DNA from: Thermosipho sp. (in: thermotogales)
GTDB taxonomy: Bacteria; Thermotogota; Thermotogae; Thermotogales; Fervidobacteriaceae
DNA: 64,000 nucleotides
NCBI GenBank assembly: GCA_017656335.1
Contig: JACDOA010000003.1
Location: 1-64,000, forward strand
Reading direction: 5' to 3'
Part shown: positions 1 to 64,000 of the stretch, piece after piece
Layout: every line of letters starts with the position of its first letter
How positions within the stretch are numbered: position 1 is the first letter of the stretch
Notes under the pieces: generated by a model
What the model was told of the DNA's origin: nothing
What the model saw: only the letters and a program-made list of their open reading frames with translations
Databases searched by the model: none
Position numbers and translations under genes: made by a program

Positions 1-5
1 TTTTT

Positions 6-2129
6 ATGATTAAAACAGACAATTTTATTTATGAATTGGAAACGATTTCAAAAAGACATTTTAAAGAAAAAGAAAAAAAACTAATCGAAAAAGCCATTGA
101 GGTGGCAAATTATGCACACGAAGGATTTTTTAGAAAATCTGGTGAACCTTTTGTTTATCATCCCTTAGAGGTAACAAAAATCTTAGCTTCCTTAAAATTA
201 GATACAACCACATTAATTTCTGGTATTTTACATGATTCAGTTGAAGACAGTAATGGAAAAGTGTCATTAAAAGATATAGAAAACGAATTTGGTATAGAAG
301 TTGCAAGAATTGTTGACGGAGTAACAAAAGTTAGTAAAATAAACGCCCCTGTTGGAAATATTGAACAAAAAAAGAAAAGTGAAACAATACAAAAAATGCT
401 TTTTGCCATGGCTGAAGATGTAAGGGTTATATTTGTTAAACTCTCTGATAGACTTCATAATATGAGAACAATTGAATTTGTCGATGATGTTGAAAAGAAA
501 AGATATAAAGCACTCGAAACTCTTGAGGTATATGCCCCCATTGCTCATAAACTTGGAATACATATAATCAAATGGGAATTAGAAGATTTATCCTTTAAGG
601 TATTATTTCCAGAAGAATATTACAAAATTAAAGAACTCGTTTCTGAAAAGAAAAAAGAAAGAGAAGAAAGAACTAATGAATATGTTAAGCAACTCTCTCT
701 AGCTTTAAAAGAACATAATATTAAAGCAAAAATTGAAGGAAGATATAAACATTATTATAGCATTTGGAAAAAGATGAAAGAAAAAAACAAAAATTTCGAT
801 GAAATATATGATTTAATTGGAATTAGAGCAATAGTGAATGACGTAAAAACATGTTACACTACTGTTGGTATTGTTCACCATATATGGGTTCCGTTACCTG
901 GAAGATTCAAAGATTATATAGCAGCTCCTAAATCAAATGGATACAAATCTATTCACACAACTGTCATCACTCAATATGGTGAACCTTTAGAAATACAAAT
1001 TAGAGATTATCAAATGCACAATGAAGCTGAATATGGTCTAATTGCACATTGGATATATAAAGAAAAAACAGTTGATTTAAAACAAAAATGGCTTTCTCAA
1101 CTATTAGATTGGAGAAAGGAATTATTAAAAGGCTCAACAAATTTATCCGAATTAAAAAATGAACTTCAATTGGATGAAGTTTTTGTTCTAACTCCAAAAG
1201 GCGAAATAATGCACATGCCTAAAGGTTCAACAGTTATAGATTTTGCATATGCTATACATACCGAAATTGGCCATCATTTTTCAGGTGCAAAAGTAAACGG
1301 GAAAATTGTCCCAATAAGTTATAAATTAAAAAATGGAGATGTCGTAGAAATTTTAGTTAATAAATCCAGTAAAGGACCGAGTTTGGATTGGCTTAAATAT
1401 GCCAAAAGTCCTCGTACAAAAGCCAAAATAAGAAGGTTCTTTAGAGAACAAGAAAAAGAAAAATTGATTGATTCTGGAAAAGATGTTATTAGGAAATTAG
1501 CAAAAAGATTTAATACTTCAATTGAAGGGATACTTGAAAATGAAAAAATAGCTGATTTTTTGAAAAACCACTACCTTACTATTGAAGAATTATATACCCG
1601 TATTGGAGAAGGTAGTATAACTTTTAATGATCTACTTAATCTTATTGAAAAGCCAAAAGAAATTAGAAAAGTAATAAAAAAACAGAAAAAAAGCTACAAA
1701 AATCTAATTGCCATAGATGGAATTGCTTCAATTGAAGTACATATAGCAAAATGTTGTATGCCAGTCCCGGGAGACGAAATAGTTGGAATAGCAAGCAGAA
1801 GGGGTATAACCGTTCACAGAATAGAATGCAAAAATGTAAAAAATATTGATAAAACCAGAAAATTTAAAGCTAACTGGATTTCAGAAGAATCAGGTGGTTT
1901 TTCTACTGCAATTGAAGTCGAAATTGACAAAAATGAGCGTTTACCAGAAATAATGAATATTTTCGTAAATAAAAAAATTAATATTTCAAGCATGAAAGTT
2001 TCAGAATCAGAAACCTGGAAAACAGTATTTGCATATTTTACAATTATGGTAAAATCATTAAGTGAACTAAATGAATTAATAAATGAAATCGAAAAGAAAG
2101 CTGGAGTTATAAGGGTGAGAAGAAGATGA
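6..2129 (+). CDS. rel: Bifunctional (p)ppGpp synthetase/hydrolase (Rel)
   Basis: Makes and degrades the stringent-response alarmone (p)ppGpp in the cytoplasm. The 707 residues show the full long-RSH layout. The hydrolase domain has its HD pair and downstream ED at about residues 76-81 (LHDSVEDS). The synthetase domain lies at about 240-360 (DLIGIRAIV near 268, then [12 protein letters not shown]). A TGS domain follows at about 390-455, a conserved Cys-Cys segment ([10 protein letters not shown]) near 581, and a C-terminal ACT domain from about 634. Both catalytic halves look intact, so it should be bifunctional. The ATG lies five bases from the window edge, so its ribosome binding site cannot be seen and a slightly longer start is possible. 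The stop overlaps the dtd start (ATGA). Confidence 0.95.
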
Positions 2130-2575
2130 GAGCTGTTGTTCAAAGAGTATCTGAAGCCTCTGTTGAAGTTGATAATAAGATAATTGGAAAAATCAACAAT
2201 GGATTATTAGTTTTACTAGGTGTTGGAAAAGATGACTCAGAAGAAGATATAAAGTATCTTGCTGAAAAAATTATTCACTTGAGAATATTTGATGACAAAG
2301 ATGGAAAAATGAATTTGTCTTTACTTGACGTAAATGGAGAATTACTTATAGTTTCACAATTTACTCTTTATGGAGATTGTAGAAGAGGAAGAAGACCTTC
2401 TTATTCGGAATCTGCACCTCCTGAAAAAGCTGAAAAACTATATAATTTGTTCGTTGATTTTTCAAAAAAATCTGGCTTAAAAGTTGAAACAGGAAGATTT
2501 GGTGCTTATATGAAAGTTTCACTTGTGAATGATGGACCAGTAACTCTTTTGCTAGATTCAAAGAAGGTGTTCTAA
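2126..2575 (+). CDS. dtd: D-aminoacyl-tRNA deacylase
   Basis: Removes D-amino acids (and glycine mischarged on tRNA-Ala) from tRNA, a proofreading step in translation. The 149 residues are normal family length. The two active-site signatures are present: SQFTL with the following loop near residues 77-81, and the NDGPVT segment near residue 136, which carries the Gly-Pro cross-subunit motif. The N-terminus [13 protein letters not shown] is typical. The ATG overlaps the rel stop as ATGA, the same rel-dtd coupling seen in many bacteria. The last base of its stop is the first base of queH. Confidence 0.95.
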
Positions 2576-3402
2576 TGCTTTTACATGTTTGCTGTGCACC
2601 TGATTTGGTACCAGCTTATTTTCATTTGAAAAATGTTGAAAAAGTATTCTTTTATAATCCAAATATACACCCTAAAGAAGAATATGATAAAAGATTGTTT
2701 GAAGTTGAAAAATTATCTAAAAAATGGAATTTTAAAATTATAGATAGCAAATATGAACCAGAAGTTTTCTTTGAATATATAAAGGGAACTGAAAACTTTG
2801 GAGAAAATAGTACAAGATGTGATAAATGTATTTTTATAAGATTATTTAAAACTGCTTTAAAAGCAAAAGAAATCGGTGAAAATGAAATTGCAACAACTTT
2901 AACCTCATCTCCACGAAAAAATTTAGATAAAATTAACAAAATCGGAAAAACTGTTGAAAAAGAAACTGGAATAAAATATATTGAAACTCGTTTTAGAAAA
3001 GGAATTGAATATCAAAAAGCCTTAAAATATAATAAAGAAGAAAACATATACCGACAAAATTACTGTGGCTGTATCTTTTCTCTTAGAGAAACAGAAAAAT
3101 TAAAACAAAAAAGGCTTCTTGAAAGACAGAAAAAGTTAAATAGGTTAGGTTTAGAAAAGTTTACTCTTGATCCTGAAATTTTTATCGTTGACAAAGAAAC
3201 TTTTGAATTAATATACAAAGATTTTTGTGAATTTATCGAACTAATTAAACCTAAAACATTAATTACCGAAAAAACAATTGCTAAAAAATTAAATCTGAAA
3301 AATGGTTGGAATAAACTAAAAAAATATAACCTAAAAGTCAAAATACTTGATAAAAATGAAATTAGAAGATTAAGGAGTGTGGTAGATGTTAGATCTTTTT
3401 AA
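2575..3402 (+). CDS. queH: Epoxyqueuosine reductase QueH, with C-terminal extension
   Basis: Reduces epoxyqueuosine to queuosine in tRNA, the last step of queuosine synthesis, with a non-B12 iron-sulfur enzyme. The family's cysteine pairs are visible: HVCCAPD at residues 4-10, the TRCDKC motif near 81-86, and YCGC near 163-166. The core ends at about residue 190. Roughly 80 further residues follow, rich in Lys and Leu; many QueH proteins stop near 180-220 residues. The extension is not something I recognise. The start overlaps the dtd stop by one base, and the 3' end overlaps the next gene by 17 bases, so rel-dtd-queH-DUF212 is one tightly coupled operon. Confidence 0.9.
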   Translation: MLLHVCCAPDLVPAYFHLKNVEKVFFYNPNIHPKEEYDKRLFEVEKLSKKWNFKIIDSKYEPEVFFEYIKGTENFGENSTRCDKCIFIRLFKTALKAKEIGENEIATTLTSSPRKNLDKINKIGKTVEKETGIKYIETRFRKGIEYQKALKYNKEENIYRQNYCGCIFSLRETEKLKQKRLLERQKKLNRLGLEKFTLDPEIFIVDKETFELIYKDFCEFIELIKPKTLITEKTIAKKLNLKNGWNKLKKYNLKVKILDKNEIRRLRSVVDVRSF

Positions 3403-3727
3403 AAATATACCTTTACTCGCTTCAATTTTAGCTTTTTTATCTTCTCAGTTTTTAAAAATGATAATTTATAGGGACATTAAATCATTTGGTAGATATGGTG
3501 GCATGCCAAGTGCTCATATTGCTACACTTTCAGCTTTGGCTTGGGCAGTTGCAAGAACAACAGGATACGATTCACCTCAAACTGCTATTTCAACCATTTT
3601 ACTTGCAGTAATAGCTTCTGATGCAGTTGGCCTCAGAAGAAAGGTTGATCCTAATAGTGGACATACAATGATTGAAGCAATAGCTGGCTTTATTTTAGGT
3701 ATGATTATTGCTTTTATAATAACTTAA
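3386..3727 (+). CDS. Divergent PAP2 family membrane protein (DUF212), compact
   Basis: A small integral membrane protein of the divergent PAP2/DUF212 family, whose substrate is unknown. Signatures are GGMPSAH near residues 38-44, SDAVGLRRK near 79-87 and GHTMIEAIAGFILG near 92-105, with hydrophobic segments at both ends. At 113 residues it is shorter than most family members (about 140-160). The missing part corresponds to the loop between the RR motif and GHT, so it looks like a natural compact form rather than a truncation. The ATG follows an AAGGAGTG ribosome binding site inside the end of queH. Confidence 0.8.
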   Translation: MLDLFKNIPLLASILAFLSSQFLKMIIYRDIKSFGRYGGMPSAHIATLSALAWAVARTTGYDSPQTAISTILLAVIASDAVGLRRKVDPNSGHTMIEAIAGFILGMIIAFIIT

Positions 3728-3746
3728 AAAATTTAGGAGGATTACT

Positions 3747-4283
3747 ATGAAAAAAACAATTTTAATATTTACTCTTATAGTTCTTTCGACAAGTTTATTT
3801 GCATTTCCTGGTCAGTGGTTTAGAGACATGATAAAAAAATATAGAACCTCACATGGTCTAGAAACTTATGATGAAATGTTATATGATATTGAAAATACAA
3901 TATTATCAGTTTCGAAAGAAACCGGGATAGATCCTTTGTTAATAACTTCTATAGTGATTGTAGAAAGTGAATTTAGAAATGTTATCGGGTTGTATGGAGA
4001 GCTTGGTATGATGCAAATCAAACCTGAAACTGCAGCATATGTTGCAAAAATTTATGGTATAAACGAACCCGAAGAAGGGTGGATTAGAATTTTGTGGGAC
4101 TATAAATTAAACATAAAAATTGGAACATATTACTTGAAATATCTTTATGATAAGTTTGGAAATATTGTAGACGCTGTTAAAAATTACAATGGTGGTATTT
4201 ATAAGGATATCTATGCCGAAAGAATCATGCAAACTTATCAAAAAATGCTTGAGGTGGCTGCTTTAAATGAAAAAAATACTTGA
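3747..4283 (+). CDS. Secreted lytic transglycosylase (SLT domain)
   Basis: Probable peptidoglycan-cleaving lytic transglycosylase. A Sec signal peptide covers about residues 1-19 (MKKTILIFTLIVLST, cleavage likely after LFA). A single SLT/lysozyme-like domain follows: VESEFRN near residue 70 carries the catalytic Glu, then GELGMMQIKPETA near 84-96 and YNGG near 145. The domain is complete and there is no LysM or other wall-binding module. The ATG has a clean AGGAGG site 7 bases upstream. The 3' end overlaps the next gene by 17 bases, implying cotranscription with the ABC ATPase. Confidence 0.88.
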   Translation: MKKTILIFTLIVLSTSLFAFPGQWFRDMIKKYRTSHGLETYDEMLYDIENTILSVSKETGIDPLLITSIVIVESEFRNVIGLYGELGMMQIKPETAAYVAKIYGINEPEEGWIRILWDYKLNIKIGTYYLKYLYDKFGNIVDAVKNYNGGIYKDIYAERIMQTYQKMLEVAALNEKNT

Positions 4284-5031
4284 AATTGAAAATTTATGCT
4301 TTTCATATAATGAATTTTCTATTAAAAGCTTAAATATTACTTTATACGAAGGAATATTTGTTGGTATAATTGGCCCAAATGGTGCAGGTAAATCGACTAC
4401 TTTAAATTTAATTGCAAAATTATTAAAACCAAAATCAGGGAAAATTAAGATTTTTGGAAAAGATTTAAAAAAACTTAGTAGATCAGAAATTGCTAAATAT
4501 ATTTCATTTGTAAGACAAGATTTTTCTCCAGTTTTTGAATTTAAAGTAAAAGATATTGTCGAAATGGGAGGATTTCATAGAAATAAAAGTTTCTTTTCGA
4601 ATATTGAGGAAATTGACAAAATCAAGAAAAGTTTAAAAATTGTCGGATTAGATGGATTTGAAAACAGATATTTTTCTACTTTAAGTGGTGGAGAACAAAG
4701 GAGAGTATTAATTGCAAGAAGTCTTTATCAAGAAACTCCTATTTTGCTTGTAGATGAACTAACCGCTCATCTTGACATTTCTCACTCTTTGCATATAGTT
4801 GAAATCCTTAAACACCTTACAACAATCGGAAAAAGCGTTTTAGCAGCTTTTCACAATATAAATATTGCTGCAAAATATTGCGATTATATTTATGCCATTA
4901 AAGATGGAAGAATTATTTTTGAAGGTAATCCCGAAGCAGTCATTAACAAGGAAAATATTGAAAAATTATATGAGACAGAGGTTGAAATACTTTCTCATCC
5001 TTCTAAAAAATATCCTATTGTAATTTTTTAA
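4267..5031 (+). CDS. ABC transporter ATP-binding protein, FecE/BtuD-like
   Basis: Cytoplasmic ATPase subunit of an ABC importer. Walker A is GPNGAGKST (about residues 38-46), the signature motif is LSGGEQRR (about 140), and Walker B is ILLVDELTAHLD (about 158). This is followed by the switch His in FHNINIA. The D-E-L-T-A-H form of Walker B and the overall length (254) fit iron-chelate or cobalamin uptake ATPases. No permease or binding protein lies nearby, so the partner must be encoded elsewhere. The start lies inside the lytic transglycosylase gene after GAGGTGG. Its stop TAA shares bases with the stop of the convergent csaB. Confidence 0.88.
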   Translation: MKKILEIENLCFSYNEFSIKSLNITLYEGIFVGIIGPNGAGKSTTLNLIAKLLKPKSGKIKIFGKDLKKLSRSEIAKYISFVRQDFSPVFEFKVKDIVEMGGFHRNKSFFSNIEEIDKIKKSLKIVGLDGFENRYFSTLSGGEQRRVLIARSLYQETPILLVDELTAHLDISHSLHIVEILKHLTTIGKSVLAAFHNINIAAKYCDYIYAIKDGRIIFEGNPEAVINKENIEKLYETEVEILSHPSKKYPIVIF

Positions 5032-6011
5032 GTTAAGTTATGTACAAGTTTCTTAAATTTTTCATACATCTCTTCCATATCTCTTTCCATTTTTTCTTTT
5101 ACTTCTATCTTATAATCTTTTATAATTGAAATTTTGTATGAAGCCTCTACAATATCTTTAGCATATCCTTCATAGTTTTTTATATACTTATGAAAAAATC
5201 TCCTGAACTTTTCGTCTTTTATAGAAACAAAAGGAACCCCAAAATACGAAGCAATTAGAGAACCGTGGAAACGTTCACTTATAACCATTTCACTTTGCTG
5301 TATATATTCAATTGCATTTTCAATTTGACTAATATAGGAAAGCTTTAACCCTTTTACAGAAAAATTCGACATTTTTTTTGCAAGAGGTATATCCTCAGGA
5401 GAAAATGGAACAAATACAATCTCAGAAAATCCTTGATTTGCCAAATTCAATAATATAGGAACATAACTTTTAAATTTTCTTGGTATAATTACAACCTGTC
5501 CATTTTTTTTCGGTTTAATTTCAACATTTTTTAAAAAATTAATTGCTGGATCTGTTCCTAAATAACTTTTTACATTACATCTCTTCACATAATTATATGA
5601 AATTTCATCTCTTGCAAAGATGTATAACTTTTTATTTTTTAGAAGATTTCTAAAAAGTTTTCTGCTCAAATATCTTTTAAAAGGGCCAAAACTATTTCCA
5701 AAAAATATTAGAGGCTTTCCTAAAAAAGCGGATAATTCAAAAACAAAATAATAATATAAGAAACTCTTCAAGCTAGTTTTATCCTGTAGAATTCCTCCTC
5801 CTCCACAAATAACAATATCACTTTTTATCAGTGCTTTAATTATTGAAAAAAAATTAAATCGTTTAAATGAATTATCGTGTTTCTCACTTTTAGGAAGTAA
5901 CTCTAAGATTTCAAAATTTTCTTTTATTAAAAATTCTTTAATAGATTTTCTCATTAATTCGTCCCCTAAATTTCCGTATCCATAGTAGCCAATAAGTAAT
6001 ATTTTTTTCAA
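5028..6011 (-). CDS. csaB: Polysaccharide pyruvyl transferase CsaB
   Basis: Predicted to transfer pyruvate from phosphoenolpyruvate to a cell-wall-linked polysaccharide, which in other bacteria anchors S-layer-homology proteins. Family features are the N-terminal GYYGYGNLGDE (about residues 8-18), the GGGGILQD motif near 72-79 and the SERFHGSLIASYFG segment near 248. The 327 residues are about normal. The start is TTG, preceded by GGAGGTGTACG; no ATG fits as well. In Thermotogota the sheath-like outer membrane is attached through SLH-type proteins, so a role in envelope attachment is a reasonable inference. The gene overlaps the convergent ABC gene by 4 bases. Confidence 0.85.
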   Translation of the reverse strand: MKKILLIGYYGYGNLGDELMRKSIKEFLIKENFEILELLPKSEKHDNSFKRFNFFSIIKALIKSDIVICGGGGILQDKTSLKSFLYYYFVFELSAFLGKPLIFFGNSFGPFKRYLSRKLFRNLLKNKKLYIFARDEISYNYVKRCNVKSYLGTDPAINFLKNVEIKPKKNGQVVIIPRKFKSYVPILLNLANQGFSEIVFVPFSPEDIPLAKKMSNFSVKGLKLSYISQIENAIEYIQQSEMVISERFHGSLIASYFGVPFVSIKDEKFRRFFHKYIKNYEGYAKDIVEASYKISIIKDYKIEVKEKMERDMEEMYEKFKKLVHNLT

Positions 6012-6056
6012 ACGTACACCTCCTCGTAAAAAAGTATATCATAAAAGTAAAAACAA

Positions 6057-6087
6057 TTGAGCAATCTATAATCTTTAATGGTATAAT
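6057..6087 (+). promoter_or_regulatory. Possible panB promoter
   Basis: TTGAGC at 6057-6062 and TATAAT at 6082-6087 are separated by 19 bases, a little wide for a sigma-70 promoter. Another TATAAT lies at 6067-6072. The panB ribosome binding site AGGAGG follows at about 6116. This 117-bp gap between csaB and panB must hold divergent promoters. Confidence 0.4.
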
Positions 6088-6128
6088 TAACTTAGGATTT
6101 TATAATCAACTACCCAGGAGGAGTTTTT

Positions 6129-6923
6129 ATGAACATAAACACAATAATGAAAATGAAAGGGAAAGAGAAAATTGTAATGGTTACAGCATATGATACTCCT
6201 ACAGCAAAAATTGCTGAAAAAGCAGGAGTTGATATAATTTTAGTTGGTGATTCACTTGGAAATAATGTTCTTGGATATCAAAATACAATTCCAGTTACAA
6301 TGGAAGAAATGTTAATTCATTTAAAGGCTGTAAGAAGAGGAGCCCCCAACACTTTTATTATCGCAGATATGCCTTTTTTATCATACGGCTGCAGTGATGA
6401 AGAAGCAATTAAAAATGCGGGATTATTTCTTAAAAACGGAGCTAATGCAATTAAACTCGAAGGTGGAAAATTTTTTGGAAATTTAATTAAAAAAATGATT
6501 TCAATTGGTATCCCTGTTATGGGACATCTAGGTTTAACACCTCAATCATTGAATGTCTTTGGCGGTTATAAAGTTCAAGGTAAAAGTGAAAAATCAAAAA
6601 ATTATTTAATCGAAAACGCAGTTGAGTTGGAAAAAAGCGGAGTCTTTTCACTGGTACTGGAAATGGTAGTAGAAGAAGTTGCAAAAGAAATCACAGAAAA
6701 GCTCTCAATTCCAACAATTGGAATAGGAGCAGGAAGATATTGTGATGGACAAGTTCTAGTTTTTCATGATATTGTCGGCCTTAATCCGGAATTTAAACCA
6801 AAGTTTTCCAAACAATATGCCAATACATTTGATATAATGCTTAATGCTATCGAAAAATTTAAAAACGAAGTTAAAGAGAAAAAATTTCCATTGGATGATA
6901 ATGTCTTTAAAGGAGGAAAATAA
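6129..6923 (+). CDS. panB: 3-methyl-2-oxobutanoate hydroxymethyltransferase
   Basis: First committed step of pantothenate synthesis: adds a hydroxymethyl group from methylene-tetrahydrofolate to 2-oxoisovalerate, giving ketopantoate. The TIM-barrel enzyme shows VTAYDTPTAKIAEKAGVD (about 18-35), the metal-binding VGDSLGN (about 40) and GHLGLTPQ (about 136-143), followed by a catalytic Glu in LEMVV and IPTIGIGAG. The length of 264 is typical. The ATG follows AGGAGGAGTTTTT. The stop overlaps the coaBC start (TAATG), so pantothenate and coenzyme A synthesis are cotranscribed. panC, panD and panE are not in this window. Confidence 0.95.
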   Translation: MNINTIMKMKGKEKIVMVTAYDTPTAKIAEKAGVDIILVGDSLGNNVLGYQNTIPVTMEEMLIHLKAVRRGAPNTFIIADMPFLSYGCSDEEAIKNAGLFLKNGANAIKLEGGKFFGNLIKKMISIGIPVMGHLGLTPQSLNVFGGYKVQGKSEKSKNYLIENAVELEKSGVFSLVLEMVVEEVAKEITEKLSIPTIGIGAGRYCDGQVLVFHDIVGLNPEFKPKFSKQYANTFDIMLNAIEKFKNEVKEKKFPLDDNVFKGGK

Positions 6924-8083
6924 TGCACGTACTTTTAGGAGTTTCAAGCGGGATTGCAATTTATAAAGCGGTAGATCTGGTAAGCAAACTAAGAAAGGAA
7001 AGCTTTCAAATAGATATCATCATGACTGAAAATGCTTCAAAATTAATTTCTCCTTCAGTATTTTCTGCAGTTGGAAATTGTAATGTTTATACCAATACTT
7101 TTAACGTAAATAATGGATGGATAATTCACACTGAACTTTCACAAAAAACAGATATTTTTGTTTTGGCTCCTGCAACTGCTAATACTATAGCAAAAATCGC
7201 TTCTGGTATAGCTGACAATCTTTTAACTACAGTTGCTCTTGCTATTCCAAACGCTACACCTAAAATTCTTGTTCCAACTATGAACTCAAGAATGTTAGAA
7301 AATCTTATTACTCAAAAAAATATTGAAATACTTAAAAATAACGGCTGGTATGTTACAGAACCTGAAGAAGGACATCTAGCATGTGGAGAAATAGGAAAAG
7401 GACGATACCCTGAAAATCAAAAAATTGTGGAAACAATAAAATTTTTAACAGCTCCAAAAATTTTAAAAAATAAAAAGGTTCTAGTCACAGCAGGGCCAAC
7501 AAGAGAAAAAATTGATCCTATTAGATATATCTCAAATTACTCCAGTGGGAAAATGGGATATTCGATAGCTAAAGTTGCTAAAAGATTAGGAGCATATGTA
7601 TGTTTAATTTCAGGACCTACTTGTTTAGAAAAGCCCTATCTGATTGACAATTTTATAGAAGTAACCTCGTCGCAAGAAATGTATGAAATAGTTTTATCAA
7701 AATTTCTAGAATATGACATAATTATTATGACAGCTGCTATAGCTGATTTTAAAGTTAAAAATACTTCAAATAAAAAAATTAAAAAGGAAAATTTCAACTT
7801 AATTCTTGAACTTGAGCGGACAATGGATGTTTTGTCTGAATTGGGGAAAAATAAAAAAGAAAATCAAATATTAATTGGATTTGCTGCTGAAACTGAAAAT
7901 TTTATAGAATACGGAAAAGAAAAGCTTCTCAAAAAGAATGCTGACTATATAATTGCAAATAATGCTAAAGAAGTCATGGGTAAAGATTTTACCAAAGTTT
8001 ACGTTATTTCTAAAACAAAAATAGAAGAGCTTGAAGGGAGTAAAGAAAAAGTTGCAGAAGAGATATTTAAAATTATCATTTAG
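6923..8083 (+). CDS. coaBC: Bifunctional phosphopantothenoylcysteine decarboxylase/synthetase
   Basis: Two consecutive steps of coenzyme A synthesis: CTP-dependent ligation of cysteine to phosphopantothenate (CoaB half), then FMN-dependent decarboxylation (CoaC half). The CoaC domain occupies about residues 1-175, with the catalytic His in IHTELSQ near 70, the PTMNSRML motif near 120 and the active-site Cys in ACGEIGKG near 155. The CoaB domain follows, with LVTAGPTREKIDPIRYISN near 190 and NYSSGKMGYSIAK near 209. The 386 residues are normal. Translationally coupled to panB. The next gene begins inside its 3' end. Confidence 0.95.
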   Translation: MHVLLGVSSGIAIYKAVDLVSKLRKESFQIDIIMTENASKLISPSVFSAVGNCNVYTNTFNVNNGWIIHTELSQKTDIFVLAPATANTIAKIASGIADNLLTTVALAIPNATPKILVPTMNSRMLENLITQKNIEILKNNGWYVTEPEEGHLACGEIGKGRYPENQKIVETIKFLTAPKILKNKKVLVTAGPTREKIDPIRYISNYSSGKMGYSIAKVAKRLGAYVCLISGPTCLEKPYLIDNFIEVTSSQEMYEIVLSKFLEYDIIIMTAAIADFKVKNTSNKKIKKENFNLILELERTMDVLSELGKNKKENQILIGFAAETENFIEYGKEKLLKKNADYIIANNAKEVMGKDFTKVYVISKTKIEELEGSKEKVAEEIFKIII

Positions 8084-9017
8084 CTTACTTTTTATAACTT
8101 TAGCTTCTTTATCTTTCCCTTTAAAAATAGCTACTGGTGTAAAATATACTTTTAGAAACACCTTTTACGAAAATTATATTGTATTAACTAGTTCATTAGA
8201 AAGAAAAATAGTAATTTTTAATATGAAAACTCAAAAAATTGATTATTTTCTTAATAATATTGGAATTTACCCTGCTATTTCTTATTTATATAAAGATAAA
8301 CTTTTAATCATAGATTCTGTTGGAAAACAATTGATTTTATATAACATAAATAATTCTGTAGTCAACACTAAAAATTTAGAGAATAAACCAGTTTTTTACA
8401 AACGTTTTGACAACATTGTTTATGTTTTAGATTCTACTGGAAATTTATATGGTTTCAACTTTGATTTAGAAACAGTTTATTTCCACAAATTTTTATCAGA
8501 TCCTGATTACTTTGATTTTTTTAACTCAAAACCAATTGCTTTTTATATTTGGAGAAATGAATTCGATGTGGAATACGAAGAAAAATTACTCAATTTTAAC
8601 TTAACTACTCCTGTTTTTATGGTTTCAAAATATATTCTTGATTTTAGAGGTGGAAAAATTCTAGATTTTGAAACTAAAAAGGTTTATGAAACCGCACCTT
8701 ACATTTCTTTTGGTGTTATCTGGAATAACAAATTGTATTTTGGTTCAATGTTTTCTAAAGAAATTTATGCTTTTGAAAATGATAAAATATATAGTGAAGC
8801 AAAATTAGATTTTCCACCTACAAGTGGAAAAATTCTAAATAACAAATTGTATATTCTTTCTGCTCCAAAAAACAAATTAATAATTGTAGGAAAAGATATT
8901 AAAACATATGATACAGGAAATTTTCCAGTTGATGTTTATAGTTTTGATAATAAAATTTTCGTCATTTGTGCAGAAAATGGTGAAATAAATATAATTGAAA
9001 ACAAAGAAGGAGGGTAA
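8052..9017 (+). CDS. Secreted protein of unknown function, beta-propeller-like
   Basis: I do not recognise a named family. The product has an N-terminal Sec signal (LKLSFSLLFITLASLSF) and then about 290 residues of repeating short beta-strand patterns such as YENYIVLTS, FYKRFDNIVYVLD, VIWNNKLYFG and ILNNKLYILS. This pattern suggests a beta-propeller. The longest frame begins at TTG 8031, but TTG at 8052 lies 11 bases after GGGAG and gives a more normal signal peptide, so I prefer it. Either start overlaps coaBC. Its position between coaBC and a CBS-ACT gene gives no clear functional hint. It is probably periplasmic; a scaffold or binding role is only a guess. Confidence 0.6.
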   Translation: MQKRYLKLSFSLLFITLASLSFPLKIATGVKYTFRNTFYENYIVLTSSLERKIVIFNMKTQKIDYFLNNIGIYPAISYLYKDKLLIIDSVGKQLILYNINNSVVNTKNLENKPVFYKRFDNIVYVLDSTGNLYGFNFDLETVYFHKFLSDPDYFDFFNSKPIAFYIWRNEFDVEYEEKLLNFNLTTPVFMVSKYILDFRGGKILDFETKKVYETAPYISFGVIWNNKLYFGSMFSKEIYAFENDKIYSEAKLDFPPTSGKILNNKLYILSAPKNKLIIVGKDIKTYDTGNFPVDVYSFDNKIFVICAENGEINIIENKEGG

Positions 9018-9021
9018 TTTT

Positions 9022-9624
9022 ATGAATGTTAAAAAATGGGTTATAAGTCATTTTCCAACAATTAGAAAATCACAAACAGTAGGAGAAGCTTTAAGAAAAA
9101 TGCGTGAATATGCATGTGATTATTGTATTGTTCTTGATGAAAATGACAAATTTGAAGGAGTCCTATATAAATCCAGTATTAGAGAATCCGAATTAGATGC
9201 TCTCGTAGATGAGTACGTAACTTTTCCAGATTTTTACGTTGTTGAAGATTCAAATGTAGAAGAAGCTGCTTTGATGTTAATTGAAAACAGGGATCAGATT
9301 CTACCCGTTGTTAATAACAATGCTGAAGTTATAGGTGTTTTAACAGTTCAAGAAGTCTTAGAAGCATTTACTGAACTCTCAGCTATGGATGAACCAGGGA
9401 CCAGAATAATTTTAGAACTTCCGGATAAACCCGGTGAATTAAAAAGAGTTATCGATGTATTAGCTAACAATAAAATGAATATTCTTTCTATTCTTACCCT
9501 TAAAGATGATGGGAAAAGACAGGTATCTATTAAAGTCCAATGTGAAGATCCAGAAACTATAGCCAATTTGCTTGAAATCTACGAGATAAATTATATTTCA
9601 ATTATAGAAGAAGAAGGTTTTTAA
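9022..9624 (+). CDS. CBS-pair plus ACT domain protein
   Basis: A predicted cytoplasmic ligand sensor: two CBS motifs (about residues 8-55 and 70-118, the latter ending ILPVVNNNAEVIGVLTVQEV) followed by an ACT domain (about 130-200, RIILELPDKPGELKRVIDVL). CBS pairs usually bind adenine nucleotides and ACT domains bind amino acids, so the protein could link energy state to amino-acid level; the target is unknown. The longest frame begins at TTG 8995, but ATG 9022 follows AAGGAGGGTAATTTT and is the clear start. Its stop overlaps the scpA start (TAATG). Confidence 0.85.
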   Translation: MNVKKWVISHFPTIRKSQTVGEALRKMREYACDYCIVLDENDKFEGVLYKSSIRESELDALVDEYVTFPDFYVVEDSNVEEAALMLIENRDQILPVVNNNAEVIGVLTVQEVLEAFTELSAMDEPGTRIILELPDKPGELKRVIDVLANNKMNILSILTLKDDGKRQVSIKVQCEDPETIANLLEIYEINYISIIEEEGF

Positions 9625-10310
9625 TGGAACTACTTTTTAAATTTGAAGATTTCGAAGGGCCGTTGGACTTAGTTTTATTTTTAGTAAAGAAAAATAAATT
9701 GAGTATAAGGGAAATTCCCTTATCTTTGCTTGCTGATGAATTCATGGAATACTTAAATAAAATGAAGGAAATGAATTTAAATGTAACTTCTGAATTTATT
9801 GTTACAGCTTCTTATTTAATGCAATTAAAATCAAAAAGTTTATTACCAAGAAGTGAGGAAGATAAGGAATTTTTAAGCTCAAAGGAAAAATTCTACACTC
9901 AAGTTGAACAATATGCTAAATTAAAGGAAATGGTCGAAAACATCAAAAAATCCGAAAATATTGAACTTAAAAACTATCCAGTAAATGTTAGAATTGTTTT
10001 TCCTAAAGTAAATGAAAAAAAGCTAAAAAGAATAATTAAAAATACACTCCAAGAGATAGAAATTAAACAAAAAATATATCAAATAAAAAAAGAGGAACTT
10101 TCGATAGAAGTCATAATGTCACAAATCCTTACTGAACATGTTGGGAAAAATCTCTTTGATATTTTAAAAGAATCAAATAGTAAATATGAACTTATAGTGA
10201 AATTTCTAGCTATTTTAGAATTAATTAAACTAAACAAAATATATCTCGATAAAAAATTTAAGATTAAGAGAGTGAGAGAAAATGCAAAAAAATCAAATAG
10301 CATTAATTGA
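9624..10310 (+). CDS. scpA: Segregation and condensation protein A
   Basis: Kleisin subunit that bridges the SMC dimer in the bacterial condensin complex for chromosome organisation. The N-terminus FKFEDFEGPLDLVLFLVKKNKLSIREIPLSLL (shown here only as the family's EGPLDLVL motif, residues 8-15) is diagnostic, and VTASYLMQLKSKSLLP near 60 is typical. The middle is Lys/Glu rich, and a C-terminal winged-helix region (about 150-215) contacts the SMC head. The length of 228 is normal. The ATG overlaps the upstream stop. scpB begins 29 bases before its end, so ScpA and ScpB are made in coupled fashion. Confidence 0.93.
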   Translation: MELLFKFEDFEGPLDLVLFLVKKNKLSIREIPLSLLADEFMEYLNKMKEMNLNVTSEFIVTASYLMQLKSKSLLPRSEEDKEFLSSKEKFYTQVEQYAKLKEMVENIKKSENIELKNYPVNVRIVFPKVNEKKLKRIIKNTLQEIEIKQKIYQIKKEELSIEVIMSQILTEHVGKNLFDILKESNSKYELIVKFLAILELIKLNKIYLDKKFKIKRVRENAKKSNSIN

Positions 10311-10794
10311 AGCAATAATTTTTGCATCAAGAGGAATTAAAAAACAAGATTTAGAAAAACTCACAAGTATTTCTGAAAAGGATTTAGATGAAATTATAGA
10401 TTTTCTTCAAAAAAAATATAATAATTCAGAAGAGCATGGTATTGAATTAAGAAATATTGATGGATATCTTCGTTTTTACTCAAAAGAAAACTTTTCTGAA
10501 ATTTTATCAAAAATTGTTAGAAAAAGATCATTAAATAGCCTTTCAAATTCACAACTTGAAATTGTTCTATTATTGGCTACAAGAAATAAAATGACAAAAA
10601 CAGAAATTGATAATATAAGGGGAAAAGACTCTTACAATATACTTAAACAACTTTTATCAAGTGGAGTAATTAAAAGACATAAAAAAGGTAGGGCTTATGT
10701 ATATTCGTTAACTGATGTTTTTAAGGATGAAACAATGATAGAAGAACTTGTTTCAAATCTTGGAGGTGCTGAACTTGACATTACAAGAGGCTAA
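10282..10794 (+). CDS. scpB: Segregation and condensation protein B
   Basis: Winged-helix partner of ScpA in the SMC condensin complex. The 170 residues contain two winged-helix units: an N-terminal one starting ALIEAIIFASRGIKKQDLEKL and a second with the family pattern SLSNSQLEIVLLLATRNKMTKTEIDNIRG (about 86-114). The following YNILKQLLSSGVIKR (about 118-132) is the standard recognition-helix region. The ATG has GAGAGTGAGAGAA upstream inside scpA. The MoxR gene starts within its last 20 bases. Confidence 0.92.
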   Translation: MQKNQIALIEAIIFASRGIKKQDLEKLTSISEKDLDEIIDFLQKKYNNSEEHGIELRNIDGYLRFYSKENFSEILSKIVRKRSLNSLSNSQLEIVLLLATRNKMTKTEIDNIRGKDSYNILKQLLSSGVIKRHKKGRAYVYSLTDVFKDETMIEELVSNLGGAELDITRG

Positions 10795-11806
10795 ATATTT
10801 AGCTTTGAAAATTATGGAAAGTGGAGAAGTTCCACTTTTGGTTGGACATTTCGGGGTTGGAAAAACTGATTTAGTGCGTGAAATAGCTGAAGAAACAAAT
10901 AGAAAACTTGTAATTCTCGTTTTATCTCAAATGGAACCAGGTGATTTAATTGGACTTCCTTCAAGAGAAAATAATAAAACAGTTTTCTTGGCACCAGATT
11001 GGTGGCCTGATGAAGAGAATTATATTATCTTTTTGGATGAAATAAATCGTTCTCATAGGAGCATTAGAAATGCAATTATGCAACTTTTAATTGATAAAAG
11101 AATTCATAATCATGTTTTACCAAAAAACACTTGGTTAGTTGCTTCTATGAATCCTCCTGATGAAGATTATGATCAAGTAGATTTAATAACTGACCCTGCT
11201 TTTCTTTCAAGATTTTTCATACTCGAAATTTCTCCTACTGTTGACGAATGGCTTCAATGGGCTAACAAGATGAATTTACCTAACGAAATTAAAAACTTTA
11301 TTATGAAAAATCCAGAATTTCTTCATCCTGGCTCAACTGTTTCATTGAAAGCAAATATAAGACCTAGCCCTAGAAGTTGGTACAAATTAGGAAATGTATT
11401 AAAAAACTTATCTGAGGAAGATAAAAAGAATTTTGGCTATCAATTAGCTTCTGGAATATTAGGCTCAGAAGCTGCTAAGATTTTTTCAGAAAGTGCTTTT
11501 TATGATATTCCTAATGCAAGAGACATTATTTTAAATGGACTCATTCCCAATGAAATGGAAATTCATGAAATAAATTCAATCATAATAAGAATAGTTGATT
11601 TCTTTTCAACCATTGACGATGAAGAGGCAAAAAAATTAATAAATGAAATAGATAAAATTTCACAAAATCTCTTAAAGTTATCAAAAGCTGTTCCTAAAGA
11701 TAGTTTTTTCAGTTTAGTTAGACTTTTAAGTGAACTTTCCAATGAAAAAGGTTATAAAGGAGAACTTTGTGATAAAATAATTGAAAAAATTAGCTTTATT
11801 GATTAA
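10775..11806 (+). CDS. MoxR-family AAA+ ATPase
   Basis: AAA+ chaperone-like ATPase of the MoxR group. Walker A is GHFGVGKTDL near residue 24, Walker B is IIFLDEINRS near 82, and sensor 1 is ASMNPPDEDY near 120. The LSRFF arginine-finger region lies near 143. The longest frame starts at TTG 10748, but TTG 10775 lies 8 bases after GGAGG (10762-10766) and is preferred, giving 343 residues. MoxR proteins usually act with a VWA-domain partner, but none is adjacent. The gene ends convergently with purB and overlaps it by 11 bases. Coupling with scpAB is visible; a functional link is inference. Confidence 0.85.
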   Translation: MTLQEAKYLALKIMESGEVPLLVGHFGVGKTDLVREIAEETNRKLVILVLSQMEPGDLIGLPSRENNKTVFLAPDWWPDEENYIIFLDEINRSHRSIRNAIMQLLIDKRIHNHVLPKNTWLVASMNPPDEDYDQVDLITDPAFLSRFFILEISPTVDEWLQWANKMNLPNEIKNFIMKNPEFLHPGSTVSLKANIRPSPRSWYKLGNVLKNLSEEDKKNFGYQLASGILGSEAAKIFSESAFYDIPNARDIILNGLIPNEMEIHEINSIIIRIVDFFSTIDDEEAKKLINEIDKISQNLLKLSKAVPKDSFFSLVRLLSELSNEKGYKGELCDKIIEKISFID

Positions 11807-13094
11807 TATTTTCTTCAAATCTTTCAAAAATCTTATCGATATTTCTCAAATAAAAAGAGGGACTAAACAATTCCTCTATTTCTTTTTTACTTAATAAATC
11901 TTTAAAATCTTTTTCTATTTTTTCCTTGAATGATAACTTTTTGGCCCAACATTCTAGTGCAATTTTTTGAATTCTTTGATATGCTTTTTCTCTTGAAAAA
12001 CCTTTGTCAATTAAGGCATGTAAAACCCTCTGAGAGTAAATTAATCCTTTAGTTAATTCTATATTTTTTTTAATGTTATCTTCAAAAATTACAAGTTTTT
12101 CAATTAAATATTGAGATTTCTTTACCATATAAAAAATTAACATAGTTATATCAGGAAACATAAACCTTTCAGTAGATGAATGTGAAATATCTCTTTCGTG
12201 CCACAAAGAAATATTTTCTAGAGCTACATTGATATAATTTCTAACAATTCGTGAAAGACCAGTTAATCGCTCACATAGAATTGGATTTTTCTTATGTGGC
12301 ATTGCGGATGAACCTCTTTGATTTTTCTTGAATGGTTCTTGGACTTCTAAAACTTCTGTTCTTTGTAAATGCCTTATTTCTATGGCCATTCTTTCTATTC
12401 CAGCGGAAATTAATCCAAAAACCTCTATTAAATGAGCATGATAATCCCTTGGAATTACTTGTGAAGACACTGGTGCTGGTTTTAGGGAAAGATACGAAAG
12501 TGCTAATTTTTCTATTTCAGGATCTATATTAGCATAATTTCCTACAGCACCAGATAATTTTCCAACCGAAATCTCTTCTCTTGCAATTTCCAATCTTTTT
12601 AAGTTCCTTTTAACTTCATCAAACCAGGAAAGAAATTTCAGACCAAAAGATGTTGGTTCAGCATGTACTCCATGAGTTCTACCTATAGTAGGAAGATACT
12701 TATATTTAACAGCTTTTTCAAACAATAAGCTGCCTAATACTTCTAATTCCTTTTCAATGAATTTTATAGAACGAAGAAGGGCTAACATATTGGCTGTATC
12801 AACTATGTCAGATGAAGTTAAACCATAATGGAAATATTTGGCTTCTTCTCCCATTTTAGAAGTAACAACCTTAATAAAAGCAATTACATCATGTTCCACT
12901 TCTTTTTCGACTTCTAAAAATTTGTCAATATTAAAATAAATATTTCTACTTATTTTCTCAAACGTTCCCTTTGGAACTCTATTAAATACTTCATATGCCT
13001 TAATAACAGCCAATTCAACTTCTAACCATCTCTTATATTGACTTTCAAGGTTCCATAAACTCTTTAATGGTTCAAGTGCATATCTTTCAACCAC
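11796..13094 (-). CDS. purB: Adenylosuccinate lyase
   Basis: Catalyses two fumarate-releasing steps of purine synthesis: SAICAR to AICAR, and adenylosuccinate to AMP. The fumarase-superfamily signature GSSAMPHKKNPI lies near residue 262, with GRTHGVHAEPTSFG near 135-148 carrying a catalytic His. The longest frame starts at TTG 13112 inside guaA, but GTG 13094 has GGGAG at a 7-base spacing and gives the usual N-terminus MVERYALEPL. The length is then 432 residues. It is the last gene of the FAD dehydrogenase-purA-guaA-purB operon, 4 bases after guaA. Confidence 0.95.
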   Translation of the reverse strand: MVERYALEPLKSLWNLESQYKRWLEVELAVIKAYEVFNRVPKGTFEKISRNIYFNIDKFLEVEKEVEHDVIAFIKVVTSKMGEEAKYFHYGLTSSDIVDTANMLALLRSIKFIEKELEVLGSLLFEKAVKYKYLPTIGRTHGVHAEPTSFGLKFLSWFDEVKRNLKRLEIAREEISVGKLSGAVGNYANIDPEIEKLALSYLSLKPAPVSSQVIPRDYHAHLIEVFGLISAGIERMAIEIRHLQRTEVLEVQEPFKKNQRGSSAMPHKKNPILCERLTGLSRIVRNYINVALENISLWHERDISHSSTERFMFPDITMLIFYMVKKSQYLIEKLVIFEDNIKKNIELTKGLIYSQRVLHALIDKGFSREKAYQRIQKIALECWAKKLSFKEKIEKDFKDLLSKKEIEELFSPSFYLRNIDKIFERFEENINQ

Positions 13095-13098
13095 AAAA

Positions 13099-14652
13099 TC
13101 ACTCCCATTCAATAGTTGCAGGAGGTTTTGAAGTTATATCAAAAACAACTCTATTAATTCCTTCAACTTCATTTACAATTCTTTTTGCAACATTATTTAA
13201 AAATTCATATGGCAATTTTGACCAATCTGCTGTCATGCCGTCCAGACTATTTACAGCACGAAGTGCAATTACGTTTTCGTATGTTCTATAGTCTCCTTTA
13301 ACTCCAACACTTTTAATAGGAAGTAAAACTGCAAAGGCTTGCCAAGTTGCATCATATAAATTATTCTTTTTCAACTCATCAATAAATATAAAATCTGCTT
13401 TTTGTAATTTTTGAATTGATTCTTTCGTAACCTCTCCAATTATCCTCACTGCTAAACCTGGTCCAGGGAAAGGATGCCTGTTTAAAATTTTATTTGGTAC
13501 ACCTAAAATTTCTCCTATCTTTCTGACCTCATCTTTGAAAAGATATCTGAAAGGTTCTATAATCTTAAAAGGTAAATTATCAGGTAATCCACCTACATTG
13601 TGATGAGTTTTAATCTTTGAAGCATCTTTTCTTTCTTTTGTTTTACTTTCAATAACATCCGGATACAAAGTTCCTTGTGCAAGAAATTCTATATTTCCAT
13701 ACTTCTTCATTAAATTCTTTGCTGCTTTTTCAAAAATTTCTATAAAAATCCTACCTATAATTCTTCTTTTATCCTCAGGATCTTCAATACCTTTTAGAGC
13801 ATTTAAAAATCTTTCTGATGCTTCAATAATCTCTATTTTTACCTTCAATTCTTTAAAATTATTTATCACTTCTTCCTTTTCATTTAATCTTAGAAGACCT
13901 GTATCAACAAAAATAGGAATAAGATTATCATCAATAGCTTTATTTAACAAAATTGCCAGAACCGAAGAATCTACCCCTCCAGACAATCCTAATATAACTT
14001 TCTTATTTCCAACAATTTTTCTTATTTCTTTAATCTTTTTTTCAACAAAATTATCCATTTTCCAATTCTTTTCTAATTTGGCAATCTTCTCAAGGAAATT
14101 AACTAAAATTTCTTTTCCATACTCACTATGAGATACCTCAGGATGAAATTGAAGACCATATATGCTACCTTCATAATTTCTTATTGCAGAATAAGGAGAA
14201 TTTTCACTTTCTCCGATAACAACAAAACCTTCTGGAAGTTGTTCAACTCTATCCGAATGACTCATCCATACTTTTGCTTTTTTTGGAATTCCCTCAAATA
14301 ATGGATCTTCTCTAATTACACTAAATTTTGAAGAACCAAATTCTCTTTTCAAAGATTTTTCCACTCTTCCTCCAAATTTTTTCACTAATGCTTGTAATCC
14401 ATAACATATTCCCAAAATAGGAATATTTAAATCAAAAACAAAATCTTGTAAATAAGGAGCATCATTTTCAAATACACTTGAAGGACCACCAGACAAAATT
14501 ATTGCACCTGGATTTAGCTCGATAATTTCTTGTTCAGAGGAATCCCATGGTAAAAGTTCTGCATAAAAACCGGCCTCTCTGATTCTTCTAACTATTAATT
14601 GTGTATATTGAGATCCGAAATCCAGCACAATAACAGTTCGATTTGAATTCAT
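13099..14652 (-). CDS. guaA: GMP synthase (glutamine-hydrolysing)
   Basis: Converts XMP to GMP with ATP and glutamine. The class I glutamine amidotransferase domain (about residues 7-190) carries the nucleophile Cys in GICYGLQAL and the His-Glu pair in FHPEVSH. The ATP pyrophosphatase domain has the P-loop GLSGGVDSSV near 223, and the C-terminal dimerisation domain ends KPPATIEWE. The longest frame begins at 14700 inside purA. ATG 14652 has GAGGTGAG 7 bases upstream and gives the normal N-terminus before VLDFGSQYT, for 517 residues. Placed between purA and purB, so AMP- and GMP-branch enzymes share one transcript. guaB is not in the window. Confidence 0.96.
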   Translation of the reverse strand: MNSNRTVIVLDFGSQYTQLIVRRIREAGFYAELLPWDSSEQEIIELNPGAIILSGGPSSVFENDAPYLQDFVFDLNIPILGICYGLQALVKKFGGRVEKSLKREFGSSKFSVIREDPLFEGIPKKAKVWMSHSDRVEQLPEGFVVIGESENSPYSAIRNYEGSIYGLQFHPEVSHSEYGKEILVNFLEKIAKLEKNWKMDNFVEKKIKEIRKIVGNKKVILGLSGGVDSSVLAILLNKAIDDNLIPIFVDTGLLRLNEKEEVINNFKELKVKIEIIEASERFLNALKGIEDPEDKRRIIGRIFIEIFEKAAKNLMKKYGNIEFLAQGTLYPDVIESKTKERKDASKIKTHHNVGGLPDNLPFKIIEPFRYLFKDEVRKIGEILGVPNKILNRHPFPGPGLAVRIIGEVTKESIQKLQKADFIFIDELKKNNLYDATWQAFAVLLPIKSVGVKGDYRTYENVIALRAVNSLDGMTADWSKLPYEFLNNVAKRIVNEVEGINRVVFDITSKPPATIEWE

Positions 14653-14665
14653 TAATTGACTCACC

Positions 14666-15862
14666 TCACAACATTTTGATTTGATCAACTCTTGGTCCAA
14701 ACGAAAATGCTTTGATTTTTATTCCAGTAAATTCTTCTATAAAACCAATATATTTTTTAAAGGAAATATCGTTTATATCATTCCATCCATCTAAATACTC
14801 ATAAATGGGGACTGCATTTTTTATATCATCTATATCTAAAATATTATCAACAAATTTTCCATTTATTCTATACCCAATACATACTGGTACTTTTTCTAAC
14901 CCACTAAGTATATCTCCTTTCGTTAATATCATTTCCTGAACTCCAGAAACAGTTGTTGCATATTTTAATAAAACTAAATCTAACCATCCTACTCTCCTTG
15001 GCCTGCCAGTAGTTGCACCATACTCATTTCCTTTTTTTCTCAATATTTCTGCTTCTTTGCCAGAAAGTTCGGTAGGAAAAGGCCCATTTCCAACTCTAGT
15101 TAAGTAAGCCTTAAAAACACCCGTAAAATTATCTAATTTTACCGGAAAACCAACTCCACTTTGCACACCTGTAGTACTGCAATTTGAGCCAGTAACATAC
15201 GGATATGTACCCATATCCAAATCTAGTAAAACCCCTTGAGTTCCTTCAAATAATACCTTTTTCAATTTAATTTCATTTATAATCTCCAATTGGCTTATTA
15301 TATAGGTTCTAAGATTTTGATAATGTTCATAAAGATTTTCAAAATCAAATACTATTTCATATATTTTATCATAAATTACTGAGATCTCATTAATCTTCAT
15401 TCTTAGATTTTCTTCATTTTCAAAATCTTTTAATCTGAAACCTATTCTATTTATTTTATCTGCATAAGCTGGACCAATTCCTCTTTTTGTTGTTCCTATC
15501 TTATTTAATTTGTCAAATTTTTCATCTAGTTTTTTGTGTATAGGTAAAACCACATGAGCTAAATTTGAAATTTTAATTTGTGGAAAATTATCCACTTTTT
15601 TTCTAAGATTTTTAATTTCTTCACATAAAATTTCCAAATCAACAACCACACCATTTGAAATAAGCAACTCTATTGTTTTATTTTTATAAAACGACGGTAA
15701 AAGATGATTTACAATTTTTGTTCCATCATTATATTCAATTGTGTGACCTGCATTACTCCCTCCACTATATCTAACTACACTATCGTAAAACCTTGAAAAA
15801 TAAGCAACAACTTTTCCTTTTCCCTCGTCTCCCCATTGAAGACCAACAATTACCGTTTTCAT
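14666..15862 (-). CDS. purA: Adenylosuccinate synthetase
   Basis: GTP-dependent condensation of IMP and aspartate, the first step from IMP to AMP. The N-terminal phosphate loop is QWGDEGKGK (residues 9-17), SGGSNAGHTI follows near 34-43, and the TTKRGIGPAYADK segment near 123 is the IMP-binding motif. TGRPRRVGWLDLV near 284 is also conserved. The length of 398 is slightly short but within range, with small loop deletions. The ATG has TAGGAGGG upstream. 16 bases separate it from the preceding FAD dehydrogenase, so the two are cotranscribed. Confidence 0.95.
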   Translation of the reverse strand: MKTVIVGLQWGDEGKGKVVAYFSRFYDSVVRYSGGSNAGHTIEYNDGTKIVNHLLPSFYKNKTIELLISNGVVVDLEILCEEIKNLRKKVDNFPQIKISNLAHVVLPIHKKLDEKFDKLNKIGTTKRGIGPAYADKINRIGFRLKDFENEENLRMKINEISVIYDKIYEIVFDFENLYEHYQNLRTYIISQLEIINEIKLKKVLFEGTQGVLLDLDMGTYPYVTGSNCSTTGVQSGVGFPVKLDNFTGVFKAYLTRVGNGPFPTELSGKEAEILRKKGNEYGATTGRPRRVGWLDLVLLKYATTVSGVQEMILTKGDILSGLEKVPVCIGYRINGKFVDNILDIDDIKNAVPIYEYLDGWNDINDISFKKYIGFIEEFTGIKIKAFSFGPRVDQIKML

Positions 15863-15878
15863 AAATTCCCTCCTAAAA

Positions 15879-17153
15879 TTATTTTAACTCACGTTTTAAT
15901 TTCATATATTCTAATAATCCATGTGCTGTAGCGTGCACTATACTTCTGGTAAAACCTGAACAATCACCTATAAATTTTAAATTTGGAACTAAATCATTAT
16001 TCATTTTCTTGCTGTAAAATTTAACTTCTATTCCGTACATTAAATGAGAATAATTAGAAATACCTGGAATTACCATTTCAAGTTGCTCTAAAAATTCCGT
16101 TATTGCTTTTACCGTTTTATGAGGCAAAACCAAATTTAGATCACCTAAAATATATTCATTTGAATTTAATGTTGGAAAAACATTCCATAATCTTTTGGTT
16201 CTTTTACCCATTTTAAAATCTCCATATGTTTGCAAAATAACCTTTCTACCACCTGCAAGAATGTTAGCTAAACGGGCAATGTATTCTCCATAACCATTTG
16301 GATCATTGAAAGGTTTTGTAAAATTGTGCGTAACCAAAATTGCAAAATTTGTATTTTTAGATTTTTTACTTTGAAAAGAATGTCCATTTACAGTTACAAA
16401 ACTTGGATATTTTTCGGTTACAACATAACCAGATGGATTATTACAAAAAGTTCTTACTAAAAGTCCGTTTGAAGCTTGGTATTTTATTTTAAATTCGTAC
16501 AGCATGTCATTTAATTTTTGAACTACGAAGTTGGGCAATTCATATCTTATCCCCAAATCAACTATATTATTTCTTACCACAAGTTCTGGATATTTTGTGC
16601 TTATTAAATCAACTAACTTTAAACCACTTCTCCCAACAGCAATGTATACTCTATCAAATTCTTCTGTATATTCCATTCCTTCCTTTATATACTTGATTTT
16701 TACAATATTTTTTTCTAGTCCCACATCTACCACTCGCGCCCCAAAAACAAATCTTATTCCTTTCTGTAAAAATGTTTCATAAATACTTTGCAAAAAAATC
16801 TTCAATTTTTCGGTTCCCAAATGATAAAATTTTGCTTCAACAAGCTTAAAACCATATCTGTGAAAAGCTTTTTTTAATTCCAAACTATTTTCGTGATTTC
16901 CCATTTCAGGAATAGTGTCAGCAACCTTGCAATAAAAATTTATTATTTCTCTTTGTAGATCAAGATTTAAAAGAATTTCTTCTAAATCTCCACCCATTTC
17001 ACTCGAAACAAACAATTTTCCATCTGCCCTTATTCCACTTATTGATGAAGAAAATACATCTTTATTTGCCTCAAATACGGTTATATTCTCATTTTCTACT
17101 TCCTTCAAAAACCCTACGCTAGCAGCTCCAAACCCAATAACAGCTATTTTCAT
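15879..17153 (-). CDS. FAD-dependent dehydrogenase, COG2509-like, uncharacterised
   Basis: An uncharacterised flavoprotein dehydrogenase of the COG2509 type. The N-terminal dinucleotide-binding motif is GFGAASVGF (residues 7-15), ending in Glu-33 of TVFEA as expected for FAD. A second glycine motif, YIAVGRSGLKLVDLI, lies near 165-180. LVRTFCNNPSGYVV near 230 is a family motif, and GDCSGFTRSIVHATAHGLL near 390 is the C-terminal FAD-binding motif. The ATG follows AGCAGGAGG. It is the first large gene after the putative attenuator and the promoter-proximal gene of a purine operon, which suggests, but does not prove, a role in nucleotide or redox metabolism. Confidence 0.85.
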   Translation of the reverse strand: MKIAVIGFGAASVGFLKEVENENITVFEANKDVFSSSISGIRADGKLFVSSEMGGDLEEILLNLDLQREIINFYCKVADTIPEMGNHENSLELKKAFHRYGFKLVEAKFYHLGTEKLKIFLQSIYETFLQKGIRFVFGARVVDVGLEKNIVKIKYIKEGMEYTEEFDRVYIAVGRSGLKLVDLISTKYPELVVRNNIVDLGIRYELPNFVVQKLNDMLYEFKIKYQASNGLLVRTFCNNPSGYVVTEKYPSFVTVNGHSFQSKKSKNTNFAILVTHNFTKPFNDPNGYGEYIARLANILAGGRKVILQTYGDFKMGKRTKRLWNVFPTLNSNEYILGDLNLVLPHKTVKAITEFLEQLEMVIPGISNYSHLMYGIEVKFYSKKMNNDLVPNLKFIGDCSGFTRSIVHATAHGLLEYMKLKRELK

Positions 17154-17177
17154 ATTTTCTCCTCCTGCTTTTTAGTC

Positions 17178-17215
17178 AATAAAAATAAAAAGAGAGAAGC
17201 CTAGACTTCTCTCTT
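17178..17215 (-). terminator. Intrinsic terminator, probable attenuator
   Basis: On the minus strand a 10-bp stem (AAGAGAGAAG, 17215-17206, with its complement at 17199-17190) closes a 6-base loop and is followed by TTTTATTTTT. It lies between the leader ORF and the FAD dehydrogenase. The ORF's TAG stop (17203-17201) falls in the loop. A terminator between a promoter and its only downstream genes is the hallmark of attenuation. The next ribosome binding site starts about 10 bases after the U-tract. Confidence 0.8.
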
Positions 17216-17296
17216 AGTGTAATAATCCCTTCTTTCTTTTAATAGAAAGGAAAACCAAAAATCTATAACTTTTATATGATAACATCTGAAATTCAT
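17201..17296 (-). CDS. 31-codon putative leader peptide
   Basis: A short ORF begins at ATG 17296, 7 bases after GGGGG, and ends with TAG inside the loop of the downstream terminator. The peptide starts MNFRCYHIKVIDFWFSF and then LLKERRDYYTKREV. It is rich in Phe (4), Tyr (3) and basic residues and has one Trp and one Cys. Translation would control whether upstream RNA segments pair with the terminator's 3' arm, so I read it as a leader peptide of a translation-dependent attenuator. It could instead be a small independent protein or a chance ORF in a structured leader. I do not recognise the sequence. Confidence 0.55.
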   Translation of the reverse strand: MNFRCYHIKVIDFWFSFLLKERRDYYTKREV

Positions 17297-17323
17297 ATCA
17301 CATCCCCCTTTTAACACAAACAT

Positions 17324-17352
17324 ATTTTATAATTAAGTTTAAAAATTGTCAA
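17324..17352 (-). promoter_or_regulatory. Promoter of leader and FAD-purA-guaA-purB operon
   Basis: On the minus strand a perfect TTGACA (17352-17347) is followed after 17 bases by TAAAAT (17329-17324). Transcription should start near 17317, about 20 bases before the leader ORF. This is the best-formed promoter I saw in the window. Confidence 0.75.
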
Positions 17353-17360
17353 ATTACAAT

Positions 17361-17399
17361 AAAAAAACAAGGCTCTAGAATTCCAACTAGAGCCTTGTT
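17361..17399 (-). terminator. Terminator of the mreB-to-EF-G operon
   Basis: Here a 13-bp perfect stem (AACAAGGCTCTAG and its complement) encloses an 8-base loop and is followed by seven or more T on the minus strand. It lies 22 bases after the stop of the EF-G-like gene and isolates it from the leader promoter. Confidence 0.88.
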
Positions 17400-17420
17400 T
17401 TATGCGTTTTAATTTTATTT

Positions 17421-19481
17421 TCACTCTTTTTCTTCTAATTCACGTTTTCTTTCTTGAATGATCTTTTCTTGAACATTATTTGGAACGATATCGTATCTCA
17501 AGAATTTCATAGTGAAGTATCCTCTACCACTTGTAATTGATGACAACCTTCCGGAAAAATCAAGCATCTCAGCAAGTGGAACTTCAGCCATAACCTTTGT
17601 AGTTCCTTTACCTGCAGGTTCCATTCCTAGTGGTCTACCTCTTCTTGAACTAATTTCTCCCATTACATCTCCTGCATTATCATCAGGGACAAATACCTCA
17701 ACTTCCATAATTGGTTCAAGCAAAACAGGTCTTGCCTGCTCAAAAGCTTTCCTAAATGCCTGAATCGCAGCAATTTGGAATGAAATATCAGATGAATCAA
17801 CTTCGTGATAAGAACCATCAAATAATGTTACTTTAACATCAACAACTGGAAATCCTGCAAGTGAACCTTTTTTCATAGCTTCTCGTATTCCTTTTTCTAC
17901 AGATGGAATAAAGTTTCTAGGAATGACTCCTCCAACAATCTTATCTACAAATTCAAATCCTTTTCCTCTCTCTACAGGTTCAATTTCAATTTTAACGTGT
18001 CCATACTGACCATGTCCACCAGTCTGTTTTTTATGTTTATGCTCTCCAGTTGCTTTAGAAGTGATAGTTTCTCTATAAGCAATTTTTGGTTTTCCAACTT
18101 CAACATCAACTCCAAAAATATTTTTCAATTTTTCTACCATAGCTTCAAGATGAATACTACCCACTCCAGAAATTACAGTTTCAGCAGTTTCAGGATCAAA
18201 TTCCCATCGGAATGTTGGATCAGAATCAGCCAATCTTGCAAGGCCATTACTAATTTTATCTATATCTGATTTTGATTTTGGAGTTATACTTTTAGAAATC
18301 ATTGGTTCTGGAAAATTAGGAGGAACTACTTTTAATTTTCTATCTTTATGAGTCATAGTATCTCCTACTGAACTTTCTTTAAGCTTAGGAACCACAATAA
18401 TATCACCACATGATGCTTCCGAAACTTCATATGTTTCCTTTAAATTTGCAAAATAGATATGACCTATTTTTTCGGAACTTCCTTTGTTAACATTTATCAA
18501 AGTATCTCCAGCGGATACTTTTCCACTAATTATCTTAATAAAACTAAGTTTTCCAACAAATTGGTCTACAATAGCTTTAAACGTGTATCCTACTACGGGT
18601 TCATCTTCTACTGGATTTACTTCTACTTCATCCCCTGATTCAAGTACTGCTTTGTATGGAACTCCTTCAGAAGGATTTACACCTAATGTTCTAACGGTCT
18701 TTAAGAAAAGATCTACACCAATATTTTTTTCAGCAGAACCACAAAAAATAGGAACAATTTCTCCAGATTTATAACCAATTTTTAATGTTTTTAAAAGTTC
18801 TTCTGCAGAAATTTCTTCATCTGCAAAATATCTCTCCATCAATTCATCATCAAGGGAAACAATATCTTCAATCATTGAAGATTTCAATTCTTCTACTTTT
18901 GACTTTAACTCCTCAGGTATATCTGTTTGTTTTACTTTACCATTTTCATATAGAAAAGCTTTTCCTGAAAATACATCAACAATTCCTTTAAAGTTTTCAG
19001 CTTCACCAATTGGATAGAAAATGGGCACAAATTTTCTTTCAAACCTTTCTTTTAAACTCTCAAGAGTGTTATCAAAACTTGCTCTTTCTTTGTCCATTTG
19101 ATTAACAAAAACCATAATTGGTTTTTTCATTTCTTCTGCCATTGCCCACGTTCTCTCAGTTTGAATTTCAACACCAGCAGTTGCATTAACTATTGAAACG
19201 ACATTCTCTGTAACAAACAAAGCATTTATAACTTCTCCAACAAAATCACTAAAACCAGGAGTATCAATCACAGTATATTGAATACCATCAAAATCAAAAG
19301 TTGCAACGTGAGAAGATATACTTGAACCTTTTTCACCTTCAATAGGGTCGTAATCAACATCTTTGTTTCCGATTTTATCAAGTTTTCCCGCATTAAAAAG
19401 CATTGCGGAAAGCATGTAACTTTTACCAGAACCGTTATGCCCAATTAAAGAAAGAGTTCTTTTTTTGTCCACAGTTGACAT
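17421..19481 (-). CDS. Elongation factor G-like GTPase (paralog)
   Basis: A full-length (686-residue) translational GTPase of the EF-G-like group. The P-loop is GHNGSGKS (residues 14-21), DTPGFSDFVGEV is near 73, and the G4 motif NQMDKE lies near 128-133. Domains II-V follow, including the domain IV segment HKHKKQTGGHGQYGHV near 478-493. Canonical EF-G has RGITI in switch I; here the equivalent region reads GEKGSSISS, so it is a paralog rather than the housekeeping fusA. The function may be ribosome recycling or rescue; this is inference. The ATG follows CGGAGGTGAGCTA. The gene ends at a strong terminator. Confidence 0.88.
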   Translation of the reverse strand: MSTVDKKRTLSLIGHNGSGKSYMLSAMLFNAGKLDKIGNKDVDYDPIEGEKGSSISSHVATFDFDGIQYTVIDTPGFSDFVGEVINALFVTENVVSIVNATAGVEIQTERTWAMAEEMKKPIMVFVNQMDKERASFDNTLESLKERFERKFVPIFYPIGEAENFKGIVDVFSGKAFLYENGKVKQTDIPEELKSKVEELKSSMIEDIVSLDDELMERYFADEEISAEELLKTLKIGYKSGEIVPIFCGSAEKNIGVDLFLKTVRTLGVNPSEGVPYKAVLESGDEVEVNPVEDEPVVGYTFKAIVDQFVGKLSFIKIISGKVSAGDTLINVNKGSSEKIGHIYFANLKETYEVSEASCGDIIVVPKLKESSVGDTMTHKDRKLKVVPPNFPEPMISKSITPKSKSDIDKISNGLARLADSDPTFRWEFDPETAETVISGVGSIHLEAMVEKLKNIFGVDVEVGKPKIAYRETITSKATGEHKHKKQTGGHGQYGHVKIEIEPVERGKGFEFVDKIVGGVIPRNFIPSVEKGIREAMKKGSLAGFPVVDVKVTLFDGSYHEVDSSDISFQIAAIQAFRKAFEQARPVLLEPIMEVEVFVPDDNAGDVMGEISSRRGRPLGMEPAGKGTTKVMAEVPLAEMLDFSGRLSSITSGRGYFTMKFLRYDIVPNNVQEKIIQERKRELEEKE

Positions 19482-19517
19482 TAGCTCACCTCCGATTAAT
19501 AATTTTATCCCAAAGTA

Positions 19518-19526
19518 ATTATATCA
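19518..19526 (-). promoter_or_regulatory. Extended -10 promoter for the EF-G-like gene
   Basis: The minus strand reads TGATATAAT, an extended -10 with TATAAT at 19523-19518, about 37 bases before the EF-G-like start. There is no convincing -35. It would give the gene its own transcript in addition to read-through from upstream. Confidence 0.45.
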
Positions 19527-19528
19527 CA

Positions 19529-19831
19529 TTATCTTTCTGCATTATTTCTGACATTTGAAATAGCAATCCTTAATCCACCTTCAATTAATCCTGCACCTAA
19601 AAGAACTAAAATAAATTCCCAAAAATTAATATAAACAAATCCTAAAGATGAAATTATTATAATTATACCTACTATTAAGGCACCAATTCCATTAGGGAAA
19701 GATTTAATTAATTTATAAACTCCAAAAATAGAAATAAAAAAGCCTATAAAAAGCCAAAAAGAATTTGAAAGAGAAAAGAACACAGCTAAAATTATCAATA
19801 TTCCAAGTGACAACAAAAAAATTCCAGACAT
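19529..19831 (-). CDS. Small hypothetical membrane protein
   Basis: I do not recognise a family. It has 100 residues with three to four closely spaced hydrophobic segments (about 4-18, 22-38, 48-66 and 70-88) and a short polar C-terminus ending NVRNNAER. No enzymatic motif is visible. A GAGGTGATAT site precedes the ATG. It sits 9 bases after the preceding unknown gene and before the EF-G-like gene, in the envelope operon that starts at mreB, so a cell-envelope role is possible but not shown. Confidence 0.65.
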   Translation of the reverse strand: MSGIFLLSLGILIILAVFFSLSNSFWLFIGFFISIFGVYKLIKSFPNGIGALIVGIIIIISSLGFVYINFWEFILVLLGAGLIEGGLRIAISNVRNNAER

Positions 19832-19840
19832 AATATCACC

Positions 19841-20359
19841 TCACGAAAAGAAATCAGTTAATTCAGATTCTAATTCATATTCATATTCTTCTTCATCAAA
19901 ATTAGATTCAAAAACTTTTTCAACTAAAGTTTTAACAACAAGTTTTGTTATTTCATTGTTTGTCATATTTTCAGTTTTTTGCTTAGATAACAGAACATAA
20001 ATAACATTATTTTTAAGTATTAAACCTTTTACATAATTATCAGCTATTTCAGAAATTTCAATATCAACAATGAAAGAATCTTCAATCTTTAATTCTTTAG
20101 AAAATGTTCTAAACTCGGAACTATTTAATAACCATTCAGAAACATCTCTTGTTAAAGAAAGACCGTTAAAATACACTAAATCTCCTTCTTCATCCGTTTC
20201 ATATAATTCAATTTTTACTCTTCCAAAATTTTCGTTAGCTACAAGATCACATTTAAAGCCTTTTTCTAAGAACTCCGATAATTGTTTTGTTATTCCCATT
20301 AAAATATTCTTTTTATCCTTTTTTACATATTTTACAACAAAACTATCTATAAACTTCAT
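19841..20359 (-). CDS. Hypothetical cytoplasmic protein with acidic tail
   Basis: No family recognised. The protein has 172 residues, no signal peptide or membrane segment, a mixed alpha-beta pattern and a very acidic C-terminus (FDEEEYEYELESELTDFFS). The longest frame starts at TTG 20395, but ATG 20359 follows AAAGGAGGTTTAAG and is the clear start, one base after the preceding gene ends. Tight spacing on both sides shows it is translated as part of the mreB-murA operon. It may be lineage-specific. Confidence 0.65.
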   Translation of the reverse strand: MKFIDSFVVKYVKKDKKNILMGITKQLSEFLEKGFKCDLVANENFGRVKIELYETDEEGDLVYFNGLSLTRDVSEWLLNSSEFRTFSKELKIEDSFIVDIEISEIADNYVKGLILKNNVIYVLLSKQKTENMTNNEITKLVVKTLVEKVFESNFDEEEYEYELESELTDFFS

Positions 20360-20360
20360 C

Positions 20361-22154
20361 TTAAACCTCCTTTTTGTATTTGAATTCAGGAACAATTTCC
20401 TTTGCTATTGAAATGGCCTCATCAATTTTTCCAGTTTTTAAAAATTCTAGTAATTCTCTTGACTTCTCTTCAATTTCTTTTCTAGAACTTGCTAAATTAT
20501 ATTCAACATCAAATATTTTTAGATGATGAGAATTTTTAGGTTTTTCATACGGATAAAACAGTTCTTCGTAAAGTTTTTCTCCTGGGCGAATACCAATATA
20601 TTTAATTTCTATATTGCTTTTTCCCATCAATTTCGCAAGAGATCTTGCAACATTTTCTACTGGAATTTGTTCACCCATATCCAATACAAAAAGCTTTTTA
20701 TTCTCTAAAAAAGCCCCCGCTTCTAAAACTAAAGAAACAGCTTCTGGAATACTCATAAAGTACCTTTTCATTTTTGGATCTGTAATTGTAATAGGTTGAT
20801 TTTGTTCAATCTGTTTTTTAAATTTCCAAAGAACGCTTCCACGGCTTCCAAGAACGTTTCCAAATCTTACAACGCCAAATTTTGTAGTACAATTATCAGA
20901 GTTAGAAAGAATATATAATTCAGCAATTCTTTTGCTTAAACCCATAAAGGAAATTGGATTTACTGCTTTATCAGTAGATATAAATATAAACCTTTCTATG
21001 TTGTATTTACATGAAAGTTTAACCAAATTTAATGTTCCAAAAACATTCACCCTGATAGCTTCATATGGATTTTCTTCCATTAAAGGTACATGTTTATGGG
21101 CTGCTGCGTGGAAAATAATTTCAGGCTTATATTTTTTAAAAATTTCTTCCATCCATTCTTTGTTCTCTACATCAGCTATAACTCTAACTGTTTTTAAATT
21201 TTCAAATTTTAATGATAATTCCTCGTTAATTTCATATATGCTATTTTCTCCTCGGCCAAGTAAAATCAACATTTTTGGTTCTTGAACAGCAATTTGCCTA
21301 CATAACTCCGAACCAATACTTCCTCCCGCTCCTGTTATCATTATTATTTTATCTTTTAAATATTTTCCTATTTTTTCTAAATTAACTTTAACAGGCTTAC
21401 GACCTATTATATCTTCAAGAGATAAATCCCTTATATCTTCTAATTTAACTTCATCTCTTAAAAGCTCATTTATATGAGGGAGAACTTTAACATTTACAAT
21501 TTCTAAATCAATGTTTTTTAAAATTGCTCTAATTTGGTCTCCAGTAGCAGAAGGAATGGCAATTATAACTTCATCAACTCCATATTTTTTAACAAACTCC
21601 ATTATTCGTGATATGGGGCCTTCTACCTTTATTCCTAAAATACTTCTACCTATTTTTAAAGGATCATCGTCCAAAAAGAATACAATTTTCCCATATCCAG
21701 AATTCTGTATTTCTCGAGCTATCATTACTCCAGCGTCTCCTGCACCAACAATGACTACTTTCTTGTTTCCTTTTCTTGTGTTAAAAACAAAGTATTGATA
21801 AAATAATCTAGTTATAACTATCAAAACAAACGAACCTAGAAAAGTTATCATTCCCACTGACCTGGGAAGAATTATACTTTTATAAAAATGAAGAAATGTT
21901 AAAATTCCGATATATGATACAAACGTCCCTCTAAAAATTAATAAAAAATCTTTAGGAGTCGCATATCTCCAGATAATATTATAATTACCATTAAAAATAT
22001 ATACAACAGCTGAAATTATAAGATAGACTAAAATAAAATCATTATACTTATTCATTTCTTGAAAATTAAAACCAAATCTTACAAAAAGCGCTAAAACAGC
22101 TGCGAATAAAGTAGCTAAAATATCAATAAAAAACAAATATATTTTTCTTTTCAA
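20361..22154 (-). CDS. UDP-sugar 4,6-dehydratase, PglF/EpsC/CapD type
   Basis: Membrane-bound nucleotide-sugar dehydratase that starts synthesis of amino or deoxy sugars for surface polysaccharides or glycans. Four membrane segments occupy about residues 1-115. A first nucleotide-binding fold begins VVIVGAGDAG near 134, and the extended short-chain dehydrogenase domain starts MITGAGGSIGSELCRQ near 290. The active-site region STDKAVNPISFMGLSKR (near 390) has the Met-x-x-x-Lys variant of the usual Tyr-x-x-x-Lys, as in PglF. The longest frame starts at GTG 22163. TTG 22154 is preferred because GGAG lies 8 bases upstream, whereas GTG 22163 overlaps that site. Overlaps the end of the murA operon context. 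Confidence 0.88.
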   Translation of the reverse strand: MKRKIYLFFIDILATLFAAVLALFVRFGFNFQEMNKYNDFILVYLIISAVVYIFNGNYNIIWRYATPKDFLLIFRGTFVSYIGILTFLHFYKSIILPRSVGMITFLGSFVLIVITRLFYQYFVFNTRKGNKKVVIVGAGDAGVMIAREIQNSGYGKIVFFLDDDPLKIGRSILGIKVEGPISRIMEFVKKYGVDEVIIAIPSATGDQIRAILKNIDLEIVNVKVLPHINELLRDEVKLEDIRDLSLEDIIGRKPVKVNLEKIGKYLKDKIIMITGAGGSIGSELCRQIAVQEPKMLILLGRGENSIYEINEELSLKFENLKTVRVIADVENKEWMEEIFKKYKPEIIFHAAAHKHVPLMEENPYEAIRVNVFGTLNLVKLSCKYNIERFIFISTDKAVNPISFMGLSKRIAELYILSNSDNCTTKFGVVRFGNVLGSRGSVLWKFKKQIEQNQPITITDPKMKRYFMSIPEAVSLVLEAGAFLENKKLFVLDMGEQIPVENVARSLAKLMGKSNIEIKYIGIRPGEKLYEELFYPYEKPKNSHHLKIFDVEYNLASSRKEIEEKSRELLEFLKTGKIDEAISIAKEIVPEFKYKKEV

Positions 22155-22159
22155 AAAAA

Positions 22160-23407
22160 TCACTCCAGATGCTCTATTTTTCCATTCAATCCTCTAATTT
22201 TTTCAACAATACTTTCATATCCTCTTAAAATATGAAAGTCATTATAAACTTCTGTTATGCCTTCTGCAATTAACCCTGCAATTACAAGAGCAGCACTTGC
22301 CCTTAAATCTGTTCCCTCTACTTTAGCACCACTTAGTTTTTTAACACCATTAATAATTGCAGTTCCATTAGTTAAATAAATATCAGCTCCCATTCGAACA
22401 AGTTCATCTACATGCAAAAATCTATTTTTAAAAACATTTTCAGAAATTGTACTTGTTCCATTGGCAACTGAAAGATAGACCATAATTTGAGGTTGTAAAT
22501 CGGTAGGAAATCCAGGATAAGGCAATATATTTATTTTTGTACTTTTCTTTTTGCCTGTACCATCTATAAAAACTTTATCCTCATAAATTTCCACTTTTGT
22601 TCCAGTATTTTTCAAAACATCCCATAATGCATCAAGGTGAGAAGAAATTACTTTTTCTATATATCCCTTACCTCTACTAGCAGCAATTGCAATTGCATAG
22701 GTTCCAGCCTCAATTCTATCAGGTATTACCTCATGATTTACACTTCTTAAAGAACTAACACCTTCTATAACAATCGTTTTTGTTCCAGCTCCATTAACTT
22801 TTGCTCCCATTTTGTTAAGAAATTTCTGTAAATCTTCTATCTCAGGTTCCATCGCAGCGTTTTCGATAATAGTAGTACCATTTAAAATTGTTGCAGTAGT
22901 CATTAAATGCTCAGTAGCCCCCACACTTGGAAAAGGTAATGAAATTACTACTTCATCTTCTTTTTTTCTAAATTTTGCCCAAACTTCACCATGTTCAATT
23001 TCTATATCAAATCCAAGTTTCTTTAATCCCTCTATATGAAAATCCACAGGTCTAACTCCTATTGCACACCCACCAGGTAATGCAACTTTTGCCTGACCTA
23101 AAACAGCTGCTAACGGGCCAAGAACATTAAACGAAGCTCTCATTTTTCTTACTAATTCATAAGAAATAGTACCATTAGTAACATTTGAACTAATTTTAAC
23201 AACACCATTTTCAAATTCTACATTTCTTCCCGATTCTCTAATAATACAAAGCATGGTTTGAATATCCAATAAATCTGGGACGTTACTAACAATAATTTCC
23301 TGATCTGTTAACAAAGAAGCGGCCAAAATTGGCAAAGCAGCATTTTTGGCACCAGAAATTTTTACACTTCCACTTAAAATCGATTTTTTCACCCTAAAGA
23401 AACCCAT
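22160..23407 (-). CDS. murA: UDP-N-acetylglucosamine 1-carboxyvinyltransferase
   Basis: First committed step of peptidoglycan synthesis: transfer of enolpyruvate from PEP to UDP-GlcNAc. Lys-Asn of GAKNAALPI (about residues 19-27) and the catalytic Cys in [11 protein letters not shown] (about 112-122) are both present; the Cys form is the fosfomycin-sensitive type. The length of 415 is normal. It lies directly after mreB and the mreC-like gene, linking wall precursor synthesis to cell-shape control, and its stop overlaps the ribosome binding site of the next gene. Confidence 0.95.
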
Positions 23408-23429
23408 TTTTTATCATCCTCAACTTTTA

Positions 23430-24050
23430 TTATTTTATTAGATAATTTTTCAGTATAATAAACTTTGTTTTAAAAGTTATATCTGGAATATTTTTAATAA
23501 AAATTCCATCCTTAATCTCTCCCAAAGAAATATCCTCATTATGTAGCAAATAACTATATGGTTGATATTTTGATAAAAACACCTTTCCAAAATTTATTGA
23601 AATGCTATCTTCTACCTCTAATTCACCATTTCTGATAATTGCCTCAGTTTCAAAATTATCCGATACTATCGTAACATCAATTGTATCGTACCACCATTTT
23701 CTTATAAATACAAATTTTCCGGTACGCTCAGCAATGCCAACAAATTTTTTATCAGCTGTGATTACTAACCCTGGATTGTCAATTTTATAAAAATAAATTC
23801 CATCAACTGTATAACTTAAAGGGGTAAGGACTTCAAGATTTTCGTCAAATAATTTTACTATGTAGTTTGTTTCATCTTTTTTTAATGCATTATTCAAAAA
23901 ATTTCTGAATATAAAAAATGGATAAGAAAGCTTGGTATAGAAACTTGAAACATTGTGTGCAAGATTATTACTTGAAAGGAAATTCAATAAAAATATTGAT
24001 AATAATATAAGTAGAGAAAAAAGTAAAATTTCAATTTTATTTTTTCTCAT
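23430..24050 (-). CDS. MreC-like cell-shape protein (divergent)
   Basis: A membrane-anchored protein with one N-terminal transmembrane segment (about residues 8-25), a short helical stretch, and an extracytoplasmic beta-rich domain of about 130 residues. [19 protein letters not shown] (about 104-122) resembles the beta-strand pattern of MreC (GRV...V..LTD), and the end [14 protein letters not shown] fits MreC's final strand. The ATG overlaps the mreB stop, the normal mreB-mreC order. The similarity is weak and partly positional: it is shorter (206) than usual MreC (about 270-300) because the coiled coil is reduced. No mreD is adjacent. Confidence 0.55.
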
Positions 24051-25060
24051 TCGTTCCTCCTTAGCCTTGATAAAATAGAAACTTTATCCAAAACTAAACC
24101 TGCTCCTCTAGCAACACATGTTAATGGATCATCTGCTACCAAAGCATCTATCCCTGTTTCTTTGGCTAAAAGTTTTGTCAAACCTCTCAATAAAGCCCCA
24201 CCACCTGCAACTACAATTCCTTTTTCAGTGATATCTGCAATAAGTTCTGGGGGGGTTTTTTCCAAAGTAATTTTCGTGGATTCTATTATTTGCATTACTA
24301 TTGGTCTTAGTGCTTCTCTAATTTCTCCACCTTTTAAAATCAATTTTTTAGGTAATCCACTAGACAGATCGATTCCAGTTATATAAGTTTCTAATTCATC
24401 GTATTCTTTATCAGGGTAAACATTTCCAATTTCAATCTTTACTCTTTCTGCAGTTCTTTCACCTATAACCACTCTATATACTTCTCTAACATATTGTATA
24501 ATAGCTTCATCCAATTCATCACCAGCTACTCTTATAGAAGTCCAAGTAACTAAACTTCCTAAAGAAATGACAGCTATTTCCGTGGTACCTCCACCAATGT
24601 CAACAACCATGTTTCCAGAAGGTTCTTCAACATCTAAATTAGCTCCTATTGCTGTAGCCATAGGTTCTTCAATTAAAAACACTCTTTTAGCTCCAGCTTC
24701 ATTACCGGCTTCAATAATTGCCCTACTTTCAACCTCTGTAATTCCAACTGGTACACCAACAACAACATTTGGTCTGAAAAATGTAAATCCTTTCTGAGCC
24801 TTACTAATATAATAATCAAGCATAGCTAATGCTATGTTGTAATCTGCAATTACCCCATCTTTTAAAGGTCTAATGGCCTTTATATAAGCTGGAGTTTTAC
24901 CTATCATATTTTTTGCCTCGTTTCCAACTTTAATTACTTCTTCAGTTTCTACATTTATAGCTACAACTGAAGGCTCGTTTATAACAATACCTTTACCTTT
25001 TAAATATACTAACGTATTAGCTGTTCCCAAATCAATTCCCATATCATATCTTTTAAACAT
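24047..25060 (-). CDS. mreB: Rod-shape-determining protein MreB
   Basis: Actin-like ATPase that polymerises under the membrane and directs lateral wall synthesis. Phosphate loop 1 is [13 protein letters not shown] (about residues 6-18), [20 protein letters not shown] (about 154-173) is phosphate loop 2, and GGGALLRGL (about 287-295) is the adenosine motif. The longest frame begins at 25144. ATG 25060 has CAGGGAG 7 bases upstream and the normal N-terminus [13 protein letters not shown], giving 337 residues. First gene of the mreB-mreC-murA-dehydratase operon. Confidence 0.96.
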
Positions 25061-25154
25061 ACTAACACTCCCTGTAAAATAATTTGAAAATACAATTACA
25101 AATAATCGACACGTTGTTTGACGAATTAATTGAAAAGTTAACATATTTCATTAA

Positions 25155-25172
25155 GTTTAATCATAATTAAAC
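25155..25172. repeat. 18-bp inverted repeat upstream of mreB
   Basis: GTTTAAT-CATA-ATTAAAC is a perfect 7-bp inverted repeat with a 4-base spacer, about 95 bases upstream of mreB. It could be a repressor operator, but it is AT-rich, and AT-rich palindromes arise often by chance. The rest of the 255-bp mreB-alaS gap holds AT-rich DNA in which I see no gene or clear terminator. Confidence 0.35.
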
Positions 25173-25315
25173 TAATTTTTGATTTTTTAAAAATTTTGCC
25201 TTTTTCGTAAATTTAACAATTAAATATAGAAAATTACTTATCAAACCTTTCTCACAAAAGTATACTTATACACTACTGAAAACAATGCTTGGTTTTTTAT
25301 TTTAACTTTCACTTC

Positions 25316-27898
25316 TTAAAGAATATTTCTTAAATATTCTTTTAATTTTCCAATAGCTTCATTTATTTTTGTTGGATCTTTACCTCCTGCTTGTGCAAAA
25401 TCTGGTCTACCTCCACCACCTCCAGCTAATACCTCGGCTAACAATTTTGCAATTTTTCCAGAATGTATTTTATCTAAGCTTTTTTTCCTTTTTACTACAA
25501 TTACCACCTTACTATCAAGTCTATTAAACATCACAACTAAATCTAAACCTTTATCAATAAGCTTATCAGTAATTTCTCTTAATGTATCCGTATCTAAATT
25601 TTCAAACACTTTTACAATAAACCTAATCGAGTTTATCTCTTCAGAAGATTTTAAAAGCTCATCGATATTAATTGATTCTTTTATATAGTCTTTCAATTTA
25701 TTTTCAAGTTCTCGAATATCATATTGCATCTTTCTAATTCTATTAATTACCTCAGAATCATTGGCATCAAGTTCCAGCTTAACCATTTTCCAATTTTCTT
25801 CTAATTTTCTTAAGTATTCAAGAGAATTCAACCCGGTAATTGCTTCTATTCTTCTTATACCCGCACTTACAGAACTTTCAGAAATAATTTTAAACAAACC
25901 TACTTCACCAGTATTGGAAACATGCGTTCCACCACACAGTTCCTCACTAAAATCTCCTGCCTTAACAACTCTAACAAAATCTCCATATTTTTCTTCAAAT
26001 AAAGCTATTGCACCTTCTTTTACGGCTTCTTCAAAGGTTTTTTCTTCAACTATTACTTTTTGAGCTTTCAAAATCTCATGGTTGACAATATCTTCAACTT
26101 TTCTGATTTCCTCTTCAGTTAAAGCTTGAAAATGAGTAAAATCAAACCTTAATTTTTCTGGAGCTACCAACGAACCAGCTTGTTTAACATGGTCTCCTAA
26201 TACTTTTCTCAAAGCGGCGTGCAATAAGTGAGTAGCAGTATGATTTCTCATCGTTGCTTTTCTTTTTTTTACATCAACTTTTGCATCTACAATTTCGCCA
26301 ACACTTATTTTACCTTCTAATTTTCCTCTATGAACTATTATTCCTTCTTTTGGACTATAAACATATTCAACTTTAAAAACACCATTCGAACCTTTTATTA
26401 CTCCAATATCTGAAACTTGTCCACCTTTTTCTGCATAAAATGGTGTTTCATCTAAAACAATCTCACATTCAGTATCTTCAGCTTCTTTAACAAAATCATC
26501 AGTTTTTATATATAAAACCTTAGATTCTTCTTCAAATTTTTCATAACCAACAAAACGTGTTACTACATTCAAAGATTCATATGCAGATCTTTTTGCAAAT
26601 TCAATTTCACCCTGAGCTTCTCTTCCTCTTTTTCTTTGTTGTTCCATATAGAATTCAAAGCCTTTTTCGTCAAGTTTATAATTATTTTCTTGCGCAATAT
26701 CCCTTAGAATATCAATGGGAAATCCATATGTATCATACATTTTAAATGCATCTTTTCCACTTATAAAACCATTATTTTCTTTAGCTATTTTATTAACAAG
26801 TTCTAAACCTCTTTTTAAGTTTTGTATAAATCTTTCTTCTTCACCTTGAACAATTTTCCTTACAAATTCCTTTTTTTCTTTAATTTCAGGATAAACTGGA
26901 CTCATCTTTTCAACTACGGCATCAATAATTTTGAACAAGAATGATTCTTGGGCACCCAGCAATGTTCCATGTCTTGCAGCTCTTCTTAAAATTCTTCTTA
27001 AAACATAACCTCTTCCCTCATTTGAAGGCAAAACCCCATCAGATATTAAAAATGTAATAGCTCGAATATGATCTGCAATTACCCTAATGGAAACGTCGGT
27101 TTTTTCATCTTTTTTATATTCAACATCTAGTATGTTACATATTTTATCAATAATAGGCACAAACAGATCTGTATCAAAGTTATAATACACACCTTGCATC
27201 ATTGCTGCTAATCTCTCTAAACCAGCACCTGTATCAATGTTTTTTCTCTCTAAAGGATGAAGTTCTCCTTTTTCGTCTTGATAAAATTCTGTGAATACCA
27301 AATTCCAAATTTCAACAAATCTTCCATCAGTATTCGATGGATTTGGTTCCTTATCATCAATTGTAGGAACCTCCAAGCCTGTATCATAAAAAATTTCCGT
27401 ATCAGGTCCACATGGGCCAGTTGGTCCTGCAGGTCCCCAAAAATTATCCTCTTTACCTAATTTTAAAATCCTATTTGAAGGGATACCTATCTTTCTCCAT
27501 ATTTCATATGCTTTATCATCTTCTTCGTATACAGATATCCATAATTTATCTTTAGAAACTTTTAAAACTTGAGTAACAAATTCCCAAGCCCATTCAATAG
27601 CTTCTTGTTTAAAATAATCTCCAAATGAAAAATTACCAAGCATTTCAAAAAATGTGTGATGTCTCGGCGTTCTACCAACATTTTCAATATCTGTGGTTCT
27701 CAAGCATTTTTGACAGGAAGCTACTCTAGTATATATAGGTTCAACTTTGCCCCAAAAAATCGGCTTAAATGGTACCATACCAGCAACTGTAAAAAGAAGC
27801 TGCGGATCATCTGGAATCAAGGAAGCACTTGGAAAAATTTTGTGCCCTTTTTTTTCAAAAAATTCTAAAAATAATTTCCTAATCTCATCACTTCGCAT
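25316..27898 (-). CDS. alaS: Alanyl-tRNA synthetase
   Basis: Charges tRNA-Ala and edits mis-charged Ser and Gly. The class II catalytic core is at the N-terminus ([49 protein letters not shown]). The editing domain has the zinc-binding NHTATHLLH near 551 and [13 protein letters not shown] near 656-668. The C-terminal domain ends with the Gly-rich [14 protein letters not shown] near 828. The length of 860 is normal. The ATG lies after a GGAGG about 13 bases upstream, rather far, but no closer alternative exists. It is the last gene of the frr-uppS-cdsA-alaS run. Confidence 0.96.
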
Positions 27899-27919
27899 AT
27901 TACAGAGTCCACCTCCGAA

Positions 27920-28732
27920 TTATTTACTTAAAATTTCAAGAAAAATGTAAATCGCTGGTACAACAAATAAAAGACCATCAATTCTATCTAACATTCCCCC
28001 ATGCCCTGGCATAAAATTTCCCATATGTTTTAATCCATACGCTCTTTTTATAGAAGATTCAAACAAATCGCCAAAAGTATCTAAAACACCGGTTATTATT
28101 CCAAAAACTATTGAATACCAAAATGGAATACTATATTGAAAAAATGAATTTATTATAGCAAAATAAATTAAGGTATATAAAATTGTACCGAGAATTCCTC
28201 CAAATACTCCTTCAAAGCTTTTATTTGGACTATATATCGAAGGAAGTTTGTGTTTTCCAAAAGACATTCCAAAAAAGTATGCAAACGAATCATAAGCCCA
28301 ACTTAATGTTAATGTTAACAACGCAACTGCTGCACCATGTTTAGCGTAGAGAGGTATAAAAAAAGAAAGATTCATCGAAATGTAAATCAGCGCAATTAAA
28401 AAAACTCCATAATACTCCATTATTTTATTTTTGTCTTTAATTAAAAACAATGTAATAGTCATTCCAATTATAAAAAGAGTACTTAGAAGTTCTAACGGAT
28501 TATTAATAAACCATAATCCAAGCAAAATTGGAAATAAAGAAGTTAAAGATATGTATATAATAATAATTCCAATTTTTTTATTTTTCATAATCGTTGAAAA
28601 AAATAGCTCTGAACTGGATAATAAAACTATTGTTGAAACTAATCCTACTAAACTTTTAAAAGAAATAAAACAAGCTACAACAAATGGAGCAACAATTAAA
28701 GCTGAAATAAGTCTCAATTTTGTTTCGCTCAC
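27920..28732 (-). CDS. cdsA: Phosphatidate cytidylyltransferase
   Basis: Integral membrane enzyme that makes CDP-diacylglycerol for phospholipid synthesis. It has about eight hydrophobic segments, a conserved SWAYDSFAYFFG near 145-157 with SPNKSFEGVFGG near 168, and the C-terminal family signature around GHGGMLDRIDGL (about 245-256). The length of 270 is normal. The start is GTG 28732, which has GGAGG 6 bases upstream and overlaps the uppS stop (GTGA). Confidence 0.93.
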   Translation of the reverse strand: MSETKLRLISALIVAPFVVACFISFKSLVGLVSTIVLLSSSELFFSTIMKNKKIGIIIIYISLTSLFPILLGLWFINNPLELLSTLFIIGMTITLFLIKDKNKIMEYYGVFLIALIYISMNLSFFIPLYAKHGAAVALLTLTLSWAYDSFAYFFGMSFGKHKLPSIYSPNKSFEGVFGGILGTILYTLIYFAIINSFFQYSIPFWYSIVFGIITGVLDTFGDLFESSIKRAYGLKHMGNFMPGHGGMLDRIDGLLFVVPAIYIFLEILSK

Positions 28733-29409
28733 TGTATCCCTCCAAATCGCCTTTTACGCTTTTTATAATCTTCAATAGCTTTATCCAATTCTTCTTCTGA
28801 AAAATCAGGCCAATAAACATCAGTAAAATATAATTCACTGTAAGCAGATTGCCACAACAAAAAATTACTTAATCGTTTTTCACCAGAGGTTCTTATAATC
28901 AAATCAGGATCGGGAATATCGGGAGCATATAAAAAGTCCTTAAAATTTTCCTCATCTATATTTTCTAATTTTCCCTTAATAATTTTTCTAACTGCATCTA
29001 TTATTTCTGCCCTTCCACCGTAATTTAAAGCCATATTTACAATAATTCTATCGTTATTTTTTGTTTTTTCCTCATACTCCTTGCAAATATTGAAAATCTT
29101 ATCTCCTATTTCTTTTATGCGGCCCGAAAAAATTAATCTTACTTTTTCTTTTTTCATTCTTTCATAAAATTCAGAAATTTTGTTTTCAAGAAGGCCTAAA
29201 ATAAAGTTAACTTCGGTTCTAGGTCTTTTCCAATTTTCAGTTGAAAATGCATAAAAGGTGGTGTACCGAATCCCTCTTAATGCACACCACCTAACTACTT
29301 CCTCTATTTTATATGCACCCTTCAAATGCCCATACACTCTGGGCTTGTTCCTTTTTCTTGCCCATCGACCATTACCATCCATTATAAATGCTATGTGTTG
29401 AAGACTCAA
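28729..29409 (-). CDS. uppS: Isoprenyl transferase (undecaprenyl diphosphate synthase)
   Basis: cis-Prenyltransferase that makes the C55 lipid carrier for wall and surface glycans. The motif [11 protein letters not shown] (about residues 8-18) carries the catalytic Asp, and GHLKGAYK and the FSTENWKRP segment (near 70) are standard. [20 protein letters not shown] near 175-194 is the C-terminal substrate motif. The start is TTG 29409, which overlaps the frr stop; a GGAG lies 11 bases upstream and coupling to frr translation probably helps. The length is 226. uppS-cdsA pairs are very common. Confidence 0.94.
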
Positions 29410-29963
29410 AATTCCATTATCTCCTTTTTCTTTCTCTCAAAAAGATTATCTAACTCTTGTATATACTTGTCAGTTAAATTTTGAATCTCTTTTTCATGTC
29501 TTTTTTCATCATCTTCAGAAAGTTCTCCGTTTTTTTTCATTTCTTTCAAATCTTTTAAAATATCTCTTCGAATATTTCTGATAGCAATTTTCCCTTGTTC
29601 GACAATATCTTTTGATTTTTTTACCCATTTTTCCCTTTGTTCTGTTGTAGGAGTTGGAAAGACTAATCTTATGACATTTCCATCGTTCATAGGATTTAAG
29701 CCTAAATCACTAGCCTGTATAGCTTTTTCAATTGCATTTAATAAATTTCTTTCCCATGGTTTAATAATCAACGAACGTTCTTCAGAAACACTTACAGTAG
29801 CAACCTGATTTATGGGCGTAGGAACTCCATAATAATCAACTTTTATTTCCTCTAATAAAGCAGGTGAAGGCCTACCTGTCCTTAATTTCTTTAATTCATC
29901 ATCAATAGCTTCAATAGTCTTTTTCATTTTTTCTTCAGTTTCTTTAATAAAAGCTGGCTTCAT
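29406..29963 (-). CDS. frr: Ribosome recycling factor
   Basis: Splits post-termination ribosomes together with EF-G. The 185-residue protein has the typical N-terminus ([31 protein letters not shown]), the [19 protein letters not shown] segment near 79-97 and a long Lys/Glu-rich C-terminal helix. The ATG follows GGGAGGTGCTCTA. First gene after a promoter at about 29998-30003 and coupled to uppS downstream. Confidence 0.96.
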
Positions 29964-29997
29964 TAGAGCACCTCCCGAATCTTTATTTTACTTTGAT

Positions 29998-30006
29998 ATT
30001 ATAACA
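29998..30006 (-). promoter_or_regulatory. Extended -10 promoter for frr-uppS-cdsA-alaS
   Basis: The minus strand reads TGTTATAAT, an extended -10 with TATAAT at 30003-29998, about 28 bases before the frr ribosome binding site. No clear -35 is seen. Confidence 0.55.
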
Positions 30007-30027
30007 TGTATTTAATTATAAGAATAA

Positions 30028-31728
30028 CTATTCTTCTTCACTACCTCCTGTAACTCTAATAACTTCTGCAAGAGTTGTTTCACCAGATATGACTTTAAAC
30101 ATCCCATCTTCAAATAAAGTCCTCATCCCTCTTCTCTTAGCAGCTTCAGTTATTTCAATAACTGAATTTCCTCGTTTAATTAATCTTCTAATTTCATCAT
30201 CAACTATTAAAACTTCTGCAATAGCAGTTCTCCCTTTATATCCTGTATCATTACAAGCATCGCATCCTTGTGCAACTAACTGTTTGGGTTCAAACTCTGG
30301 ATAAAGTTTTAAAACCAAATTTTTGTATTCTTCGGGTAAAGATGATTCAACCGAGCAATTTTTACAAGCCTTTCTTACAAGCCTCTGCCCAATCACACCT
30401 ATTAATGACGAACTAATTAACGATGGATCAATTCCCATATTTACTAACCTATCAATAGCTCCAGGAGCAGTGTTAGTATGTAAAGTTGATAAAACTAAAT
30501 GCCCAGTTAAAGATGCTTCAACAGCAAGCTGAGCGGTTTCTTTATCCCTTATTTCACCTACCATTATAATATCTGGGTCTTGCCTTAAAAATGATCTTAA
30601 ATATTTTGCAAATGTCAATCCAATTTCTGGGTTTACTTGACATTGAGTTATTCCGTTAATTGTATATTCAACGGGATCTTCAGCTGTTATAATATTCACA
30701 CCTTCATGGTTTAAAGAATTAATAATTCCAACCAAGGTGGTACTCTTACCACTCCCCGTTGGTCCAGTAACCAAAATAATTCCATAAGGATGTTTAATTA
30801 ATTCTTGTATCCTCTGATAATTATATTCTGAATAACCTAATTCTTCTAACTTTCTATGTGATTGAGATACTCTCAAAATTCTCAAAACAATTTTTTCTCC
30901 ATAAACCGAAGGCATTGTTGATACCCTGAAATCGAATTGTTCATTCTCTTTTTTTAAATAAAATTTTCCATCTTGAGGTAATCTTCTCTCGGTTATATCT
31001 AATTTTGACATTATCTTTATTCTTGTTACCACTGAACTATGACTAGCCTTTGGGTATTCAGTTATTTTTCTCAAAACACCGTCAATTCTATATCTCACAA
31101 CTACATTCTTCCCTTCTCGAGGCTCTATATGAATATCACTAGCTTCTAATTGTATTGCGTGTTCTATTATATTATTAACCATTCTTACAATTGGTGTACT
31201 TTCATCAAAAAGTTCTTCTTCGTTAACAGTTTCTTCCTCTTCTTCCACCTCTTGCGAAAACAATTCTTCAGCAACTTCAAAATCAAATTCTTTTTCGTTT
31301 TTAATTTCAAACATTAACTCTTCAAATAAATTAGGAGCAATTAAATAAAGTTCAACCTCTTTATCAAAAAGAAATTTCAATCGTTTTTTTATCAAAGAAA
31401 GATTATACACATTATCTGTTGCAACAATTAATTTATCAGTTTCTTCTCTAATTGGTACAAATCTTAACTCTTCCATCAAATCAACTTTAATTTTGTTCTT
31501 CAATGACATATCAATTTTCGGTTTTTCAGAAAAAAAGTTCAAACCATATTGTTCTGCTAATGCTTTTGTGATTTGTTGCCAAGTGCAAAGACCTAAGTCA
31601 ACTAAAATTTCACCAATTGGCTTTTTTGTTTCTCTTTGTATATTCAAAGCATACTGTAAATCTGCTTGTGAAATAACACCTTTTTCAATTAAAATATCCC
31701 CTAACCTCTTATACCTTTTTTCCATCAT
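30028..31728 (-). CDS. pilB: Type IV pilus/type II secretion assembly ATPase (PilB/GspE family)
   Basis: Hexameric ATPase that drives pilus or pseudopilus extension at the inner membrane. The N-terminal MshEN-like domain (about residues 1-150) begins RLGDILIEKGVISQADL. The catalytic domain has Walker A GPTGSGKSTT near 320, an Asp box around VGEIRDKETA near 390 and the His box STLHTNTA near 413. The tetracysteine zinc site is CKNC near 452 and CDACND near 489. The length is 566. Two adjacent ATG codons (31728, 31725) follow GGAGG; either may be used. The start lies inside the ftsZ 3' end, so pilus assembly and division are transcriptionally coupled. Confidence 0.92.
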   Translation of the reverse strand: MMEKRYKRLGDILIEKGVISQADLQYALNIQRETKKPIGEILVDLGLCTWQQITKALAEQYGLNFFSEKPKIDMSLKNKIKVDLMEELRFVPIREETDKLIVATDNVYNLSLIKKRLKFLFDKEVELYLIAPNLFEELMFEIKNEKEFDFEVAEELFSQEVEEEEETVNEEELFDESTPIVRMVNNIIEHAIQLEASDIHIEPREGKNVVVRYRIDGVLRKITEYPKASHSSVVTRIKIMSKLDITERRLPQDGKFYLKKENEQFDFRVSTMPSVYGEKIVLRILRVSQSHRKLEELGYSEYNYQRIQELIKHPYGIILVTGPTGSGKSTTLVGIINSLNHEGVNIITAEDPVEYTINGITQCQVNPEIGLTFAKYLRSFLRQDPDIIMVGEIRDKETAQLAVEASLTGHLVLSTLHTNTAPGAIDRLVNMGIDPSLISSSLIGVIGQRLVRKACKNCSVESSLPEEYKNLVLKLYPEFEPKQLVAQGCDACNDTGYKGRTAIAEVLIVDDEIRRLIKRGNSVIEITEAAKRRGMRTLFEDGMFKVISGETTLAEVIRVTGGSEEE

Positions 31729-32764
31729 CCCCCATTACCTCCAAACCAAATTTAAATAACGCTGGAATATCCTCTTCTGAGAATAAGAAATCTTCTTCTT
31801 GGTCAAAACCTGTAGCTATTAGAGTAACTCTAATTTCATCCTCCGGTACTTCTTCATCAATTATAACACCAAATTTCATATCGGCATCCTCACTGCATGT
31901 TTGTCTAATAATCATAGCAGCTTCTTGCATTTCCTGCAATTTAAAAGTCTTAGGAGCTGTAATGTTTAAAATTAATGAACTTGCATTTTCAATAGGATGT
32001 TCAATTAAACGGCTTTCCATTGCACTTCTTGCCGCCTCAATAGCTCTATTTTCACCTTTTCCAACACCTATACCCAACATTGCAGCACCAGCTCCACGCA
32101 TTACTGATTCAATATCTGCAAAATCCAAGTTAATATATCCCCGTTTAGTTATTAATTCCGAAATACCTTTAATTCCTTGGTGTAGTGTTTCATCAGCTTT
32201 TGCAAAAGCTTTTACTAATGGAGTATCAAGTGAAAGTTCTTCGAGAAGTTTATTATTGCTGATTTTAATCAGAGTATCAACTTTACCATGAATTCTTTTT
32301 ATACCCTCCATTGCTGCTTTCCACCTTGGGGTTCCTTCAAAGAAAAATGGCGTAGTAATAATTGCAACTGTTAAAATTCCTAAACTTTTTGCTATTTCTG
32401 CAATTACTGGAGCTGCACCTGTTCCAGTACCTCCTCCAAAACCAGCAGTTATAAAAAGCATATCTGTTCCTCTTAAAAGCTCTTCAAGTTTTTTCTTATC
32501 TTCAAGAGCTGCTTCTTCACCAACCTTAGGATCTCCACCTGCTCCTAATCCTTTTGTTAATTTTTCACCTATTTGAACAACCTCATCAGCTTTACTCACT
32601 TCAAGAACTTGAACGTCAGTATTTACAGCCACAAAAATAACATCTTTTATACCTGCTTCTACCATTCTATTTACAGCATTGCAACCTGCCCCTCCAACCC
32701 CAATAACTTTTATTACAGGTAAAGTCTTTGAGACATTATTTTCGCGTCTAACATTAAAACCCAT
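31709..32764 (-). CDS. ftsZ: Cell division GTPase FtsZ
   Basis: Tubulin homolog that forms the division ring. The GTP-binding motif GGGTGTGAAPVIAE lies near residues 116-129, IKVIGVGGAGCNAVNRM near 18-34 and the T7-loop NLDFADIESVM near 213-223. The C-terminus contains EEDIPALFKFG, matching the conserved tail peptide that binds FtsA. The length of 351 is normal. The ATG follows GAGGAATAAAT, 12 bases after ftsA. Confidence 0.97.
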   Translation of the reverse strand: MGFNVRRENNVSKTLPVIKVIGVGGAGCNAVNRMVEAGIKDVIFVAVNTDVQVLEVSKADEVVQIGEKLTKGLGAGGDPKVGEEAALEDKKKLEELLRGTDMLFITAGFGGGTGTGAAPVIAEIAKSLGILTVAIITTPFFFEGTPRWKAAMEGIKRIHGKVDTLIKISNNKLLEELSLDTPLVKAFAKADETLHQGIKGISELITKRGYINLDFADIESVMRGAGAAMLGIGVGKGENRAIEAARSAMESRLIEHPIENASSLILNITAPKTFKLQEMQEAAMIIRQTCSEDADMKFGVIIDEEVPEDEIRVTLIATGFDQEEDFLFSEEDIPALFKFGLEVMGDDGKKV

Positions 32765-32776
32765 ATTTATTCCTCC

Positions 32777-34030
32777 TCAAAACAATTTTTTAAAAAAGTT
32801 AGAGAGAATTTCTGCAAAACTTCTTTTTTTTACATTCTCATTAATATAATCAAAAGCTTTTTCGTATAATACAACATTTCCCAAAACTGAAGCAAACATT
32901 GGATCATTTAAGACATTTTCATTTTCTTCTATCACAAAATCCTCATTGTATATAAAATTACCTACTCTAACAGAACATCTCAATATGTCCGAAGCAACAT
33001 CAGTAATTCTAGGAATATTTGCTCCTCCTCCAGATAGAACAACTCCACCTGGAATACCTAAATCTTTAAATTCATCGAAATTCAAAACAGCATCTCTATA
33101 CACTCTTCTTACTTTCATAAAGATTTCTCTTAGTCTTGCATGTATGATTCTCGCAAGTCTTTCTCTTTCTGTTTCAAAACTAGTTCTTCCATCTAATGCT
33201 TTGTATTCAATTTTTAATGATTCTATGCCTTCAAAAACACCTATTCCATGTATTTTTAACAATCTTTCCGCTTCGTAAATAGAAGTTCGTAAAACTCTTG
33301 CAATATCAAGAATTACATGCCTTATTGCAACAGGAATTCTAACCAACATTACTGGTGCACTATTTAAATAAACTGTGGCAACAGTGGTATGGTAACCCAT
33401 ATCAACATGCATTACACCACTATCCTTCTCGGTACCAGTTAGTATTGCCTCTGCTGCAGAAACCGGAGATATAAAATAATCAGCTTCTCCAATTGTATCT
33501 CTAGTAGCGTAATCAACTATACTTCTATGAACATTATCTCCAATAATCAAAGAATAAACTGCTTCAAGTTTTTTAGCACTCATATCAACAGGATTGAAAA
33601 CAATTTTTTTGCCATCTAAAATATATCTCTTAGTATAGAGGTGGTAAACAAGATTGTTATCTCCTATAAATTCTGTTAAAAGCAGTTCTTTCAGTTCATC
33701 TAAATGTCTCTCATTAACAATTGCATTACTCTCATCTTCAGAAAGTATTAATTCTTCCTTAATTTCTCTCAACTCGAAATTCCCACAACTAGATGAAACT
33801 AAAAAATCACCTTTTAAAATTTTACCAACCTGTTCTTCTAAATTCTCAATTAAAATATTCATCGAGTCATTTAATGAAACAACATCTTTAATATCTCCTA
33901 ATTCAATACCCTTTGACTTTACAGCAGAATATGCTACAATTTCTTTGCCTTCATTTGTATAATTAATAACAACTCCTTTAAGTGTATCATTACCAATGTC
34001 TATAGATATAACTGGTGCCCATTTTGCCAT
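32777..34030 (-). CDS. ftsA: Cell division protein FtsA
   Basis: Actin-like protein that tethers FtsZ to the membrane. Phosphate loop 1 is ISIDIGNDTLKGVV near 9-22, phosphate loop 2 is VMHVDMGYHTTVATVY near 204-219, and GGVVLSGGGANIPRI near 330-344 is the adenosine motif. The last residues (FAEILSNFFKKLF) form an amphipathic helix, as in the FtsA membrane-targeting sequence. The length of 417 is normal. The ATG follows GAGGTGAAATA. The stop-to-start gap to ftsZ is 12 bases. Confidence 0.95.
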   Translation of the reverse strand: MAKWAPVISIDIGNDTLKGVVINYTNEGKEIVAYSAVKSKGIELGDIKDVVSLNDSMNILIENLEEQVGKILKGDFLVSSSCGNFELREIKEELILSEDESNAIVNERHLDELKELLLTEFIGDNNLVYHLYTKRYILDGKKIVFNPVDMSAKKLEAVYSLIIGDNVHRSIVDYATRDTIGEADYFISPVSAAEAILTGTEKDSGVMHVDMGYHTTVATVYLNSAPVMLVRIPVAIRHVILDIARVLRTSIYEAERLLKIHGIGVFEGIESLKIEYKALDGRTSFETERERLARIIHARLREIFMKVRRVYRDAVLNFDEFKDLGIPGGVVLSGGGANIPRITDVASDILRCSVRVGNFIYNEDFVIEENENVLNDPMFASVLGNVVLYEKAFDYINENVKKRSFAEILSNFFKKLF

Positions 34031-34034
34031 TATT

Positions 34035-34517
34035 TCACCTCACTTTTACTAACATATCGTCTTTAATATAATAAACTTCATTAACGTTCGTATATTTATA
34101 CCAAACCTTTAAATTCTCAAAGTAAACAGCCAATTTACCAATATCTTCAAAATAAATTTTTGCATTATTTAATAGTACAAAACTATTATCTTTAAGATTT
34201 ATTTCGTATATTATTGAAGGAATTTTGTCTGGAATAAATTTGAGAATGTCCTGGCTAACAACTCCATTAATTTCGTCAATAAAATCTTTGGGAATTTTTA
34301 TAACTGGAACCTTTTTAAATTCACTTGAACATTGGATTAAATCAAATATCTTTCCATTTTTATCTACCAACCACAATTTATAATTATATGGTAAAATAAA
34401 AGTAGCCGAAAAATGCATTAAATCTTCGGTGTTAATTGAACTTTTTTTAAAAAATGGCATTAAATTAATTGTCATAATTGTTAAAATCACAATAATTAAA
34501 AAATAGGTTTTTTTCAT
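34035..34517 (-). CDS. FtsQ/DivIB-like division protein (short, divergent)
   Basis: A single N-terminal membrane segment (about residues 4-19) is followed by about 140 extracytoplasmic residues. WLVDKNGKIF near 49-58, VPVIKIP near 70 and the closing strand VNEVYYIKDDMLVKVR fit the beta domain of FtsQ/DivIB. FtsQ normally lies directly before ftsA, as here. At 160 residues it is well below the usual 220-280, and the POTRA domain looks reduced or missing. The longest frame begins at ATG 34523; ATG 34517 is preferred because AAGG lies 8 bases upstream. The assignment rests on position and weak pattern, so it is tentative. Confidence 0.5.
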   Translation of the reverse strand: MKKTYFLIIVILTIMTINLMPFFKKSSINTEDLMHFSATFILPYNYKLWLVDKNGKIFDLIQCSSEFKKVPVIKIPKDFIDEINGVVSQDILKFIPDKIPSIIYEINLKDNSFVLLNNAKIYFEDIGKLAVYFENLKVWYKYTNVNEVYYIKDDMLVKVR

Positions 34518-34583
34518 TATCATATCCTTGATACTATTTTATCATATTTATTTTAACATAAAACATTAATTTTTTTTTAACAA

Positions 34584-34911
34584 GGAGTGGGGCATGCAAG
34601 CGCGGTTAGTCAAACTTAGACTAACCGAGGAAAGTCCGGACTCCATGGGCATGGTACCGGATAACATCCGGAGGGTAAAACCCTGGATAGGGCCATAGAA
34701 AAGAAAACCACCGAAAGGTAAGGGTGGAACGGTGAGGTAAGAGCTCACCAGACATGGAGTAATCCATGTGCTTGGTAACCCCTACCTGGAGCAAGGTCAA
34801 GCAGGGATAGGGTGGCTCCGCCCATATCCCGGGTAGACCGCTTGAGAAATTTGGTAACAAATTTCCTAGATAGATGCTTGCACAAACAGAATCCGGCTTA
34901 TGCCCCACTCC
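34584..34911 (+). ncRNA. rnpB: RNase P RNA (type A)
   Basis: Catalytic RNA that matures tRNA 5' ends. The terminal P1 helix pairs GGAGTGGGGCAT (34584-34595) with ATGCCCCACTCC (34900-34911). Inside it lie the universally conserved GAGGAAAGTCC (34628-34638) and, near the 3' end, ACAGAATCCGGCTTA (34885-34899), which form helix P4 and its neighbours. The base content is near half G+C (32 of 60 in 34621-34680), far above the AT-rich surroundings, as expected for a structural RNA of a thermophile. Short reading frames across it on the minus strand are chance. Confidence 0.97.
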
Positions 34912-34933
34912 AATTTTAAATAAAATTTTAGTG

Positions 34934-34942
34934 TGATATAAT
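34934..34942 (+). promoter_or_regulatory. Extended -10 promoter for fba-ackA
   Basis: TGATATAAT at 34934-34942 is an extended -10 element 28 bases before the fba ATG. The region just upstream is the end of rnpB, and no good -35 is visible. Confidence 0.5.
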
Positions 34943-34970
34943 AATTTTGAAAATAAAAGGAGGGAAAATT

Positions 34971-35909
34971 ATGTACGTAAACACCAAAGAAATCTTAGAA
35001 AAAGCAAGTGAAAATTTTTACGCAGTACCTGCTTTCAACATTAACAATCTAGAATTTTTAATTGCAATTATTGAGGGGGCTGTTGAAAAAAATGCCCCAG
35101 TAATTATTGAAACCAGTGAAGGAGCTATTAAATATGCTGGAAATGGTGACATTTATCGAGGCACTCGTTTGTTTGTTAAAATGGTTCGAGAATATGCAGA
35201 AAGTGTGAATATACCAGTTGCTTTACACTTAGATCATGGAAAACATTTTGAATTTATAGCAGCTGCAATAAAAGCAGGATATTCATCTGTCATGATTGAT
35301 GCTTCACATGAAGATTTTGAAAAAAACATGGCTATTACAAAAGAAGTTGTAAAATGGGCTCACGCTTCAGGAGTTTCTGTAGAAGCTGAGTTAGGACAAT
35401 TGGCAGGCATCGAAGATAACGTTTCAGCTGCAGAAAACGTATTAGTTGATCCTGATCAAGCAAAAAGATTCGTTGAAGAAACTGGTGTAGACTTTTTAGC
35501 TCCTGCTATTGGTACAAGCCATGGGGCATTTAAATTTAAAGGAGAAGTAAAATTAGATTTTGAAAGACTTAAAAAGGTTAAAGAATTAACCAAAATTCCT
35601 CTTGTCCTTCACGGCGCTTCTAGCGTTTTAAAACAATACGTTGATATTGCTGAAGAATTTGGAGCCGATTTCAGCGGAGCTAAAGGTGTACCTGCTGAAG
35701 AAATCAAAAAATGTGTCCAATTTGGTATTAATAAAGTTAATACTGATACGGATCTTAGACTTGCATTTGTCGCTGGACTTAGAAAACATTTAAAAGAAAA
35801 TCCAAAAGAATTTGATCCAAGAAAATATTTCAAAGAAGGAATGAATTTTGTAAAAGAAGTTGTTAAGGATAGATTGGAATTTTTAGGGGCTGCTGGAAAA
35901 GCATTATAA
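34971..35909 (+). CDS. fba: Fructose-bisphosphate aldolase, class II
   Basis: Zinc-dependent aldolase of glycolysis and gluconeogenesis. The zinc ligand and substrate motif HLDHGKHFE lies near residues 82-90, SVMIDASHEDFEKN near 104, EAELGQLAGIED near 138-149 and LVLHGASSV near 211. The length is 312, on the short side of class II. The longest frame begins at TTG 34947. ATG 34971 has AAGGAGGG 7 bases upstream and is chosen. Followed by ackA after 18 bases, so the two are cotranscribed. Confidence 0.95.
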   Translation: MYVNTKEILEKASENFYAVPAFNINNLEFLIAIIEGAVEKNAPVIIETSEGAIKYAGNGDIYRGTRLFVKMVREYAESVNIPVALHLDHGKHFEFIAAAIKAGYSSVMIDASHEDFEKNMAITKEVVKWAHASGVSVEAELGQLAGIEDNVSAAENVLVDPDQAKRFVEETGVDFLAPAIGTSHGAFKFKGEVKLDFERLKKVKELTKIPLVLHGASSVLKQYVDIAEEFGADFSGAKGVPAEEIKKCVQFGINKVNTDTDLRLAFVAGLRKHLKENPKEFDPRKYFKEGMNFVKEVVKDRLEFLGAAGKAL

Positions 35910-35927
35910 GCAAAGGAGGATTGAAAA

Positions 35928-37148
35928 ATGATAGTTCTTGTTGTAAACAGTGGTAGTTCATCAATAAAATACCAATTAATGGATATGAAAGATGAAAAAG
36001 TTCTATGTAAAGGAATAGCCGAAAGAATAGGAATACCTGGAAGTAGAATTGTACACAAAAAAGATGGGGAAAAGTTTATTGTAGAAAAACCTATGGTAAA
36101 TCACGACGAAGCTCTGAAATTTGTCCTTGAAACTTTAATTGATGAAAAATACGGTGCCATTAAAGACTTTAAAGAAATTAATGCAGTTGGGCACAGAGTT
36201 GTCCATGGTGGAGAAAAATTCTCAGGATCGGTTCTTATAGACGATGAAGTTATAAAAGCAGTTGAAGAGTTTTCTTTCTTAGCACCTCTTCATAATCCAC
36301 CAAATTTAATGGGCATTAAAGCAATAATGAAACTTTTACCAAGCGTGCCAAATGTTGCTGTATTTGATACTGCTTTCCATGCCAAAATGCCAAAAAAAGC
36401 TTATTTATATGCAATTCCATATACTTATTACGAAAAATATAAAATAAGAAGATACGGCTTTCATGGAACAAGTCATAGATATGTTTCAAAAAGAACAGCT
36501 GAAATTTTGGGATTAGATTATAATAAATCAAAAATTATTACTGTACATTTGGGAAATGGCGCATCAATAGCAGCCGTCAAAAATGGTAAAAGCATCGACA
36601 CTTCAATGGGGTTTACACCTCTTGAAGGCCTTGTAATGGGCACAAGATCAGGTGATCTAGACCCCTCAATTGTCACTTTTCTTATGGAGAAAGAAGGATT
36701 AACTTCTGAAGAAGTATATACAATTTTAAACAAAAAAAGCGGCGTCCTTGGCCTTACTAACAATTTTAGTTCTGACATGAGAGATATAGAAGATAAAGCT
36801 TTGGAAAATGATCCTTTATGTCGATTAGTACTTGACATATATGAATATCGTATAGCAAAATACATTGGTGCATATGTTGCAGCAATGAATGGTGTTGACG
36901 CCATAGCCTTTACTGCAGGTGTTGGGGAAAATTCCCCAATAACTAGAGAGGAAATATGTGAGAATTATTTAGGATATCTTGGAATAAAAATTGACAAGGA
37001 AAAAAATAACGTTAAAGGAACAGAAAAGGTTATTTCAACACCTGATTCAAAAGTTTCAGTATTAATTGTCCCAACAAATGAAGAATTAATGATAGCAAGA
37101 GATACAAAAGAAATAATTGAAAAAGGTATTAAACAAATAGAATATTAA
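35928..37148 (+). CDS. ackA: Acetate kinase
   Basis: Makes ATP and acetate from acetyl phosphate, the main energy step of acetate-producing fermenters such as Thermotogota. The signature VVNSGSSSIKYQLMD lies near residues 5-19 and GFHGTSHRYVS near 178-188, with GNGASIAA near 208 and FTAGVGENS near 327. The length of 406 is normal. The ATG follows AAAGGAGGATTGAAAA. pta is not adjacent. A strong terminator follows. Confidence 0.96.
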   Translation: MIVLVVNSGSSSIKYQLMDMKDEKVLCKGIAERIGIPGSRIVHKKDGEKFIVEKPMVNHDEALKFVLETLIDEKYGAIKDFKEINAVGHRVVHGGEKFSGSVLIDDEVIKAVEEFSFLAPLHNPPNLMGIKAIMKLLPSVPNVAVFDTAFHAKMPKKAYLYAIPYTYYEKYKIRRYGFHGTSHRYVSKRTAEILGLDYNKSKIITVHLGNGASIAAVKNGKSIDTSMGFTPLEGLVMGTRSGDLDPSIVTFLMEKEGLTSEEVYTILNKKSGVLGLTNNFSSDMRDIEDKALENDPLCRLVLDIYEYRIAKYIGAYVAAMNGVDAIAFTAGVGENSPITREEICENYLGYLGIKIDKEKNNVKGTEKVISTPDSKVSVLIVPTNEELMIARDTKEIIEKGIKQIEY

Positions 37149-37162
37149 TTAATGATTATAAA

Positions 37163-37188
37163 AAAGCTGGCAATTGCCAGCTTTTTTT
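37163..37188. terminator. Bidirectional terminator between ackA and the rhomboid gene
   Basis: AAAGCTGGCAATTGCCAGCTTT is a perfect inverted repeat with A runs on the left and T runs on the right. It ends ackA on the plus strand and the rhomboid gene (stop at 37195) on the minus strand. It is the only convergent junction in the window with a hairpin. Confidence 0.88.
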
Positions 37189-37194
37189 AACTAA

Positions 37195-37872
37195 CTAAAT
37201 AACCGTTGTAATAGAATTTATAATCAAAAATACGAAAGAAACAATGACAATTATCAATATTATCATCTTTACGTATTTCCAAATCTTTCTAATTTTCCAG
37301 GAATAATCGTACGTGGGAATAAAATAACCTAATACCATACCTGTTAAAAAACCACCAAGGTGTGCTGCATTATTGATATTTGTACCTGGCATCAATCCAA
37401 AAATTACATTTATTAAAATCATTGGTAATAAAGCCGTACCTGTTAATGGCTTAAGAGCATACGGAGTATCCTTCCTGAAGCCAGCTGCAAAAAGAACTCC
37501 AACTAAACCGAAAATAGCGCCACTAGCTCCTACAGATAAAGACTTGTAATAAAATATCTGTGTGCCTATATTTCCCATTAATCCACTTAAAAAATAAAAC
37601 CCCAAAAATTTATCAGTTCCATACACACCTTCAACTATTCTTCCCAAAAAATAAAGGGCGTACATATTAAATAACAAATGGATAAAACCACCATGAACAA
37701 ACATTGAAGTAATAAGCCTATACCAATGGCCTCCGGAAACCAATGGACCATATTGTGCACCAAACCAAATATAAACCATCAAGTCACTAGCAGTATACAG
37801 TTTTGTAATTTCCATTGCAAATAGAATAATTACGTTAACTAAAATTAAATAAATATAACTCTCTCTTCTCAT
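37195..37872 (-). CDS. Rhomboid family intramembrane serine protease
   Basis: Multi-pass membrane protease that cleaves substrates within the lipid bilayer. About six hydrophobic segments are present. The catalytic Ser is in GASGAIFG (about residues 118-125), the HLLFNMYAL segment (about 63) carries the conserved His-Asn pair, and the catalytic His is in AAHLGGF (about 178). The longest frame starts at TTG 37884. ATG 37872 has GAGGG upstream within the end of ybaB and is chosen, giving 225 residues. The substrates are unknown. Confidence 0.9.
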   Translation of the reverse strand: MRRESYIYLILVNVIILFAMEITKLYTASDLMVYIWFGAQYGPLVSGGHWYRLITSMFVHGGFIHLLFNMYALYFLGRIVEGVYGTDKFLGFYFLSGLMGNIGTQIFYYKSLSVGASGAIFGLVGVLFAAGFRKDTPYALKPLTGTALLPMILINVIFGLMPGTNINNAAHLGGFLTGMVLGYFIPTYDYSWKIRKIWKYVKMIILIIVIVSFVFLIINSITTVI

Positions 37873-37880
37873 AAGATCCC

Positions 37881-38228
37881 TCAAATTCCAAATGGCAAGA
37901 TATCTTGTGTAACTTTTGAAAGCTCTTCTTCTCTTTTTTGCTCTATTTTTTCTATTAGTTCATCAAAGCCAGCTGTCAGTAAATCTTCCAACATTTCCTT
38001 GTCTTCTAGCAAGTCATCATCAATTTCAATATTTTTAATTTTTCTATCTGCAGTAGCAATTAATTTTAAAGCACCTCCACCTACACTTACTTCAATTTCG
38101 ACATTTGAAAAATTTTCTTCAACTTCTTTCATTTTTCTTTGAACTTCTTCCTGTAATTTTTGAATTCGTTCCATTTGGTTGGTTTTACTTCCAAGACTTT
38201 TGCCACCAAAACTCTTTAGTTTTTTCAT
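37881..38228 (-). CDS. ybaB: YbaB/EbfC family nucleoid-associated protein
   Basis: Small DNA-binding protein that bends or bridges DNA as a tweezer-like dimer. The N-terminal helix is QMERIQKLQEEVQRKMKEVEE-type (about residues 17-38), followed by the family beta-sheet VEIEVSVGGGALKLIATAD (about 43-60) and the C-terminal helix. The length of 115 is normal. The ATG has AAGGAGGTATAAT. It is usually linked to dnaX and recR, but not here. Its last 4 bases are near the rhomboid ribosome binding site. Confidence 0.9.
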   Translation of the reverse strand: MKKLKSFGGKSLGSKTNQMERIQKLQEEVQRKMKEVEENFSNVEIEVSVGGGALKLIATADRKIKNIEIDDDLLEDKEMLEDLLTAGFDELIEKIEQKREEELSKVTQDILPFGI

Positions 38229-38239
38229 ATTATACCTCC

Positions 38240-39304
38240 TTAATAAATTTTCTCATACATCGAAAATCCATCAGTTTTATAAATTTTTTGATCAGGAGAA
38301 ATCAAAAAAACTTCTGAATTATTTTTCGGAAACACTGTTCTAGTAAACAACCAATTTTGAACACCTAAAACAAAAGCAGCTGTGGAAAATGCATCTGCAC
38401 TGATTGCATCATCTGAAATAACAGTAGCACTAATCGCTCCGTTAGCTGGAAAACCTGTTTTTGGATTTATTAAATGATGATATCTTAATCCATCTTTGAT
38501 GAAATATCTTTCATAATCACCACTTGTCGCTACAGAACCACTTTTTAAATATATATAACTTACACTATCTGTCCCTCGGGGGTTTTTTATTCCTATAATC
38601 CAAAAATCTTTACCAAATTTGGGGCCAAGTATTCTTATATCTCCACCTGCTTCAACAAAACCCGAACATTCTGGATCAGCTGTTTTAGCTATTTGATACG
38701 CTCTTTCAAGTGCATAACCTTTAGCTAATCCTCCCAAATCTATCCAAACTCCATTTGTCTTAATAGCTTTTTTATTATAATCTAACTGAATCTTTTCGTA
38801 ACCACTCTTATTCAAAGCTTCTTCAATTTCTTTTGCATTCGGTACAGTAAAACCATCATTTTCAGAAAATTTCTCTGAAAAGTGTGAAAAGCCCCATAAG
38901 TCTATTAATCTTCCCAAAGTAGGATCAAAAGCACCATCTGTGATTTTTGCATATCTTAATGCTAATTCAATTAAAGCAAAAGTTTCATCATCAACTTCAA
39001 GCCAGTCATTACTATGATTTAATTCATACAAGATAGAATCTTTTTTATAAGGATCGAACTTTTGTGATATTCTATCCATTTCAGCAAATATTTCTTTTGA
39101 AATTAAATCTGGATTTGATTTTGTGGAAATTTTCAAATGAACATAAGTTCCCAAGGTAAATTGTTCAAAATCCTTATACATATTTGGATTTCTTAAAAAA
39201 ACAGCAATTACAACTATAATAATAACAACAGATAACAAAACAAGCAATGAAAAAAAAGAAACTTTGCTCAATCTATTTAAATCCTGACGATTTCTCTTCC
39301 GCAT
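38240..39304 (-). CDS. apbE: FAD:protein FMN transferase (ApbE)
   Basis: Attaches FMN covalently to Thr/Ser of target flavoproteins, such as Rnf or Nqr subunits, or acts on other exported proteins. A single N-terminal membrane anchor spans about residues 15-36, with no lipobox Cys. The catalytic domain shows FTLGTYVHLKIS near 50, DLGGLAKGYALE near 188, AGGDIRILGPKFG near 212, SGSVATSGDYERY near 247 and HLINPKTGFPA near 270. The conserved Asp/Thr metal site DAISADAFSTAAFVLG follows near 292. The length of 354 is normal. The ATG lies inside the end of the radical SAM gene, 12 bases after GGAGGG. Confidence 0.92.
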   Translation of the reverse strand: MRKRNRQDLNRLSKVSFFSLLVLLSVVIIIVVIAVFLRNPNMYKDFEQFTLGTYVHLKISTKSNPDLISKEIFAEMDRISQKFDPYKKDSILYELNHSNDWLEVDDETFALIELALRYAKITDGAFDPTLGRLIDLWGFSHFSEKFSENDGFTVPNAKEIEEALNKSGYEKIQLDYNKKAIKTNGVWIDLGGLAKGYALERAYQIAKTADPECSGFVEAGGDIRILGPKFGKDFWIIGIKNPRGTDSVSYIYLKSGSVATSGDYERYFIKDGLRYHHLINPKTGFPANGAISATVISDDAISADAFSTAAFVLGVQNWLFTRTVFPKNNSEVFLISPDQKIYKTDGFSMYEKIY

Positions 39305-40266
39305 ATTTTACATTTTCCCTCCTTAGTTAAATTTAAAATTTTCACATCATATCCTTCTCTTATAATTAAAGGAGTATTACACTCTGGGCAAATGGTACTT
39401 TCATATTCAGACTCAAAAATATTACCAATATAGACAAAATTTAAAAATTCTTTCGCTAAGAGATATAATTTTTTTAATTCATCAACTGGTGTAGGAGGAA
39501 TATCGTATTTATACGCAGGAAAATATCTCGTTAAATGAAGAGGAATATCTTTGCTTATTTTTGAAAGTGCCTCAAATTCTCTTACAAGCTCTTCTTCATT
39601 ATCATTTTTTCCAGGTATTACAAGTGTTGTTACTTCAACATGAACTCCATAATCATATGCAAATTTTATAACTTTTAATACGGATTCATAATCTCCCAAA
39701 CATTCCTTTTTATAAAACTCACTATTAAATCCTTTCAAATCTATATTCATTGCGTCAATATTTTGCAATAATAACTTTAAGGGTTCAATTTCAATGTATC
39801 CGTTAGTAACTAAAACATTGTAAAGCCCCTTTTTATGCGCTATTCTCGAAGTATCTAAGACAAATTCATACCAAACTATAGGTTCACTATAAGTATAGGC
39901 AATACCCTTAGAACCTCTAGATAAAGCAATTTGAACTAATTGATCTGGTGTAACAACTTTAATAGCTGGTTTTTCCTGAGATATTTCCCAGTTCTGACAA
40001 AATTTACATTTCAAATTACAGCCCCATGTTCCAACAGAAAGAATTTCAGTACCAGGACTGAAATGATATAAAGGTTTCTTTTCTATAGGATCCATCGAAA
40101 TAGATGAAATATCACCATAATTTTTCGTAAATAATATACCGTTTTCATTAAATCTTACTCCACAAATGCCAGTTTGTCCATTTTTTAAAAAACATTTGTG
40201 AGGACATAAATTACAAATTACTCCACCATCTTTTTCCTCAAAAAATGTCGCCATTTTTTTCATATT
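39277..40266 (-). CDS. amrS: Radical SAM protein, AmmeMemoRadiSam/AmrS-like
   Basis: Radical SAM enzyme of the PflA-like AmrS family, whose substrate is not established here. The iron-sulfur motif is GCNLKCKFCQNW near residues 78-89, CNLCPHKC near 15-22 and a C-terminal zinc-ribbon-like CPEC/CKIC pair (about 305 and 325) bind further metal. The longest frame begins at 40362, overlapping the GNAT gene; ATG 40266 follows AGGTGGTGTTAAT and lies just after a promoter, so I use it (329 residues). The related AmmeMemoRadiSam A and B proteins are not in this window. Confidence 0.82.
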   Translation of the reverse strand, partial: NMKKMATFFEEKDGGVICNLCPHKCFLKNGQTGICGVRFNENGILFTKNYGDISSISMDPIEKKPLYHFSPGTEILSVGTWGCNLKCKFCQNWEISQEKPAIKVVTPDQLVQIALSRGSKGIAYTYSEPIVWYEFVLDTSRIAHKKGLYNVLVTNGYIEIEPLKLLLQNIDAMNIDLKGFNSEFYKKECLGDYESVLKVIKFAYDYGVHVEVTTLVIPGKNDNEEELVREFEALSKISKDIPLHLTRYFPAYKYDIPPTPVDELKKLYLLAKEFLNFVYIGNIFESEYESTICPECNTPLIIREGYDVKILNLTKEGKCKICGREIVRI

Positions 40267-40282
40267 AACACCACCTGATTCT

Positions 40283-40291
40283 ATTATAACA
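40283..40291 (-). promoter_or_regulatory. Extended -10 promoter for the AmrS gene
   Basis: The minus strand reads TGTTATAAT (TATAAT at 40288-40283), immediately after the GNAT terminator, about 17 bases before the AmrS ATG. It implies a very short leader. Confidence 0.55.
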
Positions 40292-40292
40292 T

Positions 40293-40317
40293 AAAAAAAG
40301 CCGCTTTTTATGCGGCT
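40293..40317 (-). terminator. Terminator after the GNAT gene
   Basis: On the minus strand AGCCGC pairs with GCGGCT around a 5-6 base loop, and seven T follow. It ends the dnaN-pilin-ABC-GNAT run 20 bases after the GNAT stop. Confidence 0.8.
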
Positions 40318-40337
40318 AAGATTCAATAAAAAATTTA

Positions 40338-40880
40338 TTATTGATTTTCGAAACTTCTCCAATAATCTTCAGCAAGAATTGACATTCTTACTAAATCCCA
40401 ATATTTTCCTTTTAAATATTTCGCTTGCCTCTCTTTCCCTTCTAATAAAAAACCACATTTTTCGTACACCCTAATAGCTCTTTTGTTATACTCATATGTT
40501 TTCAAATAAACCCTGTTTAAGTTTAAATACTCAAAAGCATACTTTAAAACTAACTTCGTTGCTTCAGTACCAAGCCCTTTATTCCAATAATTCTTATCAA
40601 AAATTCCAATTCCAAATTCAGCCTGTCTGTTAATCCAATCAATATTATTTAACCCAGTTGATCCAACTAAAAGATTCTTATCTTTAACTTCTATTCCTAA
40701 AGTCACAGTATTAAAATTATTTGCATCGTTTTTCAACCAATTTTCTTCCATGTATTTATTAATCGGAAAAACTAAAGCCAAGTACTGTCTAACCTCTTCG
40801 TCATTTATTAATTCAACAAATCTTTTTGCATCTTCAACCTCAATTGGTCTTAATAAAACTTTTTCCCCCACCAGTTTCAA
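40338..40880 (-). CDS. GNAT acetyltransferase, RimJ/RimL type
   Basis: Acetyl-CoA-dependent N-acetyltransferase of the RimL/SpeG-like branch. The residues LVGEKVLLRPIEVEDAKRF open the domain, GIGIFDKNYWNKGLGTEATKLVL (about 90-112) holds the acetyl-CoA loop (Q/R-x-x-G-x-G/A form, here NKGLGTEA), and YEYNKRAIRVYEKCGF (about 134-149) is the C-terminal family motif. The start is TTG 40880, 8 bases after GGAGG inside the ABC gene. The substrate is unknown; N-terminal acetylation of a ribosomal protein or polyamine are possibilities. Confidence 0.85.
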   Translation of the reverse strand: MKLVGEKVLLRPIEVEDAKRFVELINDEEVRQYLALVFPINKYMEENWLKNDANNFNTVTLGIEVKDKNLLVGSTGLNNIDWINRQAEFGIGIFDKNYWNKGLGTEATKLVLKYAFEYLNLNRVYLKTYEYNKRAIRVYEKCGFLLEGKERQAKYLKGKYWDLVRMSILAEDYWRSFENQ

Positions 40881-41640
40881 TTTTCACACCTCCAGTAAGA
40901 AACTCTCTAATACCTATACTTCTAACGTGAATCAAATTATCTAATTCCTTTAATTTATCTATTTTAACCAATACAGGGGATGATGCTCCTTGTAAAACAA
41001 CATACACAAATCTTTCATATTTTTCCCAGAATTCCTTAACAGTGCCCAAAAATAATGTTTTACCACCTTCTAAAATTAATACTTTAGAACAAATCTTTTC
41101 AATTTCTTCATCTTCATGAGTAACATATAACACTATTTTATTTGATTTTTTTAGCTTTTCTATTCTTTCGATAATTAATTTTTTAGACTCTATATCAAGA
41201 CCACTTGTAGGCTCATCCATTAATATTATTTCAGGATCTGGTAGTAAAGCTATTACCATTGACAACCTTTGCTGTAATCCTTTTGATAGTTCCTTTGGTT
41301 TTTTCCTAAGATGAGGTTTTAAACCAAAATAATCAATCTCTTCTAAAATCCTCTTCTGTGAAATTTTTCTAAGATTGGCAAAATATTTTATATTATCTTT
41401 AAGAGAAATTTCGGGAATCAGTATAGGTTTTTCTGGTATATAAGAAATCAAACTCGAATTGGAAATTATTTCACCAGAGCTTGGTTTCAAAATACCAGCT
41501 ATTAAGTTTAAAAGAGTGCTTTTCCCACAGCCGTTTTTACCTACTATTCCTAGGATTTCTCCTTTTTCAAGTTTAAAACTTATATCTTGTAATGCCCAAA
41601 AGTTCTTAAATCTTTTGCCAAGATTTTTTACCTCAATCAA
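40840..41640 (-). CDS. ABC transporter ATP-binding protein, CcmA-like
   Basis: ATPase subunit of an ABC exporter-type system. Walker A is GKNGCGKSTLL near residues 34-44, the signature motif is LSKGLQQRLS near 134, Walker B is EIILMDEPTSGLD near 152, and the switch is VLYVTHEDEE near 192. The length is 266. The start is TTG 41640, 10 bases after GGAGG and overlapping the pilin stop. No permease is adjacent; it lies between a pseudopilin and a GNAT gene, so its partner is unknown. Confidence 0.85.
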   Translation of the reverse strand: MIEVKNLGKRFKNFWALQDISFKLEKGEILGIVGKNGCGKSTLLNLIAGILKPSSGEIISNSSLISYIPEKPILIPEISLKDNIKYFANLRKISQKRILEEIDYFGLKPHLRKKPKELSKGLQQRLSMVIALLPDPEIILMDEPTSGLDIESKKLIIERIEKLKKSNKIVLYVTHEDEEIEKICSKVLILEGGKTLFLGTVKEFWEKYERFVYVVLQGASSPVLVKIDKLKELDNLIHVRSIGIREFLTGGVKIETGGGKSFIKTN

Positions 41641-42083
41641 GGCTTAGGAACCTCCAAGTATATATAACTGTTATTATCATCAATTTTAACTGACGGATTA
41701 ACCGATTGAACCATCAAAAATTGAACATCTTTACTTATGTAATATATTTTACAAACCTTTTCATCATCGGAAAGCCAAATTTCATACCCTTTATCAGATA
41801 AATCTTTATCAATAAATCCATCCTGATATAATTTTTTTATCCTTAATTTTGCTTTCTCTTTTTCATTTAATTCGTTATTGTTATCAATTTCGAAAAAATA
41901 ATTTGAATCGTAAGTAAGGAATGCCGCAAGAACACTTTGAGAAAGATTCCGCAAGTTTGCAGCCACTTGCGCTGCTTTAGCCTTTGAAAGTGCATTCAAT
42001 CCTATGGGTGCAGCAACACCTAAAAGAGCTGAAATTATAGCCATAACAATTAATAATTCAATCAGAGTAAATCCTTTTTTCAT
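41637..42083 (-). CDS. Type IV pilin/type II secretion pseudopilin
   Basis: Prepilin with the peptidase cleavage motif GFTLIELLIVMAII (about residues 4-17), cut before Phe, with the Glu at mature position 5. The hydrophobic N-terminal helix continues to about 32, followed by a globular domain rich in Asp and Asn. The length is 148. It is probably a minor pilin or pseudopilin served by the PilB-type ATPase at 30028-31728. The ATG follows GAGGTGAAAAT, 9 bases after dnaN. No other pilus genes are nearby. Confidence 0.87.
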   Translation of the reverse strand: MKKGFTLIELLIVMAIISALLGVAAPIGLNALSKAKAAQVAANLRNLSQSVLAAFLTYDSNYFFEIDNNNELNEKEKAKLRIKKLYQDGFIDKDLSDKGYEIWLSDDEKVCKIYYISKDVQFLMVQSVNPSVKIDDNNSYIYLEVPKP

Positions 42084-42092
42084 ATTTTCACC

Positions 42093-43196
42093 TCACGCTC
42101 TCACAGGAAGCACAATGTAGAGATATCCTCCTACATCTTTCGAATTCACTTGCATTGGACTAAGCTCATCTACAAAGTTGAAAACTATTTCCTCTTCATC
42201 AACATTCTTTACTGCCTCGTTTAAAAATCTAGGATTAAAATTAATAATCAAATCTTCTCCCTCTTTTTCAATGTTCAGCTCTTCTCGAACTTCACCAAAT
42301 TCAGGACTCTGACTGGTTAATATCATAGAGTTATCTGTAATTTCTAATCTTACTTTATCATTTCCTCTTTTGGCAATAATCATATTTCTTTTTAGAGCTT
42401 CTAAAAATTCACTTTTATTGAAAGTTATTCTTGTTTTAAATGCTTTAGGTAAAACTCTTTTGTAATCTGGAAATACTTCTTCAACAACTCTAGTAATAAC
42501 AGTAATATCTCCAGAGTTTATAGCCATTTTCTTATTATCACATGTTATCTTAACAACAGGCTCATCAGCTCCAGATAACATGTTCTGAAGTTCTTTCATA
42601 CTTTTTAATGAAATTATAAAATCAATTTCAGCTTCAACATCAACTTTTTGTTCTACTAAGGCCAATCTGTATCCATCGCTTGCAACAAGTCTTAAAAATT
42701 TATCCTTTATTTCCCAATAAACACCATTTAACGCTCTCATAGCAGTTTCGGTTGATGCACAAAAAATTACTTTATCAATCATCTCTGATAAAATGGAGGT
42801 TTCTATTTCAAAATTAATGCCAGTTTTTTCAAATTCTAACGGCGGGAATTTTTCAGGATTAGAATAAGTTGTTAGATTAAAAGCAGTTTTACCACTTCTA
42901 ACATTAAGCTTACCTAAATTATATTCTAAAACAATTTCATCTTCATCAATATTTTTGACAATTTCTTCAAGAAGTTTTGCATCAACAGCAAAGGAATCAC
43001 TACCATCAAATTCGTTAACATCCAATTTTGCAACGACAAAAGTTTGCATGTCTGTAGAAAAAACCTTAATAGAATCATTTTCAGGCTTAAATAACAAGCA
43101 CTGAAGAATTGGATCAACTGTTTTAGAACCGACAGCTTGGGCTGCAACGGAAATTTTCTTTGAAAATTCCTGCTTATTGATCACGAATCTCAACAT
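42093..43196 (-). CDS. dnaN: DNA polymerase III sliding clamp (beta subunit)
   Basis: Ring-shaped processivity factor for chromosomal replication. The 367 residues form the usual three repeated clamp domains; IVKNIDEDEIVLEYN near 89 is a domain-one strand, ASDGYRLALVE near 173 is the conserved central motif and the protein ends YLYIVLPVRA, typical of the clamp C-terminus. The ATG follows AAGGAGGGATTTC. It is not next to dnaA here; it leads a run with pilin, ABC and GNAT genes. It is divergent from the fructokinase gene. Confidence 0.95.
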   Translation of the reverse strand: MLRFVINKQEFSKKISVAAQAVGSKTVDPILQCLLFKPENDSIKVFSTDMQTFVVAKLDVNEFDGSDSFAVDAKLLEEIVKNIDEDEIVLEYNLGKLNVRSGKTAFNLTTYSNPEKFPPLEFEKTGINFEIETSILSEMIDKVIFCASTETAMRALNGVYWEIKDKFLRLVASDGYRLALVEQKVDVEAEIDFIISLKSMKELQNMLSGADEPVVKITCDNKKMAINSGDITVITRVVEEVFPDYKRVLPKAFKTRITFNKSEFLEALKRNMIIAKRGNDKVRLEITDNSMILTSQSPEFGEVREELNIEKEGEDLIINFNPRFLNEAVKNVDEEEIVFNFVDELSPMQVNSKDVGGYLYIVLPVRA

Positions 43197-43226
43197 GAAA
43201 TCCCTCCTTTTTAAGCCTTCATCAAT

Positions 43227-43255
43227 ATTTTATCATATTCTTTCTGAATTTAGCA
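43227..43255 (-). promoter_or_regulatory. Probable dnaN promoter
   Basis: The minus strand has TGATAAAAT (TAAAAT at 43232-43227, extended -10) with TTGCTA 18 bases upstream. The 92-bp dnaN-fructokinase gap must also hold the plus-strand promoter, for which TAAAAT at 43264-43269 is a weak candidate. Confidence 0.5.
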
Positions 43256-43288
43256 AAATGCGGTAAAATATAGTTAAGAGGTGAAAAC

Positions 43289-44215
43289 GTGAAAATAGTT
43301 TTTTTGGGCGAAATTTTAATAGATCTAATTTCAAACGAAAAATTAACCATAGCCAAAAATTTTGAAAAGAGATTAGGTGGTAGCCCATTAAATATAGCTA
43401 TCAATCTTTCTCAGCTAGGTATTGAAACTTCTATAATTTCAAAAATTGGCAATGATCCTTTTGGAATTTTTATATTAGAAAATCTCCAAAAGTATAACAT
43501 AAATAGGGATTTTTTACAAACTGATAAACTCCACAATACAACTTTGGTCTTTGTCTCAAAATCAAAGAGTTCACCGGAATTTTTTGTAATCAGAGGAGCT
43601 GATAAATTCTTTGAAATACCCGAATTAAATTTTAATAATACAAAATTTTTACACCTAAGTTGTTGGACTATAACTCACAAAGAAAATTACACTAAAACCT
43701 TGCAAATTATAGAGCGTGCCAAGAAGCACGGAGTTAAAATAGGATTTGATCCCAACTGTAGAAGTATGATTTTTTGTGATCAAAAATTAGACTTAGACAG
43801 AATTTTTGAAGTTATAAAAAACTCCTATATAATGAAACCGTCAATAGATGACGCAAAAGAAATTTTCGGACCTTTACCTGAAGAAAGATATATTGAACTT
43901 CTTCATAATTTCGGAGTGAATTTTGTAATACTAACACTTGGAAAAGAAGGAGCTTTAGTTTCAGATGGTAAAGTTGTTAAACACATCCCTTCATTAGCTA
44001 CTGAAGTTATAGATACCACTGGTGCTGGAGATGCTTTTTGGGCAGGCATTTATTACGGTTTGTTAAATAACTGGTCTATTTTCAAATCAGCTAAATTGGG
44101 AACTATGATATCATCTTTTGTTTTAAAAAAAGTTGGTGCAATTACTGATTTAAGTAAAATCAAAAATTATATTAAGGAGTTAGAAAATAATGCTGAAAAA
44201 AATAGCTTTTTTTAA
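43289..44215 (+). CDS. PfkB-family carbohydrate kinase, probable fructokinase
   Basis: Ribokinase-family sugar kinase. The N-terminal GGSPLNIAINLSQLG near residues 31-45 and the C-terminal DTTGAGDAFWAGI near 239-251, with the catalytic Asp, are diagnostic. The length of 308 is normal. The start is GTG, with AGAGGTGAAAAC upstream. Placed directly before a sucrose-phosphate-synthase-like gene (26-base overlap), it is most likely a fructokinase of sucrose metabolism; substrate specificity is inference. Confidence 0.85.
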   Translation: MKIVFLGEILIDLISNEKLTIAKNFEKRLGGSPLNIAINLSQLGIETSIISKIGNDPFGIFILENLQKYNINRDFLQTDKLHNTTLVFVSKSKSSPEFFVIRGADKFFEIPELNFNNTKFLHLSCWTITHKENYTKTLQIIERAKKHGVKIGFDPNCRSMIFCDQKLDLDRIFEVIKNSYIMKPSIDDAKEIFGPLPEERYIELLHNFGVNFVILTLGKEGALVSDGKVVKHIPSLATEVIDTTGAGDAFWAGIYYGLLNNWSIFKSAKLGTMISSFVLKKVGAITDLSKIKNYIKELENNAEKNSFF

Positions 44216-45566
44216 TCCCCAAGGAAACTTTGATAGAAATGATAGTCATTTAACAGAGCATCCTGATTTTGGTGGTCAACTTGTTTATGTTAAAGAATTA
44301 GCCAAAGCTATGTCCAAATTGGGTTTAAAAATTGATATTATTACACGTAAGATTATTGATCTTGATTGGCCAGAATTTTCTGAAACATTTGATCATTATC
44401 CTAACTATGAAAATTTAAGAATAATTAGAGTACCTTTTGGAGGAAGCAAATTTCTGAATAAAGAACTTTTATGGGAATATCTTGGAGATTATGTAAAAGA
44501 AATAATTCGTTTTTATAATAGTGAAGGAGAATTTCCTGATTTTGTCACCACTCATTATGGCGATGGTGGAATATCAGGAGCAATGTTTCTAAAAAAAACC
44601 GGAATAAATTTTTCATTTACCGGGCATTCACTTGGGGCACAAAAAAAAGATAAATTTTCCAGTTTTAACAATGAATTTCTAGAGCAAAAATATAGATTTT
44701 CTATTAGAATCGCTGCAGAAAGATCTGCTATTAAATATTCAACTTTTGTCGTTACTAGTACTGAACAGGAAAAAACTGTTCAGTATATGCATCAAGCCTA
44801 TAAAAATCTTACGCTGGAAAATTTAAAAAAATTTGTTGTAATATCTCCAGGGGTTAATACAGAAATTTTTAATACTTTTGAAGATGAAAAGGTACAACAT
44901 TTTGAAAAATTTTTAAAAATATATAATAAAAGCTTTATAATACTTTCCAGCAGAATTGATCCTAAAAAAAATCATATTTCTGTTGTAAAAAGTTATTTAG
45001 AAAATAAAAAATTGCAGGAAATTTTTAACTTAATTATTGTAGTTCGTGGAATTGAAAATGTTTTTGAATATTCAAAAAAAGAAACTGAAGATGCTAAAAT
45101 TTTAAGTCAAATTATTCACCTTCTCAAAGAAAACAATCTTCTTGAAAATATTATTTTTTTAAATATTGATAGCCAGATTGAACTTGCTTCGTTATATAAA
45201 GCAGCATCTAAATTTAAATCTATTTTTGCCCTTACTTCTCTTTATGAACCTTTTGGTTTAGCAATTATTGAAGCAATGGCATGTGGTTTACCTGTTGTTG
45301 CCACAAAATCGGGTGGACCAATTGAAATATTAAACAATGGATATTATGGGAAAGTTGTTGATCCAAATGATACTAATGAAATTTCCAGTGCCATCTTAGA
45401 AATTTTCAAAGATTATAATAAGTATCAAAAATTGGGAATTAATAGAGTAATTTCAAATTACACCTGGGAAAAAACCGCAGAAAAATATCTCGAAAAAATA
45501 CATTCAACTTATAAAATGAAAACCGAGCATGTACAATTACCGCTTTTCTTTGAAAAATTAATATAA
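44190..45566 (+). CDS. Sucrose-phosphate synthase-like glycosyltransferase (GT4)
   Basis: GT-B fold glycosyltransferase. DFGGQLVYVKELAKAM near residues 26-41 is the donor-side Gly motif of sucrose synthases and sucrose-phosphate synthases, FTGHSLGAQK near 144-153 is the family's acceptor motif, and EPFGLAIIEAMACGLPVVAT near 358-377 is the GT4 signature. The length of 458 is that of the short bacterial sucrose or mannosylfructose phosphate synthases. The neighbouring fructokinase supports a fructose-6-phosphate acceptor. A sucrose-phosphate phosphatase is not seen here. The ATG follows AAGGAG and lies inside the kinase gene. Confidence 0.85.
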   Translation: MLKKIAFFNPQGNFDRNDSHLTEHPDFGGQLVYVKELAKAMSKLGLKIDIITRKIIDLDWPEFSETFDHYPNYENLRIIRVPFGGSKFLNKELLWEYLGDYVKEIIRFYNSEGEFPDFVTTHYGDGGISGAMFLKKTGINFSFTGHSLGAQKKDKFSSFNNEFLEQKYRFSIRIAAERSAIKYSTFVVTSTEQEKTVQYMHQAYKNLTLENLKKFVVISPGVNTEIFNTFEDEKVQHFEKFLKIYNKSFIILSSRIDPKKNHISVVKSYLENKKLQEIFNLIIVVRGIENVFEYSKKETEDAKILSQIIHLLKENNLLENIIFLNIDSQIELASLYKAASKFKSIFALTSLYEPFGLAIIEAMACGLPVVATKSGGPIEILNNGYYGKVVDPNDTNEISSAILEIFKDYNKYQKLGINRVISNYTWEKTAEKYLEKIHSTYKMKTEHVQLPLFFEKLI

Positions 45567-45583
45567 AAGAAAGGATGTAAAAC

Positions 45584-46366
45584 ATGTTGAAAGACGTTCA
45601 AAATGAAAAGGATGAAAGGAATATCCCTTTAAAACATGTTGGAATTAAAAATTTAAGTTATCCAATTATTGTTCTCGATAAAAAAAATAAAATTCAACAC
45701 ACCGTTGCAAATATTAACATGTTTGTTGACCTTCCTAGAGATTTCAGAGGTACTCATATGAGTAGATTCGTAGAAATAATAAATGATTTTCATTTTAAAA
45801 TTGAGCCTAAAACAATAAAACAAATACTTGATAAGCTGAAAGAAAGTTTAAATGCTCAAAGTGCAAAAATAGAAATAACTTTTCCATATTTTTTGAAAAA
45901 AGAAGCTCCTGTTACCAAAATAAAAAGTTTTCTAGAGTATAAATGTGGTTTTAAGGCTTATGATAACGACAACAAATATGATTTTTATTTAATCATTGAA
46001 GTTCCCATACAAACACTTTGTCCTTGTTCTAAGGAAATAAGTAAATATAATGCTCATAATCAGCGAGCTAAGGTTTTGATGGAAATAAAAACATACGATT
46101 TAATATGGTTTGAAGAGTTAATAGAAATTGCTGAATCTTCTGCTAGTTCACCTTTATACACTCTTTTAAAAAGACCAGATGAAAAATTTGTAACTGAAGA
46201 ATCATATGAAAATCCAAAATTTGTTGAAGATGTTTCTAGAGATATAGCTTTAAAGTTGAAAGATGACAAAAGAATAAAATGGTTCAAAGTAGAAGTTGAA
46301 AGTTTTGAATCAATTCATTCTCATAATGCATATGCATGCGTCGATTCTTCAGTTCTGGAGGTGTAA
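45584..46366 (+). CDS. folE2: GTP cyclohydrolase FolE2 (type IB)
   Basis: Converts GTP to dihydroneopterin triphosphate, the entry to folate and to queuosine/archaeosine precursors. The catalytic Cys lies in CPCSKEIS near residues 146-153 and the metal-binding His in NAHNQRAKV near 157-165. HSHNAYACVDSS close to the C-terminus is also family-typical. The length of 260 is normal. It is the non-zinc alternative to FolE and may use other metals, but no riboswitch or zinc-repressor site is visible upstream. The ATG follows AAAGGATGTAAAAC. Confidence 0.92.
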   Translation: MLKDVQNEKDERNIPLKHVGIKNLSYPIIVLDKKNKIQHTVANINMFVDLPRDFRGTHMSRFVEIINDFHFKIEPKTIKQILDKLKESLNAQSAKIEITFPYFLKKEAPVTKIKSFLEYKCGFKAYDNDNKYDFYLIIEVPIQTLCPCSKEISKYNAHNQRAKVLMEIKTYDLIWFEELIEIAESSASSPLYTLLKRPDEKFVTEESYENPKFVEDVSRDIALKLKDDKRIKWFKVEVESFESIHSHNAYACVDSSVLEV

Positions 46367-46369
46367 ATT

Positions 46370-46690
46370 ATGAAAGAAGAAAAAATACTTACTTTATTGG
46401 GATTTGCTTCAAAAGCAAAAAAATTAGTTTATGGAAAAGAAAATATTCGAGACTATATAAAAGATCATAGATTAAAACACAAAATTATAATCATAGCTAC
46501 TGATGCTGGAACACGCGTAAAAAAAGATATAAAAATTCGGTGCGAAATTTCCAATGTTCCTTATATTGAAATTTCCACAAAAGAAAAGTTATCTCATGCA
46601 ACTGGTATGGTGAATGTTTCTGTTCTTGGTGTTAGTGATGAAAATTTAGCAAAAAGTATTGTAAATTTTTCCTCGGAAAGAGGTGATTAA
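46370..46690 (+). CDS. L7Ae/YlxQ-family RNA-binding protein
   Basis: Small protein with the L7Ae/L30e fold that binds kink-turn RNA. LTLLGFASKAKKLVYGKENI near residues 7-26, IIIATDAGTRVKKDI near 40 and GMVNVSVLGVSDENLAKSI near 80 are typical. The 106 residues match YlxQ and related ribosome-associated proteins. The ATG has CTGGAGGTGTAAATT. It is usually near nusA-infB, but here it is between folE2 and a GNAT gene. Confidence 0.85.
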   Translation: MKEEKILTLLGFASKAKKLVYGKENIRDYIKDHRLKHKIIIIATDAGTRVKKDIKIRCEISNVPYIEISTKEKLSHATGMVNVSVLGVSDENLAKSIVNFSSERGD

Positions 46691-46691
46691 A

Positions 46692-47534
46692 ATGAATTTA
46701 AAAATACTGACTCTTGATGAATTTTCACGAATTGATTTTATAAATTTAGTTAACAAAGTATTTGAAGATTATACGGTACCTATAAAATGGGATGTTGTAA
46801 GTTTTCAGTTAGATGTAAAAGAAAATTCCATTTCTCTATCTGATAGTTTTGTTTTTCTTAAAGATAACATACCTTTTGGATTTATAGTAGTCAGTATTAG
46901 AAAGGAAAAAGCTAGAATTGATGCAATGGGTGTTATTAAAGAAGAACGAGGTACTGGAGCTGCTAGTTATATTTTAGAACATACAGTTAACTATCTAAAA
47001 TGGCGTGGAATCAGAAAAATTCAACTAGAAGTTGTTAAAGATGATATCAGAGCTTACAAATTCTACGAAAAACACGGATTTAGAGAAAAAAGGCTTTTAT
47101 ATTCAATGATTCTTAAAAAAACAATAAATCAAGAAATTAATTATAGATATTTCCCAGTTGAACCTAGAACTGCTTACATTCAAGCTCTAGAAATTTATTT
47201 TAATGGGCGAAAACCTAACTGGCAAAGGGAACCTATTTCTTTGCTTCTTTCAGATAATAGGTATAATTTTACAAAAATTGTTACTAATTCTGGTGAAGGA
47301 TATCTTGTTTGGGGAAAATTAGAAAAAGAAAATGTGCCCATTATAGATATAGTTGCTAAAAACAATTATACTGATATTTTAAAGGCCTCAATTAACTTTT
47401 TAAAATCACAAACTAATTGCAAAAATATTTTAATTTCCTCAGTTCCTGAAGATGACTACTTATATCAACCACTGAAAAAAGTTAGTTTTCAGTCAATTTT
47501 AACGCAATCAGAAATGGAAAAAGAAATATTTTAA
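46692..47534 (+). CDS. GNAT family N-acetyltransferase with extra C-terminal domain
   Basis: The first half (about residues 1-145) is a GNAT acetyltransferase: RIDAMGVIKEERGTGAASYILEHTV has the acetyl-CoA loop (RGTGAA) and YKFYEKHGFREKRLLYSM the C-terminal family motif. The remaining about 130 residues (from YRYFPVEPRTAYIQAL) form a second domain I do not recognise; two-domain GNATs often contain a degenerate second acetyltransferase fold. The longest frame begins at GTG 46683, but ATG 46692 follows GAGGTGATTAAA and is used. It begins one base after the L7Ae-like stop. Confidence 0.8.
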   Translation: MNLKILTLDEFSRIDFINLVNKVFEDYTVPIKWDVVSFQLDVKENSISLSDSFVFLKDNIPFGFIVVSIRKEKARIDAMGVIKEERGTGAASYILEHTVNYLKWRGIRKIQLEVVKDDIRAYKFYEKHGFREKRLLYSMILKKTINQEINYRYFPVEPRTAYIQALEIYFNGRKPNWQREPISLLLSDNRYNFTKIVTNSGEGYLVWGKLEKENVPIIDIVAKNNYTDILKASINFLKSQTNCKNILISSVPEDDYLYQPLKKVSFQSILTQSEMEKEIF

Positions 47535-47549
47535 AAGGGAGGAAATGAA

Positions 47550-49037
47550 ATGGGGGAAAATCTGGAAAAATTAAAAACTCATCTTCGAAAAATCTCAAAA
47601 TTCGAGAATGCTCTTTCTTTACTTCACTGGGATCTTGAAACTTATATGCCAAGAAATGCTTCTGAAAAAAGAGCTGAAATTATTGGAGAAATCGCAGGTT
47701 ACACTTTCAAAGAATTTACTTCTGACAAAACTTTTGAATTATTGCTAAAAGCAGAAAATGAAGCACAAACCACAGAAGATAAAGCTTTGATAAGAGTGAC
47801 TAAAAAAGAATTTGAAAAATCGAAAAAAATACCTCCTGAATTATTCATTGAATTTCAAATCGAATCTTCAAAAGCTCAAAATGCTTGGCAACTTGCGAAA
47901 AAAGAGGATGATTTTAACTTATTCAAACCTCATTTAGAAAAAATTGTAAACCTTTCAAAAGAGATTGCAGAACATTTAGGATATGAGGAAAACAGGTACG
48001 ATGCACTGCTAGACAATTACGAACCAGGTTTAAATACAAAAGATCTTTTAAATATGTTACCTTCATTGAGAAATTTTTTAATTAATCTCCTTGAAAAAAT
48101 AGAAAATAGTACTAGGCCAAAAAAAGATATTCTTATAGGAAAATTTGAAGTAAAAAAACAAAAAATTCTTTCTGAATTTATATTGAAAAAATTAAATTTT
48201 GATTTTAATTCAGGAAGATTAGATCTTTCTGAACATCCTTTTACTATCACAATTAGTCACAACGATGTGAGAATCACAACAAAGTATGATGAAAGGGATA
48301 TTAGAAAAGGAATTTTTGGAACAATTCATGAATGCGGACACGCTTTATACGAAATGGGGATTCCAGAAAAACTAAGAGGACTCCCTATAGGAAATGGTGC
48401 ATCTATGGGAATTCACGAAAGTCAATCAAGATTTTGGGAAAATATTATTGGAAGAAGCTACAATTTTTGGAAATATTTTTATCCTAAATTAACCGAAATT
48501 TTTCCACATTTTTCAAATATATCCTTAGAAGAATTCTGGCGAAGTATTAACACCGTTGAAAAATCGCTTGTTCGTGTTGAAGCAGATGAAGTTACTTATA
48601 ATCTTCACATTATGTTAAGGTTTGAAATTGAAGAAGGTCTTATAAATGATAAAATAAAAGTTTCTGATTTACCTGAAATGTGGAACCAAAAAATGAAAGA
48701 ATATTTAGGAATAACACCAAAGTCTTATAAAGAAGGAGTTTTACAAGATATTCACTGGGCACTTGGTTCTTTTGGATATTTTCCGTCTTACATGCTTGGA
48801 AATTTATACGCAGCTCAAATTTATTACAGCTTATTAAAAGATTTAGAAAACATTGACGAAAAAATTGAGAATGGGGAATTTATAGAAATTTTAAACTGGC
48901 TTAGGGAAAAAATTCATTCTAAAGGTAAAATCTATGAACCTCAAGAGTTGATTTCTCAAATTTCTGGAGAAAAACTAAATCCAAATTATTTCATTGATTA
49001 TTTGAATTTAAAATACAAAAAAATATACAATTTGTAA
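47550..49037 (+). CDS. Carboxypeptidase Taq, metallopeptidase family M32
   Basis: Zinc carboxypeptidase of the M32 family, thermostable in its founding member. The active-site motif HECGHALYEMGIP lies near residues 261-273 (HExxH form), IHESQSRFWENIIG near 290-303 is the third-ligand region, and the C-terminal region has DIHWALGSFGYFPSYMLGNL near 403. The length of 495 is normal. The ATG follows AAAGGGAGGAAATGAA. It is followed after 13 bases by rsmD. Confidence 0.92.
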   Translation: MGENLEKLKTHLRKISKFENALSLLHWDLETYMPRNASEKRAEIIGEIAGYTFKEFTSDKTFELLLKAENEAQTTEDKALIRVTKKEFEKSKKIPPELFIEFQIESSKAQNAWQLAKKEDDFNLFKPHLEKIVNLSKEIAEHLGYEENRYDALLDNYEPGLNTKDLLNMLPSLRNFLINLLEKIENSTRPKKDILIGKFEVKKQKILSEFILKKLNFDFNSGRLDLSEHPFTITISHNDVRITTKYDERDIRKGIFGTIHECGHALYEMGIPEKLRGLPIGNGASMGIHESQSRFWENIIGRSYNFWKYFYPKLTEIFPHFSNISLEEFWRSINTVEKSLVRVEADEVTYNLHIMLRFEIEEGLINDKIKVSDLPEMWNQKMKEYLGITPKSYKEGVLQDIHWALGSFGYFPSYMLGNLYAAQIYYSLLKDLENIDEKIENGEFIEILNWLREKIHSKGKIYEPQELISQISGEKLNPNYFIDYLNLKYKKIYNL

Positions 49038-49050
49038 ATCGAGGTGAGTA

Positions 49051-49590
49051 ATGTTAAAAATTGAAACGGGCATTTTTAAAAACAGGAAATTAGAAATGGT
49101 ACCTGACAAACGAACACGATATACGCCAAGTAAAGTAAGAATGGCTTTGGTTAATTCAATTGAATTAAAAGATAAAACCATTTTAGATTTATGCGCTGGT
49201 AGTGGAAGTGTTGGATTTGAATTTCTGAGCAATGGAGCTAAAGAAGTTCATTTTGTTGACTCTTCTTCTAAAGCTATTAAAACTATTAAAACTAACGTCA
49301 AGAATTTGAATGTAGAAAATAAAATAAAAATATTCAGAATTGATGCAAGGATATTTTTAAGAACAAATAAAATTAAATATGATATAGTATTCACCGATCC
49401 ACCCTTTGAACTTGGAATACTAAATGAGATAATAAAAGATTTATCAAAAAACATTTATGAGAATGGAATAATAATTATAGAACATTCAAAACGAGAAAAA
49501 CTATATATGCCTAACAATTTGGAGGTTATAAAATCTAAAAAATTTGGAGATATTTTGGTAGACTTTTTAAAATTAAAAAATGTATTTTAA
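49051..49590 (+). CDS. rsmD: 16S rRNA (guanine-N2) methyltransferase RsmD
   Basis: Methylates G966 (E. coli numbering) of 16S rRNA. The Rossmann methyltransferase motif I is ILDLCAGSGSVGFEFLSNG (about residues 45-63) and the catalytic TDPPFEL motif IV lies near 113. The YTPSKVRMALVNSI N-terminal region (about 25-38) is characteristic of RsmD. The length of 179 is normal. The ATG has AAATCGAGGTGAGTA. Its end overlaps the convergent potC by 18 bases. Confidence 0.92.
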   Translation: MLKIETGIFKNRKLEMVPDKRTRYTPSKVRMALVNSIELKDKTILDLCAGSGSVGFEFLSNGAKEVHFVDSSSKAIKTIKTNVKNLNVENKIKIFRIDARIFLRTNKIKYDIVFTDPPFELGILNEIIKDLSKNIYENGIIIIEHSKREKLYMPNNLEVIKSKKFGDILVDFLKLKNVF

Positions 49591-50343
49591 ATATTTTCTC
49601 ATAAAAACGCTTATTACAATAGTTCCAGCTAACATTAAAGTTGAGATAGCATTAATAGTTGGAGATATACCAAATCGTATCATAGAATAAATTTTTAATG
49701 GTAATGTGGTTGACCCTGGTCCTGCAACAAAAAATGTTATAACAAAATCATCAATAGATAGTGTAAGAGACATAAAAAAAGCTGCTAAAATTCCGGGAAA
49801 TGAAATTGGTATTATCACTTTAAATAATGCAATTTCTTCAGTAGCTCCTAGATCATATGCTGCTTCTATTATGCTATATTCAAAATCTTGAAGTCTTGAA
49901 AAAACAATCATCAAAGCATATGGAAGAGAAAAAGTAACATGCGCAATAAATATTGTAAATAAACTTAATCTTAGTTTTATAAATACAAAGAAAATTAATA
50001 AAGAAACACCAATAATAATATCTGGTATTATTAACGGCAAATAAGAGATAATCCAAATATAATCCTTACCTTTAAATTTTCCCCAATAAAGTCCAATAGC
50101 ACCAAAAGCACCAAGGGCTGTTGCGACAAAACTAGCAGAAATCGCAACTATTATCGAATTCCAAAATGCCTTCCAAATAGAATATGAATTTGTGAATAAC
50201 TCTTTATACCACAACAAACTAAATCCAACCCATACTGGGGATTTTGAAGCATTAAAAGAAAATAAAACTACAACTGCTATGGGAATATAGAAAAATATTA
50301 AAATCAAAAATGTAATAAGTCTAGAAAATTTTCCAGGATTCAA
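49573..50343 (-). CDS. potC: Spermidine/putrescine ABC transporter permease PotC
   Basis: Second inner-membrane permease of the polyamine importer. Six hydrophobic segments and the EAA loop EAAYDLGATEEIALFKVIIP (about residues 165-184) contacting the ATPase are visible. The length of 256 is normal. The start is TTG 50343, with AAGGAAG 7 bases upstream and overlapping the potB stop (TTGA). It is the last gene of the operon. Confidence 0.92.
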   Translation of the reverse strand: MNPGKFSRLITFLILIFFYIPIAVVVLFSFNASKSPVWVGFSLLWYKELFTNSYSIWKAFWNSIIVAISASFVATALGAFGAIGLYWGKFKGKDYIWIISYLPLIIPDIIIGVSLLIFFVFIKLRLSLFTIFIAHVTFSLPYALMIVFSRLQDFEYSIIEAAYDLGATEEIALFKVIIPISFPGILAAFFMSLTLSIDDFVITFFVAGPGSTTLPLKIYSMIRFGISPTINAISTLMLAGTIVISVFMRKYLKYIF

Positions 50344-51155
50344 TTTAACACTTCCTTTTTGCTATTTCTGACAAACAATATAACCCCTAATAAAGTTATT
50401 AAAGTTAAAACTGAGGAAATAGCAGAGGCAGCTGGCCAATTTTTAGCTGTAGTTAATTGCCTGGCTATTTCATTTCCGATCATTTTAGAATTTACTCCTC
50501 CTACTAAATCTGGAATAGCGTACGAGCCCATGGCTGGAATTAAAACAAAAATGATCGATGTAATTAATCCTGTCTTAATATTTGGTATTAGAACTTTAAA
50601 AAATGCTTTTCTTTTACTGCAACCCAAATCCAAAGCTGCTTCAAAAATGGAATTATCTAGCCTTTCAATGGAAGCATATAGCGGTATTATAGCATATGGT
50701 AAATAAGTATAAACAAGGACTAAAATAACTGCCCAAGGATTATATAAAAATTGTATATGAGAATCAATTAAACCTATAAATCTTAAAAATTGATTTATAA
50801 TCCCATTATTACCAAGAACAAAAATCCATGCATAAATTCTAATTAATGAATTTGTCCAAAAAGGAATCACAACTAGTATTAATAGCAAATTCTTAAATTT
50901 ACTTTTTGCTATATAATAAGCTGCTGGTAATGCTAGTAAAACAGTTATAAGAGTTGAAATAATAGAAATCCAAACTGTTCTCCAAAAAACTTTTAAATAT
51001 CCAATAGTTAAAAGCGATTTATATCCTTCAAGCGAAAAAGAAAAATTTACTCCACCATAAGGAGTTTTCTCTAGAAAACTAAAACTTAGTATTATTATTA
51101 AAGGTATAACGAAAAAAATAACTAACCATAAAGTATATCCAGAAACGTATTTCAA
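50340..51155 (-). CDS. potB: Spermidine/putrescine ABC transporter permease PotB
   Basis: First permease of the polyamine importer. Six hydrophobic segments; the EAA loop reads EAALDLGCSKRKAFFKVLIP near residues 166-185. SNGNNGIINQF-like periplasmic regions are as in PotB, and the length of 271 is normal. The start is TTG 51155, with AGAGGTGG 7 bases upstream inside potA. It overlaps potA by 4 bases and potC by 4. Confidence 0.92.
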   Translation of the reverse strand: MKYVSGYTLWLVIFFVIPLIIILSFSFLEKTPYGGVNFSFSLEGYKSLLTIGYLKVFWRTVWISIISTLITVLLALPAAYYIAKSKFKNLLLILVVIPFWTNSLIRIYAWIFVLGNNGIINQFLRFIGLIDSHIQFLYNPWAVILVLVYTYLPYAIIPLYASIERLDNSIFEAALDLGCSKRKAFFKVLIPNIKTGLITSIIFVLIPAMGSYAIPDLVGGVNSKMIGNEIARQLTTAKNWPAASAISSVLTLITLLGVILFVRNSKKEVLN

Positions 51156-52249
51156 TTTTCTTCCACCTCTATTATGAAACTATCATTGGGATTCCAAGAT
51201 ACAAAAACTTCGTCTTTCCAATGTATTATCTTTTCATCTAAGAGGTAATTAACGTGTTGTTTGTATATCTTTAAAATATAACCTTCATCTAGTTTTACAA
51301 AATATTTTGTTTGATAACCCATGTATATTTCTTCTTCAACAATTCCATGAAAACTATTTAGACCTTCTAAAGGTTTTGAAGAAATTTTAATTTTTTCAGG
51401 TCTTAAAGTAAGTAAAATTTTATCACCCTTTTTCACTTCTTTATCTTTATAACATTCAAATTCACCAATTCCCTTTGCAAAAACCCTTACAAATTCCTCA
51501 TTTGTTTCTCTTACTTCTGCTTTCATGAGATTAGTTTCACCAATAAATGTTGCAACAAAATTATTAGCTGGGCTTTCATATATTTCATATGGTGTACCTG
51601 TCTGAACAATCTTTCCATTATTCATAACTGCAACATGATCTGAAACACTGATTGCTTCAGCCTGATCATGTGTAACATATATAAATGTTATACCAACCTG
51701 ATCATGCAAATTATCCAATTCAACCAGCAATTCCTGCCTTAATTTTGCATCCAAAGCGCTCACTGGCTCATCCAAAAGTAAAACTTTTGGTTCATTTGCC
51801 AGTGCTCTAGCAATTGCTACTCGTTGCCTTTGCCCGCCAGAAAGTTGCGAAGGTTTCTTGTTTTTATGCTCTTCTAATCTAACTAAATAAAGTAACTTTC
51901 CCACCCTTTCTTTGATTTCAGTCTCTGATATTTTTTTTAACCTGAGTGAAAAAGCAACATTTTCAAAAACTGTTAAATGAGGAAATAGTGCATAATTTTG
52001 AAAAATCGTATTTACTTCCCTCTTATTCGCAGGAATATTAATAACTGATTTATTATCAAACAAAACATCGCCGGAATCTGGTTGCTCCAGTCCGGCGATT
52101 ATTCTTAATAAAGTAGTTTTTCCACATCCTGATGGCCCTAAAAGGGAAAAAAACTCACCTTTTTTTACTTGTAAACTAACATTGTCTAACGCTTGAAAGT
52201 CGCCAAAAAATTTACTGATATTTTTAATTTCTACATTACTTCCTAGCAT
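51152..52249 (-). CDS. potA: Spermidine/putrescine ABC transporter ATPase PotA
   Basis: ATPase that powers polyamine uptake. Walker A is GPSGCGKTTLLRIIAG near residues 38-53, signature LSGGQRQRVAIARAL near 137, and Walker B VLLLDEPVSALD near 157. The C-terminal TOBE regulatory domain extends from about 280. The length of 365 is normal. The ATG follows AAGGGGATAAGG. Placed after potD and before potB and potC, with 10 bases from potD. Confidence 0.95.
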   Translation of the reverse strand: MLGSNVEIKNISKFFGDFQALDNVSLQVKKGEFFSLLGPSGCGKTTLLRIIAGLEQPDSGDVLFDNKSVINIPANKREVNTIFQNYALFPHLTVFENVAFSLRLKKISETEIKERVGKLLYLVRLEEHKNKKPSQLSGGQRQRVAIARALANEPKVLLLDEPVSALDAKLRQELLVELDNLHDQVGITFIYVTHDQAEAISVSDHVAVMNNGKIVQTGTPYEIYESPANNFVATFIGETNLMKAEVRETNEEFVRVFAKGIGEFECYKDKEVKKGDKILLTLRPEKIKISSKPLEGLNSFHGIVEEEIYMGYQTKYFVKLDEGYILKIYKQHVNYLLDEKIIHWKDEVFVSWNPNDSFIIEVEEN

Positions 52250-52259
52250 CCTTATCCCC

Positions 52260-53282
52260 TTACATTATAATTTCTTGCCATACTTTGTTATATAAATCTA
52301 TATATTCCCCAACATCTTCGATAAATTCACAGTTTTTTAAATCTTCAATAGTATAAATAGGTTCTGTAGTAATGTATTTTCTAGCCTCAACATTTGGAGA
52401 AGGAAGTCCTAGGAACTCAGCAATTATTGCTGCATTTTTAGGATCAAGAATGTGATCGATGAATTTATATGCTAGATCTACATGTTTTGCATCTTTTAAA
52501 ATCACCATATTATCTATCCAAAGTGTTCCACCCTCTTCTGGAATGAAGAAATCGTAATTATCTTCTTCACCTTCAGGAACTCTTTGAAAAATATCTTCAG
52601 CATAGCCATGAACGACCCAATACTCCCCGTTTACTATTCCATTAGCATATGAAGATGCATCAAACTTTACAATATTTTCTTTCCATTTTAAAACAAGTTC
52701 TTTTGCTTCTTCTATCTCTTTAGGATTTGTTGTATTAACAGAATATCCGAGATATTTTAAAGCTCCTCCTAATACTTCTCTCATATCATCTAAAAGTGTC
52801 ATATGCCCTTTTAACTTCTCATCTTCATAAATTGACCAGGAATGCTTATAATCTTTTACATATTTTTTATTAACACAAATTCCAGTTGAACCTAACATGT
52901 AAGGAACACTATATTCATGATTAGGATCGTAAGTTGTTTTACTTAAAACATTTTGATCTAAATATTTAAAATTAGGTATTTTTGATAAATCAAGTTTTAA
53001 AAGCATTTCCTCTTTTTTCATAATTGAAACATGATCTCCAGAAGGAAAAACAATATCATATCCACTGCCACCAGCTTTGATTTTTGCATACATTTCTTCA
53101 TTTGATGCAAATGAATCATATACAACTTCACAATTATATTTTTCTTCAAATGAATCGATAACTTCCTGTGGAATATATTCTTCCCAGTTATAAATGTATA
53201 AAACTTTCTTTTTAGGAATGGCAACTATTGTAACAACTATTGCTACAACAACTAAAATCAAAGTAATCCAAAATTTCTTCAC
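52260..53282 (-). CDS. potD: Spermidine/putrescine-binding protein PotD
   Basis: Periplasmic substrate-binding subunit. The N-terminus is a hydrophobic anchor (about residues 5-22, WITLILVVVAIVVTIVAI), with no lipobox Cys. The mature part opens LYIYNWEEYIPQEVIDSFE, a motif of PotD/PotF proteins, and has SGYDIVFPSGDH near 75. The GTLWIDNMVILKDAKH segment near 245 is also typical. The longest frame starts at TTG 53285. GTG 53282 has a better 7-base spacing to GGAGG and is preferred (340 residues). It follows an intrinsic terminator. Confidence 0.93.
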   Translation of the reverse strand: MKKFWITLILVVVAIVVTIVAIPKKKVLYIYNWEEYIPQEVIDSFEEKYNCEVVYDSFASNEEMYAKIKAGGSGYDIVFPSGDHVSIMKKEEMLLKLDLSKIPNFKYLDQNVLSKTTYDPNHEYSVPYMLGSTGICVNKKYVKDYKHSWSIYEDEKLKGHMTLLDDMREVLGGALKYLGYSVNTTNPKEIEEAKELVLKWKENIVKFDASSYANGIVNGEYWVVHGYAEDIFQRVPEGEEDNYDFFIPEEGGTLWIDNMVILKDAKHVDLAYKFIDHILDPKNAAIIAEFLGLPSPNVEARKYITTEPIYTIEDLKNCEFIEDVGEYIDLYNKVWQEIIM

Positions 53283-53304
53283 CAAAATCCCTCCTTTCTT
53301 TTTT

Positions 53305-53337
53305 TAACAAAAAGGATGGACATAATGTCCATCCTTT
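53305..53337 (-). terminator. Terminator between speE and potD
   Basis: On the minus strand AAAGGATGGAC and GTCCATCCTTT form an 11-bp stem around a 5-base loop, followed by TTGTT. It sits 20 bases after speE and 28 bases before potD. It should reduce transcription from the biosynthesis genes into the transporter genes. Confidence 0.8.
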
Positions 53338-53357
53338 ATTTAATTTTGGTTATTTTT

Positions 53358-54230
53358 TCATAATTGCTCTAACTCTTTTTTCAAAAATGTCGGTAGAGCA
53401 AATGATGCATTATGAATTTCCTCATTATAATATTTTAATTCCTCTTCGAAATTTTTCACTTTCTCAGGATTAAAATCTTTTAAAGGATCTAAACCTTTTG
53501 ATGCAAATGTATAAGCCCACATTCCACTTGGATAAGTAGGCATAAAACCTAAATATAACTTAGTAATAGGAAAAATCTTTTTGATTCTAGAATAAGCTAA
53601 TCTCAACCAAGCACCGTCATACATCCAATCTTCTGATTCTGCAGAAAGCACACCATCTTCCTTAAGTGCATCATAACAAGCCTGATAAAATTCTTCAGTA
53701 AATAAGTGACCACCTTCACCTGCGGTTGGATCGGTTGAATCAATAATAATTACATCAAATTCGTTTTTGAAATTTTTTACAAACTGAGAACCATCTTCAA
53801 AAACCAACTCAACTCTTGGATCATCTAACTTACTAGCAGTAACAGGTAAGTATTTTTTTGCTGCTTCAACAACCATTTCATCTATTTCACACATAATCAC
53901 TTTTTCAACACTTTTATGTTTTAAAACTTCTCTTACACTTCCTCCGTCTCCTCCGCCAATTACCAAAACTTTCTTGGGATTTGGATGTACAAACATAGGA
54001 ACATGTACTAACATTTCATGATAGAAAAAGTCATCTTTTTCGGTTGTCATAGTAATACCATCCAAAGAAAATACTCTACCAAAAAAGTCCGTTTCAAAGA
54101 TATCAATTCTTTGATATTTACTTTGAGCACTGTATAAGTGTCTATTCATTTTCATAAATATTCCACAATTACCAGGAGTATAATATTCAAAGTACCACAA
54201 GTGTCTATTTGGAACAAATCCATATTCCAT
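53358..54230 (-). CDS. speE: Polyamine aminopropyltransferase (spermidine synthase)
   Basis: Transfers an aminopropyl group from decarboxylated SAM to putrescine or a longer polyamine. VLVIGGGDGGSVREVLKH (about residues 78-95) is the family's nucleotide-binding motif, and IIIDSTDPTAGEGGHLFTEEFY (about 152-173) holds catalytic Asp residues. The length of 290 is normal. The ATG follows GGAGGTGTAAAAA, 3 bases after speD. In thermophiles such enzymes often make long-chain polyamines; the product is not decidable from sequence alone. Confidence 0.94.
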   Translation of the reverse strand: MEYGFVPNRHLWYFEYYTPGNCGIFMKMNRHLYSAQSKYQRIDIFETDFFGRVFSLDGITMTTEKDDFFYHEMLVHVPMFVHPNPKKVLVIGGGDGGSVREVLKHKSVEKVIMCEIDEMVVEAAKKYLPVTASKLDDPRVELVFEDGSQFVKNFKNEFDVIIIDSTDPTAGEGGHLFTEEFYQACYDALKEDGVLSAESEDWMYDGAWLRLAYSRIKKIFPITKLYLGFMPTYPSGMWAYTFASKGLDPLKDFNPEKVKNFEEELKYYNEEIHNASFALPTFLKKELEQL

Positions 54231-54233
54231 TTT

Positions 54234-54626
54234 TTACACCTCCATTTTATGTGGAGAGTTCTCAGGAATTCCTATTTCATCATATTTGCCCCTCAAATGT
54301 TCTACAACATGAACTCTCTGTGAATTTAAAACTTTTTTCAAATAAGAAAATGCTTTCCAAGGATCAACATCATCTCCACAAGTAAATAAATCAACAGCTG
54401 CATAACTATATTCCGGCCAAGTATGAATAGTTAAATGGGATTCAGAAATTACCACAACACCACTTACCCCATAGGGGAGGAACCTATGAAAAGAAGAATT
54501 AACTATAGTCGCACCTGTTTCATAAGTTGCTTCTTTCATGTGGTTTTCAATTGCTTCAACATCATCCAGAATATTTTTATCACAATCATAAAATTCTGCT
54601 ATGATATGTCTACCTAAACTTTTCAA
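54234..54626 (-). CDS. speD: S-adenosylmethionine decarboxylase proenzyme
   Basis: Supplies decarboxylated SAM for polyamine synthesis. The pyruvoyl cofactor is made by self-cleavage before the Ser of [17 protein letters not shown] (about residue 61-62). [16 protein letters not shown] just before it is also characteristic. The 130-residue length is that of the short bacterial (non-E. coli) class. The start is TTG 54626, with GGAGGG 7 bases upstream. It lies 25 bases after the regulator gene and 3 before speE. Confidence 0.95.
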
Positions 54627-54651
54627 TTTAATCCCTCCCCATTTTTAATTT

Positions 54652-55185
54652 TTATTCTATATCTATCCATAAAAATTTAACTGTTTTTTTGTATGGATTT
54701 CTTATCTTATGTTTCCTATCAGAACAATAGTAAAAACAATCACCTTCATTAACCTTATAAACTTTTTCTCCTAAAATTAGTTCTAACTTTCCAGAGATTA
54801 CAAATCCAAATTCGTCTCCTTCGTGTGGCTCTTCCTCTTCAGTCTCAGCTCCAGGAAGCAATTCAATAATCTTAGGATCTATTGATTTATCTTCTATATT
54901 ATCCATTAAAATATACCCTTTAATACCCAATTCATCTAGATACATTGGAACTCTTTCATCAACCTTAAAAACAATTTTTTCTCTTTTTTCATCTGATGCA
55001 AAAAAATTTTTTAAATCTGTCCCTAATACCCTTAATATTCTTTCAAGTGTATCTATTGATGGAGAAACTTGATCATTTTCTAATTGAGAAATAAAACTTC
55101 TTGATAAATCACATCTATCAGCTAACTCTTCTTGTGTATACCCCCTTGCAACCCTTAAGTTCCTAATTTTTCTACCTAATTTCAA
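54652..55185 (-). CDS. XRE-family regulator with cupin domain, probable polyamine regulator
   Basis: The N-terminal helix-turn-helix (about residues 5-60, RVARGYTQEELADRCDLSRSFISQLE) is followed by a C-terminal cupin domain (about 105-175, with PHEGDEFGFVISGKLELILG and the YKVNEGDCFYY strand). Regulators of this PuuR/YdcN layout control polyamine and amino acid genes, so it probably senses a polyamine or amino acid through the cupin. It is first in the operon with speD, speE and potDABC, and likely acts on the repeats and promoter just upstream of itself. The effector is unknown. Confidence 0.85.
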   Translation of the reverse strand: MKLGRKIRNLRVARGYTQEELADRCDLSRSFISQLENDQVSPSIDTLERILRVLGTDLKNFFASDEKREKIVFKVDERVPMYLDELGIKGYILMDNIEDKSIDPKIIELLPGAETEEEEPHEGDEFGFVISGKLELILGEKVYKVNEGDCFYYCSDRKHKIRNPYKKTVKFLWIDIE

Positions 55186-55196
55186 ATTTTCACCCC

Positions 55197-55236
55197 AAAA
55201 ATGTCTATAATACTAAACAAAAAATGTCTATAATAC
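55197..55236. repeat. Two 17-bp direct repeats, candidate operators
   Basis: AAAAATGTCTATAATAC occurs perfectly at 55197-55213 and 55220-55236, 23 bases apart start to start. The pair begins right at the predicted transcription start of the regulator gene and runs to its ribosome binding region. The spacing of 23 bases, about two helical turns, fits two regulator dimers bound on one face. The adjacent XRE-cupin protein is the natural candidate. Confidence 0.7.
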
Positions 55237-55243
55237 ACAACAT

Positions 55244-55271
55244 ATTATATAATCTTTTTATAACCTTTCAA
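55244..55271 (-). promoter_or_regulatory. Promoter of the polyamine operon
   Basis: On the minus strand TTGAAA (55271-55266) and a perfect TATAAT (55249-55244) are separated by 16 bases. Predicted transcription start is near 55237, at the edge of the direct repeats, a typical repressor arrangement. Confidence 0.75.
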
Positions 55272-55341
55272 GTAAATTTAATGTAAAGCTTATGTAAACA
55301 ATTTAAAAATTCTTTTATTTAAAAAATGTTTCATAAAATAG

Positions 55342-55347
55342 TATAAT
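55342..55347 (+). promoter_or_regulatory. Possible -10 for the phosphohexomutase gene
   Basis: TATAAT at 55342-55347 lies 22 bases before the phosphohexomutase ATG, so the transcript would have a very short leader. There is no good -35. Confidence 0.4.
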
Positions 55348-55369
55348 TATCTTGAAAGGAGGGAAATTA

Positions 55370-56803
55370 ATGATTTTATTTGGTACTGGTGGTATAAGGG
55401 GAATAATGAGAGAGGGAGAATTCGATGAAAAAACCGTAATGGTTGCTAGTAAGGGAATTTCCAATTATATGATTGATAATAAAATGGAAAGTGTTGTAAT
55501 AGCATACGATACTAGAAATAATTCAAAAAAATTTGCAGAACTTGCGGCCAAAGTATTTGCTGGAGATGGTCATAAAGTACTTTTATTTCCTAACCCTGTT
55601 CCAACTCCTGTTTTATCATTTGCAGTAAGATATCTCAAAACTGACATTGGAATAGTTATAACTGCAAGTCACAATCCCCCAGAATACAATGGTTACAAGG
55701 TATATTCTTCGAATGGCGTTCAAGCAATCCCTGAAATCACCAACATTCTCTCAAAATATGTTGAAAAAGCCTGGAATTTACCTATACAAATTTCAAATAA
55801 TTTTCAAATTCTAGATAATACCATTTTGAACAAATTCATAGAAATAGTTGTTGAAACAATTAATGTGGATTTAAATGGTTTAAAAGTTGTTTATACACCT
55901 CTTCATGGAACAGGGGCAAAACCAGTAACTGAGGTTTTAAAAAGGTTAGGTGCAGAAGTTATCACTGTAAAAGAACAAATGACACATGATGGAAACTTTC
56001 CTACAGTTAAATCTCCTAATCCTGAAGATGATGCTGCTTTAATATTATTAAAAAAATATATGAAAAAGTACGGAATTTCTCTCGGAATTGCAACCGATCC
56101 AGATTGTGATCGAGTAGGAGTTGTTTGGAAAGATACCAGATTAACTGGAAATCAGGTTGGTGTTTTATTAACACATATGCTATTAGAAAAAGCTTCTAAA
56201 AACTCTATGGTTATTAAGACTATTGTTACCACGGATATGGTAAAACCAATGTGTGCTGAAAAAAATGTTAAAATTTTTGAAACACCAACCGGCTTCAAAT
56301 TTATCGGTGATTTAATTGAAAAAAGCAGTTTCACATTTTTATTCGGATTTGAGGAAAGTTGTGGCTATCTGACAGGAAACCATGCAAGAGATAAGGATGG
56401 AGTAATTGGTTCTGCTTTGATAGCAGCAGCTTCAAGAAAATTCAACCCAATTGAAAAGCTGGAAGAATTATACTTAAAATATGGTTATTATTTTGAAAAA
56501 CTTTTGAATTTTAAATTCAATGATATAAATATTGCCAAAAACTTATATCAAAAAATAAAAGATGGAAATATACCTGCAAAAGCAAAAAATGTTGTTGATT
56601 ACTCAAAAGGAGTAGACGACATAATTCCCAATGAAACACTTAGAATTGACTTTGATGAAGGAAAAATTTTCGTAAGGCCTTCTGGAACAGAACCTAAATT
56701 AAAAGCTTATATAATGGTTAATTCCAATAATAAAAAAGAATCTCTTTCTAAACTGGAGAAATTAGAAAATTACTTTTCTTCCTTCATTGATGAAATGATA
56801 TGA
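55370..56803 (+). CDS. Phosphoglucomutase/phosphomannomutase family protein
   Basis: Interconverts hexose 1- and 6-phosphates through a phosphoserine. The N-terminal FGTGGIRGIM is near residues 4-13, the active Ser is in TASHNPPEYNGYKV near 100-113, the magnesium loop is DPDCDRVGV near 243-251, and the sugar loop FEESCGYLTG near 325. The phosphate loop RPSGTEPKLK near 440 ends the family pattern. The longest frame begins at TTG 55352. ATG 55370 has AAAGGAGGG and is chosen (477 residues). Which sugar it prefers cannot be told. It ends overlapped by 34 bases with the convergent DUF2520 gene. Confidence 0.9.
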   Translation: MILFGTGGIRGIMREGEFDEKTVMVASKGISNYMIDNKMESVVIAYDTRNNSKKFAELAAKVFAGDGHKVLLFPNPVPTPVLSFAVRYLKTDIGIVITASHNPPEYNGYKVYSSNGVQAIPEITNILSKYVEKAWNLPIQISNNFQILDNTILNKFIEIVVETINVDLNGLKVVYTPLHGTGAKPVTEVLKRLGAEVITVKEQMTHDGNFPTVKSPNPEDDAALILLKKYMKKYGISLGIATDPDCDRVGVVWKDTRLTGNQVGVLLTHMLLEKASKNSMVIKTIVTTDMVKPMCAEKNVKIFETPTGFKFIGDLIEKSSFTFLFGFEESCGYLTGNHARDKDGVIGSALIAAASRKFNPIEKLEELYLKYGYYFEKLLNFKFNDINIAKNLYQKIKDGNIPAKAKNVVDYSKGVDDIIPNETLRIDFDEGKIFVRPSGTEPKLKAYIMVNSNNKKESLSKLEKLENYFSSFIDEMI

Positions 56804-57543
56804 ACAAATATATCATATAACTGGCAATACTTTGGGAAATTTTTGCAAAAAATTTCTCTTTCAGATTTTATTATATCCATATCTTTTCTAACAACGGGGC
56901 CAGTTATTGAATTTACGACCCCGTTATTTTTAATGTTTTTTATTGTATTTCCTATCAAGCTTTCCATAACATAATGGAAATTATTTTTTTCAATTCCACC
57001 AACATCGTATAATCTTTCTGCAAGAAAAATAAGAGCATGAGAAAAATTACTCATCAATACGGCAGCAAGGTGATAAAGTGATTTTGAATTTTCTGGAATA
57101 ATAAAATATTTTCCATTTAAAAGTGAGACAATTTCTTTAGCAATTTCGATATTTCCTTCAATTCCAAAAACAACATCATTAAAATTTGCTTCTTTCGTTG
57201 CTACAGGACAATTAGGATGTATTGAAGAAGGATTCCAGTCAGGTGGAAAAATTGATGAAGAATAAAATCCACTAAAATGTACAGCAAAGATACTACCATC
57301 TACAAATCTTTTCAATAATTTCGGTGCTTTTGGAATTATTGAATCTGAAAATCCAACAAAAAGTATACCTTTGAATTTAAAATTATCCGAATAATCTACA
57401 GCTATTCCTTTACCAATTTCCCCTACAAATTTTTGGGCTTTTTGTTTATCTCTCGAAAGAATGTAACCTATCTCTACTTTATCCTTTAAATTATAAAGAA
57501 TTGCACTAGAAACTCTTCCAAGACCTGCAACATTTACCTTCAT
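56770..57543 (-). CDS. Rossmann-fold DUF2520 protein
   Basis: Predicted NAD(P)-binding protein of the DUF2520 group, function unknown. VNVAGLGRVSSAILYNL (about residues 3-19) is the nucleotide-binding loop; the all-alpha C-terminal half has YHLAAVLMSNFSHALIFLAE (about 158-177) and SITGPVVRKD (about 213-222), both hallmarks of the family. The longest frame starts at GTG 57552, but ATG 57543 follows AGAGGTGAATCAC and is preferred (257 residues). 18 bases after the DUF554 gene in the same run. Confidence 0.82.
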   Translation of the reverse strand: MKVNVAGLGRVSSAILYNLKDKVEIGYILSRDKQKAQKFVGEIGKGIAVDYSDNFKFKGILFVGFSDSIIPKAPKLLKRFVDGSIFAVHFSGFYSSSIFPPDWNPSSIHPNCPVATKEANFNDVVFGIEGNIEIAKEIVSLLNGKYFIIPENSKSLYHLAAVLMSNFSHALIFLAERLYDVGGIEKNNFHYVMESLIGNTIKNIKNNGVVNSITGPVVRKDMDIIKSEREIFCKNFPKYCQLYDIFVHIISSMKEEK

Positions 57544-57561
57544 GTGATTCACCTCTATAAC

Positions 57562-58239
57562 TTAAAAAAGAGAAACAACATAAACTAATAAAGGAGAAAT
57601 AAATAAAGCTGGTAAAAAATTACCAACTTTAGTATCTTTTATTTCTAGGATTTTTAAACCAATCCCAAGAACCATTAATCCACCAACAGCAATTAAATTA
57701 TTCAAATAAGAACCTTGGGTTAAAAAGGATAATTTTGAAGAAAGAATAACTATAGCACCTTGAACTACTAACACAGAAATCGATGAAAGCATAACACCAA
57801 AGCCGTATAACGAAGCTAGAACAATAGAAGAAATACCATCTAAAAGAGATTTCATATATATAATTGAACCATCGCCAGTAAGACCTGCTGTTATTGAGCC
57901 CACAATTGTCATTGGTCCAATCAGAAAAAGAAGGGAGGAAACAACAAAACCCGTTGAAAAATCTCCTTCTTTAATTGAATCACCAATCTTTTTCAAGGCA
58001 CCTTCTATATTTAAAAGTTCTCCAATTACCCCTCCTATCGCCATAGAACCCAAAACTATCAAAAAACTATCAACTTTCAATACCATTGTTAAACTTAGGC
58101 CAATTGTTGACAAACCAACAGCATTAAACAATATTTTTCTAATATTTTCAGGTAATCCTTTTCTCAAAAAAATTCCTACCAAACTTCCAAAAAGAACTGC
58201 TACTGCATTAACTAAAGGGGTTAAAATAAATATCACCAT
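57562..58239 (-). CDS. DUF554 family membrane protein
   Basis: Integral membrane protein of the DUF554 family, with about six hydrophobic segments. Family patterns are the N-terminal NAVAVLFGSLVGIFLRKGLP (about 11-30), LIVLGSMAIGGVIGELLNIE near 63 and LLFLIGPMTIVGSI near 105. The length of 225 is normal. The transported substrate is unknown. The longest frame begins at TTG 58248, overlapping the Gfo/Idh stop; ATG 58239 is the nearest standard start. No strong ribosome binding site is visible for either, so coupling to the upstream gene is likely. Confidence 0.8.
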   Translation of the reverse strand: MVIFILTPLVNAVAVLFGSLVGIFLRKGLPENIRKILFNAVGLSTIGLSLTMVLKVDSFLIVLGSMAIGGVIGELLNIEGALKKIGDSIKEGDFSTGFVVSSLLFLIGPMTIVGSITAGLTGDGSIIYMKSLLDGISSIVLASLYGFGVMLSSISVLVVQGAIVILSSKLSFLTQGSYLNNLIAVGGLMVLGIGLKILEIKDTKVGNFLPALFISPLLVYVVSLF

Positions 58240-58244
58240 CTTTA

Positions 58245-59216
58245 TCAAAGTAAAGTTTTTAAATCAACTCTATTTCCTTTTGAATAAACAGCTGCTTCAA
58301 AAAATGCTAGATCTTTCAAAGCTTCTAGTGGACTTCCTAATTCATTTTCCTTATTATTAACTACTACCTCATAAAAATCTTCAAATTCTTCCTTATATCC
58401 CATATTTTCTTCAAACTCAAATTCCTCATTATCTATAATTATTTTATTTTCAACTAATTTTAATCTTTTGTCTTTACCAACAATTTCAAACTCATCTTGT
58501 CCGTTAATTCCATATGATACGGTATAATTTCCCAAAACTCCATTTTCAAATTCAAAAATAGATGTTAGAAAATCGGGACCTCCTAAATAATCAATGACCT
58601 TTTTAATAAAAGCAGATACCCATTTAATTTCTCCAAATATCAATCTCATTGCTGCCACGTGATGAACTCCACCATCAGATAAAAATCCTCCTACATGCTT
58701 TGGTTCTTGTCTCCATTTCGTATTAGCATATTTATTTTCTTCATCCATACCTACCCATATATTCCATCTAAAATACACAGGATTATTTACTCTATCTAAT
58801 AATTTTTTTACTAAATAAAATTTCTTTATATGCCTCCAATTTTCAGCTATGTATATCACTTTATCAGTTTGTTTTGATAACTCGACAATTTTTTTACCGG
58901 TCTCAACATCTGTTGAAATAGGTTTCTCACAAATCACATGTTTACCTTTTTTAATAGCCTTTTCGATAAAAGGAACATTTAATTGAATTGGTAAAGTCAA
59001 ATCAACTGCATCTACAATGTCAGAACTGAGAAGTTCTTCATAGGAATCAAAAATTATTGGATTTCCAACAAGTTTTGCAAAATTCTCGGCATGTTCCTTG
59101 GTACGACTAGTCACAGCGGTAATTTCAAACTTATCAGTAAGTTCTTTTAAAGCGGGATAATGCAAATCTCTTGCAGCTATACCACAACCGACAATTCCCA
59201 ATCGAAGTTTTTTCAT
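58245..59216 (-). CDS. Gfo/Idh/MocA family oxidoreductase
   Basis: NAD(P)-dependent sugar or inositol dehydrogenase. The N-terminal Rossmann fold begins RLGIVGCGIAARDLHYPAL (about residues 4-22), and HVICEKPISTD (about 92-102) is the family's Lys-containing signature. The C-terminal alpha/beta domain includes GGVHHVAAMRLIFG near 188. The length of 323 is normal. The substrate is unknown. The ATG follows GGGGGGATTAAT, and a TATAAT lies just upstream. Confidence 0.9.
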   Translation of the reverse strand: MKKLRLGIVGCGIAARDLHYPALKELTDKFEITAVTSRTKEHAENFAKLVGNPIIFDSYEELLSSDIVDAVDLTLPIQLNVPFIEKAIKKGKHVICEKPISTDVETGKKIVELSKQTDKVIYIAENWRHIKKFYLVKKLLDRVNNPVYFRWNIWVGMDEENKYANTKWRQEPKHVGGFLSDGGVHHVAAMRLIFGEIKWVSAFIKKVIDYLGGPDFLTSIFEFENGVLGNYTVSYGINGQDEFEIVGKDKRLKLVENKIIIDNEEFEFEENMGYKEEFEDFYEVVVNNKENELGSPLEALKDLAFFEAAVYSKGNRVDLKTLL

Positions 59217-59262
59217 ATTAATCCCCCCAATTTTTTAATCATATAAATTATACAATATTCTT

Positions 59263-60636
59263 TTAAAATTTTAACTTCCAATCTAATTTATAAAAAATTC
59301 CAAGATAGAATTTAGAAAAATTTATAAGCTTTGCATATAAACTTAAAAATGAAGATTCACTAGATAGTGTAAAAATATTATACTTTTTGTATTCACCTTT
59401 AACGGGTAGAGAAACCGTATTGCTTGTCCAACCATCCCAGAACCATCTCCATCTTTCAAGCCCATCCTCAACCACAGTACCTTTTACTAAATAATTGTAT
59501 TCGAATACAAAAGGTATATCAAATATTTTTGTTGATAAGTTTAATGTTAACATCCTTGCATCAGGACCGTAAATGAAACCAAGTGGATAATCAGCAAAAA
59601 ATCTTCCATCTTTTGTTGTGAACATATGCCTAACATTAACAGTCATATAAGGAGAATCATAAGTTGTATACATCCATTCATTAACAAAATCATATTCTCC
59701 TCTTAGAACAAAATCCTCACTAAAAGATTTTTCAAATCCTAAAACATAAGCATAAGCAAATGGCCTAGTAATACCCCCAGCTTCCTCAGCCAAAATAATA
59801 TCATCTACAGAAAATTCTCCATAAATTGAAAAATTTTCCGTTAGATCAACGTTTAAATCCATCATTCCAACAACATTGGAATTGTTTCTAAAGTTATGAT
59901 GATATATTACAACAGGACCAATATCAATAATATCTGGTGTTCTACCTCCTATAACATTTAACTCTCCTATTGAAAAATTAATCTTGTTAAAATCAAATTC
60001 AATTCTGTGAGCAAAGATAGTTTTTATATCTTCAAGGTTTTGTCCAAAAACGGATTTTTCTTCAGATGTAAATCCAGGATACGAAGAAATTGCTAAAAAG
60101 TAATATTTGGTTTTTGGAAAATAAAAAACTAAATTAAAATTATCCTGAAAAATAGTTGGAGAGACAGTAACAGGGTACAGTGCATTTCCCCATTTTAATG
60201 GAAAACGTCCTATATTAATTTTGAAACTTTCTTCTATCAAGGACAAATAACTAAAAAGAGGCAAACTTGGATCAAGGTAATAATAAAGAGTTTCAAAATC
60301 AAATCCAATAGAATTGGTAATATATTTTAACCTTCCTGATAAATCATATTGAATTGGATATTCAAAGTGGAATTTAATATTATTATTCTCGAAATGTAAT
60401 ATAACATTTCCAAAAGGCAAAACCTTGTCTTGCAAATAAAAAAGCAGTTCGGCAGGATTTATTGGGTTAATTCCAAAAAAATTATCTTTATAATCTGAGA
60501 ATGAAGGGGCAAAGACAATTTGAGGATTAAGTTCAAATTCCACATAATTATCATTTGTTAATTCACAAAAAATTGAATTTTGAAAGAAAAGAACGAAAAA
60601 CAATAATGCTGAAATTAAAATAAATTTAGATTTCAT
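59263..60636 (-). CDS. Outer-membrane beta-barrel protein, Wzi-like
   Basis: A secreted outer-membrane protein with a Sec signal (about residues 1-24, ISALLFFVLFFQNSIFC). The rest is dominated by alternating hydrophobic and polar strands, such as YAYVLGFEKSFSEDFVLRGEYDF and MTVNVRHMFTTKDGRFFADYP, as in Wzi-type capsule assembly barrels. It ends with Phe, as outer-membrane barrels normally do, supporting an outer membrane (toga). The closest family I can name is Wzi/CapA-like; a porin is another possibility. The ATG follows GGGGGG. Confidence 0.65.
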   Translation of the reverse strand: MKSKFILISALLFFVLFFQNSIFCELTNDNYVEFELNPQIVFAPSFSDYKDNFFGINPINPAELLFYLQDKVLPFGNVILHFENNNIKFHFEYPIQYDLSGRLKYITNSIGFDFETLYYYLDPSLPLFSYLSLIEESFKINIGRFPLKWGNALYPVTVSPTIFQDNFNLVFYFPKTKYYFLAISSYPGFTSEEKSVFGQNLEDIKTIFAHRIEFDFNKINFSIGELNVIGGRTPDIIDIGPVVIYHHNFRNNSNVVGMMDLNVDLTENFSIYGEFSVDDIILAEEAGGITRPFAYAYVLGFEKSFSEDFVLRGEYDFVNEWMYTTYDSPYMTVNVRHMFTTKDGRFFADYPLGFIYGPDARMLTLNLSTKIFDIPFVFEYNYLVKGTVVEDGLERWRWFWDGWTSNTVSLPVKGEYKKYNIFTLSSESSFLSLYAKLINFSKFYLGIFYKLDWKLKF

Positions 60637-60674
60637 TATACCCCCCTAATTAATTTAATATTATATTATTAGAA

Positions 60675-61523
60675 TTAACCACAATATAAAATAAAAACCC
60701 CTAAAACTAAAAATACTGTACCAATTATTCTTAATTTTACTTTTTCTCTAAAAATTAAATATGCAAACAGAATTGAAACAAAAACAGAAATCATTGATAA
60801 AGGTTCTGCTATGCTGATATCTATATATTTAAAAGCATTCAATAAAGCAATATAAGCATAAGCATTACATATACCACCAAAAATTAAAAATAACCATTTA
60901 TTTTTAACTATTTCTATGTGTTTTTTTAATCCTTTTTCCTTTATTAAGCTTGCAACAAAAAAATTGATACTCATTACGGTATAAACTCCTATAGAATAAC
61001 CTAGTTGATCTAAATTTCTCTGCTTTGTTAATATCCCATCTATCGTCCTTCCAAAAGCGATAAACAACGAAGAAAAAATCATCGCTAATGCACCTTTACT
61101 TTTTAAAATATTTAAATAAGAAAACACTATATTATTTGATTTTTTTAAGTAAGAAACACCATAGATCATCATTAAACTTCCTAATATTTTATAAAGTGTT
61201 ATTTTTTCATTTAAAAAAATATTAGCAATAAAAACTAAAAAAATAGCATTAATATTATAAAGTGGTGCTACTACGGAGATATCTTCGTTTGATAAAGCAT
61301 ACATATATAAAAAAAATGAAAATGAATAAATCATGCCGCTTATTAATGAAAATCTTAAAATTTGAAAGCTTAATCTTGCACTAAATGGCAGAAGCACTAG
61401 GAGAGAAAAACTAAAAAAAGCCCATGATGAAACTATTGAAGAGGTATGTTTGGTTATTATTTTTCCAACAATTCGCTCAAATCCCAATAAAAAAATTCGA
61501 AGAGTCAACCACAAAAAAACCAT
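60675..61523 (-). CDS. EamA/DMT-superfamily transporter
   Basis: Ten hydrophobic segments in two repeats (about residues 1-135 and 140-282) identify a drug/metabolite transporter of the EamA family. The first repeat ends LGSLMMIYGVSYLKK, the second IGTVFLVLGVFILYCG, the matching ends of the duplicated fold. The length of 282 is normal. The substrate is unknown. The ATG has TTGAGGTCTTTGT. The gene follows ybeY after 16 bases, so it is likely cotranscribed with phoH-pgpH-ybeY. Confidence 0.85.
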   Translation of the reverse strand: MVFLWLTLRIFLLGFERIVGKIITKHTSSIVSSWAFFSFSLLVLLPFSARLSFQILRFSLISGMIYSFSFFLYMYALSNEDISVVAPLYNINAIFLVFIANIFLNEKITLYKILGSLMMIYGVSYLKKSNNIVFSYLNILKSKGALAMIFSSLFIAFGRTIDGILTKQRNLDQLGYSIGVYTVMSINFFVASLIKEKGLKKHIEIVKNKWLFLIFGGICNAYAYIALLNAFKYIDISIAEPLSMISVFVSILFAYLIFREKVKLRIIGTVFLVLGVFILYCG

Positions 61524-61539
61524 ACAAAGACCTCAAAAA

Positions 61540-61938
61540 TTATTCTAAGTATTTTTTTAAATATTCATCTTGTTTTTTAAACATCAACTCAGCTTCAGAT
61601 TTATCGTATTCATGATCATATCCTGCCACATGAAGAGCTGCGTGAATTAAAACTATAAGTAGCTCATCATAAAAAGTATTTGAAAATTTTTCAGCATTTT
61701 CTCTTACTATCTCTTCACAAACAAATATTTCAGCGTACAGATCATCATCACCATAAACAAAAGTCAAAACATCCGTAGGACCTTTTATTTTCCGATATTT
61801 ATAATTTAATTTTGCTATTTCATCTTTGTCAACAAATACAAGACCTACATTAACTTCTTTTTTTAATTCGTTTTTCAAGACCTCATCCATTATTTCTAAA
61901 AATCTTTCATCATATTCAAAATTTTCATTGAATATCAT
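61540..61938 (-). CDS. ybeY: Endoribonuclease YbeY
   Basis: Metal-dependent RNase for 16S rRNA 3'-end maturation and ribosome quality control. The zinc-binding motif [11 protein letters not shown] (about residues 94-104) has the HxxxHxxxxxH spacing. [10 protein letters not shown] near 54 is the family's second signature. The length of 132 is slightly short but complete. The ATG overlaps the pgpH stop, the usual phoH-pgpH-ybeY order. Confidence 0.95.
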
Positions 61939-63292
61939 TAACTTGCACCACCCTCTGAATATCCTCTTTAGGATATTTAATTCTTTCTTTTTTTATGTTT
62001 ATTATAACCTTAATGAATTCTTCAACAATTAACTCCAATTCTCTTAAGTTTAACCCTGATTCGTCTAATTGCCTTTCATTATAAACACCTGATACAATAT
62101 CTTCCACAACTTCTTTTATTGTCTGATAATTTGAAGAACTAATACTTTTTAATGCTGCTTCAACGCTATCTGCGAGCATAATTATGCCAGCTTCTTTAAA
62201 TTGTGGCTTTGGCCCTGGATATTTAAATGCTTCTTCTGACGTTTCTGGATCCAGCTCTTTGGCTTTATAATAAAAGTACTTCTGAACCCGGGTACCATGA
62301 TGCTGAGGAATAATAAATTCTATTCTTAAAGGAAGTTTATATTTTCTGGCTAACTCAATTCCCGATTTTATATGATCTTCTAATATAATATGACTTAAAA
62401 AAGGACTAATTTTTTCGTGAGGATTTTCATCCGTATTTGTAAGATTTTCAACAAAAAAATAAGGCCTTTTTATTTTCCCAATATCGTGGAAATAAGATGC
62501 AACTCTTGCAAAAGTTGAATTTATTCCTATTCTCTCGGCCGCTGCTTCAGCAAGCGTAGCAACCATTATACTATGATAATATGTACCAGGAGCTTGAATA
62601 GAAAGTTTCTTTAAAAGAGGATGGTTCATATTTGCAAGTTCAGACAAACCAATATTTGAATATATTCTTGTAAAATATTCAATATAAGGAAGAAATCCCA
62701 AAATTAATACAGTAGAAACAAATGGATTAAAAAATGCTACGAAAAAGTTGTAAAAGTTAAAATAAGTTGGTTGCAAAAATAATATTATTATTGATAAAAA
62801 TGAAGTAAATAAAGCAGCTTTTGCAATTTCAATTCTTCTATTAATATTTCTGATCAAAAAATTCATAAAAATTATCTGAGGTACAAAATATATGAAAATT
62901 ACAAAATTCGCCAAATGAAAAGATATCATCAAAGATTGCAAAATCCCAGCTGTTATTCCCACTTCATAGGACATTAATAAGGTAAGCAATAACGAGGTTA
63001 TTAAAAATGGAGAAAAAACAAAACCAAATCTATCTATAATCGGATATGTAGTTAAGATTCCTAAAAGAAACAAAAAATAAAAAGTAAATCTATAAATGTA
63101 ATGCAACCTGAAATGGTAAATATTTTTTATTAATAACTCTATTACAAAATACCATATAAAAATAAGCAAAATAAATTCATTAAAGGATTGTAAAACCTTT
63201 ATATCAAACAAATTTAATATTAATATTGCCAAAATTGAAATAAATAACCCCTCAAAATCTCTAGGTTTTAAACCTTTTAAAATTTTAGCCAT
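61925..63292 (-). CDS. pgpH: HD-domain membrane phosphohydrolase (PgpH-like), short form
   Basis: Membrane protein with about seven hydrophobic segments (about residues 15-225) and a C-terminal cytoplasmic HD domain: [17 protein letters not shown] near 239, [10 protein letters not shown] near 267 (HD pair) and QHHGTR near 329. In other bacteria this 7TM-HD protein degrades cyclic di-AMP. The family's extracellular N-terminal HDED domain (about 250 residues) is absent, so it is a short form of 455 residues. The longest frame begins at 63325. ATG 63292 is preferred; it overlaps the phoH stop and has GGAG 12 bases upstream. Confidence 0.88.
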
Positions 63293-64000
63293 TGTTATTT
63301 CTTTCTCCTTTTTCGTAATTTTCATAAGCTTTTATGATTTTTTTAACTAAAGGATGTCTGACTACGTCAGCTTCTGTTAAATAAACAAAACTAACTCCCT
63401 CAATATTTTTTAATATTTTTTGAGTCATTACTAATCCTGAATGTTCTTTAATATCAATCTGAGTTATATCCCCAGTAATTATTGCTTTTGAATTAAAACC
63501 AATTCTTGTTAGAAACATTTTCATTTGTTCATAGGTAGTATTTTGAGCTTCATCCAATATTATAAAGGCATTATTCAAAGTTCTTCCTCTCATGTATGCA
63601 AGAGGAGCGATTTCAATAATATTTCTTTCACGATAGGAAATGAATTTTTCAAAAGGAAGCACATCCATTAAAGCATCAAACAAGGGCCTTAAATAAGGAT
63701 CAACTTTTTCAGCTAAATCTCCTGGAAGAAAGCCAAGCTTTTCTCCAGCTTCAACAGCAGGTCTTGTTAAAATAATTCTATTGACTTTCCCCGATCTTAA
63801 ATAATCTACAGCCATTGCAGAAGCAAGATAAGTTTTTCCAGTTCCTGCTGGACCAATTGCGAATACTATGTCGTTTTTTTCAATTGCTTCTATGTATTTC
63901 TTTTGCCCTTGAGTTTTAGGTTTTACCCTCCCACGCGCTATAGTTTTAGTAACTACATCAGTGAGAACTTTTGAACCTTTCTCAATTTCTTTTTCATCAA
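63285..64000 (-). CDS. phoH: PhoH-family ATPase, 5' end beyond the window
   Basis: PhoH-like protein with an NTPase fold, often an RNA-linked helicase or nuclease partner of YbeY. The reading frame continues to the window edge, so the start is missing. Near the edge it has [14 protein letters not shown], then Walker [12 protein letters not shown], then [22 protein letters not shown]-type residues and [15 protein letters not shown] (Walker B with DEAQNT), all family hallmarks. At least 238 residues are present. It is the upstream gene of the phoH-pgpH-ybeY run, and its stop overlaps pgpH. Confidence 0.93.

Follow-up and report, generated by a model that had tools for sequence, protein, structure and literature searches.

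Transcription attenuation by means of a short leader ORF has been described for genes of amino-acid and pyrimidine pathways and of drug responses. In amino-acid attenuators, a stalled ribosome picks between alternative hairpins, and in the antibiotic-responsive bmrCD, vmlR and tlrB leaders of Bacillus subtilis, a low-GC host with predicted runaway transcription, programmed pausing lets ribosomes act. The terminator of amino-acid attenuators is located more than 20 bp past the leader ORF, and that of Escherichia coli pyrBI is placed inside the leader ORF and is blocked by a closely following ribosome (PMC4824070). In this pyrimidine leader (pyrL), RNA polymerase pauses at low UTP on a stretch of 49% U, by which the ribosome catches up (PMC10135430). 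Thermotogota have been placed, furthermore, among the phyla with predicted runaway, uncoupled transcription (PMC13323073).

Here, we describe a leader in a 64,000-nt stretch of Thermosipho DNA (the window). The locus resembles E. coli pyrBI in that an operon of a nucleotide pathway is preceded by a short leader ORF overlapping an intrinsic terminator, which ribosome occupancy could block, but it differs in that its genes are those of purine metabolism, its phylum is predicted to be uncoupled, and the leader has no strong bias to a single nucleotide. With the trp/his-type attenuators it shares a leader ORF, an upstream hairpin and a terminator ahead of the genes; unlike them, it has neither regulatory codons for an amino acid of the pathway nor a 2:3 antiterminator, and its ORF reaches the terminator. 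A short ORF combined with a terminator is also reminiscent of the bmrCD, vmlR and tlrB leaders, whereas the target here is central metabolism instead of resistance, and no conserved antiterminator partner is present. The finding holds up and is conserved, and the leader is best filed as an attenuator of pyrBI-like layout. In the open-licence literature, we found no leader-ORF attenuator reported on purA-guaA-purB or in Thermosipho and none characterised in Thermotogota, in agreement with a previous reading of the DNA from its letters alone (the sequence-only reading), which knew of none on this operon.

Leader and operon

The genus was represented by four genomes: namely, the window's own (G000), G001, G003 and a MAG (G002). 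The features of the locus are as follows.

17421-19481, minus strand: EF-G-like gene, upstream of the leader
17401-17364, minus strand: separate terminator, closing the EF-G-like gene
17324-17352, minus strand: promoter TTGACA-17-TAAAAT, at the homologous place in G001, G002 and G003
17304-17312, minus strand: leader ribosome binding site AAAAGGGGG; SD:anti-SD duplex of -12.0 kcal/mol; G-rich site at the same place in four of four genomes
17201-17296, minus strand: leader ORF of 31 codons, MNFRCYHIKVIDFWFSFLLKERRDYYTKREV; stop codon inside the terminator loop; SD-ATG start in three of four genomes; peptide unconserved
17228-17250, minus strand: possible upstream (pause) hairpin CCTTTCT...AGAAAGAAGG; CTTTC...GAAAG at the same place in four of four genomes
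17178-17215, minus strand: intrinsic terminator AAGAGAGAAG-TCTAGG-CTTCTCTCTT and T-rich tail; 11 bp, 100% paired in four genomes, two pairs with double-sided change
before the ATG at 17153, minus strand: ribosome site of the FAD-protein gene, AGGAGGAG
15879-17153, minus strand: FAD-dependent protein with PF21688 C-terminal domain, first gene of the operon; PDB relative 3nlc, VP0956
14666-15862, minus strand: purA, adenylosuccinate synthase (NF010355, E 6e-177)
13099-14652, minus strand: guaA, glutamine-hydrolysing GMP synthase, start set at an internal ATG (NF000848, E 5e-235)
11796-13112, minus strand: purB, adenylosuccinate lyase, last gene of the operon (TIGR00928, E 6e-140)

The promoter, the 31-codon ORF with its G-rich site, the terminator and the FAD-gene ribosome site were all recovered on the minus strand where the sequence-only reading had placed them, and the intergenic order on this strand is EF-G-like terminator, promoter, G-rich site, ORF, terminator and FAD-gene ribosome site. 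The promoter, with TTGACA at 17352 and TAAAAT ending at 17324, matches the consensus at 11 of 12 positions and ranks among the top two promoter matches within 11500-17600. No promoter match was found between the terminator (17215-17178) and the start of the FAD protein at 17153; transcription of the operon must therefore read through the terminator. The layout of an attenuator is thus present, i.e., an intrinsic terminator between the promoter and the first gene with no second promoter after it. The leader (17324-17154, minus strand) is also poor in C in all four genomes, with 5-8% as compared to 12% in genes.

purA, guaA and purB closely follow the FAD gene, and the operon ends at purB, the next gene being convergent. 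When the whole genomes of G000-G003 were searched, purF, purM and pyrB were not found above the cut-off; the matches to purF were short, sub-cut-off and of amidotransferase type. Sister genera of the family, in contrast, have purF and pyrB above the cut-off and matches to purM, some of which are below its cut-off. As judged from the gene content, the genus has apparently lost de novo synthesis of purines and pyrimidines, and its members are probably purine auxotrophs. Given that purF and purM are absent, the operon is one of purine interconversion (AMP and GMP from IMP) and not of de novo synthesis; the description of a purine operon in the sequence-only reading thus holds for purA-guaA-purB with a flavoenzyme but needs to be narrowed in this respect.

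The FAD protein stands at the head of the operon, beside the purine genes, in this genus; by sequence, the only relative with a solved structure was 3nlc (VP0956), which is uncharacterised. The closest relative of the FAD protein outside the genus (L004 in G050, of another family of the class) is 64% identical, and a promoter likewise precedes it, followed by a small ORF of 59 codons that looks winged-helix-like by eye and by a terminator; purA is not adjacent there.

Conservation of the terminator and the leader ORF

The gene order of EF-G-like gene, leader, FAD protein, purA and guaA is common to all four genomes of the genus, and purB was confirmed in G001 and G002, while the examined locus of G003 ends inside guaA. 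TTGACA, a TAAAAT-like box, the G-rich site and the terminator recur at matching spacing in all four. In relatives of the same family, the FAD gene is absent, and purA is preceded by other genes or by no such leader; indeed, a similar leader before purA was not seen in the inspected upstream sequences of sister genera. An attenuator-type leader before the flavoenzyme-purA-guaA-purB operon, as proposed in the sequence-only reading, is hence kept in the four genomes.

The terminator is the most conserved element of the leader. Its stem (17215-17190) has 11 bp and a loop of 4 nt, and the T-rich tail extends to about 17178. Two of the 11 pairs show double-sided changes, one from G-C to A-U and the other among C-G, U-A and U-G. 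No double-sided change appeared when the partner strand was slid by one to three columns; a shuffle control was not significant (61/500), with four sequences only. We also searched 61 genomes for the AAGAGAGAAG-loop-CTTCTCTCTT pattern, with the reversed pattern as the control, and obtained one match each in G000, G001 and G003, none in the rest and none with the reversed pattern; there is no second copy elsewhere in the window's genome. Only about 25 nt separate the terminator from the FAD gene. Taken as a whole, the terminator is probably a regulatory or limiting feature.

The upstream hairpin, while kept in place, is not more stable than its shuffled versions except in G001, and an unusual overall fold of the leader was not found (z -0.93 versus shuffles). 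A pyrimidine tract in the leader is able to pair with either of two purine tracts. A hairpin of strands 2 and 3 as an antiterminator is absent, since the two candidates for these strands are rich in purines and thus unable to pair with each other.

The leader ORF is much less conserved. In the window's genome, it starts with ATG at 17296 and its TAG ends at 17201. An ATG follows the G-rich site by 6-7 nt in G000, G001 and G003, and opens ORFs of 31, 22 and 38 codons, respectively, the peptides of which are MNFRCYHIKVIDFWFSFLLKERRDYYTKREV, MKKNRLLNLNSTLFLFLFERKI and MKYNKFFKVHKYKFFYVLSFRKRGFLQQERSLASLFLF. The ORF of G000 ends in the terminator loop, that of G001 ends 2-5 nt ahead of the stem, and that of G003 continues beyond the 3' arm. 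In G002, ATT occupies the homologous start and a run of seven A breaks the frame, leaving a stop after nine codons; a longer frame crosses the terminator but has no well-placed start. This break may be an assembly error in the MAG. When compared with the pyrBI layout, therefore, the ORF runs into or beyond the terminator in G000 and G003, stays within the reach of a ribosome in G001, and is broken in G002.

The ORF segment has diverged past useful alignment, while the FAD proteins are 74-85% identical to that of the window. Across the genomes of the genus, the leader peptide is not conserved and cannot be aligned beyond a short aromatic-to-basic stretch, a likeness due to the underlying pyrimidine and purine tracts. 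A conserved leader peptide was accordingly rejected, the likeness being only local, around the sequence of the hairpin and the stem. Nor was there a match in Pfam or NCBIfam, and a known leader-peptide family was rejected on this basis. Under shuffling of the segment, the openness of the ORF gave P = 0.09, 0.11, 0.58 and 0.08 in the individual genomes, with 8-11% of the shuffles open in each of G000, G001 and G003; the openness is mildly unusual and by itself weak evidence. The comparison with relatives that the sequence-only reading had proposed thus bore out the stem, with compensatory changes and in four of four genomes, but not the peptide.

The leader contains 36-43% A, 20-22% G and 32-35% T, and the corresponding averages of genes are 37, 18 and 32%. 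A leader-wide bias to purine nucleotides was thus not found in the four genomes of the genus, and membership of the pyrBI class, of which a strong bias to the sensed nucleotide is a feature, is not established for this reason. Purine richness is confined to the part that begins at the upstream hairpin and ends with the 5' arm of the stem; purines amount there to 65-73% in the four genomes versus 55% in genes, and the 5' arm is all purine.

Proposed control of the terminator

The leader is likely to be a transcription attenuator of the purine-interconversion operon. From the sequence, we infer that the terminator is functional and is gated by translation of the leader ORF. RNA polymerase would start about 100-115 nt upstream of the terminator, and transcripts would by default end near 17178. 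A ribosome would load on the G-rich site of the leader and translate the short ORF ending at the terminator; if it were close behind the polymerase, it would occupy the 5' arm of the stem and thereby prevent formation of the hairpin, so that the FAD-purA-guaA-purB genes would be transcribed. If the ribosome lagged, stalled or never loaded, transcription would stop. What would be decisive is then the position of the ribosome relative to the terminator, with the peptide sequence being irrelevant, as at E. coli pyrBI. We consider that this attenuator, gated by the position of the ribosome in a pyrBI-like layout, has an even chance of being correct in full; whether the leader ORF is translated and functionally relevant is about equally balanced, and so is the blocking of the terminator by a ribosome at the end of the ORF.

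In favour of the gating, all three intact ORFs end within reach of the terminator. Against it are the broken start in G002, the openness of P = 0.08-0.11 in the three good genomes, the predicted uncoupling in the phylum and a leader composition near that of genes, in contrast to the 49% U of pyrL. The claim that translation sets the outcome is weakened by the same ATT start and broken frame of G002, by the unconserved peptide and by an openness that is only mildly unusual. "Peptide-based" in the sequence-only reading is probably wrong: the ORFs of 22, 31 and 38 codons differ in sequence and yet all end at or across the terminator, from which it follows that any role of the ORF would lie in where the ribosome is located and not in the peptide.

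The prediction of uncoupling can be compared with the window's genome, where 41% of 185 gene-end terminators overlap the stop codon or begin within 12 nt of it, as expected where ribosomes rarely interfere with terminators. Ribosomes may thus seldom catch the polymerase in this organism, and because stop-overlapping terminators are common in the genome, the overlap alone is no evidence of gating by ribosomes.

The ORF might instead be incidental, and the terminator might be either a leaky stop limiting the operon or a terminator under non-translational control by a protein or another trans-acting factor. We regard this as a serious possibility but do not favour it. It would account for the unconserved peptide, the broken start of G002, the weak openness and the predicted uncoupling of the phylum, and also for the terminator itself being the most conserved element. 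An incidental ORF would not explain, nonetheless, why the G-rich site with an ATG 6-7 nt later is kept in three of four genomes amid a fast-changing stretch, and why all three ORFs that are intact extend to the terminator or across it.

As a special case of gating by ribosome position, low ATP or GTP might slow the polymerase where the sequence is A/G-rich, ahead of the terminator and inside it, letting the ribosome catch up and turning the operon on. A polymerase slowed under low purine nucleotides would be the most logical candidate signal, since AMP and GMP are the products of the operon, purF and purM are missing from the genus and the layout is that of pyrBI, and the purine content between the hairpin and the 5' arm would fit in with this. 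The composition of the whole leader is ordinary, nonetheless, U-rich stretches are also there, and the purine excess is in part the stem arm itself; we thus consider this purine counterpart of pyrBI rather unlikely. The predicted uncoupling could even sharpen the idea, in that transcription would terminate by default and the ribosome would arrive only if the polymerase had been slowed. If so, transcription would normally outrun translation, and the slowing itself would be the signal.

An attenuator of trp type, in which stalling at regulatory codons picks between alternative hairpins, is very unlikely. The leader ORF, the upstream hairpin and the pyrimidine tract pairing with either purine tract are elements of such a device, and codons for Phe are enriched (15 of 88 residues, P = 0.0002 before correction), but this enrichment is due to the pyrimidine tract. 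Asp and Gln, which PurA and GuaA use as their amino-acid substrates, are at the level of chance with two each of the 88 residues, and the ORF ends at the terminator instead of more than 20 bp before it. The alternative hairpin was rejected, as the purine-rich nature of both middle-strand candidates makes a classical 2:3 antiterminator impossible.

A metabolite-binding riboswitch would suit a leader that is about 150 nt long and carries a terminator ahead of biosynthetic genes, and the purine (guanine) riboswitch RF00167 would be the expected control of purine genes. It does not match this leader, however, and was found in 22 of the 61 genomes searched, all of them in other families of the class and none in this genus or its family. 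No match to the leader reached the gathering score in Rfam, and the hits of a lax search all stayed below the threshold and belonged to unrelated families; an RNA family covering the leader, which the sequence-only reading had named as grounds against its proposal, was thus not seen. An aptamer-like conserved core is absent between the ribosome site and the hairpin in the four genomes, and the fold, as mentioned above, is not unusual. A riboswitch or known RNA family was rejected, the lax matches being unrelated RNAs far below the threshold, and we regard this explanation as highly improbable. Equally improbable is that the ORF encodes an ordinary small protein and that the terminator belongs to it, the operon living on readthrough: the strong ribosome site and the frequent stop-overlapping terminators of the genome would allow it, but neither sequence nor length (22, 31 and 38 codons) is conserved, Pfam and NCBIfam give no match, and the next gene is only about 25 nt away.

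If translation gates the terminator, the locus would provide a clean test of ribosomes catching the polymerase despite the uncoupling predicted for the phylum, and also an example of AMP/GMP control without a leader riboswitch in bacteria that apparently have no de novo purine synthesis.

Leaders elsewhere in the genome

A genome-wide control covered 1.779 of 1.786 Mb of the window's genome, in which 59 terminators are located just before a gene without a gene end directly preceding. By inspection, most of the well-placed leader ORFs with a good ribosome site among the 59 reflected tRNA genes, a lysine riboswitch or small genes, and what remained was the window's leader and two leaders before ABC-transporter genes on contig C10. 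The architecture of the window's leader is rare in its own genome.

The two leaders on contig C10 (L160, 13050-13250 and 16530-16850, both minus strand) have the ORFs MRIRISKSRKLNIYLLGNLSGVKMLRK and MRKIRIFSETI, followed by terminators and then by ABC-transporter genes, and their GGGCAACC and CGGCAACC stretches can pair with their terminators. They look like ribosome-mediated attenuators of the drug type and are closer to the bmrCD/vmlR/tlrB class than the window's leader is. Among known RNAs, the lysine riboswitch (RF00168, 110 bits; L101, 11959-12134, plus strand) precedes a gene starting at 12172, which is probably asd, and the bacterial RNase P RNA of class A (RF00010) is encoded in the window at 34584-34915 on the plus strand.
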